Assembly: GCA_023667045.1 (NCBI GenBank) | Contig: JAMPAU010000005.1 | Coordinates: 18,277-82,276 of the forward strand | Reading direction: 5' to 3' | DNA length: 64,000 nt | Source: Ruminococcus flavefaciens | GTDB lineage: Bacteria > Bacillota > Clostridia > Oscillospirales > Ruminococcaceae | Shown: positions 1 to 64,000 of the stretch, piece after piece | How the letters are laid out: each line of letters starts with the position of its first letter | How positions within the stretch are numbered: position 1 is the first letter of the stretch | Notes under the pieces: generated by a model | What the model was told of the DNA's origin: nothing | The model's input: only the letters and a program-made list of their open reading frames with translations | Database searches by the model: none | Made by a program: the position numbers and the translations under genes

Positions 1-133
1 TTTCCTTTCTGTTTGTCAACTTTTTATTATTTTTACACAAAAAACAAAAAATATTCCTATGGATATTGATTTGGAAAAGATTTTGAGTTATAATAAAAGG
101 TGTACGATTTTTTTAAAAAAGGCGGTGCGTATT

Positions 134-316
134 ATGGACATAAGAGCAGGAGATATTCTTACTATGAAAAAAAATCACCCGTGCGGTGCTAATGAAATGT
201 ACGTCATACGTGCGGGTATGGATTTTAGGCTTAGATGCGTTAATTGCAACAGGGAATTTATGGTGAAACGCAACAAAATAGAAAAACATATTAAAAGGGT
301 AAGCAGGGAGGAATAG
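134..316 (+). CDS. DUF951 family protein
   Basis: A 60-residue protein of the DUF951 family, function unknown. The family core is visible as GDI-x-x-MKK-x-HPCG at residues 6-18, and an RCxxC at residues 34-38 gives three cysteines in all, so metal binding is possible. The C-terminus is basic. The open frame begins at 59, but I chose the ATG at 134 because family similarity starts there and a purine-rich AAGGCGGTG lies about 6-8 bases upstream. The gene is 4 bp from prfA and probably co-transcribed with it. The family assignment is from memory of its signature. Confidence 0.8.
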
Positions 317-320
317 AAAA

Positions 321-1391
321 ATGTTTGAAAAGCTCGAAGCAATGGAACAAAAATACAACGATATAAGCGAAAGACTTTCACAGCCGGATATTGTAAGCGA
401 CAACAAACTCTATACTCAGCTTATGAAAGATTTCAAAAATATGACTCCGGTTATTGAAAAATACCGTGAATACAAAAAGGCTCGTGAGGCTTTTGATGAG
501 GCACAGGAATTACTAAGCGAAAACGGTCTTGAAAAGGACTTCAGAGATATGGCACAGTTGCAGTATGAGGAAGCTAAAATATCTATTGAAAATATTACGC
601 AGGAACTTAAAGTCTTACTGCTCCCGAAAGACCCCGACGACGATAAAAATGTTATCATTGAAATTCGTGGCGGTGCAGGCGGTGAGGAAGCATCATTGTT
701 TGCTAACTCCCTCTACAGAATGTACACTATGTACGCTGAGACAAAGGGTTGGAAACAGGAAATTTTAAACTCAAATCCTACTGAACTTGGCGGTTACAAG
801 GAAATAAGCTTTTCTATTGAGGGCGAGGGGGCATATTCTCGTCTCAAATATGAGAGTGGTGTTCATCGTGTGCAGAGAGTGCCGGAAACTGAATCGCAGG
901 GACGTATTCACACAAGTACCGTAACTGTCGCCGTACTGGTCGAGGCTGATGAGGTGGAGCTTGAAATAAATCCGACCGACTTGAAAATAGATGTTTTCCG
1001 GTCAAGCGGTGCTGGCGGTCAGAAAGTAAACAAGACTGAATCCGCTGTCCGTATAACCTATCTGCCGACCAACGTAGTAGTAGAATGTCAGGACGAGAGA
1101 AGCCAGTACAAAAACAAGGACAAGGCTATGAAAATTCTCCGCTCAAGAATCTATGAGACTATGCAACAGGAACAGAACAAAAAAATTGCATCTGAAAGAA
1201 AAATGCAGGTAGGCACGGGCGACCGCTCCGAACGTATAAGAACTTACAATTATCCGCAGGGCAGACTTACCGACCACAGAATAAATCTCACAATCTACCG
1301 GCTTGAAGATATTCTCAATGGTAATCTCGATGAGGTCATTGACGCTCTCGCAACGGCAGACCAAGCCGCAAAACTCGCCGGACAGGAGTAA
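321..1391 (+). CDS. prfA: Peptide chain release factor 1
   Basis: Class I release factor that recognises UAA/UAG in the ribosomal A site and triggers peptide release. The GGQ motif that reaches the peptidyl-transferase centre appears as GAGGQKVNK at about residue 230. The stop-codon reading loop has the RF1-type PxT form (PETESQGR at about 190). Length, 356 aa, is normal. An AGGGAGG Shine-Dalgarno precedes the ATG. It is followed at 5 bp by the Sua5-type gene, an arrangement common in Firmicutes, where prfA lies near a threonylcarbamoyl-AMP synthase gene. Confidence 0.97.
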
Positions 1392-1396
1392 TATTT

Positions 1397-2404
1397 ATGG
1401 AAACTTTATTGCTTGACGAAAATCAGCTTGATATTGCCGTACAGTTAATCAGACAAGGAGAGGTTGTAGGCATTCCCACTGAAACAGTATACGGACTGGG
1501 TGCTGACGCATCAAATGAAAACGCTGTCCGGAAAATCTTTTCTGCAAAGGGCAGACCAGCCGATAATCCCCTTATAGTACACCTTGCGGACTTTGCTGAC
1601 GCTGTAAACTATACTTCATATATTCCGGAACTCGCATACAGACTGGCAGAAAAATTCTGTCCGGGGGCATTGACTATGGTTATGCCGAAAAATGACAGAA
1701 TACCGCTTGTTACTTCCGGTGGACTTGATACTGTCGGTATAAGAGTACCCTCGCACCCTGTCATGCACAGACTTATAGAGATGTCCGGCAGACCTATTTC
1801 AGCACCATCCGCTAATATATCGGGCTATCCCAGTGCAACTTCTGCACAGCACGTAATGAGAGATATGAGAGGCAGGATTTCTGCGGTACTTGACGGCGGA
1901 CAGTCTGAATTTGGTGTGGAGTCAACTGTTATTTCCTTTGAAGACGAAAACACAGTCAGGATTTTACGACCGGGTTGTATCACTGAAAAGATGTTGCTTA
2001 CTGTATGCGGTAATGTCATAATCGACAAGGCGGTACTCAGCGGACTTGAAAAGGGTGAAAAAGCCTCGTCTCCTGGTATGAAATACAAGCACTATTCCCC
2101 GAAAGCCGATATAATAATGGTTGAATCCGACCTTGAAAAGTTTACGGCATATGTCGGCGAACATTACGGCGAAGGTGTCTATTCGCTTATTTTTGACGGC
2201 GACGAGAAGAATTTTCCGTACAGATACATGACATACGGTGCGGACAGTCTCCAGCAGGCACACCAGATTTTTCAGAAACTCAGAGAGATTGACGATATAA
2301 ATGCTGTAAAGGTATACGTGCGTTCTCCCGATACTGACGGCGTGGGGCTTGCCGTATACAACAGGCTCATAAGGGCTGCCGGATTTGAGGTGGTAAGGCT
2401 ATGA
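1397..2404 (+). CDS. ywlC: Threonylcarbamoyl-AMP synthase (Sua5/YwlC type)
   Basis: Makes threonylcarbamoyl-AMP from threonine, bicarbonate and ATP, the first step of t6A37 modification of ANN-decoding tRNAs. The N-terminal YrdC domain (about 5-190) shows PTETVYGLGADA, KGRPxxNPLIVH and SAPSANxSGxxSAT. The linker PGMKYKHYSP (about 228-237) introduces the C-terminal Sua5 domain, so this is the long two-domain form at 335 aa. The stop overlaps the coaE start as ATGA, implying translational coupling. Confidence 0.95.
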   Translation: METLLLDENQLDIAVQLIRQGEVVGIPTETVYGLGADASNENAVRKIFSAKGRPADNPLIVHLADFADAVNYTSYIPELAYRLAEKFCPGALTMVMPKNDRIPLVTSGGLDTVGIRVPSHPVMHRLIEMSGRPISAPSANISGYPSATSAQHVMRDMRGRISAVLDGGQSEFGVESTVISFEDENTVRILRPGCITEKMLLTVCGNVIIDKAVLSGLEKGEKASSPGMKYKHYSPKADIIMVESDLEKFTAYVGEHYGEGVYSLIFDGDEKNFPYRYMTYGADSLQQAHQIFQKLREIDDINAVKVYVRSPDTDGVGLAVYNRLIRAAGFEVVRL

Positions 2405-3018
2405 GTGGTGTTACTGTTGTTGGACTTACAGGGCAGACAGGTGCAGGAAAAAGCACTATCTCAAAGGTTTTTCATGCAAACGGCTTTGAGGTTATCAATG
2501 CAGATATTGTAGCACGTCAGGTAGTGGAAAAGGGAAAACCGTGCCTTGCAGAGATAGAGGAAATTTTTGGCAGTGAGGTTATTGACAGCTCCGGCAATCT
2601 TGACCGCAGAAAATTAGGCGGTATAGTTTTTACTGACAGGACAAAGCTCGAAACTCTCAATACTATAACATATCCGTATATTACACAGGAAATACTCCGG
2701 CAGATAAACGCTTTTTCTGATTCCGGAAAAAATTTTATACTTCTTGACGCTCCCACGCTCTTTGAGAGCAGGGCAGACGATTTCTGTGAAATTATTATTT
2801 CCGTGCTTGCCGATTCGGAAATAAGAAAACAGCGGATTATCAGACGTGACGGTCTCACGCCGGAGCAGGCTCAGAACCGCATAAACTCACAGTTTAATGA
2901 TGAGTTCTTTGAGACACGTTCTGACTATATAATACATAATAACGGCAGTCTGGAAACTGTCAGCGAAATGGCACAGGAAATCGCCGATAAAATCAGATGT
3001 TGTTATAAAAATAAATAA
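2401..3018 (+). CDS. coaE: Dephospho-CoA kinase
   Basis: Catalyses the last step of coenzyme A synthesis, ATP-dependent 3'-phosphorylation of dephospho-CoA. A P-loop GQTGAGKST lies at residues 10-18. NADIVARQVVEKG, the LDAPTLFE region and the lid-like QRIIRRDGLTPEQAQNRI follow the family order. It is 205 aa, as expected. The start overlaps the preceding stop by four bases. It ends 23 bp before the aminopeptidase gene, which has its own strong Shine-Dalgarno. Confidence 0.95.
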   Translation: MSGVTVVGLTGQTGAGKSTISKVFHANGFEVINADIVARQVVEKGKPCLAEIEEIFGSEVIDSSGNLDRRKLGGIVFTDRTKLETLNTITYPYITQEILRQINAFSDSGKNFILLDAPTLFESRADDFCEIIISVLADSEIRKQRIIRRDGLTPEQAQNRINSQFNDEFFETRSDYIIHNNGSLETVSEMAQEIADKIRCCYKNK

Positions 3019-3041
3019 TTTTATAAAAGGAGTGTTTTTTT

Positions 3042-4433
3042 ATGGAAACATCTAAGGTGCTTAAAGAAAAGCTTTTCATGAAACGCAAGAATGCCGTTCT
3101 CAGAATGAGCGAGACAGAAATTGCAGAGTGTGACAGTTTCTGTGAGGGTTACAAGGATTTCATGGATACCGCAAAAATCGAGCGTGAGGCGGTTGCCTAT
3201 ACTATCGAACTTCTTAAAAACAATGGCTATGTTGAGTACAAAACAGGTATGCCTCTTAATGTCGGTGATAAGATTTACCGCAACAACAGAGACAAGGCTG
3301 TTATTATGGCTGTAATTGGCTCTGCTCCCATTGAAGACGGCGTTAGACTTTGTGCCGCTCATATTGATTCGCCGAGACTTGACCTCAAACAAAACCCTCT
3401 CTATGAAGACAACGAAATAGCTCTTTTTAAGACCCACTATTACGGCGGTATAAAAAAATACCAGTGGACTACAATTCCGCTTGCACTTCACGGCGTTATC
3501 ATAAAAGCTGACGGCGAAAAAGTTACCGTAAACATAGGCGAAGACGAAAACGACCCTGTTTTCTGTGTTACCGACCTGCTCCCGCACCTCGCAAACAACC
3601 AGATGACACAGACTCTTTCAAAGGCTATCTCCGGCGAACAGCTTAACCTTATTATCGGTTCTCGTCCTTTCCGTGACGACGAGGCAAGCGAAGCCGTAAA
3701 ACTCAACATCATGAATATCCTTTTTGAAAAGTATGGCATTACTGAAGCAGATTTCATTTCTTCCGAACTTGAAGCAGTACCGGCTTTCAAGACTAAGGAC
3801 GTTGGCTTTGACAGAAGCATGATTGGTGCATACGGTCACGATGATAAGGTTTGTGCATATACCGCCTTAATGGCAACAGTTGACTGCAACAACCCTGTTC
3901 ACACTGTTGTTACCGTTCTCACCGACAAGGAAGAAACAGGCTCTGACGGCAACACTGGACTGTGCTCTGCTTACTTTGAATACTTTATCGCTGACATCGC
4001 TGAAACTCTCGGCTCTGACGGCAGGACAGTACTCTCAGCCTCTGAGTGCCTTTCCGCTGACGTTAACGCCGCATTCGACCCGACTTTCCCAGAAGTAAAC
4101 GAACGCAATAACTGTGCTTACATCAACAAGGGCGTTTGCATTACAAAGTATACCGGAGCAAGAGGAAAATCCGGCACTTCTGACGCATCGGCAGAGTTTA
4201 CCGGAAGAATCCGCAGACTTATGGACAGCCATAATGTTATATGGCAGACCGGAGAACTCGGCAAGGTGGACGAAGGCGGTGGCGGTACTGTAGCCGCATA
4301 TATAGCTAACCTCAATGTTGATACTATTGATATGGGTGTACCGGTACTTTCAATGCACGCACCCTTTGAAATCGTTTCAAAGATTGATACTTATATGGCT
4401 TATAAGGCATTTTCAGTTTTCATAAACGACTAA
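3042..4433 (+). CDS. M18 family metallo-aminopeptidase
   Basis: Cytosolic dinuclear-zinc aminopeptidase of family M18 (aspartyl aminopeptidase-like), removing N-terminal residues from peptides. Metal-site signatures are in order: AAHIDSPRLDL at about 105-115, DKEETGS at about 295-301 and the C-terminal MHAPFEIVSKID. No signal peptide is seen. The length of 463 aa fits the family. An AAGGAG Shine-Dalgarno sits 8-9 bases before the ATG. It is the last gene of the prfA operon and is followed at once by a hairpin terminator. Confidence 0.93.
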   Translation: METSKVLKEKLFMKRKNAVLRMSETEIAECDSFCEGYKDFMDTAKIEREAVAYTIELLKNNGYVEYKTGMPLNVGDKIYRNNRDKAVIMAVIGSAPIEDGVRLCAAHIDSPRLDLKQNPLYEDNEIALFKTHYYGGIKKYQWTTIPLALHGVIIKADGEKVTVNIGEDENDPVFCVTDLLPHLANNQMTQTLSKAISGEQLNLIIGSRPFRDDEASEAVKLNIMNILFEKYGITEADFISSELEAVPAFKTKDVGFDRSMIGAYGHDDKVCAYTALMATVDCNNPVHTVVTVLTDKEETGSDGNTGLCSAYFEYFIADIAETLGSDGRTVLSASECLSADVNAAFDPTFPEVNERNNCAYINKGVCITKYTGARGKSGTSDASAEFTGRIRRLMDSHNVIWQTGELGKVDEGGGGTVAAYIANLNVDTIDMGVPVLSMHAPFEIVSKIDTYMAYKAFSVFIND

Positions 4434-4442
4434 ATAAATACA

Positions 4443-4475
4443 GCCTGAGATTAAAAGGTCTCAGGCTTTTGTTTT
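4443..4475 (+). terminator. Rho-independent terminator after the aminopeptidase gene
   Basis: CCTGAGA and TCTCAGG form a 7-bp stem around a short A-rich loop, followed by CTTTTGTTTTG. The T-rich side faces the plus strand, ending the prfA operon. Its distal part overlaps the stop region of the convergent small gene at 4461. Confidence 0.85.
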
Positions 4476-4676
4476 GTTAAAATAGTCTGTAAGAAGCTGT
4501 TTTATAAATGAGGGAACAACAGGCACTTCGCTGTCAAAAAGCGGATATTCAAGATTAATTTTTTTGTCCTCAGACAAAATGTGTATTCTGGGTACTCCGT
4601 CAGTATTTTTCTTTACAAACCAGTAAAAAATTTTTTCTTTGTATTCAAATTTTCTTTTTCCTTTTTTCGATACCAT
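4461..4676 (-). CDS. Small hypothetical protein, end of the immunity-like cluster
   Basis: Unrecognised 71-aa protein. The first ten residues are strongly basic (SKKGKRKFEYK), and the rest is a soluble mixed alpha/beta pattern with IHILSEDKK and YPLFDSEVPVVPS. There are no membrane segments or cysteine motifs. A GGGGT lies just before the ATG. It is the promoter-distal member of a minus-strand series of small genes that starts near 7720. A role like its neighbours (immunity or antitoxin) is only a guess from position. Confidence 0.6.
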   Translation of the reverse strand: MVSKKGKRKFEYKEKIFYWFVKKNTDGVPRIHILSEDKKINLEYPLFDSEVPVVPSFIKQLLTDYFNKTKA

Positions 4677-4712
4677 GTCATTTACCCCGTTTAATAATTT
4701 TTCTTGCTGTTA

Positions 4713-5057
4713 TTATTTATTGTCGGAAAAACTGTCAGTTATCTTTATTTTTCCGGTAATGTGACGGTTAAAGTTTTCGAGTTCCTCCGCCGGAATCCAT
4801 AACTCCTGATGATGTTTTGCACCTACCGTATGCACGACGAAACTTTTAATATATTCGTCGTCAACCTCAAACTCCGTGACATAACCTTTGCGGTCGGCGG
4901 TTTTTGTGTTCCATTTTTCAGCGATTTCACGGGCGTACTCATGGTTTAGAACAGGATAAAAAATAGGCTGTTCGGGAAGTCTCGGTGGAAATTCTTCATA
5001 GTCGCTTCCGGCTATTAGGTCAAGCTCTGCTGTGCCGACTGGTCTGTATAAAATCAT
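4713..5057 (-). CDS. Protein of the type annotated as ADP-ribosylation/crystallin J1
   Basis: A 114-aa soluble protein matching a small family often labelled ADP-ribosylation/crystallin J1, although no ADP-ribosylglycohydrolase fold is evident at this size. The pattern is YRPVGxxEL near the start, FPPRLPxQPIFYPVLNxEYA in the middle, and ELWIPAEELExFNxHIxGxI at the end. The frame is open from 5132, but the ATG at 5057 has AAAGGT six bases upstream and matches the family start. It lies 50 bp downstream of the Imm1-type gene. Function is unknown. Confidence 0.7.
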   Translation of the reverse strand: MILYRPVGTAELDLIAGSDYEEFPPRLPEQPIFYPVLNHEYAREIAEKWNTKTADRKGYVTEFEVDDEYIKSFVVHTVGAKHHQELWIPAEELENFNRHITGKIKITDSFSDNK

Positions 5058-5107
5058 ATTTTTACCTTTTTTCATGATATTTGTGCAGACATAATAATTG
5101 TTTATTT

Positions 5108-5845
5108 TTAAAGTTCCTCCCACTCTATGCACTCCGGACGGTTAAGTGTATCGCAAAATTCGTCAACGCATTTCAGGGCAGTTTCAATAGTTACGACGGA
5201 TTCGGGCGGTGCAGTCCATTCCGTACCACCGGCAATGAAAGTCACTTCTTTCCCGATACCTTCGGCAGACTGAAACATTTTTCCGTTTTCGTCCTCAAAC
5301 CAGTGAATACAGGCATATTTTCCGCTGACAAGTACTACAAGACACGGGTATTTATTTTCACTTATCCATATGTCGTTGTCCGTGCTGTTGAGGATAATTC
5401 TTTTAATCTCGCTTTTTCGTTGACATATTTTATCGCCGTTATTTGTGCTGACGGTCATTACAGGTGTCGGACTTATATAATCGTCCCATAGTTCGTGACC
5501 GCTGAAATGATAGTCCGCAACCCATGCACCGTCACCGGTAACTACATATCCGTCCGACAGTATACCGACCGCACAGGCACAAGCTACAAAAAGATTTTTC
5601 CCCATACCACGCAATGCACGGCTGTCAATATCCCAGAATTTTCCAGTCCATTCATTATCATAGAAAGTTATATGTACTGAATTGTTTTTTATTACAAGAG
5701 TATCATAGCCCGAATGATTTACAATTTTTATCTTGCTGAAATCAATTTTTCTGTTGACGTTTTTCAGGGTTTTCATGGTGCTGATTATGTCTTCCGTCGT
5801 GAAATCCGGATTTTTTTCTGTATGCACTTGAAAAGAACGGCTCAT
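5108..5845 (-). CDS. Two-part protein with C-terminal Imm1-like domain
   Basis: A 245-aa soluble protein. The last ~120 residues resemble the Imm1 immunity family, ending in the hallmark helix and tail (ALKCVDEFCDTLNRPECIEW). The first ~120 residues form a separate unrecognised domain, so this may be a fused or two-domain immunity protein. Start chosen at 5845: AAAGGAGG lies seven bases upstream, whereas the longer frame from 5905 has no such site. The ATG overlaps the upstream stop as ATGA. The toxin partner is not in this window. Confidence 0.65.
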   Translation of the reverse strand: MSRSFQVHTEKNPDFTTEDIISTMKTLKNVNRKIDFSKIKIVNHSGYDTLVIKNNSVHITFYDNEWTGKFWDIDSRALRGMGKNLFVACACAVGILSDGYVVTGDGAWVADYHFSGHELWDDYISPTPVMTVSTNNGDKICQRKSEIKRIILNSTDNDIWISENKYPCLVVLVSGKYACIHWFEDENGKMFQSAEGIGKEVTFIAGGTEWTAPPESVVTIETALKCVDEFCDTLNRPECIEWEEL

Positions 5846-6318
5846 ATGTTTTCCTCCTTTATCTTCAGAAATCTTCTGTTTAGTAGTTTTCCGCACTTCT
5901 GACACGGTATTTTCTTAAAAACCGGCGGTATTTCGGGGGTTACGTCATGCGGAAGAAAAGTAGGGTCATCTTCATGCATGGGCATGGCGTATACACCGTC
6001 AAAAGCGTTCGGCTGACGGCATTCAAGACATAACCATCCGTTTGTCAGTGCGACGTGATATAGTTTTCCGTCATATCTGTAACAGTATACGAAATACTGC
6101 ACATTGTCCCTGTATAAAGACACGATTGATAGTAATAGCTCCGGAATATCTGAATTTTCAATATATCTTATAAAAGACAGACAATGCTCTTTGACAGGAA
6201 TATCCGAAACTTCAATATCATGATAGATATTTTTATAGTGTTCTGAGGGAACTATGTACGTTTTCACTCCGTTGATTGTGTGTCTTTCGGTACAGTATTT
6301 TTCAATCAGTTTTTTCAT
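5842..6318 (-). CDS. Hypothetical protein with two CxxC pairs
   Basis: Unrecognised 158-aa protein. CLEC at about residue 100 and CQKC at about 140 could together form a zinc knuckle. The rest is soluble, with several aromatic beta-strand patterns such as YFVYCYRYDGKLYHVAL. It starts 27 bp after the end of the frameshifted CdiI-like gene and overlaps the next gene by four bases (ATGA). Its place in the run of immunity-like genes suggests it neutralises or binds a partner, but nothing in the sequence proves this. Confidence 0.6.
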   Translation of the reverse strand: MKKLIEKYCTERHTINGVKTYIVPSEHYKNIYHDIEVSDIPVKEHCLSFIRYIENSDIPELLLSIVSLYRDNVQYFVYCYRYDGKLYHVALTNGWLCLECRQPNAFDGVYAMPMHEDDPTFLPHDVTPEIPPVFKKIPCQKCGKLLNRRFLKIKEENI

Positions 6319-6345
6319 AATTTATTTGTTATTCCTTAATATATA

Positions 6346-6634
6346 TTATAAAGATAAATATTTTTCAGTCATTTTTATGGGGATTTCCTCACAGGATTCT
6401 ATTAATGAATAGTTTTCAAGTATTATTGTTCTGAACCTGTCTAAATCCGTTTTGTTGTCTTTCCAGTCGGCGATTTTCAGACGGAGCAACACCTTTAATA
6501 AATCTCCCTTAAAAAATGTAACCTCAATAAGCGGATTTTTTTCAAGTATGGAAACAGCAATGGGCAGAATGTATTTCAGACCTATTTTCTGCCCTGTCAA
6601 AAGCCGTATTTCCTCGTGTGAAAATTGATTTCAT
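6346..6634 (-). pseudogene. CdiI-like immunity gene with a frameshift at its start
   Basis: The frame ending at 6346 encodes about 90 residues resembling contact-dependent growth inhibition immunity proteins of the CdiI_3 type: EEIRLLTGQKIGLKYILPIA, then FFKGDLLKVLLRLKIADW. That frame has no ATG: going upstream it reaches NQFSHEE and then a TGA. An ATG with a good AGGAG exists at 6634, directly after the previous stop, but is one base out of frame. Removing one A from the AAA after that ATG gives MNQFSHEEIRLL. So there is a one-base insertion, a sequencing error, or initiation at an internal TTG (6600). Family call from memory. Confidence 0.65.
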
Positions 6635-7054
6635 TTATTCTCCTATGTAAGATTCTGTAATATTAAACTCGTCGTCGATATGCACGAACCGCCGGAAGTC
6701 CTCGTCAATGACAAGCAGATATGGACTGAAAAAGAAAAAATCGTCGTAATCATGCAGAAAATCACTGAAATTCCCATAAATGTATATGTCGAAAAGTTCC
6801 AGACTGCCACAAAGGAAACACAGATAACATTTTCCGTGTGCAGTAACGGGATTTTTAGGAAATTTTGAAGGGATTCTTTCCATAAAATTTTCAATTCGTT
6901 CTTTTTCGTCGTCGTCAGCAAAATGGTATTTTTCCGGAAAATTTTCAACTTCCTGCATAATTCGGGATTTTTCTTCATTTATGCGGATTTCTTTCAGACG
7001 GCGTTTGTTTTCGTCAAGTTTTCGTTTTAATAGTTCTCTGTCCTGTTCGTTCAT
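6635..7054 (-). CDS. Hypothetical protein, acidic, immunity-like context
   Basis: Unrecognised 139-aa protein. The first ~60 residues are charged and probably coiled coil (LKRKLDENKRRLKEIR). The rest contains CYLCFLCG and an aromatic acidic stretch DYDDFFFFSPYLLVIDEDF, a composition common among immunity proteins. The start overlaps the upstream reading frame as ATGA. The stop is immediately followed by the ATG of the CdiI-like gene. Function is inferred only from the neighbourhood. Confidence 0.6.
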   Translation of the reverse strand: MNEQDRELLKRKLDENKRRLKEIRINEEKSRIMQEVENFPEKYHFADDDEKERIENFMERIPSKFPKNPVTAHGKCYLCFLCGSLELFDIYIYGNFSDFLHDYDDFFFFSPYLLVIDEDFRRFVHIDDEFNITESYIGE

Positions 7055-7400
7055 ACTCTTTCACTTCTTTCTATAGACGCAAACCATTTTTCTGAAAAAT
7101 CATTCTGTGCGTTGGTGTCGGGGAAAACCTTTATATCGGAATATTCAAAGATACTGACAATATTTTCTGATGTCCCATATGCACAAGGTAAATTTTATCG
7201 CAAGCTCCTAGCATTTCCGGCGGTACGGCGTTTAACTGAGAACCTTTGCATTTTATTCCGTAGTTCATATCAAGCAGTTTATCACGTAATTTCTGATATG
7301 CGGACAGATAATTATAATCTTCCGTACAAATTTCATTGTCGTCAATATTTGATTTCAGAATAATTTTAACTTTATATTTTCTAATTTTTTCACCTGTCAT
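7051..7400 (-). pseudogene. Small immunity-like gene split by a one-base deletion
   Basis: The reading frame from 7400 runs as far as KIYLVHMGH and then ends early at 7131. From that exact point the next frame continues smoothly as ENIVSIFEYSDIKVFPDTNA and on through KWFASIERSERV, ending at 7051 in an ATGA overlap with the following gene. Restoring one base near 7167-7171 (for instance CAT-CCA, giving MGHPENI) joins the two halves into about 116 residues. The perfect coupling of the downstream frame argues that the intact gene had this form. No family recognised. Start at 7400 fits TAATAATG coupling; 7421 is possible. Confidence 0.65.
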
Positions 7401-7402
7401 TA

Positions 7403-7720
7403 TTAATAGTCGTCGTGCCATGTGATAAAGTCGGGGATTCTGTGGTTTTCCTCAAAGTACCGGAGAGCCTTATGTACAATTTCGGCAGGAATAACCCACG
7501 ACATAGGGTAGCGGTCAACTTGTCCGTTGCTAAGGGTAAACTCTATTGTTTCGTCGTCCGAACCGCTGTAATCGGGGTTTCGTGAACTCAGTCCGGAGTC
7601 GCTTTCTTCACGCAGATACATCAGCCAGCCGTAACCGCCGTTTATCAGAGCGTACATATACTGTCCGTCTTCCAGTTGTACTGTTATTTCCTTGAAATGC
7701 TTATAAGTCCATATATCCAT
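7403..7720 (-). CDS. Imm1-family immunity protein
   Basis: A 105-aa soluble protein with the Imm1 pattern: an N-terminal strand pair, YALINGGYGWLMYLRE, an acidic SDDETIEFTLSNGQ strand, and the closing VIPAEIVHKALRYFEENHRIPDFITW. Imm1 proteins neutralise toxins of polymorphic or contact-dependent systems. It is the first gene after a strong promoter (7761-7789) and has GGTGG upstream of its ATG. The stop is followed two bases later by the next ATG. No cognate toxin is in the window. Confidence 0.65.
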   Translation of the reverse strand: MDIWTYKHFKEITVQLEDGQYMYALINGGYGWLMYLREESDSGLSSRNPDYSGSDDETIEFTLSNGQVDRYPMSWVIPAEIVHKALRYFEENHRIPDFITWHDDY

Positions 7721-7760
7721 GATATAGCCACCAAACTTTCAGATTATAATATTATAAATA

Positions 7761-7789
7761 ATTATACAGTGACAACACAAAAAAGTCAA
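7761..7789 (-). promoter_or_regulatory. Sigma-A promoter of the immunity-like operon
   Basis: On the minus strand TTGACT (7784-7789), a 17-bp spacer, and a perfect TATAAT (7761-7766) point towards the Imm1 gene, leaving a leader of about 30-35 bases. It starts just past the terminator of the preceding gene, so the cluster is its own transcription unit. Confidence 0.85.
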
Positions 7790-7791
7790 GA

Positions 7792-7819
7792 AAAAAAGCC
7801 CGAATCGCTCAGGCTTTTG
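7792..7819 (-). terminator. Terminator of the moxR-DUF308 operon
   Basis: On the minus strand AAGCCTGAGC and its partner GATTCGGGCTT form a hairpin followed by T7. The TGA stop of the preceding gene lies inside the 5' arm, so termination is built onto the end of the coding region. Confidence 0.8.
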
Positions 7820-8228
7820 TTATATAATATACATCAAAAAGATAATTGCATTCGTCACGTGAATCGTTACCGACTTCATAGACTTTTTCAAGATTTTCGA
7901 CGGCTGTTGTTATTGTGCCGTGAGCGTCCCACAGACTTTTTACAGCGGTCTGAACGTCAGTTATCCGGATTTTTACTGGCACGCCCTCGCACAGAAGATA
8001 GACAATCATATTATTCCGGAACTTCATGCAGTCTGTAATCCATTCATAGATATTATCAGAATCTTCAGATATTCTTGAATCCGGCACTTTTTCGCATGAA
8101 TAATATTCAGCTATACGTATGTTCAGACCGTCGCATATTTCTATAACTTCAATACCGTCTGTGGATTTAAGCATATTGCGGACACGCTGTAGCTTTTTCT
8201 TTTTTTCAAGCAGTTTCCGGTCGTTCAT
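7809..8228 (-). CDS. Hypothetical protein coupled to the DUF308 gene
   Basis: Unrecognised 139-aa soluble protein with a very basic start (DRKLLEKKKKLQRVR) and a mixed alpha/beta remainder. Its ATG overlaps the stop of the DUF308 membrane-protein gene as ATGA, so the two are translationally coupled. The coding sequence ends inside a terminator hairpin. In size and composition it resembles the small genes downstream, but it belongs to a different transcript. Confidence 0.6.
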   Translation of the reverse strand: MNDRKLLEKKKKLQRVRNMLKSTDGIEVIEICDGLNIRIAEYYSCEKVPDSRISEDSDNIYEWITDCMKFRNNMIVYLLCEGVPVKIRITDVQTAVKSLWDAHGTITTAVENLEKVYEVGNDSRDECNYLFDVYYITKA

Positions 8229-8725
8229 ATGTCTATGATAGTGCCGTTGCCACCGCCGGAATTACGGTTTGTCAGACAGTCGTAAGCACCTGCACCAATC
8301 ATTACAAGACCTGCAATTATACGTGTTGCATTTCCGGCTTTTACGAGGTGGAAAAGAAGCGTACAGCCCAGTCCGAGAGCTATAACCGCAAGAACGATAT
8401 TCAGCACACGTGAGCCGACGTTTGCTATAGCTTTTCCGGCGTAGTCAATACCGTTGAAAGCAAGAATAAGTCCGATAGTAAGCGGAATGATTGTCTGTAC
8501 GAAATGCGGGAGCGAGGTGACAGCACTTCCAGCGATTATCCCAAGAACGTTCGGGAGAACAGACACAGGATTTCCGGCAATAAGCGACTTTATAATATTT
8601 ATCACACAGAAGATTATTATAGCCGTGCCTATTAGATAGAAAAGAGACGAGATTATACCCGGAAAAAATGCGACGATTATTCCGGAAACTAACATAATTA
8701 TTCCTTTTGCTGTAGTAGGTTTCAT
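8225..8725 (-). CDS. DUF308/HdeD-like membrane protein
   Basis: A 166-aa integral membrane protein with six likely transmembrane helices arranged as a duplicated three-helix unit, typical of the DUF308/HdeD family. The first helix begins at about residue 7 (GIIMLVSGIIVAFFPGIISS). The C-terminal tail is glycine-rich. HdeD is linked to acid stress in enterobacteria; in Firmicutes the role is unknown. CGGAGGT precedes the ATG. It lies 15 bp after the transglutaminase gene and is probably in the same operon. Confidence 0.75.
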   Translation of the reverse strand: MKPTTAKGIIMLVSGIIVAFFPGIISSLFYLIGTAIIIFCVINIIKSLIAGNPVSVLPNVLGIIAGSAVTSLPHFVQTIIPLTIGLILAFNGIDYAGKAIANVGSRVLNIVLAVIALGLGCTLLFHLVKAGNATRIIAGLVMIGAGAYDCLTNRNSGGGNGTIIDI

Positions 8726-8740
8726 AAAAAATTACCTCCG

Positions 8741-11416
8741 TTATTTTATCAGAACCGTCACGAACTTCATTATAAACCTATGAATAAAGTTGGACTGTTC
8801 ATAAATTTTAGCTGACATATCATTAACTAAACCGTTGCAGAAATCCACTTCACTGCTGTCTGGGGTGCTGTTGCTGAAACCTGCCCTCAGTGAAATATCC
8901 ATGAACTGACTGAAAGAGCCGTTTTCAAAAATCTTACCGCCGAAATTTTTTTCAGCCGTTTCAGCGAAGTCTTTAAAATTAAGGTCTTCCTGTTTAAGTT
9001 TCTGAGTTGCGAGTAATTTTTCAGCGTAATTGTACATAGCGGTTGTGCGTGCGGAGTTTCCGCCGGTAGTGAATTTTCTTGTACGTGAGTTAAGGATAAT
9101 TTTTCTTCTTGCCCAGACAATAAATACAATCGTTCCTGCTGAGGCAACCACAATCAGTATAGTTTTCAGGACTTTCGGGAAAGTACCGCCTGTGCCGTTA
9201 CTGCCGTGATTATCCGGAGCTATTCCTACAGCTTTTGATGTGACTGTTGTAGTTTGTACGGTTGTAGTCTGCTGAACTGTCTGACGGCGTGATGTGGTCG
9301 GGCGTTCCTGTGAAGAAGTTGAAGCTGTAGTTTCGGTATTTGTTTCAGCGGACGTATGCGGAGCGGTTGTTTCCACAGGGAGAGAATTATCTGAATAGCC
9401 TGCCGTAAACTCAAAAGGCACCCAGCCGTAGCCGTCAAGGTATACTTCCGCCCATGCGTGACTTCTGTTGTCCTTGACCGATATTGTGTAAGAGCCGTCA
9501 GCATTGTGATTCTGATTGCTGAAATCCTCGCCGACTATAACATATCCCGTTGCATATCTTGCCGGTATACCTGCCATTCTCGCAAGCATAACGCCGGAAG
9601 TCGCATAGTGTATGCAGTAGCCCTTGTGATTTTCGAGCAGAAAGTAGTTAATGAAATCACGGTTTGAGGGGGTTTTTCCGGGACTTAGCGAATAGGTATT
9701 CTGTTCATCTATTCTTTCACGGATAGCCTTTAAAACTTCAATCTTGTCTGAGGCGTAAGTTGTATCATAGCTGAGAATATCCGCATAAGCTTCACGGACT
9801 TCCTGCATATTTTCATTGTCGGGGACATCAAGATAGTTTTCGTATACAAAGTCCCTGTATCTGCTCTGCAAAAGCTGTGCGATAAGGACGTTGCCGTTTG
9901 AGTAGGCATAATTGTCGTTGTAGAAAGGCATTTCGCTTTCCGTATAGAAAACATCATCATATGCAAAAACGCCGTTTTCGGTGCAGTACTGGACTAATTT
10001 TTCTTTTATGTCGTCATTGTACACAAGGCTTGCAGAGTAGATATTTTCCATAGGGTCGCCAAGAAAAGACGCTATACTCTCGTTGTCGGGAGATACGAAT
10101 TTATATGAGAACTCGCTTTCGTTTTTTCTTTTTGAGGAAACGCTTCTGTCCTCGTCGTAGGTAAGATTTCCGAAATTATCCGTACCGTATGGTGCAAAGC
10201 TCTTATCGTCACGGAGTTTTGACTTTATCCATACTGTATTTGTAGGAATATCGGGAATGATATTTCTTGAAAAGAGCGAGGCGAAGTCTTGCGGATATAC
10301 GCCGAATTTGTCGAAGTCTGTAAAAATAGTGTCTTTATACTTGCTGTCACTTAGGTCTGACCATTCATTGTTGGAGTATGAAGAACCGATATAATCCTTT
10401 AAATAGATAGTATGATTCTGTGGCTGGTCGAAAGTAACAATTAGGTCGGTAGTGTTCTTGAATTTAAGCCTGTCGGTAGTGCCGAGCTTGTGGTTTTCGT
10501 AATTGAACTCAAAACCGAATGCACTTGTCAGCCTTGAAACACTTTCGGCGATATTCTCGAATGAAAAGGAGTTTACAGCGTCACGGATTTCAACACGCTT
10601 GCGGTTGAGTTCGTCGCTCCTCTTGTAGCCGGAAAAATTTATCATACAGGCAGAAACGGCAGTGATTATAAGGATAGTTATAATTATAAACATTCCGCAC
10701 TTTTCGGTGACTTTCAGTCTCATCTGCCTTTTCGGGAAAAAGGTATTGTCTTTCCGGACAAAACCGCTGTTACCGCCGTTTATTTCGCCTATGTCTATAG
10801 TTGACATGGAAAGCAGTGCGAGCCAGTAAGCAACGGTCATAACTCCCCAAAAAATCGGGATTTCTATGCCGTTGTACAGACCTGTTTCAAGAATCGGAAA
10901 AGTAGCAAGCAGTGGCAGTACTGGATTAGGGTGATATATCGTGAAGAAATATATAATCATTGCTAACAGCCACAGGCAGAAAAGAAAGAATACTGTAACC
11001 GACTGTTCTTCTGAGAGGGGATTAAGCGATTTATAGTAGTGTATTTCTGTGTGGTATGAATCGCTGTAAATGATATTGTATATAAATTTGAATCCCTCTG
11101 CTATGGTGTTTATTTTCTGGTAAGCTATGCCGACAAATGCAATCACCGATACAAGCATTACCCACAAGGCACGCTTGCCTATAGCTGAAATAATTATATA
11201 GAATATTGACAATGCGACCGCCGTAAACATAAACATACTATGATTATAGTTGAAATGAAACATTCCAAGAAAAGACATTATAACAGATACAAAACCCATA
11301 ACGGCAATCAGTATTGCTTCCGGCTTGCGTATATCGGGGCGTTTTTTCTTGACGGACATTACAATACTATCGCATATTATAACGCCGTTGTTATTTGGTG
11401 TAACCTTTTTTTTCAT
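8741..11416 (-). CDS. Membrane-anchored transglutaminase-like protein
   Basis: About 890 aa. The N-terminal ~270 residues carry several transmembrane helices (TgpA/DUF3488-like), followed by a large extracytoplasmic region with a transglutaminase-like core. There GYCIHYATSGVMLARMAGIPARY holds the catalytic Cys, and RSHAWAEVYLDGYGWVPFE holds the His and following acidic residue. A Thr/Ser-rich linker (about 690-740), a transmembrane helix and a cytoplasmic DUF4129-like tail complete the usual domain order. Start at the second ATG (11416) because AGGAGG lies seven bases upstream. The moxR, DUF58, transglutaminase order is a conserved cluster whose substrate is unknown. Confidence 0.9.
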   Translation of the reverse strand: MKKKVTPNNNGVIICDSIVMSVKKKRPDIRKPEAILIAVMGFVSVIMSFLGMFHFNYNHSMFMFTAVALSIFYIIISAIGKRALWVMLVSVIAFVGIAYQKINTIAEGFKFIYNIIYSDSYHTEIHYYKSLNPLSEEQSVTVFFLFCLWLLAMIIYFFTIYHPNPVLPLLATFPILETGLYNGIEIPIFWGVMTVAYWLALLSMSTIDIGEINGGNSGFVRKDNTFFPKRQMRLKVTEKCGMFIIITILIITAVSACMINFSGYKRSDELNRKRVEIRDAVNSFSFENIAESVSRLTSAFGFEFNYENHKLGTTDRLKFKNTTDLIVTFDQPQNHTIYLKDYIGSSYSNNEWSDLSDSKYKDTIFTDFDKFGVYPQDFASLFSRNIIPDIPTNTVWIKSKLRDDKSFAPYGTDNFGNLTYDEDRSVSSKRKNESEFSYKFVSPDNESIASFLGDPMENIYSASLVYNDDIKEKLVQYCTENGVFAYDDVFYTESEMPFYNDNYAYSNGNVLIAQLLQSRYRDFVYENYLDVPDNENMQEVREAYADILSYDTTYASDKIEVLKAIRERIDEQNTYSLSPGKTPSNRDFINYFLLENHKGYCIHYATSGVMLARMAGIPARYATGYVIVGEDFSNQNHNADGSYTISVKDNRSHAWAEVYLDGYGWVPFEFTAGYSDNSLPVETTAPHTSAETNTETTASTSSQERPTTSRRQTVQQTTTVQTTTVTSKAVGIAPDNHGSNGTGGTFPKVLKTILIVVASAGTIVFIVWARRKIILNSRTRKFTTGGNSARTTAMYNYAEKLLATQKLKQEDLNFKDFAETAEKNFGGKIFENGSFSQFMDISLRAGFSNSTPDSSEVDFCNGLVNDMSAKIYEQSNFIHRFIMKFVTVLIK

Positions 11417-11428
11417 ATTCATGCCTCC

Positions 11429-12622
11429 TCAGAGTTCTATGTCTCTGACAGACGATGTTATTCTGCCGATAACCACAGGCACTGTATTTAGTTCCGCAAG
11501 TCCTGCACAGGCATCAGAGGCACTTTCCGGAGACTTCACTATCACGATTGCATTTCTTATATCAGCATCAATATTTTCTTCAATATAGTGCAGTACGGGC
11601 GTATCCGGCACGGACGTTATAAAGGTAAAAGAAGAAAGTGAGATATTTGTATTTATCTGAAAATACTTCTCCGGCGGTTCACATCTTAGGCTGTCGCTTA
11701 TTGAGAGTATCATATTTCTGATAGTCTCAGCGAGTACTTCCAGACTGGTTATGCTTACCTCACAGAAATCCCTTGCTTTTGCATTGTAATAAACTACCGT
11801 ATGAATACGTTCATTTTCTATCAGAAACTGTGACACCGATATGAGCGTTTCAACGAGCGTATCAAAGACCGGAAGCGTATACTCTGAATCTTCATAGCAT
11901 TTGAGATTCAGAAAAAGCATACAGGGGACATCAACCGGCATACTGTAGTCCTTGACAATCAAATCGTCTTTTTTTGAACTTAGTTTCCAGTGAATGCGGT
12001 TCAGCTTGTCGCCGATAATATAATCACGCAGGTCGAATACTTCTGAGGGGTCGTCTCCGGCTGTATTTTCGGAAAATACTGAACTCTCCTCGCTTTCACG
12101 GTCGGTATAGCTTATTGAGCCGTTCACCTCGTGTATTTCGGGCATAACAGCTATTTCGGCGGTTATGTTTTTTCCGGTTCTGAAACGGAAGATTCTTAGG
12201 GGGTCGTATATATTGATATAAGCCGAACGGATTTTCAGTATACCGCAGTATTTTGAACTGAGCTGAAATGTGACACGCTGGGTATTGCGTGCCTGCAAAG
12301 GAAAAAGCAGTTCAAATTCGTTAATCTGGTTGTTGAATATATTGTAGTACTCGATGTGTGCCTCTGCCTTGCCTATCGGGAATATACTTCTGTTTGTAAC
12401 ACATAGCTGTACCGGAAATGAAGTATTTTTAGGGGTAGTCTTTGTCGGTACTGCAAACTCTGCTTTTGTGAGATGTTTTGTTATCAGCGTTGTGACAAAC
12501 ATCACAACCGGCAGTGCTATGAATATTACAAGAAGTATCAGCGAAAAATTCCATACATAGAGTATGTAGAAAAAAACACATACTATTATGAGAATCAGAA
12601 AAAGAATTTTTGTCATCAACAT
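11429..12622 (-). CDS. DUF58 domain protein (vWA-like)
   Basis: A 397-aa protein with two N-terminal transmembrane helices (about 5-50) and the DUF58 signature YIIGDKLNRIHWKLSSKKDDLIVKDY at about 210-235. The C-terminal half looks like a von Willebrand A-type fold. DUF58 proteins work with MoxR ATPases, which fits the gene 6 bp upstream. An ATG at 12616 is an alternative start. The last codons are 12 bp from the transglutaminase start. Confidence 0.88.
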   Translation of the reverse strand: MLMTKILFLILIIVCVFFYILYVWNFSLILLVIFIALPVVMFVTTLITKHLTKAEFAVPTKTTPKNTSFPVQLCVTNRSIFPIGKAEAHIEYYNIFNNQINEFELLFPLQARNTQRVTFQLSSKYCGILKIRSAYINIYDPLRIFRFRTGKNITAEIAVMPEIHEVNGSISYTDRESEESSVFSENTAGDDPSEVFDLRDYIIGDKLNRIHWKLSSKKDDLIVKDYSMPVDVPCMLFLNLKCYEDSEYTLPVFDTLVETLISVSQFLIENERIHTVVYYNAKARDFCEVSITSLEVLAETIRNMILSISDSLRCEPPEKYFQINTNISLSSFTFITSVPDTPVLHYIEENIDADIRNAIVIVKSPESASDACAGLAELNTVPVVIGRITSSVRDIEL

Positions 12623-12628
12623 AGCTTT

Positions 12629-13582
12629 TTACCCTTTGGCTATTCTCGGCACAGATACGGACTTTATAATTTCGTTGATTACGTCTCCGGCGGTTACTTC
12701 TGAAAGTTTGGCTTTTGAATTAAGCATAACACGGTGTTCAAAAACGTCTTTGCAGATATATGAAATATCGTCCGGAATAACATAGTCACGACCCATAGCA
12801 ACGGCTATGCCCCTTGAAATGTTAGTCAGTGCAAGAGTGCCACGTGGGCTTATGCCGAGTTTCAGCATGGGGTGATTTCTTGTAGCCGAAGAAAGAGATA
12901 CGATATATTCATATATTCTGTCATCAATGTATATGTTTGAGATATATTCCTGAAGTTCAAGTATTGTGTCAGCGTCGGCTACCGGATTGACGTTGGCAAG
13001 GGGATTGTCATTGGCTTTTGACTTTAAAATAGAAACTTCTCCGTCGAAGTCTGGATAGCCCATGCTTAGCTTTATCATGAATCTGTCAAGCTGAGAATCC
13101 GGAAGATTATGCGTACCAGCCGAGCCTATGGGGTTCTGGGTGGCTATTACCGTGTAGGGTTCGGGCAGACGGTATGTTACGCCGTCAACTGTAATGCTTT
13201 TTTCTTCCATGAGTTCAAGGAGTGCGGACTGTGTTTTGCTTGATGTACGGTTTATTTCGTCGGCAAGAAAAAGATTGCAGAAAGCCACGCCCTTGCGGAA
13301 CTCAAAAGTATTAGTACCCTTGTTATATATTGAAAAGCCTGTTACGTCAGACGGTAGAACGTCCGGAGTGAACTGCATACGGTTGTGTTCAAGGGAAAGA
13401 GCCTTTGAGAATGCGAGTGCGAGGGTAGTTTTTCCCACACCGGGAATATCTTCAATAAGTACGTGACCTTTACAGAGAATAGCAAGCAGAACCTTTATAA
13501 TAATCTGGTCTTTGCCGATTACGGCTTTTTTGACTTCTCCGAGAATGTTGTTTATCTGTTTTGAATAATAGTTTTTGTCCAT
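12629..13582 (-). CDS. MoxR-family AAA+ ATPase
   Basis: A 317-aa AAA+ ATPase of the MoxR group, thought to act as a chaperone for vWA-type partners. Walker A is GIPGVGKTTLA (about 46-56). The Walker B acidic pair is in FLADEINRT. The sensor 1 region is VIATQNPIG and the C-terminal lid ends the protein. Shine-Dalgarno GGAGATAA precedes the ATG. It is the first gene of the moxR, DUF58, transglutaminase, DUF308 set, just downstream of the ftsH terminator. Confidence 0.93.
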   Translation of the reverse strand: MDKNYYSKQINNILGEVKKAVIGKDQIIIKVLLAILCKGHVLIEDIPGVGKTTLALAFSKALSLEHNRMQFTPDVLPSDVTGFSIYNKGTNTFEFRKGVAFCNLFLADEINRTSSKTQSALLELMEEKSITVDGVTYRLPEPYTVIATQNPIGSAGTHNLPDSQLDRFMIKLSMGYPDFDGEVSILKSKANDNPLANVNPVADADTILELQEYISNIYIDDRIYEYIVSLSSATRNHPMLKLGISPRGTLALTNISRGIAVAMGRDYVIPDDISYICKDVFEHRVMLNSKAKLSEVTAGDVINEIIKSVSVPRIAKG

Positions 13583-13606
13583 TTTTATTATCTCCTGTAT
13601 CTTTAT

Positions 13607-13644
13607 TTAAAAAAACGGACTGCCGGTTATTTTACAGCAGTCCG
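13607..13644 (-). terminator. ftsH terminator
   Basis: On the minus strand CGGACTGC and GCAGTCCG form an 8-bp GC-rich stem with a 13-base loop, followed by T7. It separates ftsH from moxR. Confidence 0.9.
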
Positions 13645-13651
13645 GAAAATA

Positions 13652-15541
13652 TTATAGAATTATTTCCTTATTATCGTCACTGCCGGAAGTTTCAATGAGA
13701 ACGTCCTCAGTAATTTCGCCTCTCATGAGCTTTTCAAAGTCTTCTCCGTCGATTTTTTCAAATTTAAGGAGATACCTTGCAAGCAGATGTAATTTGTCCA
13801 TGTTAGCGGTGAGGATTTCTGCACAGTCGCTGTAAGCCTTATGAATGATAGAAGAAACCTCGCTGTCTATCTGACCTGCCACAGCTTCGCTGTAGTTTCT
13901 TGTGTGACCGTAGTCTTTACCAAGAAATACCTCGTCATTGTCAGAACCGTATACGACAGTGCCGAGTTTCTTAGAGAAGCCGTATTTTGTTACCATATTT
14001 CTTGCGGTATTTGTGGCACGCTCTATATCGTTTGAAGCACCTGTGCATATATCGTCAAGTACAAGCTCCTCAGCGACACGACCGCCCAGAAGCATTATAA
14101 TGCTCTCACGCATCTGATTGCGTGAAACATGCTGGTCGTCGTTGTCGGGGCGTGTCACTGTGAGACCTGCCGCCATGCCACGCTGAATTATAGTAACCTG
14201 ATGTACTTTGTCCTGTGTGGGAAGATTATATGCGGCTATTGCGTGACCGGATTCATGATAGGCGGTAACACGTCTGTCATGTTCGGAAACTATCCTTGAC
14301 TTCTTTTCAGGACCTGCTATTACTTTCATTGTAGCGTCTTCAATGTCCTTTTCAGTTATTGCGAGACGTTCAGCACGTGCAGCGAGAAGTGCGGACTCAT
14401 TAAGTAGGTTTTCGAGGTCTGCACCTGTAAAGCCCTGTGTAGTCTGTGCGATTACTTTTAGGTCAACGTCCGGAGCAAGAGGCTTGTTCTGGGCATGGAC
14501 TTTTAATATTTCCTCACGACCTTTTACGTCCGGATAGCCGACAACTATCTGTCTGTCGAAACGTCCGGGGCGGAGCAGTGCAGGGTCAAGAATATCACGT
14601 CTGTTTGTGGCAGCTATAACAATAACGCTTTCGTTTCCTGTAAAGCCGTCCATTTCAACAAGCAACTGGTTGAGGGTCTGTTCTCTTTCATCGTGACCGC
14701 CTCCGAGACCTGCACCTCTGTGGCGACCTACAGCGTCTATTTCGTCTATGAAGATAATAGCTGGAGCGTGTTTTTTAGCCTGTTCAAAGAGGTCACGCAC
14801 ACGTGAAGCACCCACGCCCACGAACATTTCAACGAAATCCGAGCCGGATATGGGGAAGAAAGGACAGCCAGCCTCGCCGGCAACCGCTCTTGCAAGGAGA
14901 GTTTTTCCCGTACCGGGAGGTCCTAAAAGCAGTACGCCTTTCGGAACTTTAGCACCGATTTCACTGTATTTTTTAGGGTTTTTAAGGTAGTCAACGATTT
15001 CTTCAAGTTCCTGTTTTTCCTCGTCAGCACCTGCCACATCAGCGAAAGTCGCTTTTCTTGCACTTGCTTGATTTTTGAGGTTAGCCTTGCCGAAAGACGA
15101 GTATTTGCTGCCGCCTCCGCTTTGTTTCATCATGAAGAAAAGTATAGCCACGCCGAGAATAACAGTGAGAATTACTGGTATAAGCGAGTAGAGCCAAGTT
15201 CTGTCAGTGATTTTTATATAGTCCTGTTTAAGAGGTGTATCAGGATATTTTTCATTGTATTCCTTACGGTAATTTTCTGTATCGTCAAGGAATATGCTCA
15301 CGTTTGGTACTTCATATTTTTTCTTTATTTCCTCTCCTCTAAGCTGATAAGTAAGTTCACCCGTACCCAAATCAAGCTCATAATATGAGACCTCATAGTT
15401 GTCAAAATGGTTTATTATGCTTGTGTAGTCGTTTTTATTTGCCGTACTTGTAAGCTTTGAACTCACAAAGTAGAGACAGACAATAGCAATCAGAACGACC
15501 AAAAGATAGGTGAAAATGCCTCTGTTCTTTTTTGGTGTCAA
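13652..15541 (-). CDS. ftsH: ATP-dependent zinc metalloprotease FtsH
   Basis: Membrane-anchored AAA+ protease that degrades misfolded membrane proteins and some regulators. It has a transmembrane helix at about 12-30, an extracytoplasmic segment, a second helix at about 120-141, Walker A GPPGTGKT at about 210, Walker [12 protein letters not shown], and the zinc site HESGH in the M41 domain. Start: the GTG at 15550 overlaps its own Shine-Dalgarno, so I prefer the in-frame TTG at 15541, eight bases after TTGGAG. It ends the rnj-to-ftsH gene series. Confidence 0.95.
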
Positions 15542-15560
15542 AATATCCACTCCAATCTTG

Positions 15561-16898
15561 TTATTTGTTTTTTACGGAAATTTTAAGGAATCTCACGGTG
15601 TTGCTATCGGGTACAACACGCTCTGCAATTCCGAGTTTTTCTGCGAAGATAGTTCCAGCATCATCTTCAAGAAAATGAAGTCTTTCACGCTCACCGGACG
15701 GAACTTTTTCATTGATGAGTTTTTTTACCGACGATGTGAAATTCTTTCCGCTTAGTCTGATTCTGTCACCGAAACGGCGGTTACGCAGAATAACCCTTCC
15801 TATTATTTTATCATAATCTAACAGGTAAAATGTTAATTTTTTATGAACATCATAAATTTTCTGTAAATCATCACATAAAATAATTTCGCATGAAAAAATC
15901 CTGTCGGGAAAAATCATATTTTCGCCGGTTTTAAGTTCTGCCGAAATAAGCTCCAGTTCAGAGACAGGGAGAATTTTTTTCAGTTCAGCGTTTTTGCCGT
16001 CCGAAACAAAAAAAATATCCCCTGAAATGTTTATTTTTCCGCCGTTCATAAGAATGCTGTCCATTTCGGAGAGCCTGTCATATGAATAGGGGAGTGAATT
16101 ATCAGATAAGAGCCTTGCTATGCACCTACGGCGTACCACCTCGTGAAATTCATTCAGACCGCATAGTTTATTGCCGTGTCTGCAAACAGAAAGAGCCTTT
16201 TCGGTCTGTTCTTCTATCAGAGAGTTTTCAGAGCGTAAAGCCTCTGATGAGTTTACTGAAGTTTCAATGACTGCCGGATTTATTCCGCACAGGACAGGCA
16301 GTACAAGATGACGGATTTTGTTTCTTGTGTAGTCGTCAGAAAGATTGGTGCTGTCTGTTACATAGTCCTGTCCGATACTGCTGAGGTATTCTTCAATCTC
16401 GGCACGGCTTACAGCAAGCAGAGGGCGTATTATATTGTCTCTTACCGGAGGTATTCCGGCGAGACCTTTTAATGCCGACCCTCTTGTAAGATTAAAAATC
16501 ATTGTTTCAAGATTGTCGTTTGCATTGTGAGCAGTGGCTATTTTTGCACTTTTTGAATTTTCCGCAAATATTCCGTATCTCAGTTTTCTTGCCGATTCTT
16601 CAATGGAAAGCTGGTTTTCTTCCGCAAAGGCTTTTACATTGCACGATACGGCAGTAAAAGGCACATTGATTTTTCTGCACAGTTCACGGCAGAAATTTTC
16701 ATCACGGTCGCTTTCCTCACCTCTGATACAGTGGTTTACGTGGAGTGCTTTTACTGTAAAATCAAGTTTACTGCTTATGCTTTGCAGTACAAGAAGAAGG
16801 CAGACACTGTCCGCACCGCCCGAAAGACCGCATATAACAGTATCGCCTTTATTTATCATATTATGTTTTTTAATAAAAGAAAAAATTTTATTTGTCAT
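15561..16898 (-). CDS. tilS: tRNA(Ile)-lysidine synthase
   Basis: Attaches lysine to C34 of the CAU-anticodon tRNA-Ile, changing it from AUG to AUA decoding. The PP-loop SGGADS lies at residues 26-31. [15 protein letters not shown] and the RKLRYGIF region follow, and a C-terminal TilS domain is present (FGDRIRL near 390). It is 445 aa. It starts one base after the dnaB stop with GGAGAG upstream, and is followed at 10-20 bp by ftsH, the standard tilS-ftsH neighbourhood (hpt is absent here). Confidence 0.95.
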
Positions 16899-16899
16899 A

Positions 16900-18252
16900 T
16901 TATCTCTCCGCCGGATTGCTGTAATCCGGATTTGAAAATCTTGTGTATCTTCCGTCCCATATCAGCTCGACAGTTCCGGTTTCGCCGTGACGGTTTTTAG
17001 CTACAATGCATTCGGAAATATTCTGTTTGGTGCTTTCCTTGTTGTAGTATGCGTCACGGTAGAGGAAAAGCACTATATCTGCATCTTGTTCTATAGAGCC
17101 GGATTCACGCAGGTCTGAGAGCATGGGTCTTTTGTCGGTACGGCTTTCAACGCTTCTTGAAAGCTGTGAAAGGAGAATCACCGGTACATTTAGTTCCTTA
17201 GCCATTATTTTCAGCTGACGTGTGATTTCTGAAACTTCTATCGCTCTGTTGTCGTAGCGTGAAGACGATGTGATAAGCTGTAGATAGTCGATAATTACAA
17301 GTCCGAGATTTTTGACACGCCTGAGCTTTGCCTTTATCTGCTGAACGGATATGCTCGCTGTGTCGTCTATATACATGGGCAGTGTGCTTAAATATCCCGC
17401 ACCTGTCGCAAGGTTTACCCATTCTTCACCGCTTATGCGACCGTTACGCAGACGGTTTGAATCAACGCACGATTCAGTAGAGAGCATACGCAGGGCGAGC
17501 TGTTCGCTTGACATTTCCAGATTGAATGTAACCACATCTTTTTCTGTGCGTTTGGCGACGTTTACGGCTATATTCATTGCGAATGCAGTTTTACCCATAG
17601 CCGGACGTGCGGCAATTATAATTAGGTCTGATTTATTAAGACCCGATATAATATTATCAAGCAGTGAATAGCCTGTGCGTGCGCCTATATATTTTTCCTT
17701 GTCCGGACCGGATATTTTGCCGAGACGGTCATAAGCCTCTGTAACTGCCTCTGAAATAGGAGTAAGCCCCTTTATTTCACGACCTTGACGTATGTCATAA
17801 ATCTGCTGTTCAGCCGAATCAAGAAGAACCTGTGAATCATTTTCGCCGGAGCGTATACTTTCAATTATATTTCCGGCGACTTTTGCAAGATTCCGTATAA
17901 GGTACTTTTCAGCGACTATCCGGCAGTAGCTGGAGACATTGGCAGTAGAGGGCAGAGTATTTGCTATTTCCGCAAGATAACGCCGTCCCTCTGCTGATGA
18001 CTCAAATATATTCAGCTTTTCGATTTCATTCAGAATAGTTACAATATCGGGAGGGTGTCCGCCCGTGTACATTCTTATAATCACCGAAAATATCGCCTTG
18101 TGTTGTTCGCTGTAAAAGTAATCCGGCTTTACAGTTTCTATCACTTCCGGAATAACAGACGGATTAGCAATAACAGCACCTATTACCGACTGCTCTGCCT
18201 CTATACTGTGCGGAAGGTCACGGGAGGAGAAAAGCAGGTTGTTTTCGTCCAT
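16900..18252 (-). CDS. dnaB: Replicative DNA helicase (DnaB type)
   Basis: Hexameric 5'-3' helicase of the replication fork. The N-terminal primase-interacting domain opens with LPHSIEAEQSVIGAV. The RecA-like domain has Walker A ARPAMGKTAFA (about 210-220), the Walker B region LVIIDYLQLI and the arginine-bearing SRSVESRTDKRP stretch. It is 450 aa with no intein. It is called dnaC in Bacillus. It lies 15 bp after rplI, an arrangement widely conserved in Firmicutes. Confidence 0.96.
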   Translation of the reverse strand: MDENNLLFSSRDLPHSIEAEQSVIGAVIANPSVIPEVIETVKPDYFYSEQHKAIFSVIIRMYTGGHPPDIVTILNEIEKLNIFESSAEGRRYLAEIANTLPSTANVSSYCRIVAEKYLIRNLAKVAGNIIESIRSGENDSQVLLDSAEQQIYDIRQGREIKGLTPISEAVTEAYDRLGKISGPDKEKYIGARTGYSLLDNIISGLNKSDLIIIAARPAMGKTAFAMNIAVNVAKRTEKDVVTFNLEMSSEQLALRMLSTESCVDSNRLRNGRISGEEWVNLATGAGYLSTLPMYIDDTASISVQQIKAKLRRVKNLGLVIIDYLQLITSSSRYDNRAIEVSEITRQLKIMAKELNVPVILLSQLSRSVESRTDKRPMLSDLRESGSIEQDADIVLFLYRDAYYNKESTKQNISECIVAKNRHGETGTVELIWDGRYTRFSNPDYSNPAER

Positions 18253-18267
18253 GAAGTATCACCGCTG

Positions 18268-18714
18268 TCAGCCTTCGTCAACTTCAATATCAATTTTTTC
18301 GGAAATACCGTTATACAGCTTTATTACTGCACTGTAAGAGCCGAAATTCTTAATATCTGTGCTTAATGTTATCTTCTTTTTGTCTACTTCAACGCCGAGC
18401 TGTTTTTTTATAGCCTCTGCAACGTTGCCCGATGTAACAGAGCCGAAAAGTTTACCGTTAGAGCCGGCTTTTGCAGTAACAGTGATTTTCTGTCCTCTGA
18501 GTTTTTCTGCTGATTCTTTAGCTGTCTGTATTTCAACGTCAATCTTGTGCTGTGCAGAGGCTTTCTGTCCTGCGAGTTCGGACATATTCTTTGTGTTTGC
18601 CTCAACAGCTAGACCTTTCGGGATAAGCATATTTCTTGCATATCCGTCAGCGACGTTTTTCACCTCGCCTTTTTTTCCTGAGCCTTTTACGTCCTGTAAA
18701 AAAATAACTTTCAT
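18268..18714 (-). CDS. rplI: 50S ribosomal protein L9
   Basis: Binds 23S rRNA near the L1 stalk. The N-terminal L9 signature is [26 protein letters not shown] (residues 11-36), followed by a long connecting helix and a C-terminal domain. Length is 148 aa. AAAGGCGGT precedes the ATG. It sits between gdpP and dnaB in the conserved order. Confidence 0.97.
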
Positions 18715-18766
18715 TAAAAATACCGCCTTTCGTATGTGAAAAAAATATATACACCGGAAAGAATAT

Positions 18767-20743
18767 TTATGTATTGTTTCCGGAATAATCAGTTTCGTCT
18801 ATAGCCGACCTAAGTCTTTCCTTAGCCTCGTCGGCTGAAATATTCTTTATCTGGGTAGCCGCCATAGTCTGATGACCGCCACCCCCGAGTTTTTCCATTA
18901 TCACCTGAACATTTACCGCTCCGTATGAGCGTGCGGAAATATTCATAGTATTGCCTGTTTTGTATATTACAAATGAAGCGTCAACTCCGGCAATGCTGAG
19001 GAGTTCGTCTGCTGCTTGAGGAGATGCAATTCTTATGTCGTCTGATTCAAAGTCTGCCACAGCTATGGCAAATCTTCCGTATATTTCGGCAGATGAGACA
19101 ATCTGTGCCTTTCTTTTGTAGAGGTCTATCGTGCCGGAAAAAAGAAGTTTTACTGCTACTGTATCTGCACCGAGTTTTTTCAGAAATGCCGCCGCCTCAA
19201 AGGTTCTTGCACCTGTTCTCATGACAAAGTTTTTAGTATCAAGCATTATTCCGGAGAGCAGAGCGTCTGCATGACAGCTCGGAAGTTTTTCATCTGTCGG
19301 AAAATTGAAATACTGTATAACTTCCGTGACCATTTCTGAGGCTGACGAAGCATACGGTTCATGATGAAAAATAACAGCGTCGTCAATAAAGTTGGCACTT
19401 TTGCGGTGGTGGTCAATAACCACTACTGACTTAGCCTGTGCATATAGTTCCGGAGACTCCAGCACGTCTTTGTTGTGGGTGTCTACTATTATGAGCAGGT
19501 CACGGTCAGTTATCAGAGCGAGGGCATTTTCCGGAGATATAAAAAGTTCATTGTCGGTGCGTTCTTCGGTGAGGTCGATAAGATTAGAGGCGAGATTCTT
19601 GTTGCGGTCAACGGCAATGTGAACTTCCTTTCCGAGAAGTCTCACTGCCCCTGCCATACCGCATGAAGCCCCCACTGAATCGAGGTCGCCGAACCTGTGA
19701 CCCATAAGAAATACCTTGTCCGAATTTATTATAATATCCTGTAGGGCATTGGCGAGAATACGTGTTTTAGCACGTGATTTTTTTTCCATGCCCTGCGAAA
19801 CACCGCCGAAAAACTTGTAGCCGTTTTCTGTTTTTAGTACAGCTTGGTCACCGCCACGTCCGAGAGCCATATCAAGACACTGCTTGGCGATTTTTTCACT
19901 TTCGGCGAGAGATTCAGCACCTTGTCCCACGCCTATTGAAAAGGTAAGGGGGTATTTTCCGGCGATTTTTATATTTCTTGCCGAATCAAGTATGCTGAAT
20001 TTTCCGGATATTATCTCATCGAGATGTCTGTTTTCTATTACCGCATAGAAAGTATTTGAACCGCTTTTACGCACAAATCCGTTAGTACTGCTCATGAAGT
20101 TTTCAATCAGCTTTTCCACCTCAACAGAAGCCTGCGACTTTTCGCTTTCTTTGGCATTCTGTAGAATTTCATCATAATTGTCAACTGTTATAACTACTAC
20201 ATTCGGGTGTGTTTCGTCAAATTTTCTTTTAAGTGAGGTATAGTCTGTTTCGTCATGAAAGCAGAGTATATAAAGAGAAACGTCGCTCCCTGCATATTTA
20301 TCTGACGTTACACGGTATGTACTGCCGTTGAGTATGCACACACCCATACCGGCTGAAATAATGCTGTCGAGGTTTATGTCTGCCAGACTTCCGGTATCAG
20401 TGCCGTAAAGCTTATTGCCGTCGCTTATTTTTTCAGTAAATGATGTATTGCACCATATAAGCTTTTTTTCGCTGTCTACAACGGCGACAGGCTCTGTCAC
20501 TGAGTTTACATATTCAGCTACTGAATTTTCGAGGTGCTTATTCATCTTTGAGATGTGCCGGACAGTATTTCCGGCAAAGAAAAGCATTTCAGTTATACAC
20601 AGCAATGCAGTAAGGGCAGAAAGTATAAGGCAGACTATTCCCATAGCAGAATCATGACTGCTTAAAAGCAGTGCAGAAACTATCGCATCTGCAACAAGCA
20701 GGACAAGCAGAATCAATGAAACTGCCGGAAATTTCTTTTTCAA
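18767..20743 (-). CDS. gdpP: Cyclic-di-AMP phosphodiesterase GdpP
   Basis: Membrane phosphodiesterase that hydrolyses c-di-AMP. It has two N-terminal transmembrane helices, a PAS-like domain (about 75-160), a degenerate GGDEF domain (about 165-310), then DHH ([25 protein letters not shown]) and DHHA1 ([10 protein letters not shown]) domains. It is about 658 aa. The start is the TTG at 20743, because AAAGGAG lies eight bases upstream and the product then begins KKKFPAV with a normal membrane helix. It lies 25 bp downstream of rnj. Confidence 0.93.
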
Positions 20744-20768
20744 AATTACAGCTCCTTTCGGAAACAAA

Positions 20769-22586
20769 TCAGATTTCCATAATAATCGGTAGTATCATGG
20801 GACTGCGTTTGGTTTTTTCGTAAATGAAGTCTGAAAGATTGTCACGCATTTTATTTTTAAGGAAATTCCATTCTCTCAGCTCTGCATAAGAGCAGTTTTT
20901 AAGAGTATTGGTGAGACATTTTTTAGCTTCTGTCATCAGTTCTTCCGATTCTCTCACATAAACGAATCCCCTTGAAATTATATCCGGTCCTGCGGAAATT
21001 TTATTTGTACTGCGTTCAAGACCTATTACTACAATAATTATGCCGTCCTGAGCGAGATGTTTTCTGTCACGGAGTACTATAGAGCCTACATCGCCCACGC
21101 CGAGACCGTCCACAAGAGTGCGTCCAGCCGGAACTTGTGATACTATGCTCATTCTGTTGCCGTCCGTCTCGATAACGTTTCCTATGCTTGCTATGAATAT
21201 ATTTTCTTTCGGCACGCCCATCTGCAAAGCAAGGTCGCTGTGTTTTTTGAGGTGCTTGTATTCGCCGTGTATGGGAATGAAGAACTTCGGCTTTGTGAGT
21301 GCAAGCATAAGCTTGAGTTCTTCTTGACAGGCGTGACCGGAAACGTGTACTTCATACATAGCCTCATATACTACCTCAGCACCGGATTTCATGAGTTCGT
21401 TGACTACCTTTGTCACGTATTTTTCATTGCCTGGAATGGGAGTAGCAGAAATAATAATGAAGTCCATAGGCGTGATAACAACTTTTTTGTGGTCGTTCAT
21501 AGCCATTCGGGTAAGTGCTGACATAGGCTCGCCTTGACTGCCTGTTGTGATAAGAACTATATCCTCGCTGTTGTAATCGTCCATAAGTTCTATATCAATT
21601 ATTATGCCATTCGGGACATCAAGGTAGCCAAGTTCTGTGGCAGTGGCTATAACGTTTACCATGCTTCTGCCGAACACCGCCACCTTACGACCGTACTTCA
21701 CGGCACAGTTTATAATCTGCTGAACTCTGTGTATATTAGACGAGAATGTAGCTATTATAATTCTCTTGCCCTCAGCCTTGCGGAAAAGCTTGTCGAAAGA
21801 TTCGCCGACAGTTTTTTCAGAGTGCGTATATCCGGGTCTTTCAGCGTTGGTGGATTCCGACATGAGAGCAAGCACGCCCTTGTTGCCGAGTTCGCCGAAA
21901 CGTGCAAGGTCTATGATTTTTCCGTCTATTGGGGTGTAGTCTACCTTAAAGTCTCCGGTATGAACTATTACGCCGGCAGGAGTATGAATAGCCATTCCGA
22001 CAGAATCCGGAATAGAGTGATTAACCTTTATGAACTCAACAGCCATACAGCCCATTTTTACGGTCTTGCGTGGCTCTACCACATTCAGCTTTACTTTTCC
22101 GTAAAGTCCCTGCTCCTTTAGCTTTCCCTCTATAAGACCTATTGTAAGGCGTGTAGCATAGACAGGCACGTTTACTTTTTTGAGCAGGTATGCAAGACCG
22201 CCGATGTGGTCTTCATGACCGTGAGTGATAACAACTCCTCTTATCTTGTCTCTGTTTCTTTCAACGTATGCGAAATCCGGAATAACAATATCAACGCCGG
22301 GCATATCGGAATCCGGAAACGACAGACCGCAGTCAAGGATAAACATATCATTGGAGCATTCAAAGACGGTCATATTTTTTCCGATTTCATTGAGACCGCC
22401 CAATGGAATAATTTTCACAGCAGCTCTTTTGTTTTCCTTTGGCTGACTGCTGTAAGTTCTGTGTCTTTTTTCTGCCGGAGTTTCAGAGTATTCCTGTGCC
22501 GGAGTTCTTTTTTTGTAGTAGCGTTTCTGATACGTTCCTTTTGCATACGGCTGTCTTGGCTTTGGTGATTTTTCTTTTTCGTTCAC
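20769..22586 (-). CDS. rnj: Ribonuclease J
   Basis: Metallo-beta-lactamase/beta-CASP ribonuclease with endo- and 5'-3' exonuclease activity in RNA processing and decay. Metal ligands are in HGHEDHIGG and HTGDFKVDYTP, with beta-CASP motifs and a C-terminal domain after them. The catalytic body is preceded by ~55 basic, low-complexity residues (YAKGTYQKRYYKKR), an extension seen in some clostridial RNase J. Start is the GTG at 22586 with GCGAGGT upstream; the longer frame from 22874 translates the 5' untranslated region. The product is about 605 aa. Confidence 0.92.
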   Translation of the reverse strand: MNEKEKSPKPRQPYAKGTYQKRYYKKRTPAQEYSETPAEKRHRTYSSQPKENKRAAVKIIPLGGLNEIGKNMTVFECSNDMFILDCGLSFPDSDMPGVDIVIPDFAYVERNRDKIRGVVITHGHEDHIGGLAYLLKKVNVPVYATRLTIGLIEGKLKEQGLYGKVKLNVVEPRKTVKMGCMAVEFIKVNHSIPDSVGMAIHTPAGVIVHTGDFKVDYTPIDGKIIDLARFGELGNKGVLALMSESTNAERPGYTHSEKTVGESFDKLFRKAEGKRIIIATFSSNIHRVQQIINCAVKYGRKVAVFGRSMVNVIATATELGYLDVPNGIIIDIELMDDYNSEDIVLITTGSQGEPMSALTRMAMNDHKKVVITPMDFIIISATPIPGNEKYVTKVVNELMKSGAEVVYEAMYEVHVSGHACQEELKLMLALTKPKFFIPIHGEYKHLKKHSDLALQMGVPKENIFIASIGNVIETDGNRMSIVSQVPAGRTLVDGLGVGDVGSIVLRDRKHLAQDGIIIVVIGLERSTNKISAGPDIISRGFVYVRESEELMTEAKKCLTNTLKNCSYAELREWNFLKNKMRDNLSDFIYEKTKRSPMILPIIMEI

Positions 22587-22833
22587 TATATTACCTCGCT
22601 TTCTGGTAAATGGGGGTTGGGGTGTATGTTTTCCGGAAAGATGATAAGACGGATACCCGAAAGTATCAGGCAATTTAAAAATTTCATTTAATAAATAGTT
22701 CTGAATTTTCAGCAGGTCTGAACGCTTACAGTGACTTATATTCCGGAATTTAAGATATTTAACGGCATAGAATCTGCCGGTAAAGACGTTAAGTAAAGAC
22801 TTCCGGCAGACAGCCGGAAGCGGTATCAATATA
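22587..22833 (-). other. Long 5' leader of rnj
   Basis: About 245 bases separate the expected transcription start from the GTG. It has a GC-rich hairpin near its 5' end (CTTCCGGC and GCCGGAAG, 22799-22818) and an A/T-rich middle. No known riboswitch is recognised. RNase J mRNA leaders may carry autoregulatory sites, but nothing here shows that directly. Confidence 0.5.
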
Positions 22834-22839
22834 CTTATA

Positions 22840-22868
22840 ATTATACAAAAATATACGACCCGTGTCAA
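22840..22868 (-). promoter_or_regulatory. Promoter of the rnj-gdpP-rplI-dnaB-tilS-ftsH series
   Basis: On the minus strand TTGACA (22863-22868), a 17-bp spacer and TATAAT (22840-22845) make a consensus sigma-A promoter about 250 bases before the rnj GTG. Confidence 0.9.
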
Positions 22869-22928
22869 TAGCAAACAATAAACTTTTGCAGATTGACTAA
22901 TATTTTTTCCAGCTGACAGAAAAAACTA

Positions 22929-24032
22929 TCATGCGTTGCGGTGAGAGCCTATACGGCGGATTTTTTCGCTCCAGTCTGAACATATTTCAGAGGCAGTTTC
23001 AGAGGAATAAGCCTGTGCAAGCAGAGTTATACGGTTTTTTCCGCTTTGCGAGATTATTATTCTTCCGTCGTTTTCGAGTATGGTTTTTCCGCAGGGAATA
23101 TTTTCAATGCTGTCTATTGAGATTTCACGCTTGGCGACGGCGAGGTGTGGCAGTGACTTTACGTTTTTTATAAATTCCTCTCTGTTGTCGGCAAGATGTA
23201 TGCACATATACAGGGGATCGGTAAGAAAACGCTGTTTCGGGACTTCTGCCGGAATCTGTCTTTCCGGTGAAAAGCGTATGAGTTTGAGGGGGCTGTCTTT
23301 GCCGAGAAAGTCAACTGCATAGTGGAAGTTTTCGGGCAGATATACAGCCTGTCCCCTTACTGAGAGTTTGAGTGCATATGCAAGCATGAGTTTTTCATAG
23401 GAGATAAAGCCAGCCTGTGAGGAATAGGCATTCACACGTCTGCCGTCGTCGGAAATCTGAAATACAAGTGAATCGTCCTCTCCGGAAAAAAACTCAAGCC
23501 ACAGCGAACGTACAGAGCGGTTGCCACAGCTTATTCCGGCAGGAATGGAAGAACCAGTACCGCTGAAAGTGTCGGCAAGATTATTTATATATATTTCCTT
23601 GAAAGACGTTGAAGACGTGATTTTTCCGCACTTTCCGGAAATCTCCGCTGGCGTGGCTTTCATGATGTCCGTAAGAATATCTGAAGATACTGGAAAACCG
23701 TATGCATTGAAAAAGGATATTTTAATACAGCCGTCACCGCTTATGAAGATACCGCAGTCCGCCGACAGCAGAGGAAGCCCGAACAGAAAAGAGGGCAGGT
23801 CGGTATTTTCGCAGACGTATACATCACGACCGCATTCTGAAAGTCCACAGCACATGGCATAGAGAATATGCATATTCCTAAATCCGTCACAGCCTATGCT
23901 GAATCTTCTGAAAAAGCGTGAGACAGCTCTGCCGAGTTCAGCGGTTTCGGCAGAACCTATGTTTTTATTCGGGAGAGACTCGCAGTAGCCGTCCCGAAAA
24001 CTGAAATATTTGTTTTCACCTGTATAACCCAT
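22929..24032 (-). CDS. Degenerate phosphohexomutase-like protein
   Basis: A 367-aa protein that aligns in order with phosphoglucomutase/phosphomannomutases. An opening LGRAVSRFF segment is followed by the strand-loop CDGFRNMHILYAMCCGL (enzyme form GRDxRxSS). The segment GIFISGDGCIKISFF lies where the catalytic TASHNP loop should be, and ISDDGRRVN where the metal loop DGDxDR should be. Both catalytic signatures are therefore lost, including the phospho-serine, and the protein is ~80-100 residues short. AAAGGAG precedes the ATG. It is probably a non-catalytic relative, and its role is unknown. Confidence 0.65.
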   Translation of the reverse strand: MGYTGENKYFSFRDGYCESLPNKNIGSAETAELGRAVSRFFRRFSIGCDGFRNMHILYAMCCGLSECGRDVYVCENTDLPSFLFGLPLLSADCGIFISGDGCIKISFFNAYGFPVSSDILTDIMKATPAEISGKCGKITSSTSFKEIYINNLADTFSGTGSSIPAGISCGNRSVRSLWLEFFSGEDDSLVFQISDDGRRVNAYSSQAGFISYEKLMLAYALKLSVRGQAVYLPENFHYAVDFLGKDSPLKLIRFSPERQIPAEVPKQRFLTDPLYMCIHLADNREEFIKNVKSLPHLAVAKREISIDSIENIPCGKTILENDGRIIISQSGKNRITLLAQAYSSETASEICSDWSEKIRRIGSHRNA

Positions 24033-24103
24033 AAATATATCACTCCTTTGATTTTTCCTTTAAGTCAAGGGTCAATATTATTTATTGACGTAAAATATCC
24101 GGA

Positions 24104-25339
24104 TTATTCTTTTTTTACTTTATTCATGAGCAGGATAAGCCCGACGAGGTTCGGAAAAGCCATAAGACCGTTGAAAATATCCGATAAAGTCCATACGGTT
24201 TTCATGGTCATGACAGCACCCATAGAGGCAAGAAATGAAAATACTATACAGAATATTCTACAGCCTTTTCCGCCCGAAAGATACCGGAAAGCCGTTTCAC
24301 CGCAGTAATACCACCCTATAATAGTACAGAATGCAAACACAGCCATTGACAGTGCAAGAAAAGGCAGTGCGGACTTTCCCATGACGGCAGTAAAAGCAGT
24401 CTGCACCGTGAAATCTTCCGTTGCACACAGCACAGTAAGGGCGGTAAGCGTACAGCATATTACCGTATCAAAAAAGACCTCCGCCATGCTCCACATACCC
24501 TGTATTTCGGGATTGCCGTTTTCTGCTGAACTGTGCAGTATGGGAGAACTTCCCAGACCTGCTTCATTTGAAAATATCCCACGCCTTATTCCCGTTGATA
24601 CTGCCCTTGATACAGTATATCCGGAAATCCCCCCTGCAAACTGTCTTATTCCGAGTGCTTGCCCGAATATTTCGGCGAATGCATGGGGGATATTTTTACG
24701 GAAGACAAAAAGTACCACTATACAACCTGTCATATACGCCAAAGAAACTGCCGGAAGCAAAAGCTGTGCGGTTTTGCCGATTCTGTCTGCACCACCGCTT
24801 GTCACAAGGAAAATCAGCACAAATACACTTACGGCAACCACAAACCTGTTTATATGTCCGCAAGATTCGAGACTTTCAGCGAAAGTATTAACCTGTACCA
24901 TACCGCCCATACCTATGCAAGCCGTTATGCAGAATACCGCAAGCACTCCAGCAAGCACCGGACTGCCTAGCCCTTTGGCGAGGTATGCCATAGAGCCTTT
25001 TACTTCCTTTGTGCTGTATATCGCTGAAAGACTGTTTTCGGCATATACAAGAGCCATTCCGAAAAAAGCAGATACCCACATCCAGAATACAGCACCTGCT
25101 CCGCCGACCGCCACAGCAGAGGCAACCCCTGTTATATTGCCTGTTCCCATAGCCGTGCCGAGCGACATACACACTGTCCGGAACTGTTTTTTATCCGGCG
25201 GATTCTTTATGAAAAAAGGAACAATCCGGAACTGTATAAATTTCAGCCTTACAGTGTATATAACCCCTGTGGCTGTCAGCAGAAAGATAAGTCCTGCACC
25301 CCATACATGAGAGTTGATTTTTTCAAGAAAATCCGTCAT
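24104..25339 (-). CDS. Alanine/glycine:cation symporter (AGCS family)
   Basis: Sodium- or proton-coupled small neutral amino acid importer. About ten transmembrane helices and the AGCS signatures are present: GTAMGTGNITGVASAVAVGGAGAVFWMW near residue 65-95 and RGIFSNEAGLGSSPI near 255. Length of ~411 aa is slightly below the usual 440-480, mainly through short loops. Start set at 25339, where GGGAGG lies nine bases upstream; the frame is open from 25369. It lies 70 bp upstream of the phosphohexomutase-like gene on the same strand. Confidence 0.92.
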   Translation of the reverse strand: MTDFLEKINSHVWGAGLIFLLTATGVIYTVRLKFIQFRIVPFFIKNPPDKKQFRTVCMSLGTAMGTGNITGVASAVAVGGAGAVFWMWVSAFFGMALVYAENSLSAIYSTKEVKGSMAYLAKGLGSPVLAGVLAVFCITACIGMGGMVQVNTFAESLESCGHINRFVVAVSVFVLIFLVTSGGADRIGKTAQLLLPAVSLAYMTGCIVVLFVFRKNIPHAFAEIFGQALGIRQFAGGISGYTVSRAVSTGIRRGIFSNEAGLGSSPILHSSAENGNPEIQGMWSMAEVFFDTVICCTLTALTVLCATEDFTVQTAFTAVMGKSALPFLALSMAVFAFCTIIGWYYCGETAFRYLSGGKGCRIFCIVFSFLASMGAVMTMKTVWTLSDIFNGLMAFPNLVGLILLMNKVKKE

Positions 25340-25447
25340 AATATTGTACCTCCCGAAAATATTCACCATATAATTTTATAAAAAACGGTATACAGTAAAG
25401 GATATTTATGGTATAATAAAAATATAACTTTTTTTAAGGGAGGGTAT

Positions 25448-25906
25448 ATGAAAAATTATTCACCGGACAAAAGCTGTCTGATTACTTTAAGAATACTGAT
25501 AACCTTAATATCACTGATACTTATTCTGGCAGTAAACTATTTCATTACTGTTAAAATACTTATTATACTTATAAGTACCATAATAGGAGCAGGGGCTTTT
25601 TTTCTTATGTTTGCGTATTTTCCGCTGTTCCTTAAATCTATACATTACACTGTAACAGATACCGAAATAATCAAGTCAAGCGGTGTCATAATGAGAATGC
25701 ACCAGTCCGTGCATTATTCTTCTGTGCAGTACGTGAACGTCATAACAACGCCCTTTTCACAGTATACCGGACTTAACTTCATAATATTCTTTGTATATGG
25801 CGGTCAGCTCAGACTTCTTTTTCTGAACCACTCCGACGCAAAGGAAATACTCGAAAAGGTAAAAAGGAAAGGAGAATCAGAAAATTGTACCACGAACACC
25901 CACTGA
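25448..25906 (+). CDS. Bacterial PH-domain (YdbS-like) membrane protein
   Basis: A 152-aa protein with two N-terminal transmembrane helices (about 18-60) and a C-terminal bPH2 domain: YTVTDTEIIKSSGVIMRMHQSVHYSSVQYV. It is typical of the YdbS half of YdbS/YdbT pairs, whose function is poorly defined. Shine-Dalgarno GGGAGGG lies upstream. A TATAAT-like box at about 25412 is a plausible promoter. The end overlaps the next gene by 22 bases. Confidence 0.8.
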   Translation: MKNYSPDKSCLITLRILITLISLILILAVNYFITVKILIILISTIIGAGAFFLMFAYFPLFLKSIHYTVTDTEIIKSSGVIMRMHQSVHYSSVQYVNVITTPFSQYTGLNFIIFFVYGGQLRLLFLNHSDAKEILEKVKRKGESENCTTNTH

Positions 25907-27342
25907 GAATTTTAAGATATTCCGCTAAGAATATATGGCTTCTGATATTTCCGCTCCTGCGTGGCGTATGGACTATCCGTCTCGACGCTGACCGTTTCTA
26001 TGAGTGGGTGAGGGGTGCATGGTTTGACATAGCAGTAATCGGAATAATTATTCTTTTCGGATATATAAGGTGGCATTTTTCCGGCATAGAACTGACCGAC
26101 ACTGAGATAGTCCGCTGGGAAGGCATTACCGCCAAAGTAAAAACCGCTATACCATATTCGAGTGTAAGTTCAGTGACGGTAGAAAAGCCCTTTTATCTCA
26201 TGCCGTTGAGGGCGGTAAGGTTAAGCTGTGATACGAGTGCAGGTATGTATCGCTCGGCTGATATGCAGATTATGGTGACAGGAAAATGCTGTGAGGACTT
26301 TCTTTCAAGAGTGCCGGACGTTAACCAGAAAAACAAGCTACAGGATATTCCCGAAACAACGCCTTTGTCTGTACTGCTCTTTTCGGTGTTCTTTTCAAGC
26401 GGACTGTCCGGCACAGTATATATAGCGACTTTCTTCATGAAAGGCGGAGACATTGCACGTGATATAATAAATGTCTCTCTTGAGCGAATCACTCAGACCA
26501 CCGAAAAGCTCACAGACAAACTTCTCATACACATACCGTCGGTTGCCGTACTGGTGGGAGTGTTTTTTATAGTGGCATGGCTTTTGTCCTTTGTGGTTAA
26601 TTTTCTGAGGTATGCCGGTTTTGAGGTGGACGGCGACGAATACTGTCTGAAAATCTTCTGCGGACTTCTTAATCGCCGTGAGTACAGAATCACTCCTGCA
26701 CATATAAACTATACCGACCTGCGACAGAATCTGATTATGAAGTTTGCCGGAGCTGTCGCCGTAAATGTAAGCTGTGCCGGATATGGTTCAGCAAAAAATC
26801 ATCTTCCTGTGCTTTTTCCGGTAAAGAGGGAAAAGAGCTTAGGAAACACCCTTGAAAAGATAGGAGTTTTCAGCGGTATAAAGAATGATTTCCGACCAAA
26901 GTCAAATGGCTGGTGGCAGTACGTGTGGCAACCCGTTATAGCTTCACTGCTTATTTTTCCTGCACATATACTTATAAGAAAATTCATTCCGGAGATTTCA
27001 GAGCTTACATTCTTTCTTGCCGTCATGCTTGAAATACCTCTTTTGTGGCTGACTGCCGTAAAGATTACTGCTTTTTTTACAAGCGGTATATCGGTTTATG
27101 ATGATAAGATTATGGTGAGATGTTCACGCATGACCGGATTTCATACTGTGGTTGCAGAACGTTGTAAGCTTGTGAAATTTGAGATTCAGCAGACAGTTTT
27201 TCAGAAGATAAGCGGTAAGTGCAGTGTGGTGCTGTGGTTTGGCGGTGAGGAAAGGTCGCATTTTAAGGTAAAGGCTATGCGTGTTGAGGACGTGAAAAAG
27301 ATTTCTGCCATGCTCGGTTACAAGACGGATATGAGAATTTAA
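25885..27342 (+). CDS. Bacterial PH-domain (YdbT-like) membrane protein
   Basis: A 485-aa membrane protein with about six transmembrane helices alternating with bPH2 domains (IELTDTEIVRWEGITAKVKTAIPYSSVSSV at about 68-97, and a third at the end). It is the expected YdbT partner of the gene it overlaps. It begins with a TTG about 10 bases after GGAAAGGAG, inside the preceding coding region, so the pair is translationally linked. YdbS/YdbT were implicated in resistance to heterologous antimicrobial peptides in Bacillus; that role is not shown here. Confidence 0.8.
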   Translation: MYHEHPLRILRYSAKNIWLLIFPLLRGVWTIRLDADRFYEWVRGAWFDIAVIGIIILFGYIRWHFSGIELTDTEIVRWEGITAKVKTAIPYSSVSSVTVEKPFYLMPLRAVRLSCDTSAGMYRSADMQIMVTGKCCEDFLSRVPDVNQKNKLQDIPETTPLSVLLFSVFFSSGLSGTVYIATFFMKGGDIARDIINVSLERITQTTEKLTDKLLIHIPSVAVLVGVFFIVAWLLSFVVNFLRYAGFEVDGDEYCLKIFCGLLNRREYRITPAHINYTDLRQNLIMKFAGAVAVNVSCAGYGSAKNHLPVLFPVKREKSLGNTLEKIGVFSGIKNDFRPKSNGWWQYVWQPVIASLLIFPAHILIRKFIPEISELTFFLAVMLEIPLLWLTAVKITAFFTSGISVYDDKIMVRCSRMTGFHTVVAERCKLVKFEIQQTVFQKISGKCSVVLWFGGEERSHFKVKAMRVEDVKKISAMLGYKTDMRI

Positions 27343-27352
27343 TTATTTTATC

Positions 27353-27381
27353 TTGACTTTTGGTAAATTATGTAATATAAT
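27353..27381 (+). promoter_or_regulatory. Promoter of the CapA-like lipoprotein gene
   Basis: TTGACT (27353-27358), 17-bp spacer, TATAAT (27376-27381), about 36 bases before the ATG at 27418. Confidence 0.85.
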
Positions 27382-27417
27382 CATTTATGTAATATTTTAC
27401 ATATTTCGGGTGATTTT

Positions 27418-28488
27418 ATGAATAATTTATCTAAAGCAGTCATGCTTGTGTTTTCAGCCTTTATTTTTTTCGGCTGTACAGACAAAAATGATAATGACAA
27501 AAATGAATGGGATTTTCCGGAAAGACCGCCCATATTTCTGAAAGCTAAAGAGTTAGAACCCTACAACCCTGTCACTGAAATAAAACTGACTTTTTTAGGC
27601 GACTGCACTCTTGCTACTCAGCTTGGCGATAACTCTGTTGGTACTTTCAACTGGTATGCCGAAAACTATGACAAGGAATATTTCTTTGAAAAAGTTTATC
27701 CGTATACTTCAACAGATGACTTTACAATTGCCAACTGTGAAAACGTCTTTACTGATTATGCACTTCCGGAGGCATATAAGGGCTATTATCCTGCTTTCTG
27801 GTTTCGGTCTCCAGCCAAGAACGCCGAAATATTTTCTGCCGGAAATATTGAGGTAGTAACGGTCGCAAACAATCATACTTACGATTACAATGAAGAAGGC
27901 ATGAACGATACTGTCAAGGCTATCGAAGCAGTGGACGGTCTTGAATGGGGTGGAGCAGACAAGGACGTTATACTTGAAAAAGACGGCGTGAAAATCGGTC
28001 TCATATGTGATACGATGTGGGGCGACTGGGAAGTTGACAAGATAATCGAAAGAATCGAAAGGCTTGAAGAATCTACCGATATACAGGTGGTTTATTTTCA
28101 CGGCGGTGAAGAAGCCTATCACACTGAAGAATACTGGAAAGTACAGGCTTGTCATGAACTCGCCAAAGCAGGTGCAGACCTTATTGTAGGTGCTCACCCT
28201 CATGTATTACAGCCAATGGAAACGTACAGGGGGGTTCATATTGTTTATTCAATAGGAAATTTCTGTTTCGGCGGTAATACATATCCGGAAAACAGAACTA
28301 TTGTTTATCAAGAGACTTTTTCATTCAATAAGGATACCAAAAGAATTGTAGGCAGACAGGAAAATATTATTCCATTTTATGTCTTTACAGGCAGTACAAA
28401 TAATTTCCAGCCTGCACCCATTGAAGATGAGTTCATTTCTAAACAGGTGACTGATTTCATGTACAGAAAATCAAGCTCGCTGTTTTAA
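27418..28488 (+). CDS. CapA-family (poly-gamma-glutamate capsule type) lipoprotein
   Basis: A 356-aa secreted lipoprotein with a signal peptide of about 20 residues ending in FFGC, the lipid-attachment cysteine. The mature part is a PGA_cap/metallophosphatase-like domain: LTFLGDCTLATQLG, the HTYDYNEEGM motif, YFHGGEE, GAHPHVLQPMETY and SIGNFCFGG. In other bacteria such proteins act in polyglutamate capsule synthesis or as orphan hydrolases. With no capB/capC nearby an orphan role is more likely. It has its own promoter. Confidence 0.85.
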   Translation: MNNLSKAVMLVFSAFIFFGCTDKNDNDKNEWDFPERPPIFLKAKELEPYNPVTEIKLTFLGDCTLATQLGDNSVGTFNWYAENYDKEYFFEKVYPYTSTDDFTIANCENVFTDYALPEAYKGYYPAFWFRSPAKNAEIFSAGNIEVVTVANNHTYDYNEEGMNDTVKAIEAVDGLEWGGADKDVILEKDGVKIGLICDTMWGDWEVDKIIERIERLEESTDIQVVYFHGGEEAYHTEEYWKVQACHELAKAGADLIVGAHPHVLQPMETYRGVHIVYSIGNFCFGGNTYPENRTIVYQETFSFNKDTKRIVGRQENIIPFYVFTGSTNNFQPAPIEDEFISKQVTDFMYRKSSSLF

Positions 28489-28507
28489 AGAAAAATGAGG
28501 TGAGTTT

Positions 28508-28861
28508 ATGGTTTGTGAAAAATGTGGTACTCAGTTGCCCGATACAGCTAAATACTGCACTGAATGCGGTGCAGATGTCAGCAACCAGTATAATATATCT
28601 CTGGACGAAAAGAAAAAAAGTTCAGAAAGTCCGGAAGTAAAAACAAACTATGCCTTTACGTCTGTTATCTTTGCGGTTACAGGAATATTTATGTCCGGCT
28701 GTATGATGGGCTGGCTTTTCGGAATGCTTGCCATAATGTTTGCGGTGCGTGCCTTGAAATACGACGAACCACACACTAAAAAGCTGTGGGTTGGCTTGGG
28801 CTTAGGTACTTTTGAACTGATTGGTTTTCTTGTCATAATTTTAATTTATGCCTTTATGTAA
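28508..28861 (+). CDS. Zinc-ribbon plus DUF4190-like membrane protein
   Basis: A 117-aa protein. An N-terminal zinc ribbon (CEKCGTQLPDTAKYCTECG, residues 3-21) is joined by a charged linker to two transmembrane helices (about 45-70 and 92-115). A short SGCMMGWLFGMLAIMFAVRAL motif lies between them. Common in Firmicutes, function unknown. GAGGTGA precedes the ATG. It lies 20 bp after the CapA-like gene and probably shares its transcript. Confidence 0.75.
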   Translation: MVCEKCGTQLPDTAKYCTECGADVSNQYNISLDEKKKSSESPEVKTNYAFTSVIFAVTGIFMSGCMMGWLFGMLAIMFAVRALKYDEPHTKKLWVGLGLGTFELIGFLVIILIYAFM

Positions 28862-29011
28862 AATGAACAGACTAAATGCGTTTTTAACAATACCGTTGTC
28901 CGCACCTAGAACACCCACAGTGTTTGATGTCTATGACTGTTTGGCATGCTGACGGTCTTTGCTGTTGATTTTTTAACAACGCTATTAGCAGTTTTTGTGT
29001 AAAATTCCCTC

Positions 29012-29040
29012 TTGACATTGCCGGAAAAATATGCTACAAT
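29012..29040 (+). promoter_or_regulatory. rnpB promoter
   Basis: TTGACA (29012-29017), 17-bp spacer ending in TGC, TACAAT (29035-29040). Transcription would begin about 7 bases later, exactly at the 5' strand of the RNase P closing stem. The same TGC-TACAAT form recurs in front of the pheS T-box. Confidence 0.9.
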
Positions 29041-29046
29041 AATACT

Positions 29047-29448
29047 GTGAGCAGGCTATACAGCAGCGGAAACGTTTTTAGTTTATGAGGAAAGTCCGGG
29101 CATCATAGGGCAGGGTAGCTGTTAACGACAGCCGGAGGCGACTCCCGAAACAGTGCAACAGAAATAAACTGCCTCTTTTGAGGTGGTACGGTTACTTTCC
29201 CCGCATACGTGGGGGTGACCCTAAACTGCCTCCCCGTGAGGTGATGGTGGAAAGGTGCGGTAAGAGCGTACCAGAGTGCAGGTGACTGTACTGCTATGCA
29301 AACTTTACCCGATGCAACGTCTATTTGGAATTTCATGTCTTAACGTCTGCCCGACGGATATGAAATTATGACGGCTTGAGCCTGTCGGCAACGGCAGGTC
29401 TAGATAAATTGCTGTACTCGACAGAACCCGGCTTATCGGTCTGGTCAC
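29047..29448 (+). ncRNA. rnpB: RNase P RNA
   Basis: Catalytic RNA that removes 5' leaders from tRNA precursors. Universal signatures are present in order: GAGGAAAGTCCGGGC near the 5' end, AGGGCAGGG, ACAGAAA, GGTAAGAG, and ACAGAACCCGGCTTATCGGTC near the 3' end. P1 pairs GTGA-CAG at 29047 with CTGGTCAC at 29441-29448. The layout looks like class A. The region corresponding to P12 is enlarged: AAACTGCCTC with a GAGGTG partner occurs twice (29166, 29223), separated by a CRISPR-repeat-like hairpin. A strong promoter and terminator flank it. Confidence 0.95.
29196..29222 (+). repeat. Type I-E CRISPR-repeat-like hairpin inside rnpB
   Basis: TTTCCCCGCATACGTGGGG followed by GTGACCCT. It differs at two positions from the hairpin-1 sequence at 54.5 kb and 62.1 kb. 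The flanking GGTTAC and GTGACC can extend the stem. On both sides stands the 11-mer TAAACTGCCTC (29165-29175 and 29222-29232), like a target or tandem duplication. Confidence 0.75.
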
Positions 29449-29451
29449 ATT

Positions 29452-29484
29452 ACTTCTGTAACTTCGGTTACGGAAGTTTTTTTA
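29452..29484 (+). terminator. rnpB terminator
   Basis: ACTTCTGTAAC, tetraloop TTCG, GTTACGGAAGT, then T7. A textbook rho-independent terminator four bases after the RNase P RNA end. Confidence 0.95.
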
Positions 29485-29519
29485 TTTACAATTAAGAATT
29501 TTTAATTAAAAAAACTTCG

Positions 29520-29543
29520 TTTACGGCTATATATAGCCGTAAA
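29520..29543. repeat. 24-bp perfect palindrome
   Basis: TTTACGGCTATA followed by its exact reverse complement TATAGCCGTAAA. No loop and no T-run, so a protein site or cruciform is likelier than a terminator. Confidence 0.8.
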
Positions 29544-29548
29544 TCAGC

Positions 29549-29575
29549 AGTGCAGATGAATATTTTATAGGCACT
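29549..29575. repeat. AGTGCAGAT...AGGCACT inverted repeat, copy 1
   Basis: AGTGCAGATGAATATTTTAT then AGGCACT. A second copy with AGATAA instead of AGATGA lies at 30119-30145. Each is followed by GAAA and, in copy 1, a Shine-Dalgarno and ATG stub. Confidence 0.75.
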
Positions 29576-29580
29576 GAAAA

Positions 29581-29636
29581 GGAGCGATTGCATGAAAAAA
29601 TAATTAAGAATTTATAATGCATTGAATAAATCACTC
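29581..29636. repeat. Dispersed block, copy A
   Basis: Begins GGAGCGATTGCATG, passes through an AATTAAGAATTTATAA junction, and ends TGCATTGAATAAATCACTC. Related copies are at 30006-30056 and 61121-61162. Confidence 0.75.
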
Positions 29637-29651
29637 TTGGCTTCTGATTAA

Positions 29652-29834
29652 GTCGTACAGGGCGGAGAATGTAAGGCGAATCAGCTTTATGCGGTGTACT
29701 GCAAGTGGGCGGACGAATGCAACGAGTATAAGATGCCGTCCCGAAAATTCGGCTTAGAAATAGCCAAACGCTACCAAATAAAAAGAAATAATGGAAGCTG
29801 GTATATTGGAATTTCGCTTGTCATGAGCAATTAA
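29652..29834 (+). pseudogene. Relic of a phage/plasmid primase C-terminus
   Basis: A 60-codon open stretch after an in-frame stop, without start or Shine-Dalgarno. It translates to KANQLYAVYCKWADECNEYK, then MPSRKFGLEIAKRYQIKRNN and WYIGISLVMSN-stop. This resembles the C-terminal DNA-binding end of D5/P4-type primase-helicases carried by phages and integrative elements. A GGACAGATAA inverted repeat follows the stop directly. Shorter relics with the same YIGIS ending are at 54316-54363 and 60922-61008. Confidence 0.6.
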
Positions 29835-29999
29835 CGGACAGATAAATGCCATTTTTTAAAACCTTATATACTTTTTCTGATTCTACACGAAAGGAATTTA
29901 TAATAGTAAATTATCTGTCCGTTCAAAAGATTTTTAAACTCGATTTTTGCCGAAATATAGCCAAAAATAATACAGATACATAAAGCTTTATCTGTCCGT
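29834..29999. repeat. ACGGACAGATAAA inverted-repeat set
   Basis: ACGGACAGATAAA at 29834-29846, with mates TTATCTGTCCGT at 29911-29922 and TTTATCTGTCCGT at 29987-29999. The spacing between the arms is AT-rich. Confidence 0.75.
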
Positions 30000-30005
30000 A
30001 AGAAA

Positions 30006-30056
30006 GGAGCAATGACATGAAAAATAATTAATAATTATGCATTGAATAAATCACTC
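30006..30056. repeat. Dispersed block, copy B
   Basis: Begins GGAGCAATGACATG, contains AATTAATAATTA and ends TGCATTGAATAAATCACTC. It is nearly the same as copies A and C. Confidence 0.75.
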
Positions 30057-30118
30057 TGCCGGAATTTCACTTCTGATAAGTATTTGATTTTATTTTTGCA
30101 GTGCCGATAAGTGCTTAA

Positions 30119-30145
30119 AGTGCAGATAAATATTTTATAGGCACT
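30119..30145. repeat. AGTGCAGAT...AGGCACT inverted repeat, copy 2
   Basis: Matches copy 1 at 29549-29575 except for one base in the AGATAA core. AGTGCCGATAAGTGC is a related half-site just upstream. Confidence 0.75.
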
Positions 30146-30199
30146 GAAAGAAGCGGTAAAATCAATTAAGAATTATAAATTATTCTGCCCCTCTGAAAA

Positions 30200-30385
30200 G
30201 GTGACAGATTGAAAAATTATCCGTCACCCCATATTTTTGGCTATATATCGGCAAAAACAGAGCTTTTATCAACAAAAGGTGACGGATATTTACTATTTTT
30301 ATAAACCCTTTACAAAAGAATATATAATATATATATAAAATAATAAAATAAAAATAGTTTTGGAAAATGCGTCATATCCGTCACC
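30200..30385. repeat. GGTGACGGATA inverted repeats
   Basis: GGTGACAGATT with ATCCGTCACC at 30200-30228, and GGTGACGGATATT (30278-30290) paired at a distance with ATATCCGTCACC (30374-30385). The intervening sequence is almost pure A/T. Confidence 0.7.
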
Positions 30386-30433
30386 CTAAAGACTGGAAAG
30401 TTTGATTTAAGGCTGTATTTCAGGAAAAATCAA

Positions 30434-30461
30434 GGTGACGGATAAATATAAATCCGTCACC
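30434..30461. repeat. Perfect GGTGACGGAT palindrome, copy 1
   Basis: GGTGACGGAT, eight bases (AAATATAA), ATCCGTCACC. Together with ~25 upstream bases (CTGTATTTCAGGAAAAATCA) it is repeated at 30651-30678. Confidence 0.8.
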
Positions 30462-30650
30462 TGAAAGAACATTACAATTAATAATTTAGAATGCATAATT
30501 AAGAATTTTTAATCAGTGCCGATAAGTGCCACTTTTTTGCTATTTTTCAAACCTTTTCTAAAAAAATATAAAATGTTTTTATAAAACGGCAAAAATCCCC
30601 ATGTTTTTGGTTGGAAACTTAATTTTTCACTGTATTTCGGGAAAAATCAA

Positions 30651-30678
30651 GGCGACGGATAAATATAAATCCGTCACC
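30651..30678. repeat. GGCGACGGAT palindrome, copy 2
   Basis: Same core and upstream flank as the copy at 30434, with T to C changes in the left arm and in the base after the right arm. Confidence 0.8.
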
Positions 30679-30695
30679 CGAAATAAAATATAAAA

Positions 30696-30950
30696 TCAAT
30701 TGATAATTATAAATTGCAGAATGATAAATCCGACCGCAACCAAAGTCAGCGGAATTACTATTTTTACTGGAAACTTCTTCTTCCTTTGTACTTCCGGCAT
30801 AAGCTGTGCGATATATTTTTCAGCCTCAGCCCGTGAGATTTCTGTCGGCAGTTCACGTACTTCCGGACGGAGATAAAAAACTGCCTTTTCAAAGTAAATA
30901 CTGTCAGTGCGGTTTACCTCTATTATTTTTCTGTTTACGCCTTTAATCAT
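30696..30950 (-). CDS. Small tail-anchored hypothetical protein
   Basis: An 84-aa protein with a soluble N-terminal ~60 residues and one C-terminal transmembrane helix (VKIVIPLTLVAVGFIILQFI) preceded by KKK, the pattern of a tail-anchored protein. GGGGG lies upstream of the ATG. It is 58 bp downstream of the DNA glycosylase gene and may share its transcript. No family recognised. Confidence 0.6.
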   Translation of the reverse strand: MIKGVNRKIIEVNRTDSIYFEKAVFYLRPEVRELPTEISRAEAEKYIAQLMPEVQRKKKFPVKIVIPLTLVAVGFIILQFIIIN

Positions 30951-31008
30951 TGATATTCCCCCTGTTTAAGTCTTCATGGGATATTATGGGAGAATATCAG
31001 CAGTTTAT

Positions 31009-31806
31009 TCATAGATTCCTCATATAGTGAAAAAGATACTGCTGTGCTATGCCTTTTTCGGCAAAATCCGGAAAACCCTGCGGATAGTATTCTTCGAGAA
31101 CTCTTTTTATCCATACGTCTACCGGAAAGGCTTCCGTCCTGTGCATACCGAAAAGCAGAACGCATTCGCTTACCTTAGCACCCACGCCCTTTATCTGTTG
31201 CAGAGCCTTTCTTGCCTCGTCAAGCGGAAGTGACTTTATTTTTTCGAGGTCTGCCGTGCCGTCGGAAACTTTCTTTACAGCGTCGCATATATACTTTGCA
31301 CGGAAACCGCTCCTCAGATATTCAAGGCTCTCCGGAGTTTCAGAAAGGAGCATTTCAGCAGTCGGGAAACTTCCGTAATGTTCGCATAGCCTGTTTATAA
31401 TGCCCTTTATTCGTGGAATATTGTTATTCTGTGAAATAATGAAAGATATAAGACATTCCCATGCGTCCTGCTTCAAGAGCCTTATTCCTCCGGCAAACTC
31501 ACAGGCTTTTCTGAGGGTTTCGTCTTCTGAAAACTGTCTTTTAAGTTCGGAGTAGTCCGTGCCGAAATCGAAATAGTCATACCATATATCAAGGAAATCC
31601 TTTTCAGTGGTGTCATGAAAGATAAACTCGTTTTTTTCGGTCTGAGATATTTTCAAGTAAGTGTTAAGAAAATATCCCTCATACGTACACGGAAAGTCCG
31701 ACTGTATTTTTTTCCAGCGGAAAGCCTGTCCGCAGTCGAGAGTATCGTCAAGTCCGAAATCTTTTTCAGATACGATGATATTATTGTTTTTTACAGAGTA
31801 GTCCAT
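31009..31806 (-). CDS. ogg: 8-oxoguanine-type DNA glycosylase (HhH-GPD)
   Basis: A 265-aa base-excision repair glycosylase/lyase of the OGG1-like branch. The N-terminal OGG_N-like domain has LDCGQAFRWKKI at about 23. The HhH-GPD domain has WECLISFIISQNNNIPRIKG at about 115 and the hairpin QQIKGVGAKVSECVLLFG. VDVWIKRVLEEYY carries the catalytic Asp; the Schiff-base Lys would lie in the hairpin region. AAAGGAG precedes the ATG. It is divergent from the alarmone synthetase gene. Confidence 0.88.
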   Translation of the reverse strand: MDYSVKNNNIIVSEKDFGLDDTLDCGQAFRWKKIQSDFPCTYEGYFLNTYLKISQTEKNEFIFHDTTEKDFLDIWYDYFDFGTDYSELKRQFSEDETLRKACEFAGGIRLLKQDAWECLISFIISQNNNIPRIKGIINRLCEHYGSFPTAEMLLSETPESLEYLRSGFRAKYICDAVKKVSDGTADLEKIKSLPLDEARKALQQIKGVGAKVSECVLLFGMHRTEAFPVDVWIKRVLEEYYPQGFPDFAEKGIAQQYLFHYMRNL

Positions 31807-31853
31807 AATATATTCTCCTTTATGAAATTTATGTGAAAATGTACAGAAAAGGC

Positions 31854-31882
31854 TTGATTTTTCTGTAAGATTATACTAAAAT
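31854..31882 (+). promoter_or_regulatory. Promoter of the alarmone synthetase gene
   Basis: TTGATT, 17-bp spacer, TAAAAT, about 37 bases before the ATG at 31919. Confidence 0.65.
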
Positions 31883-31918
31883 ATTATTATTATATTTGCG
31901 AAAGGAAGGATAATAAAT

Positions 31919-32614
31919 ATGAGTGAAATAGAAATACTCGATGATGTATTTGACAATCTCCCCGTGCTTGCAAAGCAGAATCCCGATTCCATGAAAGAAA
32001 AGGTCTCCGAGCTTTTTCTTGATTTTCTTGAGCTGTCTCACCTTTACGATTCAGCGATAGAGGTTGTAAAGACATATCTGAATATTCTTGACAGCGAGTT
32101 CAGCGTAAAATTTCAGCGAAATCCCATTCACAACATAGAGAGCCGTTTGAAGTCACCGCAGTCCATAATAGGAAAACTTCAGAAAAAAGACCTTCCGCTT
32201 ACTCCGGATTCTGCACGTAAAAATCTGCTTGACATTGCCGGAATAAGAGTTACCTGCTGTTATATCAGTGATATATATGCGATAGTTGAAATGCTGTGCA
32301 GACGTGACGACTTCACGATTATAAAGCAGAAAGACTACATAAAAAGCCCCAAGCCGAGCGGTTACAGGAGCTACCACCTTATAGTCAACGTACCTGTGTA
32401 CCTTTCTGCCTGCAAAAAATACGCCCCTGTTGAAATTCAGATAAGAACCATTGCTATGGACTTCTGGGCAAGCCTTGAACATCAGCTTAAATACAAGCCG
32501 TCAAGTGCGATAACTCCGGAGATTTCCGAAGAACTCAGAGAGTGTGCAGAGAGAATAGCCGAAACTGATTTGCAAATGCAGAGAATCTTTCTTGAAATAA
32601 ACGACCTTGGCTGA
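31919..32614 (+). CDS. Small alarmone synthetase (RelQ/YjbM-like GTP pyrophosphokinase)
   Basis: A 231-aa stand-alone (p)ppGpp synthetase. The RelA/SpoT synthetase domain occupies about 60-215: DIAGIRVTCCYISDIYAIVE, then KSPKPSGYRSYHLIV and VEIQIRTIAMDFWASLEHQLKY. No hydrolase or regulatory (TGS, ACT) domain is present, as in RelQ/RelP. It has its own promoter and a bidirectional terminator and is monocistronic. Transcriptional control, rather than allosteric stress sensing, would set its level. Confidence 0.9.
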   Translation: MSEIEILDDVFDNLPVLAKQNPDSMKEKVSELFLDFLELSHLYDSAIEVVKTYLNILDSEFSVKFQRNPIHNIESRLKSPQSIIGKLQKKDLPLTPDSARKNLLDIAGIRVTCCYISDIYAIVEMLCRRDDFTIIKQKDYIKSPKPSGYRSYHLIVNVPVYLSACKKYAPVEIQIRTIAMDFWASLEHQLKYKPSSAITPEISEELRECAERIAETDLQMQRIFLEINDLG

Positions 32615-32620
32615 TTAAAG

Positions 32621-32647
32621 AAAATGACCTTTCGGGGTCATTTTTTT
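32621..32647. terminator. Bidirectional terminator
   Basis: AAAATGACC, short TTTC loop, GGGGTCATTTTTTT. The T-run serves the alarmone synthetase gene. The complementary A-rich side serves the convergent ABC importer genes and overlaps the last codons of the permease gene. Confidence 0.85.
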
Positions 32648-33480
32648 GTTCCGGAAAATCCCGATATAATGCTGAACACAAAGAAGACAGCAATATTTGC
32701 CGATACTATCGTTGCACCCACAGGCGTACCGCACAGCAGTGATACTATAAAGCCTGTTCCTGCACAGAATACAGATATTAAAGCCGAACAGATTATAACG
32801 CTCTTGAAACTTCTGAAAAGCCTCATTGCAGTTATCGACGGAAAAATAATCAGTGCCGATATAAGCAGTGAACCGACAAGGCTCATGGCAAGCACTATTA
32901 TCATAGCAGTGATTACCGCTATAATAAGATTGTAGAGGTCGGAGTTTATGCCAGTAGCCTTTGAAAAACTCTCGTCAAATGTAACGGCGAAAATCTTATT
33001 ATAGAAAAGCACAAACACACACAGCACTACCGCCGAAAGTCCTATACACAGCCATACTTCTTTTTTGTCGAGGGTGAGTATTGAAGTTGACCCGAAAAGC
33101 GTACTGCATACATCTCCGGCTACATTTGCGGACTTTGAAAATAGATTTATCAGCATATATCCTACCGCCAAAGCACCTACCGAAATCATAGCCGTTGACG
33201 CATCGCCACGTATCTTGGTGTTTCTGCCTGTTCTCAGTATAAGCACAGCCGATATTACCGTTAAGGGCAGAATAATAATCATCTGGTTGGTTATTCCGGT
33301 AACTGTAGCCACTGCCATTGCTCCGAATGCCACGTGTGAAAGTCCGTCGCCGATAAACGAGAATCTTTTCAGCACAAGCGTAACCCCCAGCAGTGACGAA
33401 CACAGCGACACAAGCAGTCCCACTATAAATGCGTATCTCACTATAGGGAACTGAAAATAGTATTGTATTTTTTCAATCAT
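32638..33480 (-). CDS. znuB: Zn/Mn-type ABC importer permease
   Basis: A 280-aa ABC-3 family permease with about eight transmembrane helices. Family patterns include RFSFIGDGLSHVAFGAMAVA near the start and MSLVGSLLISALIIFPSITA near 200. It partners the ATPase and lipoprotein encoded directly upstream; the ATG abuts the ATPase stop. GGAGGG lies inside the ATPase terminal codons. Metal identity (zinc favoured) comes from the binding protein. Confidence 0.88.
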   Translation of the reverse strand: MIEKIQYYFQFPIVRYAFIVGLLVSLCSSLLGVTLVLKRFSFIGDGLSHVAFGAMAVATVTGITNQMIIILPLTVISAVLILRTGRNTKIRGDASTAMISVGALAVGYMLINLFSKSANVAGDVCSTLFGSTSILTLDKKEVWLCIGLSAVVLCVFVLFYNKIFAVTFDESFSKATGINSDLYNLIIAVITAMIIVLAMSLVGSLLISALIIFPSITAMRLFRSFKSVIICSALISVFCAGTGFIVSLLCGTPVGATIVSANIAVFFVFSIISGFSGTKK

Positions 33481-34185
33481 TCATTCGCCCTCCGTTTCAA
33501 TGAAATCCATTCCGGCTTTACTGCTGACATAGTTTTGTACAGTGCCGAAAAAGAGTTGTTTTTTGCCTATATGCAGTATATGCGAGGCGTATTTCAGTGC
33601 TGATGATATATCATGTGAGACCATTATCACAGTTATTCCGGAGCGGTTAAGTTCTGCGATAAGTTCATATAAGTCGTTTTGTGCCTTTGGGTCAAGAGCG
33701 GTTACAGGTTCGTCGAGCAGGAGCATTTCACTTGTCGCACATAAGGCACGTGCGAGAAGCACTCTCTGTTGCTGACCGCCGGAGAGTTCCCTGTAGCACC
33801 GGTCGGCGAGACTGTCAATGCGGAGCAGTTTCATATTGTCTTCCGCCAGTTTTTTTTCTGCCTTGTTATAGAAAGGTCTTAGACCGCACTTTGCGAGACA
33901 GCCGGAAAGTACAATCTCACGTACTGATGCCGGAAAGTCTCTCTGCACCGGAGTTTGCTGTGGTAGATAGCCTATTTCACGTGCAGAAAAGCCCTCCCAT
34001 TTTATTTCACCGCTTATGGCAGGCTGAAGTCCAAGAAGTGCTTTTATCAGTGTGCTTTTTCCCGAACCGTTTTCACCAAGAATACAGAGATAGTCGCCGG
34101 AGTTTACCGTAAAATTGAGGTTTTCAGTTACTACGCCATCCTCATAGCCGAGAGACGCATTTTTGCATATAATTCTTTTACTCAT
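33481..34185 (-). CDS. znuC: Zn/Mn-type ABC importer ATPase
   Basis: A 234-aa ABC ATPase. Walker A is GENGSGKST at about residue 37, the Q-loop is YLPQQTPV, the signature is LSGGQQQR, Walker B is MLLLDEP and the switch His is in VSHDIS. It energises metal import through the adjacent permease. The start overlaps the binding-protein stop as ATGA. Confidence 0.92.
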   Translation of the reverse strand: MSKRIICKNASLGYEDGVVTENLNFTVNSGDYLCILGENGSGKSTLIKALLGLQPAISGEIKWEGFSAREIGYLPQQTPVQRDFPASVREIVLSGCLAKCGLRPFYNKAEKKLAEDNMKLLRIDSLADRCYRELSGGQQQRVLLARALCATSEMLLLDEPVTALDPKAQNDLYELIAELNRSGITVIMVSHDISSALKYASHILHIGKKQLFFGTVQNYVSSKAGMDFIETEGE

Positions 34186-35138
34186 GATAAAGCCTCTTTC
34201 AGAATGTCAAGATTTGATTTCATTATAGAAAGGTATGTTTTGCCGTCTTTTATCTGCTGGCTTGTCACAGACTGTATCGAATCAAGGCGGACGATTTTCT
34301 GATTTTTGCTTTCAGTGCCGGAGATAATAGCCTTTGCTATAGAATCGTCCGAACCCTCTATAGTGAAAACAGTATCTGTATTCAGTTCGTTTATTTTGTC
34401 GGCAAGGAAAGTTATAGTCTCAAAACTTGCTTCAGTTTCGGCACTACAACCGGAGAATACCGCATAGTAGTCAAAACCGTAATCGTCAACGAGATAGCGG
34501 AAAGGGAATCTGTCGCCGAAAATAAGGGTTTTATTTTCCACAGCAGAGAGTGTATCGGCGTATTCGCTGTTGAGACTGTCAAGCTTCCGGCAGTAATCGG
34601 ACAGGTTTTTGCTGTAAAGGTCTTTGTTTTCGGGGTCAAGAGAGTATATCTGTTCAGCTATGACATTGCAGAGGATTTCAGCGTTGCCGAGAGATAACCA
34701 TATATGTTCATCATATTCTGCTTCATTTTCGTGGTCATGGTCTTCTTCCTCGCCGGACTGCATACCCTCTTTTATTTCTTCTTCCTTTGCAGAATCGCCG
34801 AGACTTTCAAGCAGACTGATTGCTTTTATGTTTTTGTTCTGAGCCTGTTTCACAGCGTCTTCTGCCCATTTGTCCGACTCACCGCCGATATATATGAATA
34901 AATCGCAAGATGATATTTTAAGAATGTCGTCCATAGTGGGCTGATAGCTGTGCATATCAGAGCCGTTTGAGAGCAGATAGGTCACTTCAAAGCTTTCAGA
35001 GCCGTCAGTGATTTCACGCACCCAGTCGTATTCTGAAAAGACAGTACATACTATATTTATCTTGTCGTTTTTTTCGGGGACTTCACCGCACCCGCACAGC
35101 AGAACCATACAGCACAGTATTGCAAGAACTTTACGCAT
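34182..35138 (-). CDS. znuA: Zinc-type ABC importer substrate-binding lipoprotein
   Basis: A 318-aa lipoprotein whose signal peptide ends in LLCGC. The cluster A-I metal-binding fold has ligands at SDMHSYQPT, DEHIWLS and FGDRFPFRYLVDDYG. An acidic loop with DHDHE (about 135-150) before the second ligand is typical of zinc-specific ZnuA/AdcA proteins. Start at 35138 with AAGGAGG upstream; the frame is open to 35204. A Fur/Zur-like box sits at the promoter, so metal-dependent repression is likely. Zinc is favoured but manganese is not excluded. Confidence 0.88.
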   Translation of the reverse strand: MRKVLAILCCMVLLCGCGEVPEKNDKINIVCTVFSEYDWVREITDGSESFEVTYLLSNGSDMHSYQPTMDDILKISSCDLFIYIGGESDKWAEDAVKQAQNKNIKAISLLESLGDSAKEEEIKEGMQSGEEEDHDHENEAEYDEHIWLSLGNAEILCNVIAEQIYSLDPENKDLYSKNLSDYCRKLDSLNSEYADTLSAVENKTLIFGDRFPFRYLVDDYGFDYYAVFSGCSAETEASFETITFLADKINELNTDTVFTIEGSDDSIAKAIISGTESKNQKIVRLDSIQSVTSQQIKDGKTYLSIMKSNLDILKEALS

Positions 35139-35161
35139 AAAAAACCTCCTTATGATAAAAA

Positions 35162-35241
35162 AAGCACATTGCATGATGTAATCAAAAATGAAAATGAAAA
35201 TCATTCTCAGATTCAGATTATATCATATATGCAATGTACTT
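35162..35241 (-). terminator. Long-loop terminator of asnB that encloses the znuA promoter start
   Basis: On the minus strand AAGTACATTGCAT (35241-35229) pairs over 13 bp with ATGCAATGTGCTT (35174-35162), followed by T7. The ~54-base loop contains the znuA -10 box and the Fur-like operator. Transcripts starting at the znuA promoter lack the 5' arm and escape it. Read-through from asnB would form it. Confidence 0.6.
35190..35208. promoter_or_regulatory. Fur/Zur-like operator
   Basis: The 19-mer GAAAATGAAAATCATTCTC resembles the Fur-family consensus GATAATGATAATCATTATC at 16 of 19 positions. It lies just downstream of the -10 box of the znuA promoter, where bound repressor would block initiation. 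Confidence 0.75.
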
Positions 35242-35246
35242 GTCAA
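35217..35246 (-). promoter_or_regulatory. znuA promoter
   Basis: On the minus strand TTGACA (35241-35246), 18-bp spacer, TATAAT (35217-35222). The predicted start at about 35210 adjoins the Fur-like box. Confidence 0.88.
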
Positions 35247-35265
35247 GGGGTTTTGAAAATATTTA

Positions 35266-36843
35266 TTAAACTCCGCTGTCGCCGTAGTTAGAGAGAACTC
35301 GTGCAGAGGGGTCATTTACATTACAGCCGTCCCATTCCTTGTTGGGCATCCAGAAGTCAACGACCATACCGCTCTGTTCCGGATAGTACTTTTCAAAGAT
35401 TTCACGGTAGAGTAGCGATTCTTTCGTAAAGGGCTTTGCATGGGTGTATTTTTCAGAGAGGGCAGAAAATTCCTCGTCTGTATAGAAGTTTTCGGCATAT
35501 TCCTTGAGGTAGTCAACCATAGAGTGTCCTACAGCGTCGGAAAATGCGGCTTTTTCACGGTAAAGAATATCATGTGGCAGATAGTCGCCCTCAAAGGCAT
35601 GACGGAGCAGGTATTTGCCTTTGTTGTACTTGTTAAGTTTCATTTCGGGGTCAACTGACATTACATACTTTACAAAGTCCAAATCCCCGAAAGGCACACG
35701 GGCTTCCAGAGAGTTCACAGAAATACACCTGTCCGCACGGAGTACGTCATACATATGCAACTCTTTTACTCTTTTTACCGATTCTTTCTGAAATTCCTCA
35801 GCAGACGGTGCAAAATCGGTATACTTATAGCCGAAAAGTTCATCTGATATTTCGCCGGTGAGGAGTACACGAATGTCTGTCTGTTCGTGGATAGCCTTAC
35901 AGAGCAGATACATACCCATGCTTGCACGGATAGTCGTAATATCATATGTTGCAAGTATCTTGATTACAGTATCAAGTGAACTGAGAACATCGTCCTTAGT
36001 GATGATAACTTCAGTGTGGTCGCTGTGTATGTAGTCGGCAACCTGTTTTGCATAGCGTAAATCTATAGCGTCAGTGTTCATGCCGATAGCGAAAGTCTTT
36101 ATAGGCTTATCGGATTTCTGCTGTGCTATAGCACATACAAGCGACGAATCAAGACCGCCGGAAAGCAGAAAACCTACTTTAGCGTCGGCGGAAAGTCTCT
36201 TTTCAACTCCGGCAATTAGTTTATCGTGAATGTTACTGCATACTGTTTCGAGGTCGTCACGGACTGTTTTCTTTACTTCCGTGATGTCGCAGTAGCAGAC
36301 AAACTCGCCGTTTTTATAGTAGTGACCTGTCGGGAAAGGCTTTATCTCGTCAACTATTCCCATGAGGTTTTTTGGTTCGCTTGCAAAGACTATGTTTCCG
36401 TTGTCGTAGCCGTAGTAAAGCGGACGTATTCCGATTGGGTCTCTTGCCACAATGAACTCGTGTGATGTGCTGTCATATATTATGCAGGCAAACTCAGCGT
36501 CGAGGGTTGCGAACATATCAACGCCCATTTCCTTGTATAAAGGCAGGAGTATTTCACAGTCGCTGTCACTCTTGAAAGTATAGCCTTTTTCGATGAGCTT
36601 TTCCCTTACCGGCAGAAAACCGTATATTTCGCCGTTGCAGACTGCATAGTTTCCGTCGAGTTCAAAGGGTTGCATACCCTCCGGAGTAAGACCCATAATA
36701 GAAAGTCTCTGAAATCCCAGTACGCCGTCTTTCAAATCAATAATACGGCAGTCGTCCGGACCTCTTGAAACGGTAGCTTCAAGACCTTTTGTTACCTTTG
36801 CCATGCCGTCTTTCTGACCGCAGTAACCCATAATTGTACACAT
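35266..36843 (-). CDS. asnB: Asparagine synthase (glutamine-hydrolysing)
   Basis: Transfers glutamine amide nitrogen to aspartate using ATP. The N-terminal class II amidotransferase domain begins MCTIMGYCG with Cys2 as nucleophile. The C-terminal synthetase has the pyrophosphatase loop LLSGGLDSSLV at about 230. Length of 525 aa matches the shorter AsnB form. AGAGGG precedes the ATG. It is the last gene of the gltB-to-asnB series, and its terminator overlaps the znuA promoter. Confidence 0.94.
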   Translation of the reverse strand: MCTIMGYCGQKDGMAKVTKGLEATVSRGPDDCRIIDLKDGVLGFQRLSIMGLTPEGMQPFELDGNYAVCNGEIYGFLPVREKLIEKGYTFKSDSDCEILLPLYKEMGVDMFATLDAEFACIIYDSTSHEFIVARDPIGIRPLYYGYDNGNIVFASEPKNLMGIVDEIKPFPTGHYYKNGEFVCYCDITEVKKTVRDDLETVCSNIHDKLIAGVEKRLSADAKVGFLLSGGLDSSLVCAIAQQKSDKPIKTFAIGMNTDAIDLRYAKQVADYIHSDHTEVIITKDDVLSSLDTVIKILATYDITTIRASMGMYLLCKAIHEQTDIRVLLTGEISDELFGYKYTDFAPSAEEFQKESVKRVKELHMYDVLRADRCISVNSLEARVPFGDLDFVKYVMSVDPEMKLNKYNKGKYLLRHAFEGDYLPHDILYREKAAFSDAVGHSMVDYLKEYAENFYTDEEFSALSEKYTHAKPFTKESLLYREIFEKYYPEQSGMVVDFWMPNKEWDGCNVNDPSARVLSNYGDSGV

Positions 36844-36869
36844 AAAATATCCCTCTGTTTCTTTTTATA

Positions 36870-38288
36870 TTATCCATGAATTTTTTCGTCAAATTTATTT
36901 TTTCCGCCCGCACCCGAAACGTCAAGCGGATAGTTTCCGGTAAAACACCCGTGACAGAAATTATCGCTGTCAATCAGTCTGCCGAGTTTTTCAGCCGGAA
37001 GATATGCCAGACTGTCAGCACCTATGTATTCGGCTATATCGCTGATGTTATCGTATTTACAGGCGATAAGGTTTTCTTCTGAATCAATATCTGTGCCGAA
37101 ATAACAGCTATGCACGAAAGGCGGTGAAGATATACGCACGTGTACTTCCTTTGCACCGGCTTCACGCAAAAGATGTACGATTCTTGCACAGGTAGTACCT
37201 CTTACTATTGAATCGTCAATCATTATCACACGTTTCCCTTGTACTGTCTCACGTATTGCATTGAGCTTTATCCGGACTGCACTTTCACGCTGATTCTGTG
37301 ACGGCTGAATAAAACTTCTGCCGATATACTTGTTTTTTATAAAACCTGTTCCGTAAGGTATACCGCTTCTGCGAGAATATCCCAGAGCTGAATCAAGTCC
37401 CGAATCGGGTACGCCTATTACTATATCTGCCTCAACAGGACTGCTTTCAGCGAGAATCTCTCCGGCTCTCATTCTTGCACGGTGTACTGATTTTCCGTCA
37501 ATCACTGAATCCGGACGTGCAAAATATATATACTCAAATATGCATATGTTTTTGGATTTACGGCAGTGCGTGGTTACGGAGCGTATACCGTCCTCACTGA
37601 TTACTACTATTTCGCCGGCATCTATGTCACGCATGAACTTAGCCCCCACAGAATCCAATGCACATGATTCAGATGCTACAACGTAAGCACCGTCGGGAGT
37701 TTCGCCTATACACAGCGGTCTGAAACCATTAGGGTCACGGAATGCTATCAGCTTTGTGGCGGTCATAAGTATGCACGAGTATGCACCTTTTATATGAGGT
37801 ATAGCACGTTCTACTGCTTCTTCCGTCGAACTGCATGAAAGTCTTTCCCTTACTATTGAGTAAGCTATAGCCTCAGTATCGGAAGTGCCATGAAATATAG
37901 CACCGGACATTTCAAAGTCACGGCGTATTTCAGAGGCGTTTATCAGATTGCCGTTGTGTGCAAGTGCGAGATTGCCTTTTACGTGGCGTATTACAAGGGG
38001 CTGGATATTGTTGTGATTTTTACCACCTGTTGTGGAATACCTCACATGACCTACCGCCATATTGCCCTTGCCGAGCTTGTCGAGTTCTTCACGGGTGAAT
38101 ACTTCCGAAACAAGACCGTCGGCTTTTTTGTGGCTGAAAACTCCGTCATCGCACACGGCTATACCGCAACTTTCCTGTCCTCTGTGCTGAAGTGAGTAAA
38201 GCCCAAAGTAGACAGATGAGGCAACGTCTGTTGTTTTCTTTTCATATATTCCAAATACACCGCATTCCTCGTGCATTTCGTCAAACAT
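36870..38288 (-). CDS. purF: Amidophosphoribosyltransferase
   Basis: First committed step of purine synthesis: glutamine amide transfer to PRPP. MFDEMHEECGVFGIY has a short propeptide before the catalytic Cys9, as in the Bacillus-type enzyme. The PRTase domain has VIMIDDSIVRGTT at about 350. C-terminal cysteines (NFCHGCFTGNYPLDV) fit the Fe-S type. It is 472 aa. AAAGGCGG precedes the ATG. Its presence in a nitrogen operon rather than a pur cluster suggests co-control with glutamine supply. Confidence 0.95.
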   Translation of the reverse strand: MFDEMHEECGVFGIYEKKTTDVASSVYFGLYSLQHRGQESCGIAVCDDGVFSHKKADGLVSEVFTREELDKLGKGNMAVGHVRYSTTGGKNHNNIQPLVIRHVKGNLALAHNGNLINASEIRRDFEMSGAIFHGTSDTEAIAYSIVRERLSCSSTEEAVERAIPHIKGAYSCILMTATKLIAFRDPNGFRPLCIGETPDGAYVVASESCALDSVGAKFMRDIDAGEIVVISEDGIRSVTTHCRKSKNICIFEYIYFARPDSVIDGKSVHRARMRAGEILAESSPVEADIVIGVPDSGLDSALGYSRRSGIPYGTGFIKNKYIGRSFIQPSQNQRESAVRIKLNAIRETVQGKRVIMIDDSIVRGTTCARIVHLLREAGAKEVHVRISSPPFVHSCYFGTDIDSEENLIACKYDNISDIAEYIGADSLAYLPAEKLGRLIDSDNFCHGCFTGNYPLDVSGAGGKNKFDEKIHG

Positions 38289-38302
38289 AAATATTACCGC
38301 CT

Positions 38303-38884
38303 TTATAGATATTGTTCATTTATTTTATCAATTATTTCCAATGCAGATATAACTTTCTTTTTTCGCCTGTTCATAGCGTACTGTTCGATATAGACATGAG
38401 CCTCATCTTCCGTCATATCACGGTACTGCATGAGCATGAATTTAGCCTTGTCTATTGTACGGATTTCGTCTATTCTGCGTTCAAGCCTTACAGTTTCCTC
38501 ATACAGCTTGTATGAACGGTGCATAGCTATGTCGATAATTTTTACTGTCTGATACAGGAAACTCTTATTGAAAGGTCTGCCTATTGTTATGATACCGATT
38601 TTTTCGGCACGTTCCCTGAATTTTTCAGCGTTTTCGGATTTAGCTATTAAAATGCAGTTTGAGGCGGTATTTTCTATGATGTATTCTGCAAGAGATGTGC
38701 CGTATTCGTCGGACAGCGGAGAATATATTACAGCGAGGTCGCACGGGGCGTTAGCGTCAAATATGCTTTTTGCCTGCTGTGCAGTTTCAGCGGTTCTGAT
38801 ATTACAGCCGAAAGCTTCACGAATAAAATCTGAGAGAGTATCGCCGGCACTTTTATTGCTTGAAATTATAAGAACGTTTTCCAA
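38303..38884 (-). CDS. ANTAR-domain response regulator (NasT/GlnR-type antiterminator)
   Basis: A 193-aa protein with an N-terminal receiver-like domain (about 1-120) and a C-terminal three-helix ANTAR domain (IDKAKFMLMQYRDMTEDEAHVYIEQYAMNRRKK), which binds paired RNA hairpins and prevents termination. The receiver is atypical: the phospho-acceptor position around AVIYSPLSDE has no clear Asp. It begins with a TTG after GGGGGT, directly behind the glutamine synthetase-like gene. A similar glnA-antiterminator-glt arrangement is known in Clostridium saccharobutylicum. Likely targets are the gltB and amt leaders. Confidence 0.88.
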   Translation of the reverse strand: MENVLIISSNKSAGDTLSDFIREAFGCNIRTAETAQQAKSIFDANAPCDLAVIYSPLSDEYGTSLAEYIIENTASNCILIAKSENAEKFRERAEKIGIITIGRPFNKSFLYQTVKIIDIAMHRSYKLYEETVRLERRIDEIRTIDKAKFMLMQYRDMTEDEAHVYIEQYAMNRRKKKVISALEIIDKINEQYL

Positions 38885-38896
38885 AGCAGACCCCCG

Positions 38897-40174
38897 TTAC
38901 AGACTGTAAAAATATTTCTTATCCTCAAAAGCCTCTTTGTCGTAAGCAGATGAGTATTCTTTCCACTCGGCACGGCGTTCTGAAAGTATCAGTGAAAGAA
39001 TATTTTCCGGAATGTATTTTTTCAGAAAGTCAGATTTTTCAGCCAGTTCGGAAGCCTCTGAAATGTCTGTCGGAAGTTTTTCGCCGGAGCAGGAATTTTC
39101 AGCAGGAAGTGAAAGATTATTTTCTATTCCGTCAAGAGCCGAATAAATCATAAGACCGAAAACATAGTACGGATTGCAGGCACAGTCTGATACACGGAGT
39201 ACAACAGGCGACTCGCTGTCGTCCATGCGTATTAGCTGATTGTTTTCATACCTTGACCATACTATATTTCTTGGTGCGGAAAACTCACCGAGACGGCTGT
39301 ATGAATTTACAGTTGAATTTGTAAAGATTGTAAACTCACGTATATATTTCATTATTCCGGCAGAGGCTTTTTCGTGCAGTTCCTTGTTATTCTGCTGAAT
39401 ACCGCTGTCAAATAAATCATTATCCTTGAATATATTTATGCTTATGTGCATACCGTTTCCGCAGTCATTGCGTACGGGTTTAGGCATAAAGCTTGCGTGT
39501 ACTCCGTGCTGTTGTGCAACGGATTTTACGGCAGACTTGAAACTCAGAAAATTATCTGCTGACTGCAATGCAGATGCTGAATTGAAGTCTATTTCATGCT
39601 GACCGTTACCGCTTTCATGGCGTGAGGAGACAGGGTGTATGCCCATTTGTTCAAGAGTTATGCATACATCACGGCGGATATTTTCGCCCTTGTCGTCCGG
39701 TGCTATATCGCAGTAACCTGCATAGTCGTGGGGATTTTTGGTAGGCTTGCCGTTTTCGTCTGTTCTGAAAAGACAGAACTCGCACGATGTGCCGAACCGG
39801 AAACAATAACCCAGTGAGACGGCTTTTTTCATGGCGGTCTTGAGGAAGTATCTTCCGTCCCCCTCAAAGTGCGTGCCGTCGGCGTATTTTATATAGCAGA
39901 ACATTCTTATTACACGTCCCTGCTGTGGTCGCCAAGGAAGTACGGTCATTGTCTGAGGGTCGGGGAAAAGAAACAAGTCCTTACCGCCTGCAACAGAAAA
40001 ACCCTGTATCTTCTTTGCCGTGATTCTTGCACCATGTTCAAAGACGGCTGAGAGTTCAGAAGAAAGAATTGATATATTCTTCATCTGACCGTTTATGTCG
40101 CAGAATGTAAGCTTGACGAATTTTACATCATTTTCGTCGATATACCGGAGAATTTCATTCTGATTGTAAATCAT
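38897..40174 (-). CDS. Glutamine synthetase I homologue lacking catalytic residues
   Basis: A 425-aa type I GlnA fold. The n1 metal ligands are kept (E132 in FGTSCEFCLF; E187 and E194 in HESGNGQHEID), as is H243 in GNGMHIS. However, S130 replaces the first ligand of the ExE pair, S299 stands where the flap Glu (GYEAP in enzymes) should be, and V325 replaces the Glu of the VEVR motif. Numbering is from the ATG at 40174, which has GGGAGG seven bases upstream. It is therefore probably a non-catalytic or altered homologue beside an ANTAR regulator. True synthesis could rest on glnN at 50.0 kb. Confidence 0.8.
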   Translation of the reverse strand: MIYNQNEILRYIDENDVKFVKLTFCDINGQMKNISILSSELSAVFEHGARITAKKIQGFSVAGGKDLFLFPDPQTMTVLPWRPQQGRVIRMFCYIKYADGTHFEGDGRYFLKTAMKKAVSLGYCFRFGTSCEFCLFRTDENGKPTKNPHDYAGYCDIAPDDKGENIRRDVCITLEQMGIHPVSSRHESGNGQHEIDFNSASALQSADNFLSFKSAVKSVAQQHGVHASFMPKPVRNDCGNGMHISINIFKDNDLFDSGIQQNNKELHEKASAGIMKYIREFTIFTNSTVNSYSRLGEFSAPRNIVWSRYENNQLIRMDDSESPVVLRVSDCACNPYYVFGLMIYSALDGIENNLSLPAENSCSGEKLPTDISEASELAEKSDFLKKYIPENILSLILSERRAEWKEYSSAYDKEAFEDKKYFYSL

Positions 40175-40188
40175 GGCAAATCCTCCCT

Positions 40189-41673
40189 TTAAAGATTGGT
40201 ATAGCCCATGAGCCACTCATCTACCTCTGAGGCAACGTCACGACCCTCACGGATTGCACGCACAACAAGAGACTGTCCTATATGCATATCTCCGGCAGTG
40301 AATATCTTTTCGACGTTTGTCATGTGACTGCCGACTGCTGTCTTTACGTTTGTGCGTTCATTGAGTTCAACGCCGAAAGCTTCAGCGACATAACTCTGAC
40401 AGCCCAAGAATCCGGCTGCAATAAGGCAGAGTTCGCACGGTATAATCTGTTCACTGCCTGCTACTTCCTGCATGGAACGTCTTTTAGTTTCGGGGTCGGT
40501 TACTGACTTCAGCTTGACTGTCTTTATAGCGGTAAGCTTATTGTTTTCGCCCTTTATAAATTCCTTTACGGTAGTCTCATATACTCGTGGGTCGTGACCG
40601 AAAACGGCTATAGCTTCTTCCTGACCGTAGTCTGTCTTGCACACTCTGGGGTATTCGGGCCATGGATTATTTTCAGCACGGCTGTCCGGAAGTTTCGGCA
40701 TCATTTCGAGCTGTGTCACGGACTTACAGCCATGTCTTACGGAAGTGCCTACACAGTCGTTTCCGGTATCGCCGCCGCCTATTATAACAACGTTCTTGTC
40801 CTTTGCGGAGATGTAATTTCCGTCTGAAAGTCCGCTGTCGAGGAGACTTTTGGTTGTAGCTTTGAGGAAGTCCACAGCGAAGTAAATTCCGTCAGCGTCA
40901 CGACCGTCGGCTTTTATGTTTCGGGGATTTGACGAACCGCACGCCAGCACTACAGCGTCAAAACTTTCAGTAATATCTTTTGCAGGGATATTGTTTCCGA
41001 CATCGGCGTTTGTCACGAACTGCACGCCCTCAGCCTTCATGAGTTCCACACGTCTTTCAATGACATTCTTTTCAAGTTTCATATTCGGAATGCCGTACAT
41101 CAGCAGACCGCCTATTCTGTCGGAGCGTTCAAATACAGTTACGAAATGCCCTCTCTTGTTGAGAGTATCGGCAGTAGCAAGTCCGGACGGACCAGAGCCT
41201 ATTACGGCTATTTTCTTACCGCTCCGGAGTTTCGGAATCTGAGGCTTTATAAGACCGTCTGCAAAGCCCTTTTCGATTATTGCGTTTTCGTTGTCTCTTA
41301 CTGAAACGGGGTCGCCGTTGAGACCGCACGTACAGGCTTTTTCACAGAGTGCCGGACATACACGTGAGGTAAATTCCGGAAAGTTATTTGTCATAAGCAG
41401 ACGTTCGAGAGCCTGTTCTTTCTGTCCGTGATAAAGCATATCATTCCATTCCGGAATCAGATTATTCAGCGGACAGCCCGAAATCATGCCCCTCAGCATT
41501 TTTCCATTCTGACAGAAAGGCACACCGCAGTCCATACATCTTGCCGACTGTAAACGTCTCTGCTCCTCATTCAGCGGAGTATGAAATTCATTATAGTTTT
41601 TTATTCTTTCGAGAGGGGAGACAGCAGTGCTGTCCACCCTATTGTATTCAAGAAATCCGGTAGGCTTTCCCAT
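40189..41673 (-). CDS. gltD: Glutamate synthase small subunit
   Basis: NADPH-dependent beta subunit that feeds electrons to GltB. The N-terminal cysteine-rich Fe-S region (RCMDCGVPFC, NNLIPEWN, CPALCEKACTCG) is followed by FAD (VIGSGPSGLATADTL) and NAD(P)H (VVIIGGGDTGNDC) dinucleotide folds. It is 494 aa. Shine-Dalgarno GGAGG lies at the end of gltB, three bases away. It is coupled with GltB in the GOGAT reaction, glutamine plus 2-oxoglutarate to two glutamates. Confidence 0.96.
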   Translation of the reverse strand: MGKPTGFLEYNRVDSTAVSPLERIKNYNEFHTPLNEEQRRLQSARCMDCGVPFCQNGKMLRGMISGCPLNNLIPEWNDMLYHGQKEQALERLLMTNNFPEFTSRVCPALCEKACTCGLNGDPVSVRDNENAIIEKGFADGLIKPQIPKLRSGKKIAVIGSGPSGLATADTLNKRGHFVTVFERSDRIGGLLMYGIPNMKLEKNVIERRVELMKAEGVQFVTNADVGNNIPAKDITESFDAVVLACGSSNPRNIKADGRDADGIYFAVDFLKATTKSLLDSGLSDGNYISAKDKNVVIIGGGDTGNDCVGTSVRHGCKSVTQLEMMPKLPDSRAENNPWPEYPRVCKTDYGQEEAIAVFGHDPRVYETTVKEFIKGENNKLTAIKTVKLKSVTDPETKRRSMQEVAGSEQIIPCELCLIAAGFLGCQSYVAEAFGVELNERTNVKTAVGSHMTNVEKIFTAGDMHIGQSLVVRAIREGRDVASEVDEWLMGYTNL

Positions 41674-41676
41674 AGC

Positions 41677-44600
41677 TTATGCCTCCTTGTTGGTAATAAG
41701 ATAGAATGCTTCAATCTCAGCCTGTTCACTGCTCATGCCCTTTTCTTCAAGAGCGATAGTGGCACTTTTGATTTTAGCGTAATCGTGCGGAATAATCTTT
41801 TTGAAACTCGGAATATATTCACTGAAGTTTTCAAGAATACGCTTTGCCTTTTCAGAGCCGGTAGCCTTGAAATGTTCTTCTATCATGTTTCTGAGTTCAA
41901 TAATATCGTATTTTTCGGTTACTGTTTCGAGAGAGACAAGTGACTTGTTGAGTTTCATATATAAATCCCTGTCCTCATCGAGTACATAGGCAATACCGCC
42001 CGACATACCAGCACCGAAATTTTTTCCGGTCTTTCCGAGAATAACAGCCCGACCGCCTGTCATGTATTCACAGCCGTGGTCGCCTACACCCTCGCACACT
42101 GCCACAGCTCCGGAGTTACGCACACAGAAACGCTCTCCTGCTATGCCGTTTATAAATGCCTTGCCGGAAGTAGCACCATACAGTGCAACGTTTCCTGCTA
42201 TGATATTTTCCTCTGCCTTAAATCCTGCTTTTTCGGGTGGACAGAGTATCAGCTTACCGCCGGAAAGACCCTTGCCGAAATAGTCGTTGCTGTCGCCGTG
42301 GAGTTCAAGCGTGAGACCTTTCGGAATGAAAGCACCGAAACTCTGTCCGCCACTGCCGTGACATTTTATTGTGAAAGTATCGTCATCAAGGGCATTGTCG
42401 CCGTAACGTCTTGTTATTTCAGCACCGAAAAGCGTACCTAATGCACGGTCGGTATTTATTACATCAATGTCAATGGATTTCTTAGTTTTGTTCTTGAGAG
42501 CAGAGCCGAGTTTTTTCATGATAACTTTCTTGTCTACTGTCTCGTTAAGTTTGAAGTCGTATATATCAGACGGACTGAAAGACTGTTTTTCGCCGTTGTG
42601 TACATTGCAGAGAATATTGGAGAAATCAATCTTCTGACCGTCGGGAATATCTTTCTGACGGAGCAGGTCGGTGCGTCCCACGAGTTCGTCAACAGTGCGT
42701 ATGCCGAGTTTAGCCATATACTCACGGAGTTCCTGAGCGACAAAGTGCATGAAGTTGACTATATACTCCGGCTTGCCCTGAAAACGCTTTCTGAGTTCGG
42801 GATTCTGTGTGGCAATACCCATAGGGCAGGTATCGAGGTTGCAGACCCTCATCATTACGCAACCCATAGTTACAAGCGGAGCGGTAGCAAAACCAAACTC
42901 CTCAGCACCAAGCAGACAGGCAACAAGCACGTCACGACCTGTCATAAGCTTGCCATCGGTCTCGATAACTACACGTGAGCGGAGACCATTCATTATTAAA
43001 GTCTGGTGAGCCTCTGCTAAACCGAGTTCCCACGGCAGACCGGCGTTGTAGATTGAGCTTTTCGGAGCTGCACCTGTACCGCCGTCATAACCGGAAATAA
43101 GTATTACCTGTGCGCCTGCTTTTGCAACACCAGCGGCTACAGTTCCCACACCAGCTTCCGAAACAAGCTTTACTGAGATACGGGCATTTTCGTTGGCATT
43201 TTTGAGGTCATAAATAAGCTGTGCGAGGTCTTCAATTGAGTATATATCGTGGTGCGGAGGTGGTGAAATAAGTCCCACGCCTGCGGTAGAATGACGTGTC
43301 TTGGCAATCCACGGGTATACCTTGCCGGACGGCAGATGTCCGCCCTCACCGGGTTTAGCACCCTGTGCCATTTTTATCTGTATTTCCTTTGCTGAAACAA
43401 GATACTCGCTTGTTACTCCGAAACGTCCGGAAGCCACCTGTTTTATAGCTGAACATCTGTCGGATTTGAGACGTTCCGGACTTTCACCGCCCTCGCCGGA
43501 ATTTGACTTACCGCCTATGCGGTTCATAGCCACTGCCATGCATTCGTGAGCTTCCTGTGAGATAGAGCCATACGACATAGCACCGGTCTTGAAACGATGA
43601 CATATACTCTCAACGCTCTCTACCTCGTCAATCGGAATACCGCCGTTTTCGTCGAAATTGAAATCAAGCAGACTGCGTAAAGTGAGGTTATTGTCTTCAC
43701 GGTTTATGCAGTCGGAATATTCCTTGAAAGTCTGATAGTTTCCTGTGCGTGTAGCCTCTTGGAGCAGGTGGATAGTTTCCGGAGTATAGAGGTGGTCGCT
43801 CTTACCGCTGCGGAGCTTGTGACTGCCGGCACTTTCAAGACTGCTGTTAACAGAAAGTCCGAGCGGGTCGAATGCTTTATTATGGAGCGATTCAGTCTGA
43901 CTGCTTATATCATCAAGTGTGATACCGCCTATACGGCTGACAGTACCCTTGAAATATTTTTCAGTTACCTCATGGGATATGCCGACAGCCTCAAAGAGCT
44001 TTGAACCCTGATAGGACTGTATAGTAGATATGCCCATTTTTGAGGCAATTTTTACTATGCCGTGAAGTACAGCGTTGTTGTAGTCTGTTTCTGCCGCATA
44101 GAAGTCCTTGTCAAGCATATTGGTGTTTATGAGGTCACGGATAGTTTCCTGTGCAAGATAAGGATTGACGGCACAAGCACCATAACCGAGCAGTGTAGCA
44201 AAGTGATGTACTTCTCTTGGCTCTGCACTTTCAAGAATCATAGCCACAGCAGTACGCTTTTTGGTTGATACAAGGTGTTGCTGTAATGCCGATACGGCGA
44301 GCAGTGACGGTATAGGAGTGTGATATTCGTCAACGTCTCTGTCCGAAAGAATGAGTATATTAGCGCCGTCACGGTAAGCCTTGTCTGCCTCAATGAAAAG
44401 CCTTTCTATAGCACGTTCAAGGGGAGTACCCATATAGTAAGTAATCGGTATGACTGCTGTCTTCAGACCCTTTACTTTCATGTTTTTGATTTTGAGCATA
44501 TCAGTGCTTGTGAGTATTGGATTTTCTATTTTCAGAACGTGGCAGTTTTCGGGTTTTTCTTCGAGAATATTTCCGTCCTCGCCTATATAAACGCTTGTAT

Positions 44601-46206
44601 CGGTTACGATTTCCTCACGGATAGCGTCAAAAGGCGGGTTTGTTACCTGTGCGAAAAGCTGTCTGAAATAATTAAAGAGGGGTATGTTTTCGCTGTCAAG
44701 AGGCGGTAACGGCACGTCTGAACCCATAGAGGCGATAGGCTCTGAACCTGTCTCAGCCATAGGCAGAATGCTTGTTCTGATATTCTCGTATGAGTAGCCG
44801 AAAGCCTTCTGGAGCTTTATAAGTTCGTCGTGGGTGTATGTGCGGACGTTCTTGTTAGGTATATGTAAATCGTGAAGACGTACAAGATTTGAATCGAGCC
44901 ATTCGCCGTAGGGCTGTTTGGAAGCATAGAAACTCTTTATCTCGTTGTCATCAATAAGTCTGCCCTGTTTTGTGTCGGCGAGGAGCATTTTTCCGGGACG
45001 AAGACGGTCTTTCTTTATGATTTTTTCCGGCGGAATGTCTATACAGCCTGTTTCAGATGAGAGAATAAGGAATCCGTCGTTTGTGATGACATATCTTGAC
45101 GGACGGAGACCGTTTCTGTCGAGTACAGCACCCATAATATCGCCGTCTGAAAAGAGTATAGAGGCAGGACCGTCCCATGGTTCCATCATGGTGGCATAGT
45201 ACTGGTAAAAATCATACTTTTCCTTTGAGATAGTGCGGTTGTTTTTCCAAGGCTCTGGAATTGTTATCATCACAGCAAGCGGTAAGGGCATACCGGACAT
45301 TACCATAAATTCAAGGGCATTGTCAAGCCTTGCTGAATCCGAACCCTCAATATTGATAGCCGGAAGTATCTTGTGCATATCTTCTCTGAGTGCCTCGCAT
45401 GACATAGTTTCCTCACGTGCAAGCATTTTGTCGGCGTTGCCGGTGATAGTATTTATTTCGCCGTTATGGACGATAAAGCGGTTTGGGTGGGCTTTCTGCC
45501 ATGACGGATTTGTATTGGTGGAAAAACGTGAGTGTACCATTGCTATAGCTGATGTGAATTTATCGTCCTGCAAATCACAGTAGAACTTTCTTAACTCGTC
45601 AACAAGGAACATACCTTTATATACAATAGTACGGCTTGAAAGAGATACTACATACGTATTCTCATTGGACTGCTCAAAGATACGTCTTGCAACAAAAAGT
45701 TTCCTGTCAAAGTCAAGACCCTTTGCACAGTCCTGCGGTTTCTTTACAAAGCCCTGCATGATATACGGCATACTGTCAACGGCTTTCTGTCCGAGAACAG
45801 ACGGCACTGACGGCACATCACGCCAGCCGAGGAAATCCATGCCGTTTCTTTTGATGATAATCTCAAACATTTTCTTTGCCTGATTGCGTTTGAGTTCGTT
45901 CTGAGGGAAGAAGAACATTCCCACGCCGTAATCTCCTGCCTCGCCTATATCAAAGCTGATTTCAGACTTAAAGAAGTCATGTGGTATCTGCACGAGAATG
46001 CCCACGCCGTCGCCTGTTTTTCCCTCTGCGTCCTTGCCTGCACGGTGTTCGAGCTTTTCGACGATTTCAAGAGCGTTTTCAACGACAATACGGGATTTTA
46101 TACCCTTTATATTTACTACTGCACCTATACCGCAGTTGTCGTGTTCAAACTTCGGGCTGTAAAGTCCCTGCTGAGAGAACGGAGATTCTGTTCTGAAGTT
46201 ATCCAT
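41677..46206 (-). CDS. gltB: Glutamate synthase large subunit
   Basis: 1509-aa alpha subunit of GOGAT. The N-terminal class II amidotransferase has the nucleophile in DNCGIGA after a ~24-residue propeptide. Then come a central domain, the FMN-binding synthase domain with PLVTMGCVMMRVCNLDTCPMG (Fe-S cysteines), and the C-terminal GXGXG beta-helix (GHGSGGQSFGAF-like repeats starting CHGSGGQSFGAF). AAAGGCG precedes the ATG. First gene of the gltB, gltD, GS-like, ANTAR, purF, asnB series. A terminator in its leader suggests antitermination control. Confidence 0.97.
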   Translation of the reverse strand: MDNFRTESPFSQQGLYSPKFEHDNCGIGAVVNIKGIKSRIVVENALEIVEKLEHRAGKDAEGKTGDGVGILVQIPHDFFKSEISFDIGEAGDYGVGMFFFPQNELKRNQAKKMFEIIIKRNGMDFLGWRDVPSVPSVLGQKAVDSMPYIMQGFVKKPQDCAKGLDFDRKLFVARRIFEQSNENTYVVSLSSRTIVYKGMFLVDELRKFYCDLQDDKFTSAIAMVHSRFSTNTNPSWQKAHPNRFIVHNGEINTITGNADKMLAREETMSCEALREDMHKILPAINIEGSDSARLDNALEFMVMSGMPLPLAVMITIPEPWKNNRTISKEKYDFYQYYATMMEPWDGPASILFSDGDIMGAVLDRNGLRPSRYVITNDGFLILSSETGCIDIPPEKIIKKDRLRPGKMLLADTKQGRLIDDNEIKSFYASKQPYGEWLDSNLVRLHDLHIPNKNVRTYTHDELIKLQKAFGYSYENIRTSILPMAETGSEPIASMGSDVPLPPLDSENIPLFNYFRQLFAQVTNPPFDAIREEIVTDTSVYIGEDGNILEEKPENCHVLKIENPILTSTDMLKIKNMKVKGLKTAVIPITYYMGTPLERAIERLFIEADKAYRDGANILILSDRDVDEYHTPIPSLLAVSALQQHLVSTKKRTAVAMILESAEPREVHHFATLLGYGACAVNPYLAQETIRDLINTNMLDKDFYAAETDYNNAVLHGIVKIASKMGISTIQSYQGSKLFEAVGISHEVTEKYFKGTVSRIGGITLDDISSQTESLHNKAFDPLGLSVNSSLESAGSHKLRSGKSDHLYTPETIHLLQEATRTGNYQTFKEYSDCINREDNNLTLRSLLDFNFDENGGIPIDEVESVESICHRFKTGAMSYGSISQEAHECMAVAMNRIGGKSNSGEGGESPERLKSDRCSAIKQVASGRFGVTSEYLVSAKEIQIKMAQGAKPGEGGHLPSGKVYPWIAKTRHSTAGVGLISPPPHHDIYSIEDLAQLIYDLKNANENARISVKLVSEAGVGTVAAGVAKAGAQVILISGYDGGTGAAPKSSIYNAGLPWELGLAEAHQTLIMNGLRSRVVIETDGKLMTGRDVLVACLLGAEEFGFATAPLVTMGCVMMRVCNLDTCPMGIATQNPELRKRFQGKPEYIVNFMHFVAQELREYMAKLGIRTVDELVGRTDLLRQKDIPDGQKIDFSNILCNVHNGEKQSFSPSDIYDFKLNETVDKKVIMKKLGSALKNKTKKSIDIDVINTDRALGTLFGAEITRRYGDNALDDDTFTIKCHGSGGQSFGAFIPKGLTLELHGDSNDYFGKGLSGGKLILCPPEKAGFKAEENIIAGNVALYGATSGKAFINGIAGERFCVRNSGAVAVCEGVGDHGCEYMTGGRAVILGKTGKNFGAGMSGGIAYVLDEDRDLYMKLNKSLVSLETVTEKYDIIELRNMIEEHFKATGSEKAKRILENFSEYIPSFKKIIPHDYAKIKSATIALEEKGMSSEQAEIEAFYLITNKEA

Positions 46207-46249
46207 AATGTTTCACGCCTTTCCGGAGGGTTCGCCATTGAACCGACCT

Positions 46250-46301
46250 CAAAATAAAAAAGAACGTCCGTACAGGCATAGTTAACCTGTAATGAACGTC
46301 C
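46250..46301 (-). promoter_or_regulatory. Leader attenuator of gltB
   Basis: On the minus strand GGACGTTC (46301-46294) pairs through GC, AU and two GU pairs with the same octamer GGACGTTC (46269-46262), enclosing a smaller TTACAGG / CCTGTAC hairpin. T6 and TATTTT follow. The structure lies between the promoter and the gltB ATG, about 50 bases before the latter, so it should terminate most transcripts unless opened. The ANTAR protein of the same operon is the obvious candidate. Confidence 0.75.
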
Positions 46302-46315
46302 TTGTCCTTAATAAT

Positions 46316-46344
46316 ATAGTAGCACGAACAGTGCAGAAAGTCAA
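46316..46344 (-). promoter_or_regulatory. gltB promoter
   Basis: On the minus strand TTGACT (46339-46344), 17-bp spacer ending TGC, TACTAT (46316-46321). Confidence 0.82.
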
Positions 46345-46445
46345 GAGGGATTTCAGAAAATATGAAAGTTTTGTGAAAAAAGGCTTTTTATTTTTGGGTT
46401 AGTACGTGCAAATATGTTTAAACTGCTGAAAGTGACAAAAACCTA

Positions 46446-46474
46446 TTGACAAAAAGCAATTTTGGGTATATACT
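46446..46474 (+). promoter_or_regulatory. amt promoter
   Basis: TTGACA (46446-46451), 17-bp spacer, TATACT (46469-46474), about 150 bases upstream of the amt ATG. The long leader holds two hairpins. Confidence 0.88.
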
Positions 46475-46484
46475 GTCATTGTGA

Positions 46485-46610
46485 ACAGCAAAGGGGCTGA
46501 AGACGTGGATAACTGTCTTTAGCTTTCTTTTTTGTTGTTTGTATAATTTCCATACACAATGGGGTGTATGATGTCCTGTATATCGGGGTATCGTACACCC
46601 TTTTGTAATT
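46485..46610 (+). promoter_or_regulatory. Two-hairpin attenuator in the amt leader
   Basis: Hairpin 1: CTGAAGAC (46497-46504) with GTCTTTAG (46515-46522), extendable by GU-rich pairs and followed by CTTTCTTTTTTG. Hairpin 2: GGGTGTATGAT (46562-46572) with ATCGTACACCC (46590-46600), followed by TTTTGT. The Shine-Dalgarno CTGGAGG comes right after. Paired hairpins of which the second is a terminator are the expected form of an ANTAR target, although the consensus loop bases were not proved here. Confidence 0.75.
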
Positions 46611-46629
46611 CTAACTGGAGGTAGTAACA

Positions 46630-50012
<3,383 letters not shown>

Positions 50013-50025
50013 GGAGGTTATTATT

Positions 50026-52110
50026 ATGGAAAAGGTACAGGATTATTTCGGCAGTATGGTATTTGACGAAAGAGTAATGAAAGGTGTTCTTTCAGAAAAG
50101 GTTTACAAGTCGCTCAAAAGAACTATCGACAGGGGAGTACCGCTCGATATTACGGTTGCTAATGCAGTAGCTTCAGCTATGAAAGACTGGGCAGTTGAAA
50201 AGGGTGCTACTCACTATACACACTGGTTTCAGCCGGAAACAGGCGTAACCGCTGAAAAGCACGACAGCTTTATAAATCCCGCTCCGGACGGTCGTGTAAT
50301 CATGGAGTTTTCCGGCAAGGAACTCGTTAAGGGCGAGCCCGACGCTTCTTCATTCCCGTCCGGCGGTCTGCGTGCTACCTTTGAGGCAAGAGGCTATACC
50401 GCTTGGGACCCTACTTCCTATGCATTCATCAAGGACGGCACACTGTATATCCCGACTGCTTTCTGTTCATATACCGGCGAGGCTCTCGACAAGAAAGTAC
50501 CTCTGCTTCGTTCAATGGACGCTCTCAACGTTCAGGCTCTCAGAATCTTAAAGCTTTTCGGCAAAGATGACGTACGCTGTGTAAAGACCTCTGTAGGTCC
50601 GGAGCAGGAATATTTCCTTATCCCGAAAGAACTCTATGAGCAGAGAAAAGACCTCATCATGACAGGACGTACTCTTTTCGGGGCTATGCCACCTAAGGGA
50701 CAGGAAATGGAAGACCATTACTTTGGCTCTATCAAGCCGAGAGTTGCCGAATACATGGCAGACCTTGACAAAGAACTCTGGAAACTCGGTATTCTCGCTA
50801 AGACTAAACACAATGAGGTTGCTCCGGCACAGCATGAGCTTGCTCCTATCTACAGAACTACAAATATAGCTGCCGACAACAACCAGCTCACTATGGAAGT
50901 TATGCAGAAAGTGGCTCAGAAGCATGGTCTTGTTTGTCTGCTCCATGAAAAGCCCTTTGCAGGCGTTAATGGTTCTGGCAAGCACAATAACTGGTCTATT
51001 GCTACCGATACAGGCGTTAATCTCCTCACTCCCGGTGAAACTCCTTATGAAAACGCACAGTTTCTTTTATTCCTTTCAGCAGTAATCAAGGCTGTTGATG
51101 ACTATCAGGATTTGCTCCGTCTCTCCGTTGCAACAGCAGGAAACGACCACAGACTTGGAGCAAATGAAGCACCTCCGGCTATCATTTCTATCTTCTTGGG
51201 CGATGAACTCTCCGGCGTTCTTGAAGCTATCGAAAAAGACGTACCGTACGATGCAGGACAGAAGCAGACTATGCAGTTAGGCGTTGGCGTTCTTCCGGAG
51301 TTCAATAAGGATACTACCGACCGCAACAGAACTTCACCTTTTGCATTTACTGGTAATAAATTTGAATTCCGTATGCTTGGTTCTTCAAACAGTATTTCGT
51401 GTGCTAATATTCATCTCAACGGTGCAGTGGCAGAAGTATTAAAGCAGTTTGCGGATATTCTCGAAAAGGCTGACGACTTCAACGCTACTCTCCACGACCT
51501 CATCAGAGATACTATAAAAGCTCACAAGAGAATCGTCTTCAACGGCAACGGCTATGACGACAGCTGGATTGCAGAGGCTGAAAAGAGAGGTCTCTCAAAT
51601 CTCAAGACTACAGCAGACGCTATGCCTAAGCTCCTTGACGAGAAAAACGTTGAAATGCTTACTTCTCACGGTATTTTCACTGAAAGCGAACTGCATTCAA
51701 GATGTGACATCATGCTTGAAAACTACACTAAGACCGTAAACATAGAGGCTATGACTATGATTGACATGGCAAGAAAACAGATACTCCCTGCTCTTTCTAA
51801 GTTTACCGGAGACCTTTCCGCTAACCTCATGTCAAAGTCAGAGTTCGGCGTATCAAAGTATGAGAAGTGCGTTGTAAGCACTGTATGCGGTCTTATGGAC
51901 GATATATGCGAAGCTGTACAGGCTCTTGAAAAGGCAGTCGAGGAACTTAAAGGCATTGAGACAGCTATTGAGGCATCAGCTTTTGTGCGTGATGAAATTC
52001 TTCCGAAAATGGACGCTCTCCGTAAACCTGCCGACGAGGCTGAACAGCTTACCGGCGAAGAGTACTGGCCTTTCCCGACTTATGACAAGCTCCTTTTTGG
52101 TGTAAGATAA
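50026..52110 (+). CDS. glnN: Glutamine synthetase type III
   Basis: A 694-aa GSIII, the large double-ring form found in Bacteroides, Ruminococcus and cyanobacteria. Motifs are [20 protein letters not shown] near residue 110, the metal-site [39 protein letters not shown], and [18 protein letters not shown]. All catalytic glutamates are present, unlike the GSI-like protein in the divergent operon, so this is probably the working ammonia-assimilating enzyme. Shine-Dalgarno AAGGAGG. Followed by a strong terminator. Confidence 0.96.
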
Positions 52111-52121
52111 TCTGATAAATG

Positions 52122-52154
52122 AAAAATTCCCTGCACAAGTGTGGGGAATTTTTT
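52122..52154 (+). terminator. glnN terminator
   Basis: AAATTCCC and GGGGAATTT form a stem with a 12-base loop and continue into T6. It ends the amt-pyrG-glnN transcript. Confidence 0.9.
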
Positions 52155-52159
52155 GTATA

Positions 52160-52188
52160 TTGACAAATTCTGTGAAAAATACTATAAT
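52160..52188 (+). promoter_or_regulatory. Promoter of the patatin gene
   Basis: TTGACA (52160-52165), 17-bp spacer, TATAAT (52183-52188), about 35 bases before the ATG. Confidence 0.9.
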
Positions 52189-52228
52189 AGGATTTACTGA
52201 TACAGATTACTGAAACGGAGGATAATTT

Positions 52229-53080
52229 ATGAAATTCGGACTTGTTATGGAAGGCGGTGCTATGCGTGGTATGTTTACCGCAGGAGTTACCGATGTTTTT
52301 ATGGAAGCTGGCATAGAGTTTGACGGTGCTGTCGGAGTTTCGGCAGGGGCGGCATTTGGCTGTAACTATAAATCAAATCAACCCGGACGTGTGATACGCT
52401 ATAATTCAAGATTCTGCAACGACAAGCGTTTTTGCAGTGTATGGTCTCTTATCCGCACAGGTGATATTTTCGGGGCTGATTTCTGCTATCATGAGATTCC
52501 CGACAAGCTCGATGTTTTCGACCGTGAGACTTTCAGCAGGTCGCCTATGGAGTTTTACATTGTCTGCACCGACGCTGAAACAGGCAAGCCCATATATCAC
52601 AGAATGGCAAAGGCAGACTATACCGAAATGGAATGGCTCAGAGGGTCAGCCTCTATGCCTTTGGTCTCAAGAGTGGTGGAAGTAGGCGGAAGAAAACTCC
52701 TCGACGGCGGTATATCCGATTCAATACCGCTGAAGTTCATGGAAAAATCCGGCTATAATAAGAATATAGTTATACTCACACAGCCGAGGGATTACGTTAA
52801 AAAGCCAAGCAGTATGGCGAAAAATTTTAAGTTTATGCTGAGAAAATACCCTAATCTCATCAACGCCATGAACAACCGTCACAAGATGTACAATGCTGAA
52901 CTTAACTATATCCGAAAGTCCGAGCAGACAGGAAAGGCTTTTGTCGTAGCACCGCCCGAAAAACTGCCCGTCGGTCATATAGAGCATAATCCGGACGTAC
53001 TCCGTGAGGTTTACCGCATAGGCAGGAATACCGCAAACGAGTGCCTTGACAGGCTTGTAAGCTTTATGAATAATAAATAA
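52229..53080 (+). CDS. Patatin-like phospholipase (RssA/YjjU type)
   Basis: A 283-aa cytoplasmic serine lipase with a Ser-Asp dyad. The oxyanion loop is EGGAMRGMFTAG (residues 8-19), the nucleophile elbow is GVSAGA (about 38-43), and the Asp lies in LDGGISDSIP. The C-terminal extension of ~100 residues is as in YjjU-like proteins. Shine-Dalgarno ACGGAGG. It is monocistronic, between its own promoter and a bidirectional terminator. Substrate unknown. Confidence 0.9.
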   Translation: MKFGLVMEGGAMRGMFTAGVTDVFMEAGIEFDGAVGVSAGAAFGCNYKSNQPGRVIRYNSRFCNDKRFCSVWSLIRTGDIFGADFCYHEIPDKLDVFDRETFSRSPMEFYIVCTDAETGKPIYHRMAKADYTEMEWLRGSASMPLVSRVVEVGGRKLLDGGISDSIPLKFMEKSGYNKNIVILTQPRDYVKKPSSMAKNFKFMLRKYPNLINAMNNRHKMYNAELNYIRKSEQTGKAFVVAPPEKLPVGHIEHNPDVLREVYRIGRNTANECLDRLVSFMNNK

Positions 53081-53082
53081 AC

Positions 53083-53124
53083 AAAAAAATCCGGCAGACT
53101 TTTTAAATCTGCCGGACGTTTTTT
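53083..53124. terminator. Bidirectional terminator
   Basis: CCGGCAGA and TCTGCCGG form an 8-bp stem, flanked by A7 on the left and a T-rich run on the right. It serves both the patatin gene and the convergent ThrH-like gene. Confidence 0.92.
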
Positions 53125-53725
53125 ATTTGAGTTCTTTTTTGATAGCTTCAAGGAGTTCGTCATAAGTTTCAAAAGCAGGGAGCTGAGGGTAGTCAGCTTT
53201 TATCTTGTCGGTGCTTCTGAAAAGGAAACCAGCCTTGCTGTTAAGAATCATGCCCAAATCATTGTAGCTGTCACCGCTTGCGATAGTCTCGTAGCCGATA
53301 GACTGGAGAGCCTTGACGGTAGTCAGCTTGGACTGCTCACAACGCATCTTGAATCCGGTAATCTCGCCGTTTTCAGCCACTTCAAGAGAGTTGCAGAAGA
53401 TAGTAGGCATACCGAGTTTTTTCATGAGGGGAGCGGCAAACTGTGTGAATGTATCGCTGATGATGATAACTTGACAGAGTGAGCGGAGTTCGTCAAGGAA
53501 CTCTTTAGCACCGGGCATAGGGTCAATTTTTGCGATAGTTTCTTGAATTTCTTTCAGTCCAAGACTATGTTCTTTGAGAACGCCTAAACGCCACGTCATG
53601 AGTTTATCGTAATCGGGTTCATCACGGGTAGTTTTTTTAAGTTCGGGGATACCGCTTGCTTCTGCAAAAGCAATCCAGATTTCCGGCACGAGTACGCCCT
53701 CAAGGTCTAAACAAGTGATGTACAT
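53123..53725 (-). CDS. thrH: ThrH-like phosphoserine phosphatase/homoserine phosphotransferase
   Basis: A 200-aa HAD-superfamily protein. Motif I is LDLEGVLVPE, motif II ISDTF, and motif III/IV GDSYNDLGM. The pattern matches ThrH, which dephosphorylates phosphoserine and can pass the phosphate to homoserine. No membrane segment. AACGGAGG precedes the ATG. It stands alone between a bidirectional terminator and the small gene at 53825; no other serine or threonine genes are near. Confidence 0.88.
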   Translation of the reverse strand: MYITCLDLEGVLVPEIWIAFAEASGIPELKKTTRDEPDYDKLMTWRLGVLKEHSLGLKEIQETIAKIDPMPGAKEFLDELRSLCQVIIISDTFTQFAAPLMKKLGMPTIFCNSLEVAENGEITGFKMRCEQSKLTTVKALQSIGYETIASGDSYNDLGMILNSKAGFLFRSTDKIKADYPQLPAFETYDELLEAIKKELK

Positions 53726-53824
53726 AGTAAAACCTCCGTTTTATTTTATCGGGGAAAATTTCCCATAAATAATTATACTACAGAATCCGGAATTTGTAAA
53801 GCACTTTTTTTGATTCATTCTTGA

Positions 53825-54292
53825 TTAATCAAGCCAGCACCTATAGTGATTTGAGCCGTCGGCGATGAGTCTGATTTTGCGTATGCCGTTTGATTCAGTA
53901 AGATTGAATTTTTCAGCCACCCATTTTTTCAGTACGTCCTGCGGTATGTGCGGAGAATGATATACAAAAGCCTTTGTGTTTCTGATTTCAATGCGACCTC
54001 TCGGGTAGAAGTCAAAAGGCTTTCCGGCTGTTATTTTTTTCGGGAGACTTTCCCATAGCTTTTTGTGGTTGTAGTCGGGGGCGTTCTTTGCAGACACCTC
54101 AGAGGGAATTTCATATTCTGTCAGACCGTTTTTGTCGCAAGGTATGCGGAAGTACAGACCCGAATCATATATTCTGTCAATGTCTTTTATCCAGAAAATC
54201 CCCCTGTAAAGCTGTGAACTTTCAAGTATGTCTTTGTTTTCTGATAACTCATCATAGTCAGAGCGGAGCAGGTCGGGGGATTTATTTTTCAT
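53825..54292 (-). CDS. Conserved hypothetical protein with YPRGRIEI motif
   Basis: An unrecognised 155-aa soluble protein. The distal half has FYPRGRIEIRNTKAFVYHS, then KWVAEKFNLTESNGIRKIRL and HYRC near the C-terminus. The Shine-Dalgarno and start (GAAAGGAGCGACTGCATGAAAAATAA) are nearly the same as the RBS-ATG stubs in the relic region at 29.58 and 30.00 kb, and a primase relic ends just upstream, so it may have arrived with the same type of mobile element. It may also lie on the transcript starting at 54515. Confidence 0.6.
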   Translation of the reverse strand: MKNKSPDLLRSDYDELSENKDILESSQLYRGIFWIKDIDRIYDSGLYFRIPCDKNGLTEYEIPSEVSAKNAPDYNHKKLWESLPKKITAGKPFDFYPRGRIEIRNTKAFVYHSPHIPQDVLKKWVAEKFNLTESNGIRKIRLIADGSNHYRCWLD

Positions 54293-54315
54293 GCAGTCGC
54301 TCCTTTCAGTAAATT

Positions 54316-54363
54316 TTAATTGCCTGTTGCAAAGGAAATCCCGATGTAATTCTTAATTGCCAT
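54316..54363 (-). pseudogene. Short primase C-terminal relic
   Basis: Fifteen codons: MAIKNYIGISFATGN-stop, matching the WYIGISLVMSN end of the relic at 29652-29834. It sits after an AATTAAGAATTA junction and directly before the Shine-Dalgarno of the gene at 54292. Confidence 0.5.
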
Positions 54364-54398
54364 GCTTTTTCAGTTAGGGTGATATATAAAATTTACAA

Positions 54399-54516
54399 GG
54401 GGCAGATTAAGAAGCAGAGAGCCAGCCCTGCATATGCAGGAAAAATTTTTAATTATAACCGCCTGTCTCAGGGTCACCCCCGCGTGTGCGGGGAAATACT
54501 TCTGCGTTTCTGCCCC
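54399..54516 (-). ncRNA. Putative crRNA-like structured RNA, copy 1 (psi-repeat, spacer, degenerate repeat)
   Basis: Predicted to start at about 54515 from a strong promoter. Closing stem: GGGGCAGA (54516-54509) with TCTGCCCC (54406-54399). Inside is hairpin 1, CCCCGCACACGCGGGG with GTGACCCT after it, identical to the 62 kb copy over 27 bases. Then come a ~25-base spacer starting GAGACAGGCGG and a decayed hairpin 2 (TTTTTCCTGCATATGCAGGG) that aligns to the 62 kb hairpin 2. No clear terminator follows, so it may instead be a leader of the gene at 54292. Naming it crRNA-like is inference from the repeat type. Confidence 0.6.
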
Positions 54517-54521
54517 ATACG

Positions 54522-54550
54522 AGTATAGCACAAAGCCATGTGTTTGTCAA
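54522..54550 (-). promoter_or_regulatory. Promoter of the crRNA-like RNA, copy 1
   Basis: On the minus strand TTGACA (54545-54550), 17-bp spacer ending TGC, TATACT (54522-54527). Same form as the promoter of the 62 kb copy. Confidence 0.85.
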
Positions 54551-54570
54551 GGTTTTCAAAAGATTTTACT

Positions 54571-56955
54571 TTATATAATAGCCTGTCTCATAAGTACCAT
54601 ATCGAAAGAATCAACAGAATTATCGCCGGTAAGGTCTGCTATGGAATACTGCTTTTCTGTGAGACTGCCCGAACCAAGTATATATTTTTCGAGGAGTACC
54701 ATATCAGCAACGTTTACTTTGCCGTCGCTGTTAATATCGCCCTTGAGAGCCGAGCCGAGAACTTCCGCCACAGTAAGCACAGGGATTACAGCGGTCACAT
54801 CGTTTGCTGTCACGGTTACAAAATAACTTCCTTTTTCAGATACTTCATATTCCGGAGAGGTTGCACCGTCTATGGCTTTTCTGTCAAGATACCACTGATA
54901 TGAGGCATTGTCAGCGAAGACTTCCGGTTTAGCTGTGTATGTTTCGCCCTCTGTAAGCCTTATCTCATACGGGGCTGAATATACAGGGAACTTTGACAAC
55001 ACAGTATATTCACCGCTTTTTGCCTCACCGCAGTTAGACCAACCATCAGCCTCGTCCTGTACGAATATACGCACTGATTTCAGATTAGTGCCTGCCTGTA
55101 CACCCATAACGTCGCCGAATGCTATTTTCCATTCTGCTATATTGCCGTTGACTTTGAGGGTTATGTCTTTATAGTCGCCGTGATTATAGTAAATCCAACC
55201 TGCCGACTGCCTGTAATACCAGTATGATTCGCCGTTGTCAGCATTTTCAACACGGATATTCCATACCGGCTTTTCGGCATTGTGCTGGAAGTCCGCCATG
55301 ATGTAGAGATACTTGTCATCGGCATTGAGGTATATTTTGTTTCCGCCGTTTTCAGCAATGAGCATATCGTCTGTCCATTCGTAAGGCGAGGTGATGAGAC
55401 CGTCTGCTGTGGTGTGACCGTTTATGGTATACATTCTGCCGGAGTTTTCGTCGGGCTGAGTGCCTGTCTGATAGAAAGCATTGTCAGAGCCTTTTGTATC
55501 GTTTTCCTCAACCGTGAAACTTCCTATGTAGTTAGCACCTAATGAAGCGTCCCATATATCCTCATTGGCAAACTGCACTGAGCGTAAATTAAGCTGGTCT
55601 ACTGTATTGTCGCCCATAGAGATTTTGAGGTAAGCGTTCCAGTCGCCTGTAGGTATGCTGTCGGGGAGTTTAAGGCTTACGATTTCGCCGTTTGAGGTGC
55701 ATGAGTACCATTCGTTAGGGTTAACGTCAATGGGGGTGCGTATAAAACTTCCGTTCTGTTCAAGGATTATTTCGGCTTTTGTTTCCGGAATGGGATTAGC
55801 AAAGCCGGTATTGTCCACGCTGAAATGCACTTCTACTGTATCGCCCTGCTTTATATTTTCAGAATCCCCGAATCCCGAATGCCTAAGTACAAACCTGTAG
55901 CCTAAGTGGTCTCTGATAAACTGGAAGACATTCTGACCGTAGTATGCAGAGTTGTCAATTTCGCCCATATCGTACTGTTCGCCGTAAGTATAATCCTTAT
56001 ATAACTGGAATATATTACCGTTTATGTAGCTGAGGTGGGTCTTGTACATTTCGGGTATGGCGTTTTCCGGAAGATACGTATCGTATTTTTTAGCCCAGTC
56101 GAGATTGCCGGAAAACTCACCGCCGTAGTATGAGGTAATAGTTTGTTTTGAGAGCCAGTCTGTTTCAATCTGACGGTTTGCGAAAGTTCCCAAATCCGAA
56201 TCACTGCCCATGTAGCCGTCATTGTACAGACCTACACGGAGTTCCTCTCCGGTAGCCTCATAGTCAGCAAGGTCTTTTCTTTCAATGCCTACCCACTTTG
56301 CGAAAATATCCGGAGTACGCACAGTTACCGGAATAGGCGACGGCACGCAGTCAAGCATAGCGTCCAGAAGCTCTGCCTTTTCCTCGACGGAAGTATATTT
56401 ACCGCCGTGCTGTTCGCCCCACTTTCCTACAAAACCGCTTTCGACGTAAGCTATAATATCCTTGTATTCCTCTAATATACCGCTGTTCTTTATCTGCCGT
56501 ATGTGGTCGAGGACTTTATCAAAGGTAGCAGGTTCGGGCTTGTCTTTGCCGTTAGCGTCATAGCGGAAACGCAGGGCAATTGTGCAACCGTTTTTACGGC
56601 AGTTCTCGAAAGTAGTACGCCAAGAGGTGAAGAAAGTTTCGTCGAGGTCGTAGTCAACGCCGTCGGTGTACGTGCCGTCGTCGGCGGTAGTGCCGTTAGC
56701 ACCGGAAGAAAAAGCCCCTATGTCGATAAAGAAAAGGACAAGACTGCCTGTAGGGTTGTACGTCGGGGTGGAGTTAGGTTTGCAGTTAGCCCATACGGTA
56801 GAGGTATAGCCCATAGCCGGATTTTCTATAGTGCCGACTTTTTCCGTGTAGGATATGGTTCTTTTTTGGGTTTCACTGGTGTCTGCCTTTGCAGGAATGC
56901 TTGTCATACCGGCAAGAAGTACCGGTACTGTCATAAGTGATAAAAATTTTTTCAT
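54571..56955 (-). CDS. Secreted DUF4874/DUF4832 protein with type I dockerin
   Basis: 794 aa with a Sec signal peptide (about 1-24, ending KAD). Residues ~35-200 look like DUF4874 (ENPAMGYTSTVW, WRTTFENCRKNGCTIALRFRY, YVESGFVGKWGEQHGG) and ~200-470 like DUF4832. A CBM9-like beta domain (about 495-650) and a short Ig-like repeat follow. The C-terminal dockerin (737-794) has two calcium repeats, GDINSDGKVNVADMVLL and ADLTGDNSVDSFDMVLM. It would be held by a cohesin in a cellulosome-like complex; no scaffoldin is in the window. Probable glycan-active role, substrate unknown. Confidence 0.88.
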   Translation of the reverse strand: MKKFLSLMTVPVLLAGMTSIPAKADTSETQKRTISYTEKVGTIENPAMGYTSTVWANCKPNSTPTYNPTGSLVLFFIDIGAFSSGANGTTADDGTYTDGVDYDLDETFFTSWRTTFENCRKNGCTIALRFRYDANGKDKPEPATFDKVLDHIRQIKNSGILEEYKDIIAYVESGFVGKWGEQHGGKYTSVEEKAELLDAMLDCVPSPIPVTVRTPDIFAKWVGIERKDLADYEATGEELRVGLYNDGYMGSDSDLGTFANRQIETDWLSKQTITSYYGGEFSGNLDWAKKYDTYLPENAIPEMYKTHLSYINGNIFQLYKDYTYGEQYDMGEIDNSAYYGQNVFQFIRDHLGYRFVLRHSGFGDSENIKQGDTVEVHFSVDNTGFANPIPETKAEIILEQNGSFIRTPIDVNPNEWYSCTSNGEIVSLKLPDSIPTGDWNAYLKISMGDNTVDQLNLRSVQFANEDIWDASLGANYIGSFTVEENDTKGSDNAFYQTGTQPDENSGRMYTINGHTTADGLITSPYEWTDDMLIAENGGNKIYLNADDKYLYIMADFQHNAEKPVWNIRVENADNGESYWYYRQSAGWIYYNHGDYKDITLKVNGNIAEWKIAFGDVMGVQAGTNLKSVRIFVQDEADGWSNCGEAKSGEYTVLSKFPVYSAPYEIRLTEGETYTAKPEVFADNASYQWYLDRKAIDGATSPEYEVSEKGSYFVTVTANDVTAVIPVLTVAEVLGSALKGDINSDGKVNVADMVLLEKYILGSGSLTEKQYSIADLTGDNSVDSFDMVLMRQAII

Positions 56956-56987
56956 TTTTACTCTCCTTTATATAATAATATACAACC

Positions 56988-57016
56988 ATTATACCATACG
57001 TGAAAGCAAATTACAA
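56988..57016 (-). promoter_or_regulatory. Promoter of the dockerin gene
   Basis: On the minus strand TTGTAA (57011-57016), 17-bp spacer, TATAAT (56988-56993), about 30 bases before the ATG at 56955. Divergent from the T-box promoter. Confidence 0.75.
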
Positions 57017-57027
57017 GAATTTTTTTC

Positions 57028-57056
57028 TTGACATTCCGGAAAATCTGTGCTACAAT
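57028..57056 (+). promoter_or_regulatory. Promoter of the pheS-pheT T-box transcript
   Basis: TTGACA (57028-57033), 17-bp spacer ending TGC, TACAAT (57051-57056). Confidence 0.9.
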
Positions 57057-57062
57057 ATAAAA

Positions 57063-57322
57063 TACATACGTTGAAGATGTGTAAGTAGTCAGTAGAGAGA
57101 GGTTTTCAGAGAGTACCGCACCACCGGCTGAAAGTGCGGACAACAGCTTTACCGGCGAATTTCAGCATGGGAGTATTCCGTGAAAATCTTTATGAGTTAA
57201 GCGGAGTGTAAGCGTTCACGCCATAACGCTGAAGAGTGCAGGGGAGCAGGTCTCCTCTGAATATGGGTGGTACCACGGGTCTGTCATGCTCGCCCCATAC
57301 TTATGGGGACGGGTATTTTTTT
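57063..57322 (+). promoter_or_regulatory. T-box riboswitch (probably tRNA-Phe)
   Basis: The ~260-base leader has the conserved T-box TGGGTGGTACCACGG at 57264-57278, which pairs with the uncharged tRNA acceptor end. A terminator hairpin follows (CCCCATA 57293-57299 with TATGGGG 57302-57308, then T9). GAATTTCAGCA around 57158-57168 contains a possible UUC (Phe) specifier. It controls phenylalanyl-tRNA synthetase genes, so low charging of tRNA-Phe should allow read-through. The specifier position was not modelled. Confidence 0.92.
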
Positions 57323-57353
57323 GTCCCCGAAATATCATGAAAGGAAAAAATAT

Positions 57354-58403
57354 ATGTCAGAAAAAATTAGTGAAATCAAACAGGCTTTTTCTGAAAAGCT
57401 TGGAAGTGCCGTAACTGCTCAGGCACTCGAAGAAATACGCATTGAGTTTCTCGGAAAAAAAGGCTCTGTTACCGGTCTGATGAAGACCATGAAAGACCTC
57501 TCCGGCGAGGAAAAAAAGACTTTCGGTCAGCAGGTAAACATACTTAAAAACGAAATCATGGAATCTATCGCTCAGAAAGCAGAGCAGATAAAGCAGAAAG
57601 AACTGGAAGAAGAAATCAACGCAATGCCGGAGTTTGACCTCTCCGCTCCGCCTGTGCTTGACAGAGGTTCTTATCACCCGATTACACTCGTGCAGAGAGA
57701 GTGCGAAAGAATATTTAGGTCTATGGGCTTTACCGTTGAGGACTATAGCGAGATTGTAACCGACTATGAGTGTTTTGAATCCCTCAATATCCCTAAGCAC
57801 CACCCCGCAAGAGATATGCAGGATACCTATTATCTCACTAACGGTCAGCTCCTTAAGTCTCAGACATCTGCCGCCCAGAATGCTATCTATAAAAAGTACC
57901 GCCAGTCTCTCATTGAGGAGGGCAAGCCGATAAGGGCTATTTTCCCCGGACGCTGTTTTAGAAATGAGGCTACAGACGCTTGTCATGAAAATACTTTCTT
58001 TCAAATGGAAGGCGTTATGGTAGACAAGAATATTTCAATCTCAAATCTTATCTTCTTCATGAAGACTATGCTCTCTGAGGTCTTTCAGAAAGATATAAAG
58101 GTAAGGCTTAGACCGGGCTTTTTCCCGTTTGTAGAGCCGGGTTTTGAGCTGGATATAAGCTGTCTCATTTGTGGCGGTGAGGGCTGTCCGTCATGTAAAC
58201 ACTCCGGCTGGCTTGAACTTTGTCCGTGCGGTATGATTCACCCTGAAGTACTTAAAGCAGGCGGTATAGACCCCGAAGAGTACACCGGCTTTGCTTTTGG
58301 TCTCGGCATGACACGCCTTGCTATGATGAAGTACGGCGTTAAGGATATCCGTGACCTTAACAGCGGTAATCTTAAAGCACTGTCGCAGTTTACGGCAGAA
58401 TGA
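57354..58403 (+). CDS. pheS: Phenylalanyl-tRNA synthetase alpha subunit
   Basis: Class II catalytic subunit (349 aa). It has an N-terminal coiled coil, motif 2 (FPGRCFRNEATDACHENTFFQMEG) and motif 3 (FGLGMTRLAMMKYGVKDIRD). An unusual but family-compatible cysteine-rich insert CLICGGEGCPSCKHSGWLELCPCG lies before motif 3, probably a zinc site. Start set at 57354 with AAAGGAAA upstream; the longer frame from 57267 would translate the T-box terminator. Confidence 0.97.
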   Translation: MSEKISEIKQAFSEKLGSAVTAQALEEIRIEFLGKKGSVTGLMKTMKDLSGEEKKTFGQQVNILKNEIMESIAQKAEQIKQKELEEEINAMPEFDLSAPPVLDRGSYHPITLVQRECERIFRSMGFTVEDYSEIVTDYECFESLNIPKHHPARDMQDTYYLTNGQLLKSQTSAAQNAIYKKYRQSLIEEGKPIRAIFPGRCFRNEATDACHENTFFQMEGVMVDKNISISNLIFFMKTMLSEVFQKDIKVRLRPGFFPFVEPGFELDISCLICGGEGCPSCKHSGWLELCPCGMIHPEVLKAGGIDPEEYTGFAFGLGMTRLAMMKYGVKDIRDLNSGNLKALSQFTAE

Positions 58404-58422
58404 AGAAAGGAGAGATAGTAAA

Positions 58423-60840
58423 ATGTTTTTATCAATGAACTGGATTTCTGAATTTGTCGATTTAACTGGTTTTGACAAGCTGGAACTCATTCACCGCTTT
58501 TCACTCTCAACGGCAGAAGTTGAAAATGAAATCTTTATGAAAGGCTCTGATATTTCCGGAATAGTAGTAGCTGAGATAAAGTCAGTGGAAGAACACCCCG
58601 AATCAAAGAAACTGCACCTTCTGAAAGTTGACGCAGGAAAGGAAGAACTCATTGACGTGGTATGCGGAGCTCCTAACGTGCGTGTGGGCATGAAGACTGC
58701 CTTTGCTCCGGTGGGTGCTAAAATAGGCGATATTACCATTGCCCCACGTAAGCTTGCAGGTTATACTTCTTACGGTATGTGCTGTTCTGAAGCTGAAATA
58801 GGTATAAGCGAAGACAACAGCGGTATTATGGAAATAACCGACGATATACCTAACGGTAAAGACCTCAAAAAAGCATATCAGATTGAAGATATTGTCTTTG
58901 AGGTGGATAATAAATCACTTACAAACCGTCCAGACTTGTGGGGGCATTACGGCATAGCCCGTGAGTTTTCCGCACTTACCGGCAGAGAATTAAAACCTAT
59001 TGAAACCGCTGATTTGAGCCGTTTCAGCAGTCTGCCACAGATTGACATGAAAATTTTAGACGATAACTGTCAGCGTTATTCATGCTTGCAGGTAGATAAT
59101 ATCACAAGGAAAATCAGTCCGGTCAATATGCGTGTACGCCTCTACTACTGCGGTATGAGGGCTATCAATTTCCTTGCCGACCTCACTAATTACCTTATGC
59201 TTGAAATGGGTCAGCCCATGCACGCATTTGATTCAAGAAAGGTCAGCAGTATCAGAATAAGACGTTTTGACAAGCCTTTCACTTTTAAGACACTCGATAA
59301 CGTTGAAAGAAATATTGACGAAAACACCCTCATGATTTGCAACGGCGACAAGCCAGTAGCCATAGCAGGAATTATGGGCGGTCTTGATTCTGAGATAGTT
59401 GACGATACAACAGCTCTCACCCTTGAATCAGCTACCTTTGACGCTGTATCAATAAGAATGTCTACTGTCCGTCTCTCGCACCGCACCGACGCTTCCATGC
59501 GTTATGAAAAGTCCCTCGACCCCGAAATGACTGTTACCGCTATCGCCCGTTTCGTTAAGCTCATGCTTGACGCTGACCCCGATTCAAGAGTTATTTCTTC
59601 TCTTACCGACGAGTACGCCTATAAAAATCCTCAGAGGGAGTTTAAATTTACTAAGGGCTTTGTGGACAGGTACACTGGCATTAAAATCTCAAATACGGCT
59701 ATTCTTGATACTCTCCGCTCTCTCGGATTCGATATATCAGTAGAGCCTGTTGAATTTATTGAGAGATTCAAGAGATTAGGCTTTAAGGTGGACGAAAACG
59801 ACCAGATATTCTCCGTAAAAATACCCTCATGGCGTGCCACTAAGGATATAACAATGAAAGCCGATATAATCGAGGAGATAACAAGAATATACGGCTATGA
59901 TAACTTTGATGTGAATACTGCCACAGCACCTCTCTATCCGGTGCGTGTAGCTGTGGAAAAGAGCGTTGAGGACAGAATAAAGGATTTGCTTGTACAGAAA
60001 TATAATCTGCATGAGGTGCATTCTTACGTGTGGGTATATAAAGACGAATACAAGGCTCTCGGCATTGAGACAGAGGATAATATACGTCTCGCCAATGCTA
60101 CTAATCCCAATATCGAGATTATTAGAAAGTCCATAGTGCCTACTCAGCTCTGTCAGCTTAAATATAATACCGACTATGCGCAGGAGTTCGGGCTTTTTGA
60201 GATAGGCAGAATAGTGGACGGCGTTAATCCGGAAACTAACCTCTGCAATGAAAGAAAGAAACTCTGCATTACTCTTTTCAGCCGTAACAAAACAGTAGAA
60301 GAAATATATCTCCAGCTCCGTGATATGCTCGCCGTAATGGCAGACGATATAAAACATACCGATATATCTTTCAGAAAAATTTCGGCTGTTCATTCATATC
60401 AGCACCCACGCAATCTCAATGCCGTAATCTGCAACGGCAGGGAAATAGGCGAGATTGGTGTGGTTTACCCGACAGTATCTAAGAAGATTGACAAAAAGGC
60501 TTCAATTGTCTATGCCGAAATCGACGTGGCTGACTTTGCAAAGGTAAAGTCCGGCAGTATCGCCTATGACGAACCCTCTAAATATCCCGAAATGGAAATA
60601 GACCTTACTTTCATTGCTGATAAGTTTGAGCCTATCGGTAAAGCCATAGAAAAAGTCAACTCGGCTCTTATTAAGAAAGTAAGCGTTGCCGGTACTTATA
60701 CTGATGATTCCGGTAAGGCTATAACAGTGAGAATACTCTTTGCCGATAAAACTAAAACCCTCACCCGTGAGGAAGTCTCAGCCGTGACAGATACCATTAT
60801 CGAAAACCTCAGAGCAGACGGCATAACCCTTAAATCATAA
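58423..60840 (+). CDS. pheT: Phenylalanyl-tRNA synthetase beta subunit
   Basis: 805-aa beta subunit. It has an EMAP/tRNA-binding domain (GIVVAEIKSVEEHPESKKLHLLKVD near 45-70), B5 and editing B3/B4 domains, and a C-terminal anticodon-binding FDX-ACB domain (SKYPEMEIDLTFIADKFEPIG onward). Start at 58423, preceded by AAAGGAGAG; upstream in-frame codons overlap pheS. The pair forms the alpha2-beta2 enzyme under T-box control. Confidence 0.97.
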   Translation: MFLSMNWISEFVDLTGFDKLELIHRFSLSTAEVENEIFMKGSDISGIVVAEIKSVEEHPESKKLHLLKVDAGKEELIDVVCGAPNVRVGMKTAFAPVGAKIGDITIAPRKLAGYTSYGMCCSEAEIGISEDNSGIMEITDDIPNGKDLKKAYQIEDIVFEVDNKSLTNRPDLWGHYGIAREFSALTGRELKPIETADLSRFSSLPQIDMKILDDNCQRYSCLQVDNITRKISPVNMRVRLYYCGMRAINFLADLTNYLMLEMGQPMHAFDSRKVSSIRIRRFDKPFTFKTLDNVERNIDENTLMICNGDKPVAIAGIMGGLDSEIVDDTTALTLESATFDAVSIRMSTVRLSHRTDASMRYEKSLDPEMTVTAIARFVKLMLDADPDSRVISSLTDEYAYKNPQREFKFTKGFVDRYTGIKISNTAILDTLRSLGFDISVEPVEFIERFKRLGFKVDENDQIFSVKIPSWRATKDITMKADIIEEITRIYGYDNFDVNTATAPLYPVRVAVEKSVEDRIKDLLVQKYNLHEVHSYVWVYKDEYKALGIETEDNIRLANATNPNIEIIRKSIVPTQLCQLKYNTDYAQEFGLFEIGRIVDGVNPETNLCNERKKLCITLFSRNKTVEEIYLQLRDMLAVMADDIKHTDISFRKISAVHSYQHPRNLNAVICNGREIGEIGVVYPTVSKKIDKKASIVYAEIDVADFAKVKSGSIAYDEPSKYPEMEIDLTFIADKFEPIGKAIEKVNSALIKKVSVAGTYTDDSGKAITVRILFADKTKTLTREEVSAVTDTIIENLRADGITLKS

Positions 60841-60850
60841 CACAAATATA

Positions 60851-60882
60851 CCCCTTGTTCAGTAGTGAGCAGGGGGTTTTTT
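60851..60882 (+). terminator. pheT terminator
   Basis: CCCCTTGTTCA, loop GTAG, TGAGCAGGGGG, then T6. Confidence 0.88.
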
Positions 60883-60921
60883 ATTAAGAATTAATAATCA
60901 AGAATGCAGAATTTATAATTA

Positions 60922-61008
60922 TTCGGGCTTGAAATGGGCATACGCTATAATAAGAGAAAAAATTCAAAAGGTAATACGGTATATATTGGAATAAGTCTGA
61001 TTATATAA
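60922..61008 (+). pseudogene. Primase C-terminal relic
   Basis: Twenty-eight codons, FGLEMGIRYNKRKNSKGN then TVYIGISLII-stop, parallel to FGLEIAKRYQIKRNN...WYIGISLVMSN at 29.7 kb. No start or Shine-Dalgarno. Confidence 0.55.
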
Positions 61009-61020
61009 CGGAGAGTTACG

Positions 61021-61041
61021 GAGGATAACAAATTTATCCTC
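61021..61041. repeat. GAGGATAA...TTATCCTC palindrome
   Basis: GAGGATAACAAATTTATCCTC. It follows the primase relic in the same way that the GGACAGATAA repeat follows the relic at 29.8 kb, with the same GATAA core and different outer bases. Confidence 0.7.
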
Positions 61042-61120
61042 TGTAGTTTCTGTTTAAAACCTTGATTTTTCCCTGTAAAAAGCCAAAACAACAAGGGTAA
61101 ATTTTTATGCCCCTTAAAAA

Positions 61121-61162
61121 TGAGCGATTGCAATTAATAATTATGCATTGGATAAATCACTC
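61121..61162. repeat. Dispersed block, copy C
   Basis: TGAGCGATTGCAATTAATAA, then TTATGCATTGGATAAATCACTC. Its end forms the stop codon and last codon of the cation-efflux gene at 61157. Confidence 0.75.
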
Positions 61163-62032
61163 CGCCGGATTGACGTGTACCATTATATGCTTTATATCGG
61201 GAAACTCTTTTTCGACGGCAGAGTGTACTCTTTCGGCTATGGCATGGGCATTAGTGAGCGACATATCACTCTGCACTGCTATTTCAATATCGGCATATAT
61301 CCTGCTCCCGAACTGCCTTGTACGGAGCATATCTATGTCCTGCACGCCGTCCTGTTTCATTACACATTCACGGATAAGGCTTTCTGTCTGGTCGTCGCAT
61401 GAGCGGTCAGTCATTTTGCCGACTGATTCACGGAAAATATCCACAGAGGCTTTTATTATGAATACGCATATCACAAGGCTTGCCACTGGGTCTAGTACCG
61501 GAAAGCCCATTCTTGCCCCTGCTATGCCTATTAAAGCCCCCACTGACGAGAGTGCGTCGCTCCTGTGATGCCATGCGTCTGCCATTAGTGCGTCGGATTT
61601 GAGGAGCTTTGCATAGTGCCTTGTATACCAAAACATACCCTCCTTTACCGCAATTGATATTCCTGCCGAGACAAGAGCGAGCAACTCCGGCACTGCAAGC
61701 TGAGAGAAGTCGCCGGAAGATATACTGCGTATCGCACCAGCCCCTATGAAAAGCCCTGTCACAAGCAGTACCACAGCCAGCACTATCGCCGATACACACT
61801 CAAATCGTTCATGACCGTACGGGTGTTCTCTGTCGGAAGCCTTTGATGACAGCTTAACGCCAATTATCACAATGATACTGCTGAATACATCTGACGCTGA
61901 GTGTACTGCGTCGCTGACCATTGCACCGGAGTGAGCCGTTATACCTGCAAAAAGCTTAAAAATCGAAAGTATAAAATTTCCGGATATACTTACCGCCGAA
62001 ACTTTGACAGCTTGTTTTTCGTTATTTTCCAT
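61157..62032 (-). CDS. Cation diffusion facilitator (CDF) transporter
   Basis: A 291-aa efflux transporter for divalent metals (Zn, Fe or Mn). It has six transmembrane helices, the metal site DAVHSASD at about 41-48 followed by SSKASDREHPYGHERFE, the second HDxxD-like site in DAWHHRSDALSS, and a C-terminal cytoplasmic ferredoxin-like domain ending HVNPAE. GGGGG lies upstream of the ATG. The promoter is not clear because the intergenic region holds an opposite-strand RNA promoter very close to the start. Confidence 0.92.
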   Translation of the reverse strand: MENNEKQAVKVSAVSISGNFILSIFKLFAGITAHSGAMVSDAVHSASDVFSSIIVIIGVKLSSKASDREHPYGHERFECVSAIVLAVVLLVTGLFIGAGAIRSISSGDFSQLAVPELLALVSAGISIAVKEGMFWYTRHYAKLLKSDALMADAWHHRSDALSSVGALIGIAGARMGFPVLDPVASLVICVFIIKASVDIFRESVGKMTDRSCDDQTESLIRECVMKQDGVQDIDMLRTRQFGSRIYADIEIAVQSDMSLTNAHAIAERVHSAVEKEFPDIKHIMVHVNPAE

Positions 62033-62042
62033 AAAAGCCCCC

Positions 62043-62071
62043 TTGACAAAGCTGAAATTTTATGCTATACT
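62043..62071 (+). promoter_or_regulatory. Promoter of the crRNA-like RNA, copy 2
   Basis: TTGACA (62043-62048), 17-bp spacer ending TGC, TATACT (62066-62071). It points away from the cation-efflux gene into the repeat pair. Confidence 0.88.
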
Positions 62072-62077
62072 ATATAC

Positions 62078-62240
62078 AGACAGCAATGCTTTATTTATTT
62101 TCCCCGCACACGCGGGGGTGACCCTAGTTCAGATAGTCGTAACTGCCGTCTGCCGTATCGTTTTTCCCCGCATACGCGGGGCTTGCATTGCTGTTTATAG
62201 TCTGAATCTCCTTGAATAACTTTCAAGGGGATTTTTTATG
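62078..62240 (+). ncRNA. Putative stand-alone crRNA-like RNA, copy 2 (repeat-spacer-repeat)
   Basis: Predicted start about 62078. Closing stem: ACAGCAATGC (62081-62090 with one more base on the 5' side) pairs with GCATTGCTGT (62185-62194). Hairpin 1 is CCCCGCACACGCGGGG plus GTGACCCT (62102-62125). A ~35-base spacer follows, starting AGTTCAGATAG. Hairpin 2 is TTTTTCCCCGCATACGCGGGG (62161-62181). A terminator follows: CCTTGAA / TTCAAGG then T6 (62210-62237). The repeats are of type I-E form and translate to the FPRTRGGDP peptide familiar from misread I-E arrays. It is a complete transcription unit in a 200-bp gap between unrelated genes. Confidence 0.7.
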
Positions 62241-63648
62241 CCTCTGCATTGAGCAGGGTGTTTATTATCCCTTGATAAAAGTAAGCCGATTCACTCGCAA
62301 ATGACAGCCCATGGTCTTGTGGATTCTGTATCTGCATTACTACTATGTATGAGCCGTCTGTATCAACTGAGTTTTTCAGACAGCCGGTTATGTACAGGAA
62401 GTCGCCCACCCACGTCTCTGCCGTACCTGTTTTAGCATAGAGGGTGAAGTTTTCCGGCAGATACGTACCTAGTCCGGAGGCTACCCCTGCCATGCCGTCA
62501 AGGAGATTCTGGCGGTATTCTTCCGGAATGCTTGCTATCACCTCATTTGGCTGAGAGCCTTTTTCAATCACTGTATCGGGATTTCCAGTGCTTACTATAT
62601 TTTCCAGTACAAAGGGTCTTACCATATCGCCGAATACCGCCTCGCGTGCGAGGGTGGCTAGATATATAGGACACGTTAGTATATAAGACTGCCCGAATGC
62701 ACTTCTTCTGAGGTCGTCATTGCAGTTTATTTCTATGTTGTTTTCAATTTTTCCGAAATCGCATTCTATATCAGTAACAAAATGAAAAATGCTGTCGAGG
62801 TCTTCCAGTACGTCGTCTTTGCCGATTTCATTGAAAGCCTTAGCAAAGAAGATATTGCTTGAATTAGTAAAAGCGGAGTACAGACTTCTTTCCATAGGGT
62901 AGTATGAGTTAGTGTCATGATCCCAGTTTACTATAGTAGCGCCGTCGTCAGTCCATTCGCCCTCGTCCCATAGTGAGTATATGCCGTGCTTGTCGGCTAT
63001 CACCTCTGACATTATTTTAAAGCAAGAACCGGGTTCGGCATTTTGGAAAGCCTTGTTTCCGCACTCACCCCAAGCGAGTTTTTCATCATAGTCCTGTATA
63101 GGTATTTCCGTCGGGTCGTAAGAGGGATATGACACCTGTGAGAGTATAGAGCCGTCTGTACGCATGACGACCACAGAGCCGACAAGATTGTTTTCTGCCA
63201 TATAGTTGTAGAGGGCATTCTGTACGTCTGAATCAATAGTAATCTGTATTGAGTTTCCTATTTCAGAATCTCCCGACGGTGTACGCAGAATATCTTCAAA
63301 GCACCTGTCATAGCCGTCCGACATTTCGGTTAGTATATTCGCAAGAGACACGGCATATTCCTCATTGTATACTCTCATCTCAATATTATTCGGGGTATAT
63401 TCTGAACTTACAAGCAGATTGCCGTTTATATCGTATATATTTCCTCTTGTCACCGGAGCAGGTTCAGTTTCCGGCTGAGTGGTGACTTCTTCTGTAGTTT
63501 CTTCTTCTGTTTCTTCTGTTGCCGGCAGTACGTCCGGCGAGAGAGTTACGTTTTCCGGAGCAGATACGGTATGCGGCGGAGTTTCAGAGCATGATGTCAT
63601 AGCCGTAAAGGCAACAAGCAGTGCAAGGCATTTTCTATTTAAAATCAT
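62236..63648 (-). CDS. Lipoprotein with penicillin-binding transpeptidase domain
   Basis: A 470-aa exported lipoprotein with signal peptide ending TSC and a Thr/Glu-rich linker (about 40-68). GNIYDINGNLLVSSEYTPN is a short PBP-type entry segment. In the transpeptidase domain the active-site SxxK is in EPGSCFKI (Ser-Cys-Phe-Lys), SxN in FTNSSNIFFAK, and KTG in LYAKTGTAE. It lacks the large N-terminal pedestal of class B PBPs such as FtsI, so it may be a reduced class B PBP or a sporulation/beta-lactam-binding relative. Convergent with the crRNA-like RNA. Confidence 0.82.
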   Translation of the reverse strand: MILNRKCLALLVAFTAMTSCSETPPHTVSAPENVTLSPDVLPATEETEEETTEEVTTQPETEPAPVTRGNIYDINGNLLVSSEYTPNNIEMRVYNEEYAVSLANILTEMSDGYDRCFEDILRTPSGDSEIGNSIQITIDSDVQNALYNYMAENNLVGSVVVMRTDGSILSQVSYPSYDPTEIPIQDYDEKLAWGECGNKAFQNAEPGSCFKIMSEVIADKHGIYSLWDEGEWTDDGATIVNWDHDTNSYYPMERSLYSAFTNSSNIFFAKAFNEIGKDDVLEDLDSIFHFVTDIECDFGKIENNIEINCNDDLRRSAFGQSYILTCPIYLATLAREAVFGDMVRPFVLENIVSTGNPDTVIEKGSQPNEVIASIPEEYRQNLLDGMAGVASGLGTYLPENFTLYAKTGTAETWVGDFLYITGCLKNSVDTDGSYIVVMQIQNPQDHGLSFASESAYFYQGIINTLLNAEA

Positions 63649-63792
63649 ATGATTATCCTTTCATTTGTATTCTGATAAAATTATACATCAAAAAACACCT
63701 TATGTCAACAAAATCCGGTTATATTCTAAAAACTTATACAGGGACTTCCAATATAAAGAAAGTCCCCGTATGATGTTATTTTATTATTCCGT

Positions 63793-64000
63793 CGTTGCGA
63801 CACGAACAGGTCAGCGGACTTTCCCTCTCAGAGAATTTTTTATGCAGGACGGCTATGAGGGTTATTTTCTGCCGTTGCGATAAGTGCAGATTAGTGGACT
63901 TTCCACCTCAGAGACTTTTCTATGCAGGACGGTTATGAGGGGTATTTTTCTGCCGTTGCGATAAGTGCAGATTAGTGGACTTTCCACCTCAGAGACTTTT
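63793..64000. repeat. ~80-bp tandem repeat entering the right edge
   Basis: Three units start at about 63793, 63873 and 63954 (periods 80 and 81); the third is cut by the window end. Each reads CGTTGCGA..., GGACTTTCC, CCTCAGAGA, TATGCAGGACGG, TATGAGGG. Units 2 and 3 are identical over the visible part, and unit 1 has diverged. One short frame runs through unit 1 but no start or Shine-Dalgarno supports a protein. Confidence 0.85.

Follow-up and report, generated by a model that had tools for sequence, protein, structure and literature searches.

Spacers that match the genome of their own host are usually regarded as accidents of CRISPR arrays. Two kinds of crRNA-like RNA are among the known systems closest to the locus studied here. 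In CreTA, CreA consists of ectopic repeats around a single spacer that is partly complementary to the promoter of a linked toxin RNA, and the first CreA repeat is more diverged than the second (PMC9458426). CreR, described for type I and V-A systems, targets the cas promoter (PMC12737573). Concerning the origin of spacers, the E. coli CRISPR-1 protospacer hotspot yields self spacers preferentially from DNA near the repeat locus, and the PAM supplies the last repeat base (PMC10011333). The Cas1-Cas2/DEDDh integrase of Megasphaera recognises a TT PAM and integrated in vitro at three of three array repeats with no leader preference, and the authors expect guidance by host factors in vivo (PMC10284694). 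In a type I-B archaeon, strong self-targeting led to deletions in the targeted gene of mutant strains, and under high self-targeting acquisition was centred on the target, according to PMC7521656.

Here, we describe a group of ectopic CRISPRs, each with one to few spacers, from several genomes. The surrounding DNA is often the source of their spacers, and some of their neighbours are altered at the matching site. This raises the questions whether CRISPR integrases sample the DNA beside any chromosomal repeat, and whether the genes nearby, housekeeping genes among them, are shaped or guarded by capture of this kind. A literature search, whose scope left out most subscription journals and bioRxiv, found no recognised report of dispersed one-spacer units with flanking-gene spacers. 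With CreR these units share a crRNA-like RNA meant for Cascade, but they are many, lie far from cas and have no match to its promoter. They resemble CreA in having ectopic repeats around one spacer and partial complementarity to a linked locus, whereas their matches lie mostly in genes. Like orphan or mini-CRISPR arrays and self-targeting spacers they are short, carry the resident repeat and mostly 32-nt spacers and show an enriched AAN PAM, but they are cassettes with a promoter of their own, about a dozen in number and dispersed, and the flanking gene is often the source of the spacer. The single-repeat members, with a promoter and one repeat, resemble the solitary repeats of phages (Racr); unlike these, the units are chromosomal and mostly have two repeats and a spacer, and none was found in viral contigs scanned with one pattern for phage-borne units. 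The preference for nearby DNA recalls the E. coli hotspot, whereas the sources here lie 64-1377 bp from ectopic units in assembled genomes, and the true arrays examined show none.

The window, i.e. the whole stretch of 64,000 nt that was analysed, contains the following features:

62043..62071, plus strand: sigma-70-type promoter with TTGACA (62043-62048), 17-bp spacing and TATACT (62066-62071), by direct reading
62080..62089, plus strand: 5′ arm of the closing stem, ACAGCAATGC, by direct reading and arm-pairing test
62097..62125, plus strand: repeat 1 with ATTTT lead-in, hairpin CCCCGC-ACAC-GCGGGG (62102-62117, direct reading) and 8-nt crRNA handle GTGACCCT (62118-62125)
62126..62160, plus strand: spacer of 35 nt, whose reverse complement encodes DTADGSYDYLN
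62161..62189, plus strand: repeat 2 with hairpin CCCCGC-ATAC-GCGGGG (62166-62181, direct reading) and diverged 3′ end CTTGCATT
62185..62194, plus strand: 3′ arm of the closing stem, GCATTGCTGT
about 62205..62239, plus strand: rho-independent terminator hairpin and T-run, by direct reading and RNA fold
62236..63648, minus strand: gene of a transpeptidase that we take to be penicillin-binding-protein-like (PBP) from the KTGTAE motif of its translation; proposed source of the spacer
62347..62364, minus strand: DTDGSY codons of this gene, where the orthologues read have about 12 extra residues, a spacer-like stretch included
61157..62032, minus strand: cation-diffusion-facilitator-like (CDF) gene, named by inspection
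54399..54550, minus strand: second dispersed unit, with a spacer of 23 nt and the hairpin of repeat 1 from 54493
29180..29229, plus strand: 50-nt insertion with a lone CRISPR repeat, CCCCGCATACGTGGGGGTGACCCT, in the RNase P RNA gene, by alignment with Rfam RF00010

The labels metK, glgA, ThrE, DUF, PBP and CDF are our presumptive names from translations, unlike the cas names.

Direct reading confirmed the unit as the first-pass annotation had described it from the sequence alone: a promoter, a pair of type I-E-type hairpins at a distance of 64 bp, a closing stem of 10 bp and a terminator, on the plus strand and flanked on both sides by minus-strand genes. That annotation had overlooked the second unit at 54493 (minus strand) and the lone repeat at 29199 in the RNase P RNA gene. 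The RNA fold of 62070-62245 reached -65.7 kcal/mol (z -6.32) and none of 200 shuffled sequences was equally stable; since the minimum free energy structure pairs both palindromic hairpins with each other, the fold alone is no proof of two separate hairpins. A known RNA family was rejected as the identity of the unit, because Rfam yielded no family at gathering score and a permissive search only one sub-threshold match (21.4 vs 49.5 bits).

The genome to which the window belongs (G000; 3.64 Mb, 112 contigs) was searched for type I-E cas genes and for arrays with the repeat of the unit, and both were found. The cas gene search, which covered G000 only, revealed a complete type I-E operon, cas3-cse1-cse2-cas7-cas5-cas6e-cas1-cas2(DnaQ), on contig C45, which is not the contig of the window. 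Three arrays, one of them with three repeats only, have a repeat nearly identical to that of the units (CCCCGCACACGCGGGGGTGACCCT for repeat 1 of the window unit vs CCCCGCATACGCGGGGGTGAYCCT and CCCCGCACACGCGGGGGTGGCCCT in the arrays), and BLAST of the window unit against its own genome gave 37 matches, array repeats counted in. The unit thus agrees with a mini-CRISPR of type I-E both in its repeat match to an own array and in the complete cas genes, and its description as a crRNA-like unit of type I-E repeats stands. Array and unit repeats of other genomes agree in their loops for the L028 units in G094 and for several G127 units and disagree in G125; L079 is a true array, and the matches of repeat model R1 included no array in G126 and G128. 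When one array was compared with phage sequences by BLAST for protospacers and their PAM, two unannotated records were obtained, and two exact scans of viral sequences with spacer fragments gave no match.

The units form a dispersed family. Repeat model R1 and direct reading identified 12 promoter-bearing units in G000, eleven with two repeats and one with a single repeat, plus a composite unit on contig C79 and the lone RNase P repeat. The promoter spacing is 17 bp in all 12, and TTGACA is exact in 11. A pattern search of 125 genomes of the genus found promoter plus hairpin in three and the reversed pattern in none. Similar units occur in seven related genomes, comprising G094, G125, G126, G127 and G128 as well as G117 and G013, where they are single-repeat as far as seen. 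Thirteen named loci obtained by a pattern scan, from which own-genome records are perhaps omitted, are mostly titled Ruminococcus, Clostridia or Oscillospiraceae MAGs. L024 is a weak match of the repeat model with no hairpin by pattern. In the 29 multi-repeat units, a set that includes one probably spurious first repeat (L148), the first seven positions of the repeat 1 handle agree with GTGAYCC in 93-97% of cases per position and those of the last repeat in 55-83%, as expected if each unit provides one working crRNA. The closing arms of these units score higher with their own partner than with others (mean 18.2 vs 13.9, sd 3.1), and the own partner of the window unit ranks second among 29; since the own partner is among the best five in 14 of 29 only, a closing stem is assigned to about half of the units. 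Spacers are mostly 32 nt long, with shortened ones of 7 nt in L017 and 14 nt in L014, so that the 35-nt window spacer, called unusual in the first-pass annotation, is atypical within its own family as well; it may be read as 32+3.

Four units (L014 at 1823, L015 at 1775, L016 and L017) run from repeat 2 into an RBS-like stretch and a start codon within about 20 nt, and others look free-standing, several of which have a terminator or a closing stem. Such positions directly upstream of genes, and the single-repeat units L025, L029 and L031, would suit a Cas6e-cut leader or decoy RNA, in which repeats matter as Cas6e sites, either for the processing of mRNA leaders or for the titration of Cas6e/Cas7 known from Racr, and the spacers are incidental; published solitary repeats bind Cas6f/Cas7f and block Cascade formation (PMC10651486). 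This explanation appears very improbable to us, as most spacers have exactly 32 nt, the handle is kept in repeat 1 and lost in the last repeat as for a working crRNA, and the scan of viral contigs with one pattern was empty.

Many spacers are of local origin. All between-repeat stretches of at least 20 nt were aligned to their own flanks of ±3 kb and to 150 shuffles, with p ≤ 0.01 defining a local match. Such matches were found for 20 of 37 unit stretches at distances of 64-1377 bp, on either side and either strand, whereas 0 of 127 array spacers had one with the same flanks and shuffles (Fisher p 6.5e-16). This repeated control kept L010 and counted two spacers of the small C40 array as array spacers; an earlier one with shorter flanks and 100 shuffles had given 3 of 127 at p ≤ 0.01. 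The two matches of L158 may represent nearby duplicates of the unit's own leader or stem, and the stricter count without this pair is 18 of 35 (p 1.3e-14). By genome, the matches are distributed over G000 (four: L013, L015 twice, L018), G094 (three: L028, L158 twice), G125 (three: L144 twice, L145), G126 (seven: L146 twice, L147 three times, L148, L149), G127 (one: L153) and G128 (two: L155, L156). The 37 stretches include three that are probably tail segments (L148 spacers 1 and 3, spacer 2 of the plus unit of L147) and leave out those shorter than 20 nt (L014 at 8104, L017, L026). L028 at 1568 (p 0.013), L143 (0.013) and L155 spacer 1 (0.020) were borderline and are outside the 20. When unit spacers were compared with the loci of other units, 19 of 742 pairs scored at least 34, of which 10 connect loci with the same targeted gene and 2 are between loci of G126 whose unit tails resemble each other. 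Most local matches lie within genes, which presumably include rpmB, rpsT, thiC, secG and ung, as read from the translations.

The matches also carry marks of CRISPR integration. The target PAM is AAN (AA at -3,-2) in 10 of 20 cases against a background of 11.3% (p 2.2e-5). In 11 of 20, target base -1 is the same as the base with which the preceding repeat ends (p 0.017); both findings fit the integration logic of type I-E systems. The TT PAM of the Megasphaera integrase would correspond to AA on the other strand. Among 16 gapless matches, identity was 0.69-0.88 for the nine targets with AAN PAM and 0.81-0.97 for the seven others (p 0.005), a lower identity that would be expected from autoimmune purging. 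The seed is no more mismatched than the rest (22 of 128 in bases 1-8 vs 59 of 384 elsewhere), and escape is therefore clear in single cases only.

We consider it probable that mobile ectopic mini-CRISPRs of the resident type I-E system captured DNA from their own neighbourhood and that neighbouring genes subsequently escaped. Whatever mechanism might have moved them, units would be transcribed from their promoter, and the RNA would be cut by Cas6e to give one crRNA for loading into Cascade. Cas1 and the Cas2-DnaQ fusion would have placed fragments of flanking DNA in units as spacers, and a unit with self DNA would attack the adjoining gene, which would then have escaped this self-targeting. 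The deletions and the target-centred acquisition in the type I-B archaeon (PMC7521656) fit this account.

Changes in neighbouring genes were found at some loci. At the L015 unit at 1775 (L015a), the distance from metK to the next gene (DUF) is 174 nt, compared with -4 to 17 nt in all 11 relatives, and repeat model R1 found no repeat at E ≤ 0.1 in any of 29 loci from relatives; the unit is thus an insertion relative to these. The spacer agrees with its own downstream gene in 0 of 5 bases at positions 1-5 and in 26 of 27 beyond base 5. This gene keeps 3 of 8 seed bases next to a PAM AAT, and the 11 relatives have 5-7 of 8 seed bases, an AAN PAM and 19-28 of 32 matching bases overall. The L015 unit at 4747 targets the start of rpmB. 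At 11 loci, its own included, seed bases 1-7 are intact throughout and the PAM is TAAT in eight and TGAT in three; base 8 of the spacer is found in the spacer alone and is absent from all 11 sites. A twelfth locus, L226, had no rpmB site within the stretch fetched. Over 11 comparisons of own with best sister allele, the sister matched better in seven, the own allele in two (as for L155 spacer 3 and L149), and two were ties; this count is a weak pointer, since up to 11 relatives stand on the sister side and the match of L155 spacer 2 is not significant.

Spacers differ even between corresponding units. The orthologous units of G125, G127 and G128, with 88.8-91.8% identity across about 5.9 kb, differ in their spacers, which suggests separate spacer gain in three species; two of the spacers (L145, L156) derive from one stretch of an amidohydrolase-like neighbour gene in opposite orientation, and the third matches another neighbour. 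Near rpsT, units of G125, G126 and G128 contain four different rpsT-matching spacers. These apparent gains, the insertion at gene junctions relative to relatives and the retained promoter and handle argue against degraded orphan CRISPR fragments that spread by ordinary duplication, have no present function and resemble their neighbours through old neutral self-capture. Shortened spacers (7 nt in L017, 14 nt in L014), partly diverged repeats and the 17 of 37 stretches with no local match at p ≤ 0.01 would agree with such decay, which we nevertheless hold to be quite unlikely.

A cis-acting CRISPRi, in which the crRNA of a unit steers Cascade to the neighbouring gene and represses it without cleavage, in the manner of CreA or CreR with many targets, would also require what the units retain, i.e. 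promoter, repeat 1 handle and hairpins, and local targets in six genomes are compatible with it. Mismatches fall on third codon positions in 51 of 81 cases, a hint that spacers change less than genes; the underlying codon phases were taken by machine from the longest ORF, with the strand wrong for L015 at 1775 and probably wrong for L144. Spacer 1 of the minus unit of L147 (PAM AAC) matches over 24 PAM-proximal bases with only distal mismatches, and the four units that run into an RBS and start codon point in the same direction. Against CRISPRi, the mismatch counts given above show no seed conservation; both strands are targeted, with 10 of 16 targets in sense orientation, an AAN PAM is missing from half of the 20 targets, the own seed of L015a is lost and mostly kept in relatives, and the proposed target of the window unit is missing from its own gene. 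Taken together, we regard CRISPRi as an unlikely explanation.

The first-pass annotation had proposed that the window unit might be a CreR-like or CreA-like regulator. Neither proposal was upheld. The unit is located away from the cas locus as one of a dozen copies, and when its seed was compared with the 639 nt upstream of cas3, the similarity did not exceed chance (p 0.33 for the window spacer, 0.33-0.99 for nine G000 spacers). As regards CreA, repeat 1 is the better preserved one in the 29 units, opposite to CreTA, and the resemblance detected for the spacer concerns coding DNA of the adjacent gene's family rather than a promoter. Alignment of the spacer with the 3 kb on either side gave no significant nucleotide match (p 0.71), a test that a seed-only match would escape. 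Autoregulation of the units' own promoters was likewise rejected, the only hint being L016 with 12 of 13 bases and PAM AAA (p 0.61).

At the protein level, the spacer-encoded DTADGSYDYLN resembles a C-terminal loop of PBP orthologues (NDNADGNYDYTNYSQNGSY in G100, NDTAGNSYDYTNYKENGSY in G060), and the own copy, reading SVDTDGSY, is without this loop. Scores were 48 for G100, 43 for G060 and 43 for G025, compared with null maxima of 36, 34 and 37 in 200 shuffles, and 32 (p 0.045) for the fourth relative, G026; at the DNA level, G100 gave p 0.005 and the other three relatives p 0.69-0.93. The resemblance was spotted by eye first and tested afterwards. Among 30 loci with PBP orthologues, of which the C-terminal motif was read in about 18, only L084-L087 show the CDF gene adjacent. 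In the four relatives read, PBP stop and CDF start are separated by 15-41 nt with no unit, compared with 203 nt in the own genome, and the window unit therefore looks like an insertion in its own lineage relative to these four. Judging from these comparisons, the spacer is most likely the copy of a PBP gene segment since lost from the own gene, although its source may be a related allele of another strain and ordinary indel variation could account for the loop difference. Under the self-capture account, the unit would have entered the junction of two genes on one strand that probably formed an operon, its spacer would have been taken from the PBP-like gene on its flank, and this gene would have escaped, apparently by loss of the protospacer loop.

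Altered neighbours also permit the view that units are locus guards or CRISPR-style selfish drives against unit-less versions of the flanking gene, which we consider rather unlikely. The linked own copy would then be resistant through a lost loop, an altered seed, a poor PAM or synonymous drift. If this were true, resident Cascade-Cas3 would cut alleles that lack the unit, whether these are incoming or resident, the stretch with the unit would be favoured by repair or selection, and the unit would resist replacement and spread with its neighbour gene.

Several further observations were made on the units and the resident system. The Cas2 of the G000 system is fused to a DnaQ-like 3′-5′ exonuclease (L010:1163-2032), and the array spacers in L011:2105-3023 include two pairs whose members look like versions of one protospacer, as in spacer updating. 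The second unit of the window (54399-54550) sits behind a gene that by reading ends in a dockerin-like domain, and there is a resemblance between its shortened spacer and the final codons of this gene (p 0.02, 0.106 in a second test). The stretch AAACTGCCTC occurs on either side of the RNase P RNA insertion at 29180-29229, and the stem that carries it is presumably P12. In L018:1130-1690, the unit is present in two tandem copies with terminators downstream of thiC, and the L017 unit with its 7-nt spacer lies directly upstream of a gene named glgA by reading. The printed stretches of L080 and L082, titled Alistipes senegalensis (JAMPEF), equal the G094 sequence (L031, L028), and this title is probably wrong. 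Finally, a second lineage (L144, L145, L150, L153, L155) has a closing stem like GTTGACAGCAAG/CTTGCTGTCAAC around two to four repeats, with single-repeat versions in L073 and L157.
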